A DNA stretch of 34,668 bases from Chitinophagaceae bacterium (GTDB taxonomy: Bacteria > Bacteroidota > Bacteroidia > Chitinophagales > Chitinophagaceae), in NCBI GenBank assembly GCA_947468255.1, contig CANIMM010000002.1:1-34668 (forward strand). The letters run 5' to 3'. Positions 1 through 34,668 of this stretch are shown in pieces. Position numbers and translations under genes: made by a program. The notes beneath the pieces were generated by a model, which searched no databases, was not told where the DNA came from, and worked only from the letters and a program-made list of their open reading frames with translations. Each line of letters begins with the position of its first letter. Positions within the stretch are counted from its first letter, which is position 1.

Positions 1-1527
1 AGGTATGATGTCAATCGTCGTAAGTTAGATCGTATTGCACAGCTCTCTATTCCCAATCCATGGGGTATTGCCTTTGATAAGTGGGGACAGGTTTTTTATG
101 AAGAAACTTCTGGACCAGATGTAACCTGGATGATTCCTGGAACTGTTAAACCTAGGTACGGCGAGTACACACCCAAGGCTGAAAGCTTGATTGAAGAGAA
201 GCAGCGGGTAAGGCCTACTTCAGGACTTGAATTTGTGTCGAGCCGTCATTTTCCAGATGATGTGCAAGGAGATTTAATACTCAATAATACCATTGGCTTT
301 TTAGGAACCAAGCAACATACTCTTACAGATGATGGAACTGGCTATAAAAGTAAATTTCGTCAGGATTTGGTGAAATCATCCGATATGAATTTCCGTCCGG
401 TTGATATGGAATTTGCACCCGATGGTTCACTCTATATTGCTGATTGGCACAATGTACTCATTGGTCATATGCAACACAATGCAAGGGATCCACTTCGTGA
501 TCATTCGCATGGAAGGATTTACCGAGTTACCTATCCGTCAAGGCCATTGGTTGTTCCGGCTAAGGTAGCTGGTGCAAGCATTGATGAATTGCTGAACAAT
601 TTAAAACTTCCTGAGTACAGAACACGCTACCGTACTCGCAGAGAAATCAGAGCACATAAAGCTACTGAAGTACTTCCCATTCTTACAAAATGGATTGCTA
701 ATCTTGATAAGCAATCTCCTGAATATGAGCATGAATTGCTGGAGGCGTTGTGGGTGAGTTGGGGACTTGATAAGGTAGACCAACCCTTGCTTCGTCAGTT
801 GCTACATGCCAAAGATTTCAGAGTAAGAGCTGCCGCTGTGGAAGTGCTCCGCTTTACCGGACACCAGGTAACCGACCAAGCAAATTTATTAATGAATGCT
901 GCAAAAGATGATAGTGGCCGTGTAAGATTAGAATCAATAGTAGCAGCCTCATGGCTGGAGAAAGAGAAAGGCTTACCCATCGTATTGGAGGCAGGTAAAA
1001 AACACCTCGATCCTTGGATGTCGAAAGCGTATGAAATATCTGTGGCGCATTTGAATGGACATGGAATGACAGAGAAAAAACCGGTTCTTGCTGCAACCCT
1101 TCCCGGGGCAATTGACAATAAAATTATGATGGCGGGAAAGGCAATTTATTCGAGGGATGGTTTTTGTATCACCTGTCACCAGCCAGATGGAAAGGGGCTG
1201 GAAGCAGCTAGTTTTCCTCCACTTACTGCCTCTAATTGGGTGCTAGGAAGTGATGAGCGAATGATTAAAATAGTACTCAAAGGAATTTATGGACCTATTG
1301 AAGTGAATGGAAAAAAATATCCTGGCCAAGTACCCATGACACCTTTTGAAGGCATGTTGAAAGATGAGGAAGTGGCAGCTGTTATTACCTATGTGCGAAA
1401 TTCTTTTGGTAACAAAGCTGCTGCTGTAACTGCAGATAAGGTCAAAGCGGTGCGTGCATCCATTAAGGGTAAAGTAGGGTTTTATACACCAGAAGAGTTA
1501 CTCAAACAATATCCACTAAGTAAATAA
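1..1527 (+). CDS. PVC-type membrane-bound dehydrogenase / HEAT-repeat / cytochrome c domain protein, 5'-truncated by window edge
   Basis: The frame stays open from base 1 upstream of the listed ORF (RYDVNRRKLDRIAQLSIPNPWGIAFDKWGQVFYEETSGPDVTW...). It has an NHL/beta-propeller-like segment (DMEFAPDGSLYIADWHN), a helical HEAT-like middle and a C-terminal heme motif CITCH (FCITCHQPDGKGL). Confidence 0.85.
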   Translation, partial: RYDVNRRKLDRIAQLSIPNPWGIAFDKWGQVFYEETSGPDVTWMIPGTVKPRYGEYTPKAESLIEEKQRVRPTSGLEFVSSRHFPDDVQGDLILNNTIGFLGTKQHTLTDDGTGYKSKFRQDLVKSSDMNFRPVDMEFAPDGSLYIADWHNVLIGHMQHNARDPLRDHSHGRIYRVTYPSRPLVVPAKVAGASIDELLNNLKLPEYRTRYRTRREIRAHKATEVLPILTKWIANLDKQSPEYEHELLEALWVSWGLDKVDQPLLRQLLHAKDFRVRAAAVEVLRFTGHQVTDQANLLMNAAKDDSGRVRLESIVAASWLEKEKGLPIVLEAGKKHLDPWMSKAYEISVAHLNGHGMTEKKPVLAATLPGAIDNKIMMAGKAIYSRDGFCITCHQPDGKGLEAASFPPLTASNWVLGSDERMIKIVLKGIYGPIEVNGKKYPGQVPMTPFEGMLKDEEVAAVITYVRNSFGNKAAAVTADKVKAVRASIKGKVGFYTPEELLKQYPLSK

Positions 1528-1576
1528 GTGCAATTTTTTTAAACGATTTATTTGTTTATCAAATTTATTTTTAGTT

Positions 1577-2455
1577 ATGAAAAAACCAATTAGCATCCAA
1601 TATTTTTTATTACTGTTGCTTTCGCTTCAATCAGGCATGCTTGCGTTTGCCCAAAAAGCGAATCAGTCAGCAGCAAAAAAGCCACTCATTGTTTTTGTAA
1701 CGGGCGACCACGAATACAGTGGTGAGTCAACGCTTCCAATAGTAGCAGCCGAGCTGGAAAAAAATTATGGGTTTCGCACCAAGGTATTAAAAGCCTTTCC
1801 CGATCACAATGCAGAGGAAAATATTCCAGGGTTGGAAGCATTGAAAGAGGCGGATATTGCCGTGTTTTTTCTTCGCTGGAGAAGACTTCCTGCAGATCAA
1901 GTACAACTCATAGAGGATTATTTGAAAACCGGCAAGCCGCTGATTGGCTTTCGCACAACTACACATTCTTTTAATTACCCTGCTGGTCATCCATTGGAAA
2001 AATGGAATACATTTGGAGAGATGGCATTTAATGCTCCTCCAGGATGGGGCGGCAAGGCCAAGCATACCCATTATGGGCACAAATCTTCTACGGATGTAAG
2101 CATCATTGCTGCAGAAGCAAAAAATGTATTGCTCACCGGAGTGGCAAATAATTTTCATGCTAGATCTTGGCTATACCAAGTGTTGCCCAATTTTCCATCC
2201 AATGGTTCAACCGCTTTATTGATGGGCCATTCAGTTAATTCTGAGAATCCTGCCGCGTATGATAATCCGGTAGCTTGGACAGGTATAAATAGTTATGGTG
2301 CGAAGTTTTTCTTTACCACCTTGGGGCATCCAGAAGATTTTGATCAGGAGCCTTTTCAGCGTCTGGTGATCAATGCCTTTCATTGGGTAGCGGGCAAACC
2401 GATTCCCAAAAAATGGGCCGGTAAAATGGAGATAAATGTGCCGTATCGGGATTGA
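1577..2455 (+). CDS. ThuA domain-containing protein, exported
   Basis: Signal peptide MKKPISIQYFLLLLLSLQSGMLAFAQ; ThuA-like motifs LIVFVTGDHEYSGEST, IGFRTTTHSF, PVAWTGINSYGAKFFFTTLGHPEDF, INAFHWVAGKPIP. Confidence 0.85.
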   Translation: MKKPISIQYFLLLLLSLQSGMLAFAQKANQSAAKKPLIVFVTGDHEYSGESTLPIVAAELEKNYGFRTKVLKAFPDHNAEENIPGLEALKEADIAVFFLRWRRLPADQVQLIEDYLKTGKPLIGFRTTTHSFNYPAGHPLEKWNTFGEMAFNAPPGWGGKAKHTHYGHKSSTDVSIIAAEAKNVLLTGVANNFHARSWLYQVLPNFPSNGSTALLMGHSVNSENPAAYDNPVAWTGINSYGAKFFFTTLGHPEDFDQEPFQRLVINAFHWVAGKPIPKKWAGKMEINVPYRD

Positions 2456-2472
2456 TTTTCAAAATTACAACC

Positions 2473-3327
2473 ATGAATAAAATAGGATTTAATACACTGG
2501 TTTGGTCGGCGGTAATGTCGGATGACTTACTGCCCATTATTGACCGATTGAAACAAATTGGTTATGACGGAGTGGAATGTTTTATAGGCGCTCCTGATGA
2601 AAAAGCCTACCAGCGTTTTGGTAATCATGCCCATAATATCGGGCTGGAGACTACTGCAGTTTTTGTAGTAGGTAAGGATGAAAATCCAGTTAGTCCAGAT
2701 GCCGCCATTCGGGCGAAGGGGCTAGATAGAATTAAGTGGGGGATTGATAGGGCATACGATATGAAGGCAACCGTACTTTGCGGGCCCTTTCATTCTGCAC
2801 ACGGTGTTTTTGCGCAGCACCCTCCTTTGGAAGAGGAATATAACTGGTGCGGTGAAGTATTACATGCAGCGGGGGAATATGCTGCCAAGGCAGGTATCAC
2901 GCTAGCACTGGAAGCATTGAATCGTTTTGAATGTTATTTGTGCAATACGGTGGAGCAGTTGGCCAAATTGGTTAATACGGCGGCACACCCCAATGTAAGA
3001 GCAATGTTTGATACACACCATGCCAACATTGAAGAGAAAAAAAATCGCGATGCGATTATCAGCATTGCACCGCACTTGGCACATTTTCATATCAGCGAAA
3101 ATGATCGAGGAACTCCCGGTGATGGACATGTGCAGTGGGAAGAAGTTTTTTCTTCTTTGGCCCAAATAAAATACGATGGCTGGCTTACCATTGAAGCTTT
3201 CTCAAGGAATGATCCTGATTTTGCCAATGCAATTAATGTATGGCGCGAATATTCAAAGCCATGGGATATGGCAACCAATGGGCTAGCATTTATTAAGCAA
3301 CAATCTATTAAGGCCCAAGGCCTATAA
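2473..3327 (+). CDS. Sugar phosphate isomerase/epimerase (xylose-isomerase-like TIM barrel; hydroxypyruvate-isomerase-like)
   Basis: MNKIGFNTLVWSAVMSDDLLPIIDRLKQIGYDGVECF; ALEALNRFECYLCNT; MFDTHHANIEE; HFHISENDRGTPGDGHVQWEEVF. The ORF track starts at a TTG at 2452; the ATG at 2473 is the more likely start. Confidence 0.85.
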   Translation: MNKIGFNTLVWSAVMSDDLLPIIDRLKQIGYDGVECFIGAPDEKAYQRFGNHAHNIGLETTAVFVVGKDENPVSPDAAIRAKGLDRIKWGIDRAYDMKATVLCGPFHSAHGVFAQHPPLEEEYNWCGEVLHAAGEYAAKAGITLALEALNRFECYLCNTVEQLAKLVNTAAHPNVRAMFDTHHANIEEKKNRDAIISIAPHLAHFHISENDRGTPGDGHVQWEEVFSSLAQIKYDGWLTIEAFSRNDPDFANAINVWREYSKPWDMATNGLAFIKQQSIKAQGL

Positions 3328-3394
3328 TTTTTTTTATAAGAATCCAATTCATTGCTTACTATTAAACAATTCAATTTAATTTAAAAACAATTCT

Positions 3395-4933
3395 ATGAAT
3401 TCAACACAATTGAATACCGACAATGCATCCGCCGATGAGCAAGGCAAAAAGCTGCTTTTCTGGGGATGTTTTATCGCATTGACTGCTACTGCATTTGGTT
3501 TTGTTTTCCGCGCTTTCATTATGGCCCAATGGGGCATCCAGTTTGGTTTGAGTAAAACCCAGCAAGGAGAAATATTTGGAGTTGGATTTTGGCCTTTTGG
3601 AATTAGCATTGTTTTTTTTAGTCTAATCATTGATAAGATTGGTTACAAAAAATCAATGGTTTTTGCTTTTGTCTGTCATATTGTTTCTGTGGCAATTACC
3701 ATTTTTGCTACTGGCTATTGGATGCTTTTTGCAGGTACTTTTTTATTCGCATTGGGTAATGGAGCAGTGGAAGCAGTGGTGAATCCGGTAGTGGCTACCA
3801 TGTTTCCAAAAGAAAAAACCAAGTGGTTGAATGTATTGCACGCCGGTTGGCCTGCTGGAATGGTAGTAGGTGGATTGCTAGGTATATTTATGATCAACCA
3901 GCAATTTCCATGGCAGCTAATTATCGGATTTGTGCTGGTGCCTGCAATCATTTATGGTTGGATTATCGCAAAGCGTACATTCCCGGTTAATGAGCGGGTA
4001 GAGGCTGGCGTTAGTTATTTAGAAATGTTAAAAGAAGTGGGTATTTTGGGTGCATTGATTATCGCTGCGCTTTGTTCCTTTCAGCTGGGCAGTCTTTTTC
4101 AATGGTCATTTACCGTTAGTGTTATCATCACCTTAGCCCTTACGGGTATTTTTGGATATTTTGTTCGCTCTTTAGGCAGACCACTGTTAATTGTGCTGTT
4201 GGCAATCATGATTCCGCTGGCTACCACCGAATTGGGTACCGATAGTTGGATCACCGATTTAATGACCCCGGCGATGATGCAAATGGGTTTCCAAGGCGGA
4301 TGGGTATTGATTTACACCTCGATTATTATGGCCTTACTACGTTTGTATTCAGGACCCATTGTTCATAAACTTTCCCCCATCGGCTTGCTGGTAGCTGGCT
4401 CATTGGTTGCCGTTATTGGATTGGTACTACTTTCCTATTCAACGGGTTTTTTAATTATCATTGCGGCTACCATTTATGCATTGGGTAAAACATTTTTTTG
4501 GCCTACCATGTTGGGCGTAGTATCCGAACAGTTTCCAAAGGGAGGAGCCCTTGCTATCAATTTCACCGGAGCCGTGGGTATGATGGGTGTAGGAGTGATT
4601 GGTGCAGTTATTCTAGGATTTGTTCAAGATAGACAACTCGATCAAAACCTTGCTACTTACGATCAAAAAAACAATACCACCCTGCATGCAACTTATTTAA
4701 CCGAATCAAAGACAGGACTTTTTGGATCCTATCAAGCAGTGGATAGCAAAAAATTATCAGCCGCACCTGCAGCAGCGGCGGAGCAGATAAGTTCAGTTCA
4801 AAATGATGCTAAAAAAAGTGCGCTTCGTACCGTAGCTGTTTTTCCGGCATTCATGTTTTTTTGCTACCTTTTCATTTTCTTTTATTTTAAATCCAAGGGT
4901 GGCTACCGACCGGTGGTGATCGCCAAGGAATAA
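3395..4933 (+). CDS. MFS transporter (sugar-type)
   Basis: About 12 hydrophobic segments; [20 protein letters not shown] and [34 protein letters not shown]; sits inside the carbohydrate operon. Confidence 0.85.
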
Positions 4934-4971
4934 AAAATTCATTCATTATTTCAATCAATAAACAGAACGAC

Positions 4972-6009
4972 ATGCAAAAAAATAATTACCCTAAACTACA
5001 CAATGCAACATGGCCAGGTATTGTAGGCAAGGGACCTGATTCAGAGCCCCCTATTTCTTTTGATGACTTACTGAAATTTACAGCCGATGCGGAAGTAGAT
5101 GGTGTGAAGTTTGACGGAATTGATATCGGGCTTTTTGAACCTCATATTGATATCGACAGTTCGGATGACGGCATTAAAAAATTAGCGGATAAAGTATCTT
5201 CCCTCAACTTAAACATCGGTAGTTTGGTAGCACCCATCTGGGGAGGCCCTGCCATGGGTAGTAAGGAAGATCGCGCAGTATTTGTAGAGATGGTGCGCAA
5301 ATCTTGCCACTTTGGACAAAAGCTCCGTGAATATGGGGTGAGGCCCAACGGCATTGTTCGCATCGATTCTGCCAGTAAACCAGAAGCTTGGGCCTTGGAT
5401 CCCGTGAACAATACCAAGCTCATTGCAGACACTTTTCGCGAAGCTTGTGATGTAGCTGCCTCCTATGGCGAAAGACTGGCTGCAGAAGGAGAAATTTGCT
5501 GGGGTGGTATGCATAGCTGGAAAGCAATGATTGACACTTTAGAAGCCGTTGACCGTCCCAATATTGGCTTTCAAGCCGACATGGCCCATACACTTTTATA
5601 CCTCTTGGGTTACAATAGTCCGGATGATAGAATATTGCCTTCCGACTTTGATTGGAGCGATGGGGAAGTGCTAGATGCGGGGCTTAGAAAATTAACCCAT
5701 GCGCTTCGGCCTTGGACCATTGATTTCCATGTGGCACAAAATGATGGCACGGTGCATGGCACTGGCTCACACGACAAAACAGGTCGACATTGCCAAGCCA
5801 AAGATCCCAATGGCAAACTAGACATTGCAAAGCATGCTGGCTTTTGGTTGCGCAATGATTCGGGGGAATTGACCAAGGCTTTCCGACATATTTGTTGGGA
5901 TGGCTGTATGTTTCCCAATGCCGTGATGACGCAGCAACAAACATGGAATGATATTCTAGCGGCTATGATTAAAGTAAGGGATCAACATGGCTGGTATGAA
6001 GCAGAATAA
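4972..6009 (+). CDS. Sugar phosphate isomerase/epimerase family protein (TIM barrel)
   Basis: Contains [116 protein letters not shown]; adjacent to similar operon genes. Confidence 0.8.
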
Positions 6010-6052
6010 AAATAAAATTTGAATAAAATTATAAGCATTAATTTCTTTAATA

Positions 6053-7204
6053 ATGGCAACAAAAAAAACACTCAATATTGGTTTAATCGGCGGAGGCTTT
6101 ATGGCCCGAACCCATTCCAACGGATACCGTCGCGTTCCTAATTTTTTTCCTGAACTGGAATATGAGCCCGTGCTCAAAGCGGTCTGTTTTCGTAATGAAA
6201 CAAAATTAAAAGCATTTGCAGAGCAGTGGGGATATGAATCAACTGAAACCGATTGGAGGAAGTTAATCGCCCGTGACGATATTGATGCGGTAGATATTTG
6301 CACTCCCAATGATACCCATGCAGAAATTGCGATTGCAGCTGCAGCGGCAGGTAAAATGATTCTCTGCGAAAAGCCACTTGCACGCGACTTGGTTGAATCG
6401 ACCGGTATGGTAGAAGCGATTGAAAAAGCAGGGGTAAAAAATACGGTTTGGTACAACTATCGCAGGCTGCCCGCAGTTACGCTAGCCAAACAAATTGTAG
6501 ACTCTGGAAAGTTGGGGAAGATCTATCATTACAGAGCAAATTTTTTACAGGATTGGACGATCAATGAAAATCTTCCGCAAGGTGGTGAAGGCTTATGGCG
6601 AATGGATGCTGCAGTAGCCGGATCGGGTGTATTGGGTGATTTACTTTCTCATTGTATCGACACTGCGTTGTGGATCAATGGAGGCATTAAGGATGTGAGT
6701 GCAATGACAGAAACATTTGTGAAAGAACGGATGCACCAGCTCACTGGAAAAATGCAGGAAGTAACCATTGATGATGCTTGTTCATTTCTCTGCCATTTTA
6801 ATAACGGATCATTGGGGCTATTTGAATCTACTCGATACGCACGTGGCCATAAGGCGATGTATACTTTTGAGATCAATGGAGCCAATGCTTCCATTCGCTG
6901 GGATTTGCATGATTTGAATCGACTCGAATTTTTTGATAATGCAGATGAATCAAAACTCAAAGGTTGGCGTTCTATCCATATTACAGATGGCGACCATCCC
7001 TACATGGATAAGTGGTGGGTACCCGGCTTAGGGATTGGTTATGAACATTCTTTTGTTCACCAAGTTGCTGATTTTCTAAAAAGTATTGAAACAGGGGAGC
7101 CATGTTCACCTACCTTTAGGGAGGCGCTGGATACGCAAAAAGTTTGCCAGGCGGTAGCTGATTCAGCAAAATCAAGAAGCTGGAAAGATTGCAATATTTC
7201 TTAA
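6053..7204 (+). CDS. Gfo/Idh/MocA family oxidoreductase
   Basis: N-terminal Rossmann motif [52 protein letters not shown] (typical EKP motif). Confidence 0.92.
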
Positions 7205-7252
7205 AACAGTTTTCAATCAATAATATCAATTAACCATCTTCAAAAAACAATT

Positions 7253-7960
7253 ATGATACAAAAACTAAGTTTTCGGTTAGCCATTTTTATGTTGATAGCA
7301 GGGACTACATTGTCCTTACAGGCACAAGATAAAAAAAATGATTTTGTGAAAATATTTGATGGCAAAACCATGAAAGGATGGGAAGGGGACACCGATTTTT
7401 GGAGAGTGGAAAACGGAACCTTTATCGGAGAAGTTACCAAAGAAAAACCGCTTAAAACAAATACTTTTCTTATTTGGAGGGGAGGCTTACCGGCCAACTT
7501 TGAATTTATTGCGCAGTACCGTATCAGTCCAGGTGGAAATAGTGGGGTTCAATATCGCAGCGAAGAGTTACCCAATATTCGCTTTGCTTTAAAAGGCTAT
7601 CAGGCCGATATTGATGGTGCCGATGTATACACTGGTCAGAATTATGAGGAGCGTGGTCGTGGATTTTTGGCGAAACGCGGTGAAATATCGGTCTTGAAAG
7701 CAGATGTGAAACCTACAATCACCGGTTCATTGGGCAACTCCGATTCGCTGAAAACTAAAATTAAAAATGGCGACTGGAATGAGCTTCACATTATCGTAAA
7801 AGACAATCATATGCAGCATTTCATCAACGGAGTTTTAATGAGTGATGTTACCGATGAAGATGCTAAAAATAGAAAATATAATGGATTATTGGGATTACAG
7901 GTACATGTGATGCCTTCGATGAAAGTGGAATATCGTAAAATATTACTGAAGCAATTGTAA
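7253..7960 (+). CDS. DUF1080 domain protein (3-keto-disaccharide hydrolase family), exported
   Basis: Signal peptide [117 protein letters not shown]. Confidence 0.9.
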
Positions 7961-7969
7961 TGGTGAAGA

Positions 7970-8025
7970 GGTGAATGGTGAATGGTCAATGGTCAATGGT
8001 GAATTGTCAATTGTCAATGGTCAAT
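7970..8025 (+). repeat. Array of 8 degenerate heptamers (GGTGAAT/GGTCAAT/TGTCAAT)
   Basis: Read directly: GGTGAAT GGTGAAT GGTCAAT GGTCAAT GGTGAAT TGTCAAT TGTCAAT GGTCAAT in constant 7-bp register, starting 9 bp after the DUF1080 stop codon. Confidence 0.95.
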
Positions 8026-8071
8026 TGAAAGTTTGCGATCTTTCATTTAACTTTCTTATTTAATTACAAAA

Positions 8072-8127
8072 AATATGCAACAACCGCCGTCAGTGGTTGA
8101 AAACCCTGACGGCGGTTGTTGCATATT
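8072..8127. repeat. Perfect 22-bp inverted repeat (hairpin) with 12-nt loop; possible NRAMP-side terminator or REP/MITE-like palindrome
   Basis: AATATGCAACAACCGCCGTCAG (8072-8093) and CTGACGGCGGTTGTTGCATATT (8106-8127) are exact reverse complements; GGTT/AACC extends pairing inside the loop. On the minus strand the stem runs into ATATTTTTTG. Confidence 0.9.
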
Positions 8128-8180
8128 CACCATTCACCATTCACCATTCACCATTCACCATTCACCATTCACCATTCACC
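8125..8180 (-). repeat. Array of 8 perfect ATTCACC heptamers (reverse complement of GGTGAAT)
   Basis: Eight consecutive ATTCACC units at 8125-8180, ending 3 bp before the minus-strand NRAMP stop codon (8184-8186). Confidence 0.97.
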
Positions 8181-8183
8181 TCC

Positions 8184-9446
8184 TCACCATTGCAAATACA
8201 GCAAAGCCAAGGCTGCCGCTGTCATAATGATTAGAGCGGAGAATCCAAGTATGTTGGATATTTTCCCATTGGTAAATTCCCCCATAATTTTTTTGTTATT
8301 GGAGATATGCAAAATGATCGCAATTAAAACGGGTGCTGTAATACCATACAAGATAGCAGTATATATCAGGGCTTTAACCGGTGAAATGCCGATGTAATTC
8401 AATGAAAGACCCAGTATTAGGGAAATGGCAATGATGATATAGAACGCTTTGGCTTCGTGAAATTTTTTATCTAGGCCCTGTTCCCAGCCAAAGGTTTCTG
8501 CAAAAATATACGAAAGTGATCCGCTCAAAACTGGGATGGCAATGAATCCAGTTCCGATAACACCAACAGCAAATAGCAGATAGGCTAGGTTTCCAGCCAA
8601 TGGTTTTAATGCCATTGCCGCCTGCTCTACTGTATCGATCTGGTGAATGCCACCATTGAATAAAACGGTGCCAGTGGTTAAAATGATAAAGAACATCACT
8701 AGGCCTGAAAAAGACATTCCAAAGTCAACATCCTGTTGCATGTCTTTGATTATTTTTTTATTCACTACCAACTGCTTTTCGGCATGCTTCATTTCTTCTA
8801 CTTCCATAGTGGCTTGCCAAAAGAAAAGATAGGGAGAAATGGTAGTGCCCAGAATGCCTACTAATATGCTAATAAATTCTTTATTAAATTGAATGGAGGG
8901 AATGAAGGTGGAAGAAAGGATTTTTATAAAATCTTGTTTGTACAAAAAAGGAACGATTAAATAAACCAATAAAACAATGCAAAGATATTTAAGGGTGGCA
9001 GCGATTTTTTGATAGGGCAAATAAATAATCAATGCGAGTAGAATCAGGGTGAATACCACACTAAAATAGGTGGCTTCAATGGAAGGGAAAAGCAAATTTC
9101 CTACAGCGCCCATTCCTGCAATATCGGCACCAATGTTCATGATAATGGCGGGAAAACTAAATAGCAGCATGAGGTACAATACCGGCCTTGGATAATTTTT
9201 CTTCAGTGTGCCCGTTAGTCCTTTTGAAGTAACCATTCCTATTCTGGCACACATTTGCTGGATGGAGGCCATCAATGGAAAGGCAATCAGTGCGGTCCAA
9301 AGGGTGGAAAGACCATAGGCTGCTCCTGCCTGTGAGTAGGTGGCAATACCAGATGGATCATCGTCGCTGGCACCGGTCACCAAACCTGGTCCAAGCAATT
9401 TCCAAAATCGGGATAGTCTGCCAGGGTTATCTGTTTTTGTTTTCAT
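8184..9446 (-). CDS. NRAMP (SLC11)-related divalent metal transporter
   Basis: LGPGLVTGASDDDPSGIATYSQAGAAYGLSTLW aligns to NRAMP TM1, GILGTTISPYLFFWQATMEVEEM to NRAMP TM6; about 11 TM segments. Confidence 0.88.
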   Translation of the reverse strand: MKTKTDNPGRLSRFWKLLGPGLVTGASDDDPSGIATYSQAGAAYGLSTLWTALIAFPLMASIQQMCARIGMVTSKGLTGTLKKNYPRPVLYLMLLFSFPAIIMNIGADIAGMGAVGNLLFPSIEATYFSVVFTLILLALIIYLPYQKIAATLKYLCIVLLVYLIVPFLYKQDFIKILSSTFIPSIQFNKEFISILVGILGTTISPYLFFWQATMEVEEMKHAEKQLVVNKKIIKDMQQDVDFGMSFSGLVMFFIILTTGTVLFNGGIHQIDTVEQAAMALKPLAGNLAYLLFAVGVIGTGFIAIPVLSGSLSYIFAETFGWEQGLDKKFHEAKAFYIIIAISLILGLSLNYIGISPVKALIYTAILYGITAPVLIAIILHISNNKKIMGEFTNGKISNILGFSALIIMTAAALALLYLQW

Positions 9447-9504
9447 TGTTAATTTTTGTTAGCACAATCTGCTGAAGGCAAAATCAATTGCTAAAAAGTC
9501 AAAT

Positions 9505-10194
9505 TTATTTTTTCGGAATTTTCGAAAGATCGGTTAATTCAACTTTTCGAAATTCTACTTCGGAGCCTTCTGCTTGCAGTGCAATATGGCCCTTGCTAGC
9601 CGTGGCGTTAAACCCTTTGTTTAAATTATCTCCATTCAGCCATACGTTGATGGTATTTCCAATGCATTCAATGGTCATGCTATTCCATTCGCCCAGCGGT
9701 TTTTCGGAATCGTCGGTTAGGTTTTTTATTCGCCTTTCTTTTCCTTCGGTAATGCCCCATTTTTCTTTAGGGCCTCGGCGGGTTTCCATATCAGGCACTT
9801 CGATATCTTCCACGATGCACCAAAAATCACCTGCATTATCGTGCATCATTTGTATTTCTATCGATTTTGGAAACATTTTATAGAGGGCCCTTGGGGTAGA
9901 GGCAAATACAAGTACGCCACAGTTTCCGGGTTTTCCTGCAAAACGATATTCTAGGTTCAGTCTGAAATTTTCATAGTCGGCATCGGTAATTAAATGCCCT
10001 TGGGGGGTGCCCAGACTAACCAATAAACCGTTGCGGATAATAAATGGATTAATGGCAGCTGAGTTGGAATCCATTTCCGGTACATCTACGTGCCATCCGC
10101 TTAAATCTTTTCCATTGAAAAGGCTTTTAGTTTGAGCTGTTATGCTAGCGAGAAAAAAATGCATTCCTATCAAAAGGAGGACAGACTTATTCAT
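9505..10194 (-). CDS. DUF1080 domain protein (second, divergent), exported
   Basis: Signal peptide MNKSVLLLIGMHFFLASITAQ; KSLFNGKDLSGWHVD; YRFAGKPGNCGVLVFAS; KSIEIQMMHDNAGDFWCI; WNSMTIECIGNTINVWLNGDNLNKGFNATASKGHIALQAEGSEVEFRKVEL. Confidence 0.88.
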   Translation of the reverse strand: MNKSVLLLIGMHFFLASITAQTKSLFNGKDLSGWHVDVPEMDSNSAAINPFIIRNGLLVSLGTPQGHLITDADYENFRLNLEYRFAGKPGNCGVLVFASTPRALYKMFPKSIEIQMMHDNAGDFWCIVEDIEVPDMETRRGPKEKWGITEGKERRIKNLTDDSEKPLGEWNSMTIECIGNTINVWLNGDNLNKGFNATASKGHIALQAEGSEVEFRKVELTDLSKIPKK

Positions 10195-10280
10195 AACTCA
10201 ATTTTTTTTTCTGCTTTACCAATATTAATCAAATCTGTAGGAAAATTTGCATAAATCTTCGGGAAAGATAAAAAAGAATC

Positions 10281-10403
10281 TCCCGCAGATTTTCGCAGAT
10301 TGAGAGCACGCAGATGAACACAGATTTGAGTATTGAGTTGGAAAGTGTAGTTGAATAAAAAATCAGCGTAAATCTGCGGAAAAATCAGCGTAAATCTGCG
10401 GGA
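10281..10403. repeat. Intergenic imperfect inverted repeat plus tandem 22-mer built from an 'ATCTGCGGGAA' word
   Basis: AAATCAGCGTAAATCTGCGGAA (10360-10381) followed by AAATCAGCGTAAATCTGCGGGA (10382-10403), 1 mismatch; TCCCGCAGATTT (10281-10292) is the exact reverse complement of AAATCTGCGGGA (10392-10403). Confidence 0.9.
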
Positions 10404-10413
10404 AAAAATAAAA

Positions 10414-10443
10414 AAAATCCCCTCCTGAAAAAGAGGGGATTTT
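10414..10443 (-). terminator. Intrinsic terminator for sucC (possibly bidirectional)
   Basis: AAAATCCCCTC (10414-10424) / GAGGGGATTTT (10433-10443), 8-nt loop; T-rich tract follows on the minus strand just downstream of the sucC stop. Confidence 0.85.
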
Positions 10444-10467
10444 GAAATTCAACATTTTAAATAGTAT

Positions 10468-11679
10468 TTATGCCACCGCCTTGTTCACTAGGGAGGCCGC
10501 TTCGCTTAGCAGAATCGCACTTTGCACTTTTAGTCCGCTTTCGTCAATTAGTTTCTTGGCCACATCTGCATTGGTGCCCTGCAAGCGGACAATGATCGGT
10601 ATTTCGATATTGCCAATGGATTGGTAGGCATCAATAACGCCCTGGGCTACACGATCACAACGTACAATACCACCGAATATATTAATCAGAATGGCTTTTA
10701 CTTTCGGATCTTTTAAGATAATGCGGAAACCTGCTTCCACCGTTTGCGCATTGGCGCTGCCGCCTACATCCAAAAAATTGGCAGGCTCACCACCACTTAA
10801 TTTAATCATGTCCATGGTAGCCATCGCAAGTCCGGCACCATTTACCATACAGCCTACATTGCCATCTAATTTTACAAAGTTCAGGTTAAATTTACCCGCC
10901 TCTACTTCGGTAGGATCTTCTTCCGATATATCGCGCAGTGAGGCAATGTCTGGATGGCGCATAATGGCATTGTCATCCACATTCATTTTACAATCTACCG
11001 CAATGATTTTTTCATCACTGGTTTTGAACAATGGATTAATTTCCAACATACCGCAATCCAACCCCACATAAGCTTTGTATAAGTTGGTTACAAATTTTAC
11101 ACAGTTCTTAAATGCTTCCCCACTCAATCCAAGATTGAAAGCGATTTTGCGTGCCTGAAAAGGCAGTAGCAATCCACCAGGGTGAATCCATTCCTTAAAT
11201 ATTTTTTCGGGTGTATCGTGTGCTACATCTTCAATATTCATTCCGCCTTCCGTGCTGTACATTACTACATTCTGTCCTTTAGAGCGATCTAATAATATGG
11301 ATAGGTAAAATTCTTTTACCGGGTTGGCTCCTTCATAATACACATCCTGTGCTACCAAAACTTTATTGACCATCTTGCCGGCAGGGCCAGTTTGAATGGT
11401 AACTAGGGTGCCACCTATAATGTTTTGTGCGATTTGTTTTACGGCTTCGGCATTTTTACCTACCGCTACACCGCGTTGCTCAGTCCCAATGATGGTTCCC
11501 TTGCCGCGTCCACCAGCGTGAATTTGCGCTTTTACTACCGCAAATTTGCTTCCGTACTGAGAGTGGATTTGTCTGTAAGCATCTTCTGCTTCAGTAGCGG
11601 TATTACAGGCAATACCTTCTTGTACTGGAACATCGTATTTTTTTAGTAGTTCTTTTGCTTGATACTCGTGGAGATTCAT
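10468..11679 (-). CDS. sucC: Succinate-CoA ligase (ADP-forming) subunit beta
   Basis: MNLHEYQAKELLKKYDVPVQEGIACNTATEAEDAY; KAQIHAGGRGKG; NGAGLAMATMDMIKLSGGEPANFLDVGGSA; ILINIFGGIVRCDRVAQGV. Confidence 0.96.
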   Translation of the reverse strand: MNLHEYQAKELLKKYDVPVQEGIACNTATEAEDAYRQIHSQYGSKFAVVKAQIHAGGRGKGTIIGTEQRGVAVGKNAEAVKQIAQNIIGGTLVTIQTGPAGKMVNKVLVAQDVYYEGANPVKEFYLSILLDRSKGQNVVMYSTEGGMNIEDVAHDTPEKIFKEWIHPGGLLLPFQARKIAFNLGLSGEAFKNCVKFVTNLYKAYVGLDCGMLEINPLFKTSDEKIIAVDCKMNVDDNAIMRHPDIASLRDISEEDPTEVEAGKFNLNFVKLDGNVGCMVNGAGLAMATMDMIKLSGGEPANFLDVGGSANAQTVEAGFRIILKDPKVKAILINIFGGIVRCDRVAQGVIDAYQSIGNIEIPIIVRLQGTNADVAKKLIDESGLKVQSAILLSEAASLVNKAVA

Positions 11680-12005
11680 GTAGTAAAAATTTTGGCGAAG
11701 ATAGTAAACTATGTGTCAAAAAATAGCGCAGTTTTTATTGTAGGTACCCACATTTCATATCAACCATTTATATATTGATTATAATTAATATAAATCGGTT
11801 TTCTTGCTGGTTTGATTGCAAATGGATCTTTATTGTTAACCAGAAGTAAATCGCAGTTTATTTTACCAATATTTTAATCCATCCTTGGGGATAGTTTAGT
11901 TTCTTTGCACAACAGTTTTTTGCAGTTAGTGAAGTGAATGCCGATAGTAGGGCATCACAAAGGCGATGGTTATTTAAAAACAGTTCAAATTTTTTATAAA
12001 AATAT

Positions 12006-12818
12006 ATGGTAACCAAAATTGAAGCTGCGGTTCGTTTCATCCGAGGGTTGTATACAGACAACCCTTCAGTCGGAATTGTGCTGGGAAGTGGCTTGGGTAG
12101 TTTTACTGCCGAGATGACAATAGAGAAGGAAATTCCCTATGGCGATATCCCACATTTTCCGGTAAGTACCGTGGAGGGGCATAGTGGCAAATTGATTTTT
12201 GGCGTGCTGGGAGGAAAAAAAGTAATTGCCATGGCCGGTCGATTTCATTTTTATGAAGGATACAGCGCTGAAGAGGTGGTTTTCCCGATTCGGGTAATGA
12301 AATTTTTAGGTATCGAAACCCTCTTGCTCAGTAATGCTGCAGGTGGAATGAATACCAATTTTGAGGTAGGCGACCTGATGGTTATCAATGACCACATTAG
12401 TTTATTCACAGTCAATCCGCTGATAGGTGAAAATTCAGATGCATTAGGACCACGTTTTCCAGACATGAGTGAGCCTTATAGCAAGCAGTTAATCGCTGCT
12501 GCCAAATCTATCGCCAAAGCCAATCACCTCGATTTAAAAGAGGGTGTTTATTGCGGGGTTACCGGACCTACTTTTGAAACTCGTGCCGAATATAAGTTCT
12601 TACACATTATTGGCAGTGATGCGGTAGGGATGAGTACCGTGCAGGAAGTGATTGCTGCAGTACATATGGGCATGACCGTATTTGCCATTAGCGTGATAAC
12701 CGATTTAGGAATTCGGGAGGAAGAAAATAAAATCACTCATGCCGAAGTGTTGGAAGCTGCCGGTAAAGCGGAACCTAAGCTGACCTTGCTTTTCAAGGAA
12801 TTAATTGCTCAAATGTAA
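12006..12818 (+). CDS. Purine-nucleoside phosphorylase
   Basis: VGIVLGSGLGSF; GDIPHFPVSTVEGHSGKLIFG; MAGRFHFYEGYS; LLLSNAAGGMN; YCGVTGPTFETRAEYKFLHIIGSDAVGMSTVQEVIAAVHMGM. Confidence 0.95.
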   Translation: MVTKIEAAVRFIRGLYTDNPSVGIVLGSGLGSFTAEMTIEKEIPYGDIPHFPVSTVEGHSGKLIFGVLGGKKVIAMAGRFHFYEGYSAEEVVFPIRVMKFLGIETLLLSNAAGGMNTNFEVGDLMVINDHISLFTVNPLIGENSDALGPRFPDMSEPYSKQLIAAAKSIAKANHLDLKEGVYCGVTGPTFETRAEYKFLHIIGSDAVGMSTVQEVIAAVHMGMTVFAISVITDLGIREEENKITHAEVLEAAGKAEPKLTLLFKELIAQM

Positions 12819-12821
12819 TCC

Positions 12822-14879
12822 ATGTTTAAAATTGTAGCCACTTTATTTTTTTTGCTGCTATTGCAAACAGCCTTTGCCCAAATTCCCAGGGGGTTTGGAG
12901 GTGGCGGCGGTAGAGGTGGAGGTGGAGGAAATAATTCGTCCAACCGGTCGGGTGGCAATCCCAATTCACCCAAGGGAGGGTCTAGCGATACCAGTTCCAA
13001 AAGCGCCACACTTGGATTTGAACACAGAGATGATGCAAAGGATTCTATCACCATTGGTTTTAAATACCTAGATTCTATCCGCAATAACAAATTAGACACT
13101 TCCATTAACGATTTTTATAATTATTTCATCTTGCCTGCTGCTCAGCAATACCTGGGTAACAATGGTGCTGCCGGTTATTCATTAATTTTCGCCCCCTTGC
13201 TAAAACCAGGTTGGGATGCAGGTTTTCACGCTTTTGATGCCTATCGATTTAACTTGGAAAATACCCGTTTTTATAAAACCACCAAACCATTTACACAGTT
13301 TGGGTACCAACTGGCATCTGGGAAGGAGCAAATGATTAAGATATTGCACACCCAAAACCCCCAACCCAATTTAAATTTCGGATTTGAATATCGGCTGATT
13401 TCTGCACCTGGTTTTTTTGTAACTCAAAATACCAATGTCAACAATTACCGACTATTTAGTAATTACCAAGGGAAGCGCAAGCGATACGCTGCTTTTTTTA
13501 CGATATTAGCCAATACAGTTAAGAATTCAGAAAATGGCGGTATGAAAAATGACAGCTTGCTTTCTGATAAAGAATTTTCAAAGCGCTTTACCATTCCCGT
13601 TAATTTGGGTGGAGATGCTTCTATTCAGCCAAACCCTTTCAAGTCGTCGGTCACTACCGGAAATGTATATAAAGAGTCTACCTTTTTTTTACGGCAAAGT
13701 TATGATATCGGAAAAAGGGATTCGGTGGAGGTGAATGATTCCACTACAGATTACCTGTTTTATCCCAAACTTCGTTTTCAACATACTTTTACTTCTAATT
13801 CGTATAGCTACCAGTTTAAGGATATTGTGGCGGATTCATCTCTTTATCAAAAGTGGTATGACACTACTTTAAGAAGGCCAACAGATTCTTTAATTGTAAT
13901 CGATGAGTGGAAACTGATCACCAATGATTTTTCTCTGATACAATTTCCAGACACTAAAAATGCTGCGCAGTTTTTATCAGCTGGCGCTAGGCTTGAAAAC
14001 TTGAAAGGCATTTTTGCTAGTGGAAGTAAAAATTTTTACAATATTGTATTACATGGAGAATATCGAAATAAAACCAGAAACAGGCTATGGGATATTCTTG
14101 CTAAAGGAGAATTTTATCTCAATGGCGTCAATAGTGGCGACTATTCAGCTTTTGCTACGCTCAGTAGAATACTTAATAAAAAATTGGGTAGTGTTCGGCT
14201 GCTTTTTAATAATGTAAATAGAAGCCCTTCATTTATTTATACAGGCTATTCATCTTTTAATTTTGGCAACACGGGAGATTATAAAAAAGAAAATATTACC
14301 GTACTGAAAGCGTCTGCTGAAAATCCTTTTTTCAATATTTCGTTTACCAATTATTTGATGAACAACTATCTTTATTTTACAGATTTCTACCATACCGCCC
14401 AATACAATCAATTGATTAATTTGCTGCAATTAAGTGTTTCAAAAAAAATACCGCTTAGTAAAAAATGGAATTGGTATACTGAAATCACTTTGCAGCAAAC
14501 TGACGGGGCTGCTCCTATAAAAGTGCCCTTCGTGTTTACTCGAAACCGACTGGCTTATGAAGGTGTATTTTATAAAAATCTAAATTTGAGCGCAGGAATT
14601 GAATTCCGTTATTACACTTCTTATACATCCTATAATTATTCTCCGCTGATGGGGCAGTTTGTAACCCAAGATTCGGTGGCTACAAAAAACCGACCGGACC
14701 TGAGCGGTTTCCTTCATTTCAGGATTAAAAAATTTACAGCATACCTACGACTAGAAAATTTAAATACAGTTGATTTTTCAAATGGGTTCGGTTTTACTAA
14801 AAATAATTTTGCAGCGCCACATTATGCCTATCCAGGTTTAATATTCCGATTGGGAATTCTTTGGAATTTTGTCAATTAG
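12822..14879 (+). CDS. Putative porin (Bacteroidota outer-membrane beta-barrel family)
   Basis: Signal peptide MFKIVATLFFLLLLQTAFAQ followed by a Gly-rich stretch; long run of alternating aromatic/polar strands, C-terminal YPGLIFRLGILWNFVN typical of an OM barrel; 3 bp after the PNP stop. Confidence 0.75.
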   Translation: MFKIVATLFFLLLLQTAFAQIPRGFGGGGGRGGGGGNNSSNRSGGNPNSPKGGSSDTSSKSATLGFEHRDDAKDSITIGFKYLDSIRNNKLDTSINDFYNYFILPAAQQYLGNNGAAGYSLIFAPLLKPGWDAGFHAFDAYRFNLENTRFYKTTKPFTQFGYQLASGKEQMIKILHTQNPQPNLNFGFEYRLISAPGFFVTQNTNVNNYRLFSNYQGKRKRYAAFFTILANTVKNSENGGMKNDSLLSDKEFSKRFTIPVNLGGDASIQPNPFKSSVTTGNVYKESTFFLRQSYDIGKRDSVEVNDSTTDYLFYPKLRFQHTFTSNSYSYQFKDIVADSSLYQKWYDTTLRRPTDSLIVIDEWKLITNDFSLIQFPDTKNAAQFLSAGARLENLKGIFASGSKNFYNIVLHGEYRNKTRNRLWDILAKGEFYLNGVNSGDYSAFATLSRILNKKLGSVRLLFNNVNRSPSFIYTGYSSFNFGNTGDYKKENITVLKASAENPFFNISFTNYLMNNYLYFTDFYHTAQYNQLINLLQLSVSKKIPLSKKWNWYTEITLQQTDGAAPIKVPFVFTRNRLAYEGVFYKNLNLSAGIEFRYYTSYTSYNYSPLMGQFVTQDSVATKNRPDLSGFLHFRIKKFTAYLRLENLNTVDFSNGFGFTKNNFAAPHYAYPGLIFRLGILWNFVN

Positions 14880-14979
14880 TTCAGCCCCGTCCTTTTTTAG
14901 TTGGGTACATTACTGCAATGGTTTTAATTTGTCCTTAAGTCCTATCTAATTTGAATATATTTTTTTAACTTGTATTACA

Positions 14980-15036
14980 ATGAAAAAAATCTTCCGTTGG
15001 ATAGCGTCATTATTTAAAAAAAAATGTTGTCAATGA
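14980..15036 (+). CDS. Candidate 18-aa cationic amphipathic micro-ORF MKKIFRWIASLFKKKCCQ, overlapping the tlpA-like start by ATGA
   Basis: ATG AAA AAA ATC TTC CGT TGG ATA GCG TCA TTA TTT AAA AAA AAA TGT TGT CAA TGA; the TGA (15034-15036) overlaps ATG 15033-15035 of the next gene. Confidence 0.45.
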   Translation: MKKIFRWIASLFKKKCCQ

Positions 15037-15515
15037 AAATCATATTTGCAGTGATCCTATTTGTAGGGAGTAGCCTTTTTGTAAGTGCACAAGTTGCTAT
15101 TGGGGAAAAGGCCCCTGAATTTTCTTTGCGCAATGCGAAGGACAAATTGGTAAGCTTGTCATCCTTTCGTGGAAAAGTAGTGTTGATTGATTTTTGGGCG
15201 AGCTGGTGCGGTCCTTGCCGAGCTGCAAACCCTAGTGTGGGAAAGCTATACAACAAATACAAAGCAAAGGGATTTGAAGTGTTGGGCGTATCGATTGACA
15301 GTAAAAAAGCAGCCTGGCTGAAAGCGATTAAGCAGGATCAAATCCTGTACTCTCAAGTAAATGATCCCAAAGGCTGGTATTCGCCAGTGGCTGAAAAATA
15401 CGGCGTGAATCAAATTCCTACTTCATTTTTATTGGATAAGGCAGGTAAAATTATTGCCATCGATTTGGCAGGGCCTGCGTTGGAAAGCAAAATGAATGAG
15501 CTTTTAAAAAACTAG
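15033..15515 (+). CDS. TlpA-like thioredoxin-fold protein, exported
   Basis: MKIIFAVILFVGSSLFVSAQ signal peptide; GEKAPEFSLRNAKDKLVSLSSFRGKVVLIDFWASWCGPCRAANPSV (WCGPC). ORF track starts at 15024; ATG 15033 looks preferable. Confidence 0.92.
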   Translation: MKIIFAVILFVGSSLFVSAQVAIGEKAPEFSLRNAKDKLVSLSSFRGKVVLIDFWASWCGPCRAANPSVGKLYNKYKAKGFEVLGVSIDSKKAAWLKAIKQDQILYSQVNDPKGWYSPVAEKYGVNQIPTSFLLDKAGKIIAIDLAGPALESKMNELLKN

Positions 15516-15526
15516 CTAGTATAAAT

Positions 15527-16516
15527 TTATTCACTTACTTCAACTAAGTAGCCGAGTAGCGGTTTGTTATTCACCAGTAGGGTTAGGGGATAAGTATCTT
15601 CCATGTCAAATTTATGGCTGAAGGAAATCACTCCGCCAGTAAATGTGAAATCTACTGTTTTGGTTTTCTTCTTTTTGTTTTCGCCCATTTCAAGGGATAC
15701 GATTTCTATCGCACTGCTGGAATTGATTTTTACACTAAATGATACCGGCTTGCTGAGCTTTGTTTTAATGAAGCCATTCTCGGGTGCAAATTTGCCGAGT
15801 TGGTATTCGTAAGCGGCATTTTTCACCAAGGGCATTGAAAAAAAAGAGCTCTCCGTTTTTGGTCCTGCTCCTAGCATCCAGGCACTATTGTCAGGAAAAT
15901 GCTGGAAGTTAAAAATAGTTTTATCCGAAAAAAAGTAATCAGCATTGAAGGCCTTCGTAAATTTGGTCTTTTTATCATCGCTATACCCACTGCCCCAAGT
16001 TGGGTCTACATAATACCAAGAATCAGGGCTTTGACCCAGCTGTACAACCGCCCATGTATGGTTCAGCCCATCGGGCTTTTCTGTGATCTGTTCCGTAGTG
16101 TTTTTCGCATATCCGTCTACGGTAAGGCAACGTATTTTTACCACACTACACATGTCTTGAAACAATCCTGCAAATCCGGCAGCGGTAGCTTTTCTTGATT
16201 TTAAAACTAGATCGGTATTTGTTTTTTCATTGTCATTATTTTTACCAGCCTTTACATCGTAATTTATATTGTAGGCAATCCAGTCAAAAATTGCCCTTAC
16301 TTTATCCTTTGGATTGGGAAATTTTTTGGTTACAATATAACTGATGGTCCCCATATTGAGTGTGTCCAATGACCCCAGCGTTTTCACATAGTTATCTACA
16401 ACGGAAAAGTCATCATTAGTAGTCTGTGCATCAGCTTGAATGCCCAGTGCCATTATGAATAGGGCCAATAGAAACCTATGTAAATAGTTCATAAAAAAAT
16501 AATTTATTAGTTTCAA
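15527..16516 (-). CDS. Transglutaminase-like domain protein, exported
   Basis: PNPKDKVRAIFDWIAYNINYDVK; SRKATAAGFAGLFQDMCSVVKIRCLTVDGYAKN (Cys region); GLNHTWAVVQLG (His); WYYVDPTWGSGY (Asp). Confidence 0.85.
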   Translation of the reverse strand: MKLINYFFMNYLHRFLLALFIMALGIQADAQTTNDDFSVVDNYVKTLGSLDTLNMGTISYIVTKKFPNPKDKVRAIFDWIAYNINYDVKAGKNNDNEKTNTDLVLKSRKATAAGFAGLFQDMCSVVKIRCLTVDGYAKNTTEQITEKPDGLNHTWAVVQLGQSPDSWYYVDPTWGSGYSDDKKTKFTKAFNADYFFSDKTIFNFQHFPDNSAWMLGAGPKTESSFFSMPLVKNAAYEYQLGKFAPENGFIKTKLSKPVSFSVKINSSSAIEIVSLEMGENKKKKTKTVDFTFTGGVISFSHKFDMEDTYPLTLLVNNKPLLGYLVEVSE

Positions 16517-16531
16517 AACGAGGCTTATTTT

Positions 16532-17161
16532 TTATAAAACCACCCTTAGTAAAAGTGCAAATCCATTGTCATTTTTGGGATTGTCACTAATGACAACCAC
16601 ATGTAAACCCGCCGGGGTCCATACCTTAAACAGGTCTCCCTTTTTGTGCTTTGCGATTGCTTCATCGAGTTGGGGCAACATAGCGCCGCGGATAAACCAG
16701 CCCAAGTCCCCACCTTTTAAAGCAGAATAATGATCCACGCTATAGGTATTTGCCATTGCGGAAAATGTGCTGCTGTTCGATTTAATTCTTTTTATAATGT
16801 TACTGGCCAAGGAATCGGCGAATTTTTTACTAAATGTAGCAGTGTCGATCAGGATATGGCTCACATGGTAAAATGTATTGGGAACTTTTGCAAGCACCTT
16901 GATTAAATAGTTGGCACCTTTAAATGGACCATACACTTTGCCAATTTTACCATTGTATGCAAGGCTGTCGGAAATGCCCCTGAAAGAAGTGGTACTTACC
17001 ACAGTTACTGTATCAATTGTATACTTTTTTTTAAGCTTGTACTTTACGTAACCGATTGGATCACGGGTGGTGTCCAGTTCTTTTTTAATTTGATTAATAG
17101 ATTGACTTTTGACAAGCATAGTCATCATCAGTAGGAAGGCAAAAGAGAGTGCTTTTTTCAA
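16532..17161 (-). CDS. PpiC/parvulin-type peptidylprolyl isomerase-like protein
   Basis: FYHVSHILIDTATFSKKFADSLASNIIKRIKSNSSTFSAMANTYSVDHYSALKGGDLGWFIRGAMLPQLDEAIAKHKKGDLF matches the rotamase domain pattern; N-terminal signal peptide. Confidence 0.8.
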   Translation of the reverse strand: MKKALSFAFLLMMTMLVKSQSINQIKKELDTTRDPIGYVKYKLKKKYTIDTVTVVSTTSFRGISDSLAYNGKIGKVYGPFKGANYLIKVLAKVPNTFYHVSHILIDTATFSKKFADSLASNIIKRIKSNSSTFSAMANTYSVDHYSALKGGDLGWFIRGAMLPQLDEAIAKHKKGDLFKVWTPAGLHVVVISDNPKNDNGFALLLRVVL

Positions 17162-17185
17162 TGGTTTATTTTTTACAAATATACA

Positions 17186-17311
17186 ATGCGTATTGAGGAA
17201 ATGATTGAGATATGGAATTCCTTTTGCGTAGACCTTGGTAATCGGTTAAATGCAGGAAACCCTATTCATTTTTCAGTAGACTGTTTTTATACAGGGAATT
17301 CTTTTATATAA
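17186..17311 (+). CDS. Candidate small ORF, 41 aa, no recognised family
   Basis: ATG-to-TAA frame read directly: MRIEEMIEIWNSFCVDLGNRLNAGNPIHFSVDCFYTGNSFI; lies in the 388-bp gap upstream of glmS. Confidence 0.2.
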   Translation: MRIEEMIEIWNSFCVDLGNRLNAGNPIHFSVDCFYTGNSFI

Positions 17312-17549
17312 TCCAACGCTGTTGCAAAGAATCAACTATTTTTCTTTCAACGGGCATAAATAATCACTAATGCCTACAATAGTAGGTAATTGGCTTAATT
17401 ATTGCTATTTTACTGCTCAACAAGATGTAGAAAGCATTCAACTTGCAATTTTTCAGCTGATTCCGTATTACTGTAAGATATTACAATTCTTTACCTGTTT
17501 CATTCAATCAAGATTAAATACCCTCTTAGTGGGGTCAAAATAACAATTT

Positions 17550-19385
17550 ATGTGTGGAATAGTTGGATACACTGGATACAGGGAAGCTTACCCGGTAGTG
17601 ATAAAAGGGCTAAAAAGATTGGAATATAGAGGATACGACAGTGCAGGGGTAGCATTACTCAACGGCGGATTAAAAGTGTATAAAAAGCAGGGTCGAGTAG
17701 CTGAACTCGAAGAATTCATTGTAGGCAAGGACCTTCATTCCCATATTGGCATTGGGCATACCCGCTGGGCCACCCATGGCGAACCTAGTGACCGAAATGC
17801 GCATCCGCATACAAGTGCCAAGGGCAAACTAGCCATGATTCACAACGGAATTATTGAAAACTACGCGCAGATAAAAAAAGAACTACTCAACAAGGGATAC
17901 CTATTTACCAGCGACACCGACACCGAAGTGCTCTTGAACTTCATTGAAGACATCAAAGTAAACAATGAGTGCAATCTTGAAGAAGCTGTAAGGATTGCAT
18001 TAAAAAGAATTTCTGGTGCCTATTGTATTTTACTAATTGATGAGTCCGATCCCGAAACAATCATTGCTGCAAGAAAAGGAAGTCCACTAGTAATTGGTGT
18101 TGGAAAAGGAGAACATTTTTTGGGTAGTGATGCTTCCCCCATGCTGGAGTACACCAAGGAAGTAGTATATGTAAATGATTACGAGCTCGCCATCGTGAGG
18201 CCGGATGAATTAATCCTTAAAAATCTAGGCAATGAAAAAATAACACCCTTTGTGACAAAATTGGATATGGAACTTGCTGCAATTGAAAAGGGCGGATATG
18301 ACCACTTTATGCTGAAGGAAATATTTGAACAACCCAGCAGCATTCATGATTGCTTACGAGGAAGGCTAGACGCTTCTGCCGGCACCATCACCATGAGTGG
18401 TATTGAACAGAACATTGAAGCATTTAAATCTGCCAGCCGCATCATTATTGTTGCTTGTGGTACTAGTTGGCACGCAGGGTTGGTGGCAGAATATATTATA
18501 GAAGAACTTTGCAGGATACCAGTGGAAGTGGAGTATGCATCCGAGTTCAGGTACAGAAATCCAGTGGTCAATAAAGGTGATATTATAATTGCAATTTCCC
18601 AAAGTGGCGAAACGGCAGATACGTTGGTTGCTATTGAACGTGCCAAAGAACAGGGAGCAATTATTTTTGGAATTGTAAATGCCGTAGGGTCTTCCATTGC
18701 AAGGATTAGTAATGGTGGCGCTTATACCCATGCAGGTCCAGAAATTGGCGTAGCCTCCACCAAAGCCTTTACTGGGCAGCTTGCTGTGCTTACAATGATG
18801 GCATTAAAGATTGCCAAGAAAAAGAGCAGCATCACAGATGAAAGATATACCCAACTATTATTTGAACTAGAAGCGGTACCAGAAAAAGTGGATGCCTTAC
18901 TGAAAAATGCAGGAAAAATAAAAGCAATAGCCGAAAAATATAAAGACGCTACGGATGCCTTATTTTTAGGCAGAGGGTATAATTTCCCCATTGCATTAGA
19001 AGGGGCATTAAAACTAAAAGAAATTAGTTACATACATGCAGAAGGTTACCCTGCAGCTGAAATGAAACATGGTCCCATTGCACTGGTGACAGATACTTTA
19101 CCCGTAGTTTTCGTTGCAACAAAAGATAGTTACCACGAAAAAATTGTAAGCAATATCCAGGAAATAAAAGCTAGAAAAGGATTGGTGATCGCCATCATTA
19201 CCGAAGGCGATGAGGTGATTGCGGCATTAGCAAATGATGTGTTTTTTGTTCCGCCGGCAGATGAAATGATCGCACCTATGCTTAGCTGTGTTCCTTTGCA
19301 ACTGTTGTCCTATTATATGGGTATTACTCGCGGAGTGGATGTGGACAAGCCGAGAAATCTGGCTAAAAGCGTAACCGTGGAATAA
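17550..19385 (+). CDS. glmS: Glutamine--fructose-6-phosphate aminotransferase (isomerizing)
   Basis: MCGIVGYTGYREAYPVVIKGLKRLEYRGYDSAGVAL; GIGHTRWATHGEPSDRNAHPH; ACGTSWHAGLVAEYIIEE; SQSGETADTLVAI; C-terminal PRNLAKSVTVE. Confidence 0.98.
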   Translation: MCGIVGYTGYREAYPVVIKGLKRLEYRGYDSAGVALLNGGLKVYKKQGRVAELEEFIVGKDLHSHIGIGHTRWATHGEPSDRNAHPHTSAKGKLAMIHNGIIENYAQIKKELLNKGYLFTSDTDTEVLLNFIEDIKVNNECNLEEAVRIALKRISGAYCILLIDESDPETIIAARKGSPLVIGVGKGEHFLGSDASPMLEYTKEVVYVNDYELAIVRPDELILKNLGNEKITPFVTKLDMELAAIEKGGYDHFMLKEIFEQPSSIHDCLRGRLDASAGTITMSGIEQNIEAFKSASRIIIVACGTSWHAGLVAEYIIEELCRIPVEVEYASEFRYRNPVVNKGDIIIAISQSGETADTLVAIERAKEQGAIIFGIVNAVGSSIARISNGGAYTHAGPEIGVASTKAFTGQLAVLTMMALKIAKKKSSITDERYTQLLFELEAVPEKVDALLKNAGKIKAIAEKYKDATDALFLGRGYNFPIALEGALKLKEISYIHAEGYPAAEMKHGPIALVTDTLPVVFVATKDSYHEKIVSNIQEIKARKGLVIAIITEGDEVIAALANDVFFVPPADEMIAPMLSCVPLQLLSYYMGITRGVDVDKPRNLAKSVTVE

Positions 19386-19493
19386 TCAAGGCCCGATCTT
19401 TATCCGTATTTAAATTTTACCAACAACAAAACAACTGCAATTTAAAACAGTTTTTAGTTTTTAATTTTCAGTGAATCAATTACTCTTTACCCC

Positions 19494-21608
19494 ATGAACA
19501 TCATCACCAAACATCCAGTAAACAATCTTGGCTACAATTTTGTGGAAGAAAAATATATCCCAAAAGGTAAGGACGAATATTATCTTAGGTACTTACAGAA
19601 TCCCAACTGCAGTGGATATCGAAAATTAACGGCAAATGAAATAGAGGTGCTGGTTCGGAATCGAAACACTTCCGACGATTGGAATAAAATATTTGTATCC
19701 TCCGCCTTTAATCCGGAGTTGGTAAAGAACTGCAAATTTTACGGTTTGATTCGGATTGGAAAGCTGGAGGCTTTTTACCTTGAATTTCATAATTTCAAAT
19801 TACCCGTTGGGCTCTACAATAGTACCATTATCAGTTGTGATTTTGGTAACAATGTATGTATTGAAAATGTGAATTCGCTCAGCCATTATATTATTGGAAA
19901 CGAGGTAATGATTGCCAATGTGAATGAAATGGCTACCACCGAAAAGGCTAAATTCGGCAATGGGGTTATTTTTAAGGGCGAAGATGAAAATATTCGCGTG
20001 TGGATGGAACTCTGCAATGAAAATGGGGGAAGAAGAGTTATTCCATTTGATGGCATGCTTGCCGGAGATGCCTATTTGTGGAGTAAATTCAGGGATCAAG
20101 AACAGCTGATGAATAAATTCAAGGAGTTTACAGACAACCGATTTGTACCACAAAGGGGTCGTTATGGAACGATTGGTGACCGCACCGTTATTAAAAACTG
20201 CAAAATTATTAAAGATGTTTTGATCGGCACCGATGCCTATTTAAAAGGAGCCAATAAATTAAAGAATCTTACCATCAACAGCGATGAAAATCGCACCTCC
20301 CAAATTGGTGAAGGCTGCGAATTGGTAAATGGGATTATTGGATATGGATGCAGGATTTTTTATGGCGTAAAAGCAGTACGATTTGTTATGGCTGCCCATT
20401 CACAATTGAAATATGGTGCAAGACTTATCAATTCCTACCTTGGCAACAACTCTACCATCTCCTGTTGCGAGGTGTTGAATTCACTCATTTTTCCTGCACA
20501 TGAACAGCATCATAACAATTCATTTTTGTGCGCCTCTCTATTAATGGGTCAAAGCAATATGGCTGCAGGAGCTACCATTGGGAGCAACCACAACAGTAGA
20601 AGTGCAGATGGAGAACTCATTGCTGGCCGGGGTTTTTGGCCGGGCTTATGTGTAAGCTTGAAGCACAATTCCAAATTTGCATCTTTCACCATCATTGCCA
20701 AAGGCGACTTTCCGGCGGAATTAAATATCCCCGTACCCTTTAGTTTGGTTAGCAATGATGTAAGCAATAACCAGCTGGTGGTGATGCCTGCCTATTGGTT
20801 CATGTATAATATGTATGCCTTGGAAAGGAATGCCCATAAATATGTGGACCGAGACAAAAGGACCACTAGGGCACAGTTAATAGAATATAATTATTTGGCG
20901 CCAGATACCATTAATGAAATTTTTACATCGCTTAGCCATTTACAAAAATTACAACCCAATGAAAAGGGAATTGCAAACACAAAAGGATGGGAAAACAATT
21001 CCCGTAATACGATTGTGTTAAAAGTCCCTCAATCCATTGCCATCTTTACCGAATTGGTACAATATTATGCTGCCACAGAATTTTTACGACATATCCAACA
21101 AAACAAGTTCAGCAGTTTTGATGAATTCAAGAAAAGTCTGTCCGCCAAAATTCAACGAAGCGAATGGATGAATATCGGAGGGCAACTGATTCAGCAAATA
21201 GCTGTTGAAAAATTGCAATCCAATATCGTTCACCAAAAAGTAAAAAGCTGGAATGAGGTACATGCGTTTTATGCGGAGCAAAGCGCTACCTATTTTACCG
21301 ATAAACTCAACCATGCCTATACCGCCCTGTTGGAAATACAGACTATTACTCCTAAGCAATTTACCCCAGCATTTTTTAATCAATTACTTGAAAACTCAGT
21401 TGCCACCCGTGAATGGATGTGCAAGGGGATCTATGAATCCAGAGCAAAAGACTACCGAAATCCATTTCGAAAAATGGCGTATAGCAATAGCAAAGAAATG
21501 AACCAGGTAGTGGGTCGCCTCGAAGACAATAGTTTTATCCAAGAACAAATGGGGCAATTGGAAGAATTAAAAAAACAAGTGAAGTCGGTAAAAAGAAAGC
21601 TAAAGTAA
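19494..21608 (+). CDS. DUF4954 family protein (large left-handed-beta-helix/hexapeptide-like protein)
   Basis: 704 aa; long hexapeptide-like stretches (IISCDFGNNVCIENVNSLSHYIIGNEVMIANV...; GYGCRIFYGVKAVRFVMAAHSQLKYGARLINSYLGNNSTISCCEVLNSLIF). N-terminus resembles the Bacteroidota DUF4954 family. Confidence 0.8.
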   Translation: MNIITKHPVNNLGYNFVEEKYIPKGKDEYYLRYLQNPNCSGYRKLTANEIEVLVRNRNTSDDWNKIFVSSAFNPELVKNCKFYGLIRIGKLEAFYLEFHNFKLPVGLYNSTIISCDFGNNVCIENVNSLSHYIIGNEVMIANVNEMATTEKAKFGNGVIFKGEDENIRVWMELCNENGGRRVIPFDGMLAGDAYLWSKFRDQEQLMNKFKEFTDNRFVPQRGRYGTIGDRTVIKNCKIIKDVLIGTDAYLKGANKLKNLTINSDENRTSQIGEGCELVNGIIGYGCRIFYGVKAVRFVMAAHSQLKYGARLINSYLGNNSTISCCEVLNSLIFPAHEQHHNNSFLCASLLMGQSNMAAGATIGSNHNSRSADGELIAGRGFWPGLCVSLKHNSKFASFTIIAKGDFPAELNIPVPFSLVSNDVSNNQLVVMPAYWFMYNMYALERNAHKYVDRDKRTTRAQLIEYNYLAPDTINEIFTSLSHLQKLQPNEKGIANTKGWENNSRNTIVLKVPQSIAIFTELVQYYAATEFLRHIQQNKFSSFDEFKKSLSAKIQRSEWMNIGGQLIQQIAVEKLQSNIVHQKVKSWNEVHAFYAEQSATYFTDKLNHAYTALLEIQTITPKQFTPAFFNQLLENSVATREWMCKGIYESRAKDYRNPFRKMAYSNSKEMNQVVGRLEDNSFIQEQMGQLEELKKQVKSVKRKLK

Positions 21609-21636
21609 TTGTGGATGCTTTGCTGTTTAATTTTTC

Positions 21637-22509
21637 CTATCCAGTCATATATTTTTTTCGATAAGCTTTTGGAGTTAGTCCAACCGTTTTTTTAAATTGT
21701 CGAAAAAAATTCGAGGCATTGTTGAATCCTGTTTCAGTGCTAATGGATTCAATGGTTAACTGGTTATTTTCAATTAAAAATTTACAGGCATAACTGATTC
21801 TGATTTCTGATAAAAAATCAGTGTAAGTTTTATTGGTCATCATTTTGAAATACCTACAAAAAGAGGTAATACTCAAGCAGCTCAAGGAGGCAATTTCTGC
21901 TAGGCTTATTTTGTTCATGTAATTTTTAAGGGTATAGGTATATATCTGGTTGAGGCGATCAGTTTCTAACTGATTGGACTGGTAGAAGGCGTGGGAATTA
22001 GTAATGGGCTCGTATTCATTTGTTTCTGCTAGCGTACTTAGTATTGATATAAAAAGTGATATCCTTTGAAGATTCTCAGCTTCATAAGCAGCTTCTAATA
22101 AAGCTAAGAGCTTCCACTTCGTATCACCATAAATTAATAAGCCATTTTTTGCTTTTTTAATCAGTTGTGTTAATTGATAAGCTTCAGGCAGCGATAGGAA
22201 TTCTGGCCCCAAGCAATTGGGTAGAAAATGCATTACGGTGGTCTCTACTTCTAATTTAGATTGCGGAAGTAAGTAGGCATCGTGCGATTTCCAAGTATGG
22301 GGAAGGTTTTCGCCTAAAAGCAACATTTCGTCTGAGTAAAAGTTGCTAATATTATCTCCAATAAATCGAAGGCCTTCTCCCTTTTTTATATAATGCAATT
22401 CCAGCTCTGGATGATAGTGCCATGTATCTTCAAAATTGGCGGAAACATCTTTACGCAAACTGAAAGAGTTTTCCAGTTTTTTGGGAACCTTGTGATAATG
22501 TGGTTTCAT
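21637..22509 (-). CDS. AraC family transcriptional regulator
   Basis: N-terminal cupin-like region (TWHYHPELELHYIKKGEGLRFIGDNI); C-terminal double HTH (MNKISLAEIASLSCLSITSFCRYFKMMTNKTYTDFLSEIRISYACKFL...ISTETGFNNASNFFRQFKKTVGLTPKAYRKKY). Confidence 0.95.
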   Translation of the reverse strand: MKPHYHKVPKKLENSFSLRKDVSANFEDTWHYHPELELHYIKKGEGLRFIGDNISNFYSDEMLLLGENLPHTWKSHDAYLLPQSKLEVETTVMHFLPNCLGPEFLSLPEAYQLTQLIKKAKNGLLIYGDTKWKLLALLEAAYEAENLQRISLFISILSTLAETNEYEPITNSHAFYQSNQLETDRLNQIYTYTLKNYMNKISLAEIASLSCLSITSFCRYFKMMTNKTYTDFLSEIRISYACKFLIENNQLTIESISTETGFNNASNFFRQFKKTVGLTPKAYRKKYMTG

Positions 22510-22555
22510 GTAATTTTTGAATAATTAACCTAAAATAAGGCTTTAATTGCTATTA

Positions 22556-22586
22556 TTTATCATTTAAATGGACAATTAATGATAAA
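22556..22586. promoter_or_regulatory. Candidate operator: TTTATCATT-N13-AATGATAAA in the AraC/SSS divergent region
   Basis: Exact 9-bp inverted arms at 22556-22564 and 22578-22586 between the divergent AraC and symporter genes; binding by the AraC protein is inferred only. Confidence 0.35.
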
Positions 22587-22705
22587 ATAGTACATATTTT
22601 AGAAAATAATCTTCAGTTATCTGTGCGCAATTAAGAATATTTTTATTGTCTAATTATATTCATCATTTAGGAACTGCTTGCCACAGATACTGTAATTGTA
22701 CTTAT

Positions 22706-24274
22706 ATGCAAAACCTTCCATTAATTGATTTGTCCATTGTATTCATTTACCTCTTTGGTATGATTGGAATTGGATATTATTTTTCTAAAAAAAATAAAAA
22801 CACCGAGCAGTTCACCAGTGCTTCTGGGCAAATACCCGGCTGGGCCATTGGTATTTCTATCTATGCCACCTTTTTAAGTAGCAATACTTTTTTAGGTGTT
22901 CCGGGTAAAGCGTTCGGTACCAATTGGAATGCATTTGTTTTCAGTATTTCTATGCCTTTTGCCGCATGGGTAGCAGCTAAATATTTTGTGTCTTTTTATA
23001 GAAATACGGGTGAGATTTCAGCTTATACCAATTTAGAAAAAAGGTTTGGACCCTGGGCTAGAACCTATGCAGTGGTTTGTTTCTTATTAACCCAATTTGC
23101 TAGAATGGGTTCTGTGTTTTTTGGAATGGCACTCACCTTGCAGGCTTTACTGGGTTTTTCAATGTCTTCCATCATGATCGTGATGGGCATTTGTATTATT
23201 ATTTATACTGTGCTTGGCGGAATCGAAGCAGTGATCTGGACAGAAGTAGTGCAGGGGGTACTTAAAACGCTGGGCGCATTATTAATTCTGTTTTTAATTA
23301 TTTGGGAGATCCCTGGTGGCGTAACTGCTATTTATGCAATTGCCAAATCGGAACATAAATTTAGCTTGGGAACCGCAGCTTTCAATTTTAAAGAAAGCAG
23401 TTTTTGGGTAGTGCTTTTTTATGGCTTTTTTATTAATCTCAATAATTTTGGGATGGATCAAAACTATGTCCAACGCTATCATACCGCCATCTCTGATAAG
23501 CAAGCAAGAAAGTCGGTTTGGTTATCCGTTTTTATATATGTCCCTGCCTCCTTGTTGTTTTTTATTATTGGAACATCCTTGTTTGCTTATTATCAAATGA
23601 ATCCGGCTATTGCAGATTCTTTGAAACACGGATTGGCGGTACAAAAATTAGGGGCAAATGCCAGTGCATTGGATATTACCAATTATATGAGCCAACTTAA
23701 GCCTGCAGATTATGCCGATAAAGTGATGCCTCATTTTATGGTAAATAAGGTACCCACTGTTTTTTTAGGATTATTAGTGGCGGCTATATTATCTGCCGCA
23801 ATGAGTACCATTAGTTCAGGCATGAATGCTTCTGCTACTGTTTTTACAAAAGATATTTATAAAAGATATTTTTCACCACAATTATCGGATAAAAAGGAAT
23901 TTGTAATTTTATATTCATCTACTATCATTGTAGGTGCAATTGGGTTAATCGTCGGATTATCTATGATCGGTATCAAAAGTATTTTAGATGTCTGGTGGGA
24001 ATTGTCTGGGATCTTTGCTGGCGGTATGTTAGGGTTGTTTTTATTAGGTTTAATTAGTAAACAAACAAAAAATACAGAAGCCTTAATAGCGGTAATTATC
24101 GGTGTGATTGTGATCGTATGGTTTAGTTTTTCTGATAAACTAGGTCCTGATTTGTCTTATTTAAAAATCGCACTGCACAAAAACATGATCATAGTAGTGG
24201 GCACTTTAACTATTTTCTTGACTGGCATACTATTCACTAAAATCAAACAATTTATCAAAAAAAACAATCAATAA
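22706..24274 (+). CDS. Sodium:solute symporter (SSS family)
   Basis: MQNLPLIDLSIVFIYLFGMIGIGYYFSKKNKNTEQFTSASGQIPGWAIGISIYATFLSSNTFLGVPGKAF; FINLNNFGMDQNYVQRYHTAISDKQARKSVW; LSAAMSTISSGMNASATVFTKDIY. The ORF track begins at a TTG at 22646; ATG 22706 is the likely start. Confidence 0.95.
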   Translation: MQNLPLIDLSIVFIYLFGMIGIGYYFSKKNKNTEQFTSASGQIPGWAIGISIYATFLSSNTFLGVPGKAFGTNWNAFVFSISMPFAAWVAAKYFVSFYRNTGEISAYTNLEKRFGPWARTYAVVCFLLTQFARMGSVFFGMALTLQALLGFSMSSIMIVMGICIIIYTVLGGIEAVIWTEVVQGVLKTLGALLILFLIIWEIPGGVTAIYAIAKSEHKFSLGTAAFNFKESSFWVVLFYGFFINLNNFGMDQNYVQRYHTAISDKQARKSVWLSVFIYVPASLLFFIIGTSLFAYYQMNPAIADSLKHGLAVQKLGANASALDITNYMSQLKPADYADKVMPHFMVNKVPTVFLGLLVAAILSAAMSTISSGMNASATVFTKDIYKRYFSPQLSDKKEFVILYSSTIIVGAIGLIVGLSMIGIKSILDVWWELSGIFAGGMLGLFLLGLISKQTKNTEALIAVIIGVIVIVWFSFSDKLGPDLSYLKIALHKNMIIVVGTLTIFLTGILFTKIKQFIKKNNQ

Positions 24275-24279
24275 ATAAG

Positions 24280-25257
24280 ATGGAAAATAAATTTGTACCC
24301 GTAATGATTACGCCTTTTAATTTAAAGGCAAAGCTAGATTTTGATGTCGTTTCAAAACTAATTGATTTTTATTTAGCCGCTGGCGTCAAAGGTTTTTTTG
24401 CCAATTGCTTAAGTAGCGAGATGTACAGCTTAACCGAAGACGAACGTCTGGAGTTGACTAGTTTTATTGTAAAATATGTTCGAGGAAGAGTGCCAATTGT
24501 GGCTACCGGTTCTTTTGGCTTAACCATTGAAGACAAAGCAATTTTTGCAAAGAAAATATACGATACGGGCATCGATGCAGTGATTTTAATCACTGGTCAT
24601 TTTGCCAATATTGAAGATAGTGATGAAGTGCTACTTCGGAATTTTAATCGGATGCTTGAACTTTCTCCAGGAATTCCGTTCGGATTGTATGAATGCCCAG
24701 CGCCTTATAAACGAATTCTAACTGCAAATGTTTTTAAAAAATTGGTAGAAACGGGGAGGTTTATTTATCATAAAGATACTTCCATTGAAAAGGAACAAGT
24801 ATTAGCAAAGCTCACTATTTTAAAAGAGAGTGGCAATACCCAATTTGAATTTTTTGATGCTCATACGCCTAATACATCCTTTGTGATGCGAAATGGCGGA
24901 AAAGGAATGAGCGCTATCTCTGGAAATTTTTATCCTGAAATTCTGGTTTGGATGGTGAATAATGCTGCGAATCCAGCTATGAAAGAGAAAGTGGATTGGT
25001 TGCAAAATGAGTTGATACAGGTAGACCCTTTAATCCATGTTGCATACCCGATGAGTGCTAAGTATTTTTTAGCCAAAAGAGGATTGCCTATTCGTACAAT
25101 CAGTCGTGCGCATGTTTTAGAATTAACTCCAGCACAAAAAGTAACTCTAGATGAGATTCACCAAAAGTTTTTAGGTTGGTGTGATACTTTGGGAATTGAA
25201 AAAGTAGCAATTGAATCCATTATAGCCCCCAAAGTATTTCAAGATCCAGCGATTTAA
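24280..25257 (+). CDS. Dihydrodipicolinate synthase (DapA/NanA) family aldolase/lyase
   Basis: FVPVMITPFNLKAKLDFDVVSKLIDFYLAAGVKGFFANCLSSEMYSLTEDERLEL; candidate Schiff-base Lys in RFIYHKDTS; GGKGMSAISGNFYPEI. Confidence 0.9.
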   Translation: MENKFVPVMITPFNLKAKLDFDVVSKLIDFYLAAGVKGFFANCLSSEMYSLTEDERLELTSFIVKYVRGRVPIVATGSFGLTIEDKAIFAKKIYDTGIDAVILITGHFANIEDSDEVLLRNFNRMLELSPGIPFGLYECPAPYKRILTANVFKKLVETGRFIYHKDTSIEKEQVLAKLTILKESGNTQFEFFDAHTPNTSFVMRNGGKGMSAISGNFYPEILVWMVNNAANPAMKEKVDWLQNELIQVDPLIHVAYPMSAKYFLAKRGLPIRTISRAHVLELTPAQKVTLDEIHQKFLGWCDTLGIEKVAIESIIAPKVFQDPAI

Positions 25258-25275
25258 AAATTGGCAAGCTATTTC

Positions 25276-25313
25276 ACAAAAGCCCGATTGTTATTGAACA
25301 ATCGGGCTTTTGT
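25276..25313 (+). terminator. Strong hairpin terminator between the convergent DHDPS-family gene and mgtE
   Basis: ACAAAAGCCCGATTGTT (25276-25292) / AACAATCGGGCTTTTGT (25297-25313): perfect 17-bp arms, ATTG loop, T/A-rich flanks on both strands. Confidence 0.88.
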
Positions 25314-25368
25314 AATCCCATTAATTAATTATCCGTTATTTAAAATGTATTTGCTTGGTTGCTGGATT

Positions 25369-26760
25369 TTACAAAAGAATGCCCTTTAAAAAAAGATAGG
25401 CTACGGAAAAATAAATAATCAATCCGGTAACGTCAACGAGTGTAGCGACAAAAGGGGCCGAGCTAACGGCAGGATCGGCACCTAGCCTTTTTAAAATCAG
25501 TGGCAACATCGAGCCCGTTAAAGTACCCCAAAGTACTACGCCAATTAATGAAATTCCAACGGTAAAGCCTATTAGGTAATAATGTGTTCCATATACATTG
25601 GGTAAAAACTTAGACCAGAATACTACCCTCGTAAACCCAATAATGCCCAGCACAGAGCCTAGCATGAGCCCCTGGATGACTTCTCTGCGCATGACTCTCC
25701 ACCAGTTGGCGAGCGTGATTTCACCTACTGCCATTGCCTGTATGATCAAAGTGGAAGCTTGCGATCCGGTATTGCCTCCGCTGGAGATAATGAGCGGAAT
25801 AAATAATGCCAATACAACGGCCTTTTGAATTTCACCTTCAAAAAAGCCCATTGCCGTAGCCGTAAACATTTCACCTATAAAAAGAATGGTGAGCCATCCC
25901 ACTCTTTTTTTAAATAATTTAAAAATTGGCATGTCGAGATAAGGTTCGTCCAACGCTTGGGTACCCCCCATTTTTTGCATGTCCTCGCTAAACTCTTCAT
26001 TGGCCACCCAAAGCACATCATCAATGGTAACAATACCCAGCAGTTTATTACTCTTGCTCACAACGGGTAAGGCTACCCGATTATTCATTTTAAATGCTTC
26101 GTTGGCTACCTCTTGGTCATCATCGGCATGCAGTGCAATGAACCTTCCGTCCATTAGCTCATCTACCCGTTTGTCGGGACCTGCCATGATGAAATCCTTT
26201 ATGCGGATATCATCCAGCAATTCGCCTTTATCATTGATTACATAGATCACATCAATGGTTTCGCTGTTTTTTGCATATTTGCGAATGGTGTTTAAAACAT
26301 CCTCCACGGTATCATGTTCATAAATATAAATGTAGTCGGGTGTCATTAGCCTTCCTACACTTCCTTCGGGATAGCCCAGTAATGAAAGGGTAACTTTTCT
26401 TTCTTCAGGATTTAATGCTTTTACCAATTCCCGCACTGCATTACCCGGTAGTTCACTTAAAAAAGAAGTTCGGTCATCCGGAGGCAACTCATTGAGCAAC
26501 TCGGCGGTTTTAAAAGGCGGTAACGTTTTAATGATCTTTTTTTGGGTGGGCAGTTCCAATATTTTAAAAACACTGGCAGCCCGATGCAAGGAAAGGTGAC
26601 TGATAATCTGGCTTTCATAATTTTCATTCTCATAAATAAGATTGGCCACATCACTGATATTCTGGTCATTCAAAAAATCCTGAATCCGTAATATATCTTC
26701 TGAGGCAATCGCTTCCTCGAATTTTTGTTGCAGTGTTATTTGATCTAATTCAAGCGACAT
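25369..26760 (-). CDS. mgtE: Magnesium transporter MgtE
   Basis: MgtE_N (LLNELPPDDRTSFLSELPGNAVRELVKALNPEERKVTLSLLGYPEGSVGRLMTPDYI), CBS domains, and membrane domain with LIISSGGNTGSQASTLIIQAMAVGEI. Confidence 0.95.
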   Translation of the reverse strand: MSLELDQITLQQKFEEAIASEDILRIQDFLNDQNISDVANLIYENENYESQIISHLSLHRAASVFKILELPTQKKIIKTLPPFKTAELLNELPPDDRTSFLSELPGNAVRELVKALNPEERKVTLSLLGYPEGSVGRLMTPDYIYIYEHDTVEDVLNTIRKYAKNSETIDVIYVINDKGELLDDIRIKDFIMAGPDKRVDELMDGRFIALHADDDQEVANEAFKMNNRVALPVVSKSNKLLGIVTIDDVLWVANEEFSEDMQKMGGTQALDEPYLDMPIFKLFKKRVGWLTILFIGEMFTATAMGFFEGEIQKAVVLALFIPLIISSGGNTGSQASTLIIQAMAVGEITLANWWRVMRREVIQGLMLGSVLGIIGFTRVVFWSKFLPNVYGTHYYLIGFTVGISLIGVVLWGTLTGSMLPLILKRLGADPAVSSAPFVATLVDVTGLIIYFSVAYLFLKGILL

Positions 26761-26807
26761 CTTATTTATTTTTGTGGTAAACTATTAAGGGAGCGATTTT
26801 TAAGTAA

Positions 26808-26871
26808 TTCACCAGATTCGGAAGTTGGTGAACAATCAATGAAGCAAGCATTCATTGTAAAATTGATTGTT
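26808..26871 (-). promoter_or_regulatory. Nested inverted repeats in the mgtE upstream region (candidate structured leader or operator)
   Basis: TTCACCA (26808-26814) / TGGTGAA (26826-26832); AACAATCAAT (26831-26840) / ATTGATTGTT (26862-26871) with inner AATGAA / TTCATT. Confidence 0.3.
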
Positions 26872-26940
26872 TATTCCTCCAAGTGTAACTCCTAAAATAA
26901 CTATCTTGCAAATTACAATTTTTACTTTTAATTCAATGTT

Positions 26941-27330
26941 ATGCTGAAACCTTATTTATTTGTTGATAAAACAGATTCGATGGGAAGAGGTGTTTATACA
27001 GCAGAAACGATTGCTGAAAACACCGTAGTCGAAGTGTCACCGGTGATTGTGATGAGTGGCGATGACCGGATCCATTTGGATAAAACAGCCTTGCACGATT
27101 ATATTTTTGAATGGGGAGCGCTAAAAGACAAATGCTGTATGTCATTGGGGCTGGTGCCGATTTATAACCATAGCTATCAAAGTAATTGCGAATATTTTAT
27201 GAATTATGACGAGGATGTCATTCTTGTAAAAACAGTGCGCCTCATTGAAAAGGGAGAAGAGCTCACCATCAATTATAATGGCGACTGGGATGATAAGACA
27301 AAAATATGGTTTGACGCAGTAGAGGGTTGA
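26941..27330 (+). CDS. Short SET domain-containing protein
   Basis: MGRGVYTAETIAENTVVEVSPVIV; PIYNHSYQSNCEYFM (NHS...N motif); LIEKGEELTINYNG (GEELTINY motif). Confidence 0.85.
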   Translation: MLKPYLFVDKTDSMGRGVYTAETIAENTVVEVSPVIVMSGDDRIHLDKTALHDYIFEWGALKDKCCMSLGLVPIYNHSYQSNCEYFMNYDEDVILVKTVRLIEKGEELTINYNGDWDDKTKIWFDAVEG

Positions 27331-27331
27331 T

Positions 27332-27373
27332 GGTCAATGGTGAAATTGATAACGGATAGTTGATAACTGATAG
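27332..27373 (+). repeat. Left part of the second heptamer locus plus tandem 14-mer TTGATAAC(G/T)GATAG
   Basis: GGTCAAT GGTGAAA (27332-27345), then TTGATAACGGATAG (27346-27359) and TTGATAACTGATAG (27360-27373), 1 mismatch. Confidence 0.9.
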
Positions 27374-27423
27374 TGTGCTGGATGAATTAGCATAATAGTT
27401 CAGAAGCAGCAAGCTGGCCAAAT

Positions 27424-27493
27424 TTTCACCATTCACCATTCACAATTGCCCATTCACCATTGACCATTCACCATTGACCATTCACAATTCAAT
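27424..27493 (-). repeat. Right heptamer array of about 10 units (ATTCACC/ATTGACC variants) running into the 3' end of the convergent CDS
   Basis: TTTCACC ATTCACC ATTCACA ATTGCCC ATTCACC ATTGACC ATTCACC ATTGACC ATTCACA ATTCAAT, all in 7-bp register; the oxidoreductase stop codon (27482-27484) lies inside a unit. Confidence 0.92.
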
Positions 27494-28525
27494 CACTTTC
27501 TTTTCTTGGCAACTTAGTAATGCTGCCTCAATAATGCGCATGATGCCGATACCTTCTTCGGCGGTTACTGGCATTGGTTGATTATTTGTTATGGCTTTGT
27601 ATACGCCATCATAGTAGTCATAATAGTTACCTTTCAGTGATTCTACCTGCTCCCTAATAATTTGCCCATCTTTTTCGGTATGCAATAAACCTCGTTCCGA
27701 TGCTGGTTCTGTTCCCCAGTCGGTGGTATTGGGTATTTTACCGGCCAATAAATCGGCTTCTTGCACATCGGTTCTGTTTTTTAAAAAAGACCCTTTTGTT
27801 CCATGAACAATAAAACTGGCAAGCGGCTCCCTTACAAATACCCCGCTTTTTAATCGCACGCTGCAATCAGGATAATACAGGAGCAAATCAAACCAGTCAT
27901 CCACCAAAGATTCGGGCCGGGTGATTCGGATCTCTGCAAAAACAGCTTGCGGAAACCCAAATAAACAAATCGCACTATCGATGATATGGGGTCCAAGATC
28001 TTTTAGCAAACCTGACCCGGCGCTTTGAATTTCTTTGTGCGGCTTTGGATTGAGTAGGGGTTTATATCGGTCGTAATGAATTTCTGCTTCTACTATTTTG
28101 CCTAGCCAGCCTTCTGAAATTATTTTCTTTACCGTTCTAAAATCACTGTCAAAGCGCCTATTTTGATAAACGGATATTTTTTTATTTACCTTCTCAGCAA
28201 TGTCTTTCAGCTCTACCGCTTCTGCAACGGTTGTTGTAAAAGCTTTTTCTACCACCACGTGTTTGCCAGCTTGTAAAGCTTTTTTTGCATATTCGTAATG
28301 GGTAGCAGTGGGGGTATTCACCACTACCAAGTCAATTGATTCGTCTTCTAGAATGGCTTCCAGTGAGGGGTAGGAATTCACTCCCGGATAAAACTCGCCA
28401 ATGATTTTCTTGCTTCTTTCCCATGCACCCGCGAGTTGAAAGCCGGGGTGAGCTTGTATAAATGGCGCATGAAATAATTTACCAGACATACCGAACGACA
28501 GGAGGGCAGTTTTTATGGAAGGCAT
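27482..28525 (-). CDS. Gfo/Idh/MocA family oxidoreductase
   Basis: IKTALLSFGMSGKLFHAPFIQAHPGFQLAGAWERS; VVVNTPTATHYEYAKKALQAGKHVVVEKAFTTT; GSGLLKDLGPHIIDSAICLFG. Confidence 0.93.
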   Translation of the reverse strand: MPSIKTALLSFGMSGKLFHAPFIQAHPGFQLAGAWERSKKIIGEFYPGVNSYPSLEAILEDESIDLVVVNTPTATHYEYAKKALQAGKHVVVEKAFTTTVAEAVELKDIAEKVNKKISVYQNRRFDSDFRTVKKIISEGWLGKIVEAEIHYDRYKPLLNPKPHKEIQSAGSGLLKDLGPHIIDSAICLFGFPQAVFAEIRITRPESLVDDWFDLLLYYPDCSVRLKSGVFVREPLASFIVHGTKGSFLKNRTDVQEADLLAGKIPNTTDWGTEPASERGLLHTEKDGQIIREQVESLKGNYYDYYDGVYKAITNNQPMPVTAEEGIGIMRIIEAALLSCQEKKVIEL

Positions 28526-28554
28526 ATTTTTTAATTTTAATATAGGGTGAAAAA

Positions 28555-28626
28555 TTAATTGGCGGCAATCTCTTTAGTTTGAACACGGTTGATAAAAGGG
28601 GCTGCAACACGAATATTTAAAGGCAT
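28555..28626 (-). CDS. Candidate 23-aa micro-ORF MPLNIRVAAPFINRVQTKEIAAN, no recognised family
   Basis: ATG-to-TAA frame read directly on the minus strand in the gap between two minus-strand genes; an in-frame TAG lies just upstream. Confidence 0.2.
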   Translation of the reverse strand: MPLNIRVAAPFINRVQTKEIAAN

Positions 28627-28654
28627 TTTCAACTAGCGAAGTCCATAGTTTACC

Positions 28655-29104
28655 TTAAAGTAATTGAAGTCCATAATGACCAATCAATGTAAATAAGACA
28701 CAACGCGTCACAACACCGATGCAACACCAGGTTATGAGCTTGCTAAGATTTGCGTTTAGCCCAACTCCCACCGCAATGCTTATCGGTGCACCAACGGCCA
28801 TGGTACCTAAAAATCCCAATCCGATAATGCCATATTTATTCCAAATTTTATTGGCTATCGGATGATTGTTTTTTTTCTTTTCTACTATTTTATTTTTGAA
28901 AATCAAACCCCTAATCTTGTTGCCTAAAAACGCGGTAACAAAAACGCCTGTTAGTCCCCCAATCACACTCGAGAAAAAAATCGTCCATGGCGACAAACCT
29001 AATACAAATCCAGCCGGTATGGCTGCGTATATTTCAAATGTTGCGAGTCCGGCAACGGTAAGTATTTTAACAATCATATGGGGATATTCAATTTTAAATG
29101 ACAC
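28655..29104 (-). CDS. Small multi-drug export-like / small integral membrane protein
   Basis: 149 aa; IYAAIPAGFVLGLSPWTIFFSSVIGGLTGVFVTAFLGNKIRGLIF and IGLGFLGTMAVGAPISIAVGVGL resemble the Sm_multidrug_ex family. Confidence 0.6.
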   Translation of the reverse strand: MSFKIEYPHMIVKILTVAGLATFEIYAAIPAGFVLGLSPWTIFFSSVIGGLTGVFVTAFLGNKIRGLIFKNKIVEKKKNNHPIANKIWNKYGIIGLGFLGTMAVGAPISIAVGVGLNANLSKLITWCCIGVVTRCVLFTLIGHYGLQLL

Positions 29105-29163
29105 ATGAAATTAGTTGAATCGCATCGTTAAAAATACATAAGTGAGAACTAATTTTTGAAAAG

Positions 29164-29238
29164 GTGTTTTTTGACTTACAGCTTCTTCACTTTTTGGAGC
29201 TTAAAGGAAAACCTGCGGTAGTGATTTGCAGGATGTAA
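29164..29238 (+). pseudogene. Possible short relic of a Y-family DNA polymerase (DinB/ImpB-like) N-terminus
   Basis: Frame reads VFFDLQLLHFLELKGKPAVVICRM*. LKGKPAVV resembles the 'LKGKPV(V/I)(V/I)G' segment; the +1 frame at the same place reads SFFT after DL, as in 'DLDSFF'. Confidence 0.2.
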
Positions 29239-29243
29239 AATAA

Positions 29244-29277
29244 AACAGGCGAAACCCCAGAAAGAGTTTCGCCTGTT
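29244..29277 (-). terminator. Hairpin terminator downstream of aconitase
   Basis: AACAGGCGAAAC (29244-29255) / GTTTCGCCTGTT (29266-29277), exact 12-bp arms, 10-nt loop, just past the acnA-type stop codon at 29294. Confidence 0.8.
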
Positions 29278-29293
29278 ATTATAAAATGGATTC

Positions 29294-31567
29294 TTATTTG
29301 CTTGCGGCAAATTCCTTTCTAATAATATTCAATGCACCACCTGCCTTAAACCACTCAATTTGTTGCTCATTGTAGGTATGGTTTACCTGTATGGTTTGGC
29401 TGCTACCATCTGCATGGTGCAATACCAATTGTAGCGGTTGATTGGCTGCAAATATTTCCAATCCTATGATATCAATGGTATCATCTTCCTGTATTGCATT
29501 GTAATCTTCCTTGTTTTCGAAGGTAAGACCCAGCATACCTTGTTTTTTCAAATTGGTTTCGTGGATACGGGCAAATGATTTTACCAATACGGCACGTACA
29601 CCTAGGTGGCGCGGCTCCATGGCAGCATGTTCTCTTGAAGAACCTTCTCCATAGTTTTCGTCACCTACAACGATTGATCCAATGCCTGCTGCTTTATATG
29701 CTCTTTGAGTGGTAGGCACAGTGCCGTACACACCAGTCAGCTGATTTTTAACAAGGTCGGTTTTTTCATTAAAAAAGTTGATGGCACCAATCAGCATATT
29801 GTTGCTGATATTATCCAAATGCCCCCTAAATTTAAGCCATGGACCTGCCATACTGATATGGTCGGTAGTACACTTTCCTTTAGCCTTGATCAATAATTTT
29901 AATCCTTTGAGGTCCTTTCCTTCCCATGCGGCAAAAGGATCCAAGAGTTGCAGGCGTTTACTTTCTGCAGCAACCAATACTTGGATTGTACTGCCATCCT
30001 TGGCAGGAGCCTGGTAACCGGCATCTTCTGCATCAAATCCCTTCAGTGGTAATTCAAAACCAGTTGGAGGGTCCAGCTTTACCTGCTCGCCTTTATCATT
30101 GGTAAGGGTATCGGTAAGTGGATTAAATGTAAGGTCACCTGCAATTGCCATAGCGGTCACAATCTCAGGACTTCCTACAAAAGCAAATGTATTGGGATTG
30201 CCATCTGCGCGTTTGGCAAAATTCCGGTTGAATGAATGTACAATGGTATTTCTTTCTGCTTTTTCTGCACCAACCCTAGCCCACATACCGATACAAGGCC
30301 CGCAGGCATTTGCAAAAACGGTAGCACCTACTTTGTCAAATACGCCCAAAAATCCGTCTCTTTCAATGGTGTAGCGAACCAGCTCACTACCAGGGGTAAT
30401 TGAAAATTGAGCGGTTAGTTTTAGTCCCTTGTCTATTACTTGTTGCGCTAAACTTACGGCTCTGCTGATATCTTCATAAGAAGAATTGGTACAGCTGCCA
30501 ATCAACCCTACTTCTATTTTAGTAGGCCATCCATTGGCTTGGGCGGCTGCTTTCATTTGTGAAATGGGCGTAGCTAGATCTGGAGTAAAGGGTCCGTTTA
30601 AATGCGGCTCCAGGGTGTTAAGGTCGATTTCGATTACTTCGTCAAAGTATAGTTCCGGATGGGCGTATACTTCCTTATCTCCGGTTAAATGTTCTGCGAT
30701 GGCATCAGCGGCGTTGGCAATTTCCTCGCGGCCAGTTGCTTTCAGATACCGGCTCATGCTGGCATCATATCCAAAAGTGGAAGTGGTGGCGCCTACTTCG
30801 GCACCCATATTGCAAATGGTTCCTTTTCCAGTACAACTCATGCTGGTAGCGCCTTCTCCAAAATATTCCACTACTGCTCCTGTTCCACCTTTTACTGTAA
30901 GAATGCCGGCTACCTTTAAGATGACATCTTTAGGAGCAGCCCAGCCATTTAGTTTACCGGTTAATTTAATACCGATTAGTTTGGGCATTTTTAATTCCCA
31001 GGCAAGGCCCGCCATCACATCACAGGCATCAGCACCACCTACACCAATGGCGATCATACCTAGTCCGCCTGCATTAACAGTATGGCTATCTGTACCAATC
31101 ATCATTCCACCGGGAAAGGCATAGTTTTCTAACACAACTTGGTGAATAATTCCAGCACCCGGTTTCCAAAAACCAATTCCATATTTATTGCTTACCGAAG
31201 CTAAAAAATCATATACCTCACTGCTTTCGGTAACAGCTCTGGTAAGATCGGTCTTGCTATTTACTTTTGCTTCTATCAAATGATCACAATGCACGGTACT
31301 GGGAACCGCTACCTGACTTCTACCACTTTGCATAAACTGTAGCAATGCCATTTGAGCCGTAGCATCCTGCATCGCAACACGGTCTGGCGCAAAGTCTACA
31401 TAGCTATTGCCTCTTTCAAAAGCGGCAGTAGCATCTCCCTGCCAAAGATGGGCATACAATATTTTTTCTGTAAGGGTCAAAGGTTTGCCAACAGCTTTGC
31501 GGGCCGCTTCAATTCGGCTCCCAAAATGGGCATATACCTTTTTGATCATTTCAATGTCGAAGGCCAT
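29294..31567 (-). CDS. Aconitate hydratase
   Basis: 757 aa; [127 protein letters not shown]. Confidence 0.97.
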
Positions 31568-31686
31568 AATGTCAATTTGAAAATTAGGAAATAGGTAAAG
31601 TTGGTAAAAAAGGCAATTGAAACAAAAAAAGCCATTCAGCTAAATTGGGGAAGCAGTTGGTTTTTATAATTTCAATTTATTTTTTG

Positions 31687-31694
31687 CAAATTTA
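31687..31694 (-). promoter_or_regulatory. Candidate Bacteroidota-type -7 element (TAAATTTG) upstream of aconitase
   Basis: Minus strand reads TAAATTTG, matching TAnnTTTG; a weak TTA lies about 20 bp upstream at the -33 position. About 120 bp from the start codon. Confidence 0.3.
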
Positions 31695-31772
31695 CAAAAA
31701 ATCAAGTCAGCTTTTAAGAAAAATGCGGGTTTAAATGTATAATAAATCATTATTTACTTGTAAATTAGCTGA

Positions 31773-31994
31773 ATGAAAACTATCCGGCACTTTATTGAAT
31801 GGCATATTTTTGGCGTTTGCACTGCAATAGGGGAGCGATTGGGAATAGCGACTTCAATTATCAGAAAGAATTTTATTTATATTTCTTTTATCACCATGGG
31901 ATCTCCAGTGGTCATCTATCTTTTTATAGCTTTTTGGATGAATATCAAACGGTACATCCTTAATGCTAGGCGAAATCCTGCAAGGTATTTGTAA
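31773..31994 (+). CDS. PspC-like small membrane protein
   Basis: 73 aa; FGVCTAIGERLGIATSIIRKNFIYISFITMGSPVVIYLFIAFWMNIK follows the PspC pattern (GVC-G-A-.-G-...-R-.F...; single TM). Confidence 0.65.
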   Translation: MKTIRHFIEWHIFGVCTAIGERLGIATSIIRKNFIYISFITMGSPVVIYLFIAFWMNIKRYILNARRNPARYL

Positions 31995-32032
31995 TGCTTT
32001 TCTAATCTGGATGCGTTTTTCGAGTAATGGGT

Positions 32033-32158
32033 CTAGTTAATTGAGCTTCGGCATATTTGCTCCATCAATTTTAGCCCAGCGGAGTTAGGGTCTGTTTCAA
32101 TGAACAATCTGGCTGAGCCAGTTGCAATCGCTGCCTTTGTAATATATTTCGAGTTGGT
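32033..32158 (-). pseudogene. Possible relic of a GNAT N-acetyltransferase C-terminus
   Basis: Stop-to-stop minus frame: TNSKYITKAAIATGSARLFIETDPNSAGLKLMEQICRSSIN*; resembles the GNAT 'A...GA.RL.IE.DPNA.GFY.KMGA' segment. A neighbouring frame gives GANMPKLN* where '(M)GA' is expected. No start codon. Confidence 0.3.
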
Positions 32159-32245
32159 CTATTCTTAAAAGCGGAATAGGGTAAATAGGCGTTTTATAAA
32201 GTTATTGCCCTAAGATTTTCACCTTACAATTATCATTTTTCAGTT

Positions 32246-33205
32246 ATGCAAAAAGAGAAAATATTAGTAGTGGGAGCCTCTGGTCAAATCGGGGTAGAAC
32301 TTACCCTAGCCCTGAGAAAAATATATGGCAATGCGAATGTGCTGGCAAGTGATTTAAGAGAGGAAAATGAATTATTGAAGGGCACGGGACCATATGTTAG
32401 TTTGGATGTGATGAACAAGGAAATGCTGCATGTACAAGTGATTCGACAAAATATCACCCAGATCTATCTATTGGCAGCGATCTTGTCTGCTACGGGTGAA
32501 AAAAATCCCAACCTTGCTTGGAGTATCAATATGCAAAGTCTGCTTAATGTATTGGATATTGCCAAGGAAGAAAAAATCCACAAGGTATTTTGGCCTAGCT
32601 CCGTGGCAGTTTTTGGCCCTACATCGCCCAGGCAAAACTGCCCACAGCAAACCGTTATCGAGCCCATTACGGTGTACGGGATCAGTAAGTATGCCGGCGA
32701 ATTTTGGTGCAATTATTATCACCAACGTTGGGGAATAGACGTAAGAAGTATTCGTTATCCAGGATTAATTAGTTATAAAAGTGCACCCGGTGGGGGAACG
32801 ACCGATTATGCAATAGAAATATTTCATGAAGCGGTAGCAGAAAAAAAGTATCAATGTTTTTTAAAAGAGGATACCTATCTGCCGATGATGTATATGCCGG
32901 ATGCCATTCAGGCTACCATTGAATTGATGGAAGCACCAGAGGAAAAAATTAAGGCCCGCACTGCATATAATATTTCAGGCATGAGTTTTTCTCCTAAAGA
33001 AATTGCAGCCGAGATTAAAAAGTATATACCTGGGTTTTCAGTGAGCTATCAACCCGATTACCGTCAAGCGATTGCCGATAGTTGGCCACAAAGCATTGAC
33101 GATGCGGAGGCTAGAAATGATTGGGGCTGGAAGGAAGCGTATAATCTTGAGCGAATGACAAAAGATATGTTGGTAAATTTAGCACCTACCCAATTTGTAA
33201 AGTAG
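32246..33205 (+). CDS. NAD-dependent epimerase/dehydratase family, L-threonine 3-dehydrogenase-like (SDR type)
   Basis: ILVVGASGQIGVELTLALRKIYG; YLLAAILSATGEKNPNLAWSINMQSLLNVLDIA; ITVYGISKYAGEFWCNYYHQRWGIDVRSIRYPGLISYKSAPGGGTTDYAIEIFHEA; NISGMSFSPKEIAAEI. Confidence 0.88.
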   Translation: MQKEKILVVGASGQIGVELTLALRKIYGNANVLASDLREENELLKGTGPYVSLDVMNKEMLHVQVIRQNITQIYLLAAILSATGEKNPNLAWSINMQSLLNVLDIAKEEKIHKVFWPSSVAVFGPTSPRQNCPQQTVIEPITVYGISKYAGEFWCNYYHQRWGIDVRSIRYPGLISYKSAPGGGTTDYAIEIFHEAVAEKKYQCFLKEDTYLPMMYMPDAIQATIELMEAPEEKIKARTAYNISGMSFSPKEIAAEIKKYIPGFSVSYQPDYRQAIADSWPQSIDDAEARNDWGWKEAYNLERMTKDMLVNLAPTQFVK

Positions 33206-33220
33206 GAGGTATTGGATAGG

Positions 33221-34168
33221 CTATGTTTGCGAACTAAAAATGTCTTTCATTTTTTGCATCAAATCTTTGGCAATCATCCTCTCGGCTGTAAGAATCATAT
33301 TTTTAAAAGCAAGTGCATGTGAGATGCCATGTCCAATTACAACAGGTTTTGCAACCCCTAGGACCGGCACACCGCCATATACTTCAAAATTAAAACGTTC
33401 AAAATGTTCATCGTGTATTCCTCTACGTTGCACGAGATCGTAAACACTTTCTGCCAGTTTTAAGACTACATTACCAGTAAATCCCTCGCAAACCATCACA
33501 TCTGCCTTATCTATTAAGACATCTCTTCCTTCAATATTGCCAATGAAATTAATGTGCTTGTTTTCTTTCAGTAAAGGATAGGCTGCCTGGGTAAGTAGGT
33601 TACCTTTTCCTTCTTCCTCACCTAGGTTAATGAGCCCTACTTTTGGATTAGGGTAACCAAGAATATGTTCGGAATACAATGCGCCGAGGGTGGCAAATTG
33701 AGCCAAGTTTTCGGGTTTGCAATCTGAATTGATACCAGCGTCTACCAATAGACCAAGTTTGCCGTTCTCTCTAGGGATGTAGGCGCCAATAGTAGGTCGT
33801 GAAACGCCTTCTATTGCCTTAATGCTGAATAATGATCCCACCATCATGGCGCCGGTATTGCCAGCGCTAATAAATGCATCCGTTTTGCCGGAAGCTAGTA
33901 ATTCAAATCCGATGGCGATGGAGGATTGTGGTTTTTCACGAAGTGCCTTGGTAGGATGCTCTTGCATACCGATTACCTCAGCAGCATGCAGTACAGTGAT
34001 GGAGTCGGTAGGTATGGAATGTGCCAATAGCAACGCTTCCACGATGGCTTTGTCGCCAATCAGTGTTAGGGTTGTATTTTTATCTCCTTCGGCTATAAAA
34101 AGCGAAATACCTTTTACTGCTTCCAGCGGGGCATAATCGCCACCCATCATATCAAGGGCAATATTCAT
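33221..34168 (-). CDS. plsX: Phosphate acyltransferase PlsX
   Basis: MNIALDMMGGDYAPLEAVKGI; SSIAIGFELLASGKTDAFISAGNTGAMMVGSLFSIKAIEGVSRPTIG; VMVCEGFTGNVVLKLAES; VGHGISHALAFKNMI-like C-terminus. Confidence 0.97.
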   Translation of the reverse strand: MNIALDMMGGDYAPLEAVKGISLFIAEGDKNTTLTLIGDKAIVEALLLAHSIPTDSITVLHAAEVIGMQEHPTKALREKPQSSIAIGFELLASGKTDAFISAGNTGAMMVGSLFSIKAIEGVSRPTIGAYIPRENGKLGLLVDAGINSDCKPENLAQFATLGALYSEHILGYPNPKVGLINLGEEEGKGNLLTQAAYPLLKENKHINFIGNIEGRDVLIDKADVMVCEGFTGNVVLKLAESVYDLVQRRGIHDEHFERFNFEVYGGVPVLGVAKPVVIGHGISHALAFKNMILTAERMIAKDLMQKMKDIFSSQT

Positions 34169-34188
34169 GGTACATTCATTAAATAAAA

Positions 34189-34232
34189 AATTCTAAGTCA
34201 TAAATTCTTCATCGAATTTAGAACTTAGAATT
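34189..34232. repeat. Imperfect inverted repeat between rpmF stop and plsX start
   Basis: AATTCTAAGTCATAAATTC (34189-34207) vs GAATTTAGAACTTAGAATT (34214-34232): 17 of 19 positions pair, 6-nt loop. Confidence 0.8.
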
Positions 34233-34248
34233 CAGCATTTGAAAAATA

Positions 34249-34443
34249 TTATGCTTTTAGGGGCGCTTTTTCAGCTACCACTTGTCCTTTGTAGTATAAT
34301 TTGCCTTCACTAACATGTGCACGGTGACGTACATGTGTTTCTCCGGTTGTCTTATCCACGGTTAACGTAGTTTCGCTTGCTTTATAATGCGTCCTTCTTT
34401 TTGCGCTGCGTTGTTGCGAATGGCGTCGTTTGGGATTTGGCAT
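34249..34443 (-). CDS. rpmF: 50S ribosomal protein L32
   Basis: MPNPKRRHSQQRSAKRRTHYKASETTLTVDKTTGETHVRHRAHVSEGKLYYKGQVV; upstream of plsX as in the common yceD-rpmF-plsX order. Confidence 0.96.
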   Translation of the reverse strand: MPNPKRRHSQQRSAKRRTHYKASETTLTVDKTTGETHVRHRAHVSEGKLYYKGQVVAEKAPLKA

Positions 34444-34539
34444 ATGGGTAAATTTTAGTTGATATTAATTGATAATTGTTTTAACTGATATTTAAATCCG
34501 ATGGGTGATAAATAGTTTCCATTATTACCCATTGATTAT

Positions 34540-34668
34540 TTACTCTTCACTTTTAAACTTTTCCAGGCCTTTCCAAATGGTTTGGGCATTTCTGGCATCT
34601 TCACTAATCCTCATTTCCTTCAACTTTTCTAACGCTTCATTATTGCATTGGGGTCCACCCATTTCTTC
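34540..34668 (-). CDS. YceD/DUF177 family protein, C-terminal part (truncated by window edge)
   Basis: Minus-strand frame open to the window edge: EEMGGPQCNNEALEKLKEMRISEDARNAQTIWKGLEKFKSEE*; expected neighbour of rpmF. Confidence 0.65.
   Translation of the reverse strand, partial: EEMGGPQCNNEALEKLKEMRISEDARNAQTIWKGLEKFKSEE

Follow-up and report, generated by a model that had tools for sequence, protein, structure and literature searches.

Inverted heptamer arrays fill a convergent gene junction from stop codon to stop codon in a Chitinophagaceae bacterium

In the 34,668-nucleotide stretch of Chitinophagaceae DNA analyzed here (the window), inverted arrays of 7-base units and a core occupy the whole gap, stop codon to stop codon, between two head-on genes, which encode a SET-domain protein and an oxidoreductase. 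The arrays, their polarity with respect to coding ends, and their recurrence across genomes and phyla are observed directly. We assign a probability of roughly 0.4 to the reading that the cassette is an RNA-hairpin spacer anchored at stop codons, with a putative function.

The left neighbor is the SET-domain protein gene (26941 to 27330, + strand; PF00856, E value of 6e-15), and the right neighbor is a GFO/IDH/MocA oxidoreductase gene (27482 to 28525, - strand; PF01408 and PF02894). By sequence reading, the left arm (27325 to 27345, + strand) comprises three GGTSAAT-type units, GGTTGAT, GGTCAAT, and GGTGAAA, the first of which (27325 to 27331) contains the SET stop codon TGA at 27328 to 27330. 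It is followed by a stretch of TAACTGA-like heptamers (TTGATAACGGATAGTTGATAACTGATAG; 27346 to 27374, + strand), by the 58-bp dispersed core A (GTGTGCTGGATGAATTAGCATAATAGTTCAGAAGCAGC...; 27373 to 27430, + strand), and by a right arm (27424 to 27493, + strand) that spans the oxidoreductase stop. The right arm holds ten ATTSACC-type units in unbroken 7-bp register: TTTCACC, ATTCACC, ATTCACA, ATTGCCC, ATTCACC, ATTGACC, ATTCACC, ATTGACC, ATTCACA, and ATTCAAT. The ninth contains the oxidoreductase stop codon (27482 to 27484), and the tenth matches the consensus at only five of seven bases. Upon re-reading, the sequence and coordinates given in the original prediction for 27331 to 27493 proved correct, as did the inverted orientation of the two arms, the register running through the oxidoreductase stop codon, and the membership of this cassette in the same heptamer family as another at 7970 to 8180. 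The center had been described as a tandem 14-mer, which corresponds to the TAACTGA-like stretch; the dispersed core has to be added to it. This description of the cassette is secure.

The related cassette consists of a left arm of eight GGTSAAT-type units 3' of the stop of a 3-keto-disaccharide hydrolase gene (7970 to 8025, + strand), a GC-rich hairpin core, core B, which is itself a dispersed repeat (8075 to 8124, strand not assigned), and a right arm whose eight perfect ATTCACC units run to within 3 bp of the stop codon of an Nramp-like gene (8125 to 8180, + strand). Chance, which had been judged unlikely at the outset, is excluded as the origin of the repeat: the two-heptamer pattern ATTSACCATTSACC, allowing up to two mismatches, matches 24 times in the window against 0.95 expected, and the exact two-unit pattern matches 84 times genome-wide against a single match for the reversed pattern. 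The genome is a draft of 3.06 Mb that is 76% complete, and genome-wide statements are based on pattern and DNA searches. The design had been noted at two junctions, both of which do carry it, but the GGTSAAT/ATTSACC word occurs at about 26 places in this draft.

The RNA of the cassette at 7970 to 8180 has a predicted fold of -116 kcal/mol (z = -16.5) and that of the cassette at 27325 to 27493 a z score of -3.0, scores of a kind that repeats inflate. A scan limited in stem and loop size found no terminator-like site (GC stem-loop plus T run) and no U-tract terminator at either cassette of the window; by eye, core B is followed on the - strand by ATATTTTTTG. No Rfam model matched at its gathering score. 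For spacers in general, end-to-end pairing is barely above that of permuted controls. At two other loci (L039:1162-1217 and L034:4003-4030), arrays lie directly after what by eye is an ordinary-looking terminator of hairpin and T run; the two features can thus exist apart from each other.

The original prediction held that the repeat supplies the final residues of the oxidoreductase as well as its stop, and the orthologue comparison it had proposed as a check went against this for both neighboring proteins. The 14 full-length oxidoreductase orthologues (41 to 66% identical) terminate at the same position or no more than about three residues from it, the nearest of them with ...KVVEL*, NIVKL*, and KVVSL* against KVIEL* in the source genome, and none of the 14 has a heptamer array after its stop; SET orthologues likewise have their ends within about three residues. 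Since repeat-free orthologues end at or near the same residue, the array reaches the last codon and the stop at the DNA level without altering the protein end. It is also not kept at the SET/oxidoreductase locus among relatives of up to 66% identity. The idea of a repeat-supplied end can hold elsewhere, on the scale of one codon: in a hemE-like gene of another genus (L404/L408), the array-bearing species carry an additional Leu codon and a TGA that is in register with the repeat. In the nearest relative, a YceI-like gene (L098:2307-2843) lies between SET and oxidoreductase and is missing from the corresponding position of the window (27331 to 27481), making the convergent junction itself a derived one. 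In two further loci (L099 and L100), the SET and oxidoreductase genes are codirectional.

Array loci were classified in the source genome and in 17 other genomes of the order, with gene ends from a simple ORF caller whose start positions are especially approximate. Coding sequence is met by the GGTSAAT strand at its 5' end, most frequently at a stop codon, and not at the other end. Among arrays with only one end within 15 nt of coding sequence, that end was the GGTSAAT 5' end rather than the other by 17 to 0 in the source genome (P = 1.5e-5), 27 to 1 in the order (P = 2e-7), and 33 to 9 in GTDB (P = 3e-4). Uniform placement in the same gaps would give 5.0, 12.6, and 16.3 outer-end contacts, against 18, 32, and 39 observed. 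In the source genome and the order combined, 34 of 56 arrays with GGTSAAT on the coding strand lie near a stop (-30 to +15 nt), compared with 3 of 63 with ATTSACC (P = 1.4e-11), and the independent GTDB set, drawn from several phyla, repeats this (32/46 versus 7/50; P = 2.7e-8), so that the polarity at stops is clear in all three sets. Type strains of Niastella and Terrimonas, both Chitinophagaceae, appear among the GGTSAAT array matches. Arrays ending at a start show the opposite preference (ATTSACC, 16/54; GGTSAAT, 4/50; P = 0.006), with P = 0.18 for this start-side polarity in the GTDB set. Where two arrays are adjacent within 200 bp, GGTSAAT precedes ATTSACC in 14 pairs, the reverse order occurs in none, and six pairs are on the same strand.

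Convergent placement had been expected to be enriched genome-wide. In the source genome, it is, weakly (7 of 21 array junctions versus 16 of 124 array-free ones; P = 0.046), but the 17 other genomes of the order show no such enrichment (9/65 versus 26/172; P = 1), and a general enrichment is rejected. Divergent junctions are depleted of arrays in those 17 genomes (P = 0.03). The general rule is the polarity of an array relative to coding ends, not convergent placement.

Conservation could be followed in another genus, that of genome G256, where array position is kept at two junctions. The spacer between kdsD-like and guanylyltransferase-like genes was read in 13 species. Four species have a 75-nt spacer in common, with four GGTSAAT units 3' of the stop in each, and their 31-nt left arms agree at 29 to 31 positions while identity at four-fold sites is only 0.36 to 0.60. 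In one species the heptamer words are swapped between the arms, in two an unrelated CCCC-type inverted element fills the same interval, and in three the spacer is plain. At the hemE/hemF-like junction, several different inverted words and the unrelated CCCC-type inverted element alternate between species. In both syntenic spacers, an inverted repeat from stop to start is retained while the heptamer word is exchanged between species, and the stems differ very little even though four-fold sites approach saturation. In each of five spacer groups, the stems show higher conservation than the unpaired interior (0.83 to 1.00 versus 0.62 to 0.87); none of the five shows a compensatory base change, the changes present being one-sided (G-C to G-U). 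There is no support for a recent transfer of conserved spacers together with their flanks, because identity at four-fold sites in the adjacent codons is not raised. These two junctions are where stem conservation above silent sites and word exchange are both observed, and the basis for conservation lies in them; the orthologous sites of the SET/oxidoreductase locus have no array. At L406, in genome G287, the CCCC-type inverted element of the hemE/hemF-like spacer extends into the downstream gene at its 5' end, apparently removing the start codon that this gene normally uses.

We favor the hairpin spacer over an account in which neutral slippage makes the arrays, hairpin-templated copying makes the arms, and the loss of gene-invading arrays leaves sharp borders with coding ends as limits, which we regard as possible but less probable. 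In many bacteria, no long simple repeats are described as more common than heptamers (Mrazek; reviewed in PMC4679880 and PMC4692102), the words are exchangeable at a fixed position, and the stop falls inside the array in about half of the abutting cases. GGTGAAT moreover carries a TGA, so that wherever an array in coding-strand orientation overwrites the end of a gene it brings a stop with it. Matching arms, too, could be products of slippage or template switching. Neutral slippage would, on the other hand, hardly lead one to expect identical left arms beside near-saturated four-fold sites, or a unit number that holds at four across the four species compared at one junction. Nor do units decay along a gradient from either end of the array, as an outer-to-inner order of array age might show, and three species retain the order of G/C variants within the array, which is evidence against homogenization. 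The hairpin has difficulties of its own: many arrays are single armed, and pairing alone does not explain the absence of the reverse arm order.

A mobile REP/MITE-like element, spread by a transposase and with heptamer arrays as its ends, is unlikely, even though the cores are dispersed. Core A has 10 to 11 copies of about 80 to 95% identity in the source genome, every one preceded by TAACTGA-like words and followed by ATTSACC-type units. In 147 relatives it is essentially lacking, apart from one weak match of 83% over 37 to 44 bp, and it was not found in the GTDB and viral contigs searched, scans that may both leave out the source genome itself. Cores B and D are likewise dispersed and adjoin arrays. 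Heptamer arrays without these cores nevertheless occur in many phyla, and arms that touch both coding ends suggest that a spacer was replaced rather than inserted into. No Y1 transposase gene flanked by the cassette repeats was found in the 76%-complete genome, where the sole Y1 gene (PF01797; C125:7669-8013 of the source genome, G000; L083 and L084) is followed by several repeats of a different hairpin type, GCCCCATCGGGGC / GCCCCGACGGGGC. That is a RAYT/REP-like arrangement unrelated to the heptamer cassettes, and a RAYT-mobilized origin of the cassettes is rejected on this ground; with 24% of the sequence absent from the draft, a transposase may have been missed. The cassettes resemble REP/BIME elements with RAYT (Y1) transposases in being short, dispersed, palindromic extragenic mosaics, but differ in their heptamer arms, in the arrays that lack cores, and in that no transposase was found for the cores. 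Core D is a dispersed element of about 105 bp ending in GTTGGTCTTTTGACCAAC-type hairpins (L116 to L122; C244, C186, C286, C130, C257, and C238), with seven copies of at least 84% identity that adjoin heptamer arrays wherever inspected. A further dispersed repeat adjoining arrays is core C (CCTCCACAGCCGGCGGGCTGCGTAACTGCAACGCCGC...; L034, L038, and L043). At L091 (G072 C1:89111), a stop codon is followed by degenerate heptamers of the ATGCTAA/TTAG type, perhaps another word of the same kind, with a weak likeness to core A.

The geometry itself has precedent. Rehm et al. (2015; PMC4692102) described GGGAATC repeats in Xanthomonas and GGGGA(C/T)T repeats in Nostoc/Anabaena that are intergenic, commonly of about four units, with the G-rich strand coding just after stops and noncoding just before starts; inverted pairs were always convergent, and divergent junctions were underrepresented. 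Position was conserved between two Xanthomonas species, and the function was given as unknown, with quadruplexes suggested. GGTSAAT is alike in being a tandem, intergenic 7-nt unit that is close to genes, in the strand it presents after stops and before starts, and in forming only convergent inverted pairs (here the 14 versus 0 above), and we conclude that it is a new word of an already known kind of gene-anchored heptamer repeat. It differs in the genome-specific dispersed core between its arms and in the replacement of GGTSAAT by other heptamer words at the same junction in related species. It also has only GG and no G3 tract, and thus no ordinary quadruplex, which means that the geometry is independent of quadruplexes. 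G-quadruplex or i-motif DNA, as proposed for the GGGAATC and GGGGA(C/T)T heptamers, has the shared geometry relative to genes in its favor (PMC4692102), but GGTSAAT could form only two-tetrad structures with long loops, and GGTCAAT and ATGAGT words behave alike; of all the explanations we find this the least credible. Only slightly less remote is Rho loading, in which wrong-way transcripts entering a coding sequence would read the C-rich, G-poor AUUCACC and be terminated by Rho. Given the polarity, whatever transcript is about to run into a coding sequence does carry ATTSACC, and Rho is encoded in the source genome. Cyanobacteria are not known to encode Rho. Against Rho loading, the same geometry is reported in Anabaena, a cyanobacterium (PMC4692102). 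A second precedent is TAACTGA, which MacGregor (2015; PMC4679880) reported as intergenic direct repeats in Bacteroidetes, Cyanobacteria, and Beggiatoaceae, lying in the best-studied genome upstream of start codons in one orientation. TAACTGA-like words are part of the cassette at 27325 to 27493, but the main word here is GGTSAAT, in inverted pairs and mostly at stops.

With the RNA-hairpin spacer as the favored reading, the complete intergenic spacer is constructed as one inverted repeat, its two arrays starting at the flanking stops and pointing at each other with the genome-specific core between them. Read into RNA, the array may work as a hairpin beginning at the stop codon. Between convergent genes, this would mark and protect the 3' ends of the mRNAs and limit read-through into the opposite gene; between codirectional genes, it would serve as a hairpin between cistrons. 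A stem of tandem heptamers would be cheap for slippage to make and renew, which would explain why many words serve. A broader proposition, which we consider rather doubtful, is that bacterial intergenic spacers can be exchangeable inverted-repeat units spanning exactly from a stop to the next start or stop. Selection would maintain the hairpin and the polarity of its arms while one word takes the place of another within a genus, and the geometry would be common to different phyla.

Repeats at gene ends built from heptamers have so far been reported phylum by phylum, each time with an explanation of their own (quadruplexes, translational regulation). That a G3-less word shows one geometry in Bacteroidota, and across phyla, argues against a quadruplex cause and opens a common mechanism to testing. 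Should selection act on the spacer hairpins, part of the "junk" spacer of Bacteroidota would have a function overlooked by annotation; otherwise, the arrays naturally record a mutational process that is directional and halts at coding ends. In IMG/VR, 41 viral-contig stretches (L340 to L380) carry three exact ATTSACC units and may be phage or host DNA. At L317:5829-6479, about 93 GGTSAAT-type units run on straight after a predicted stop codon.
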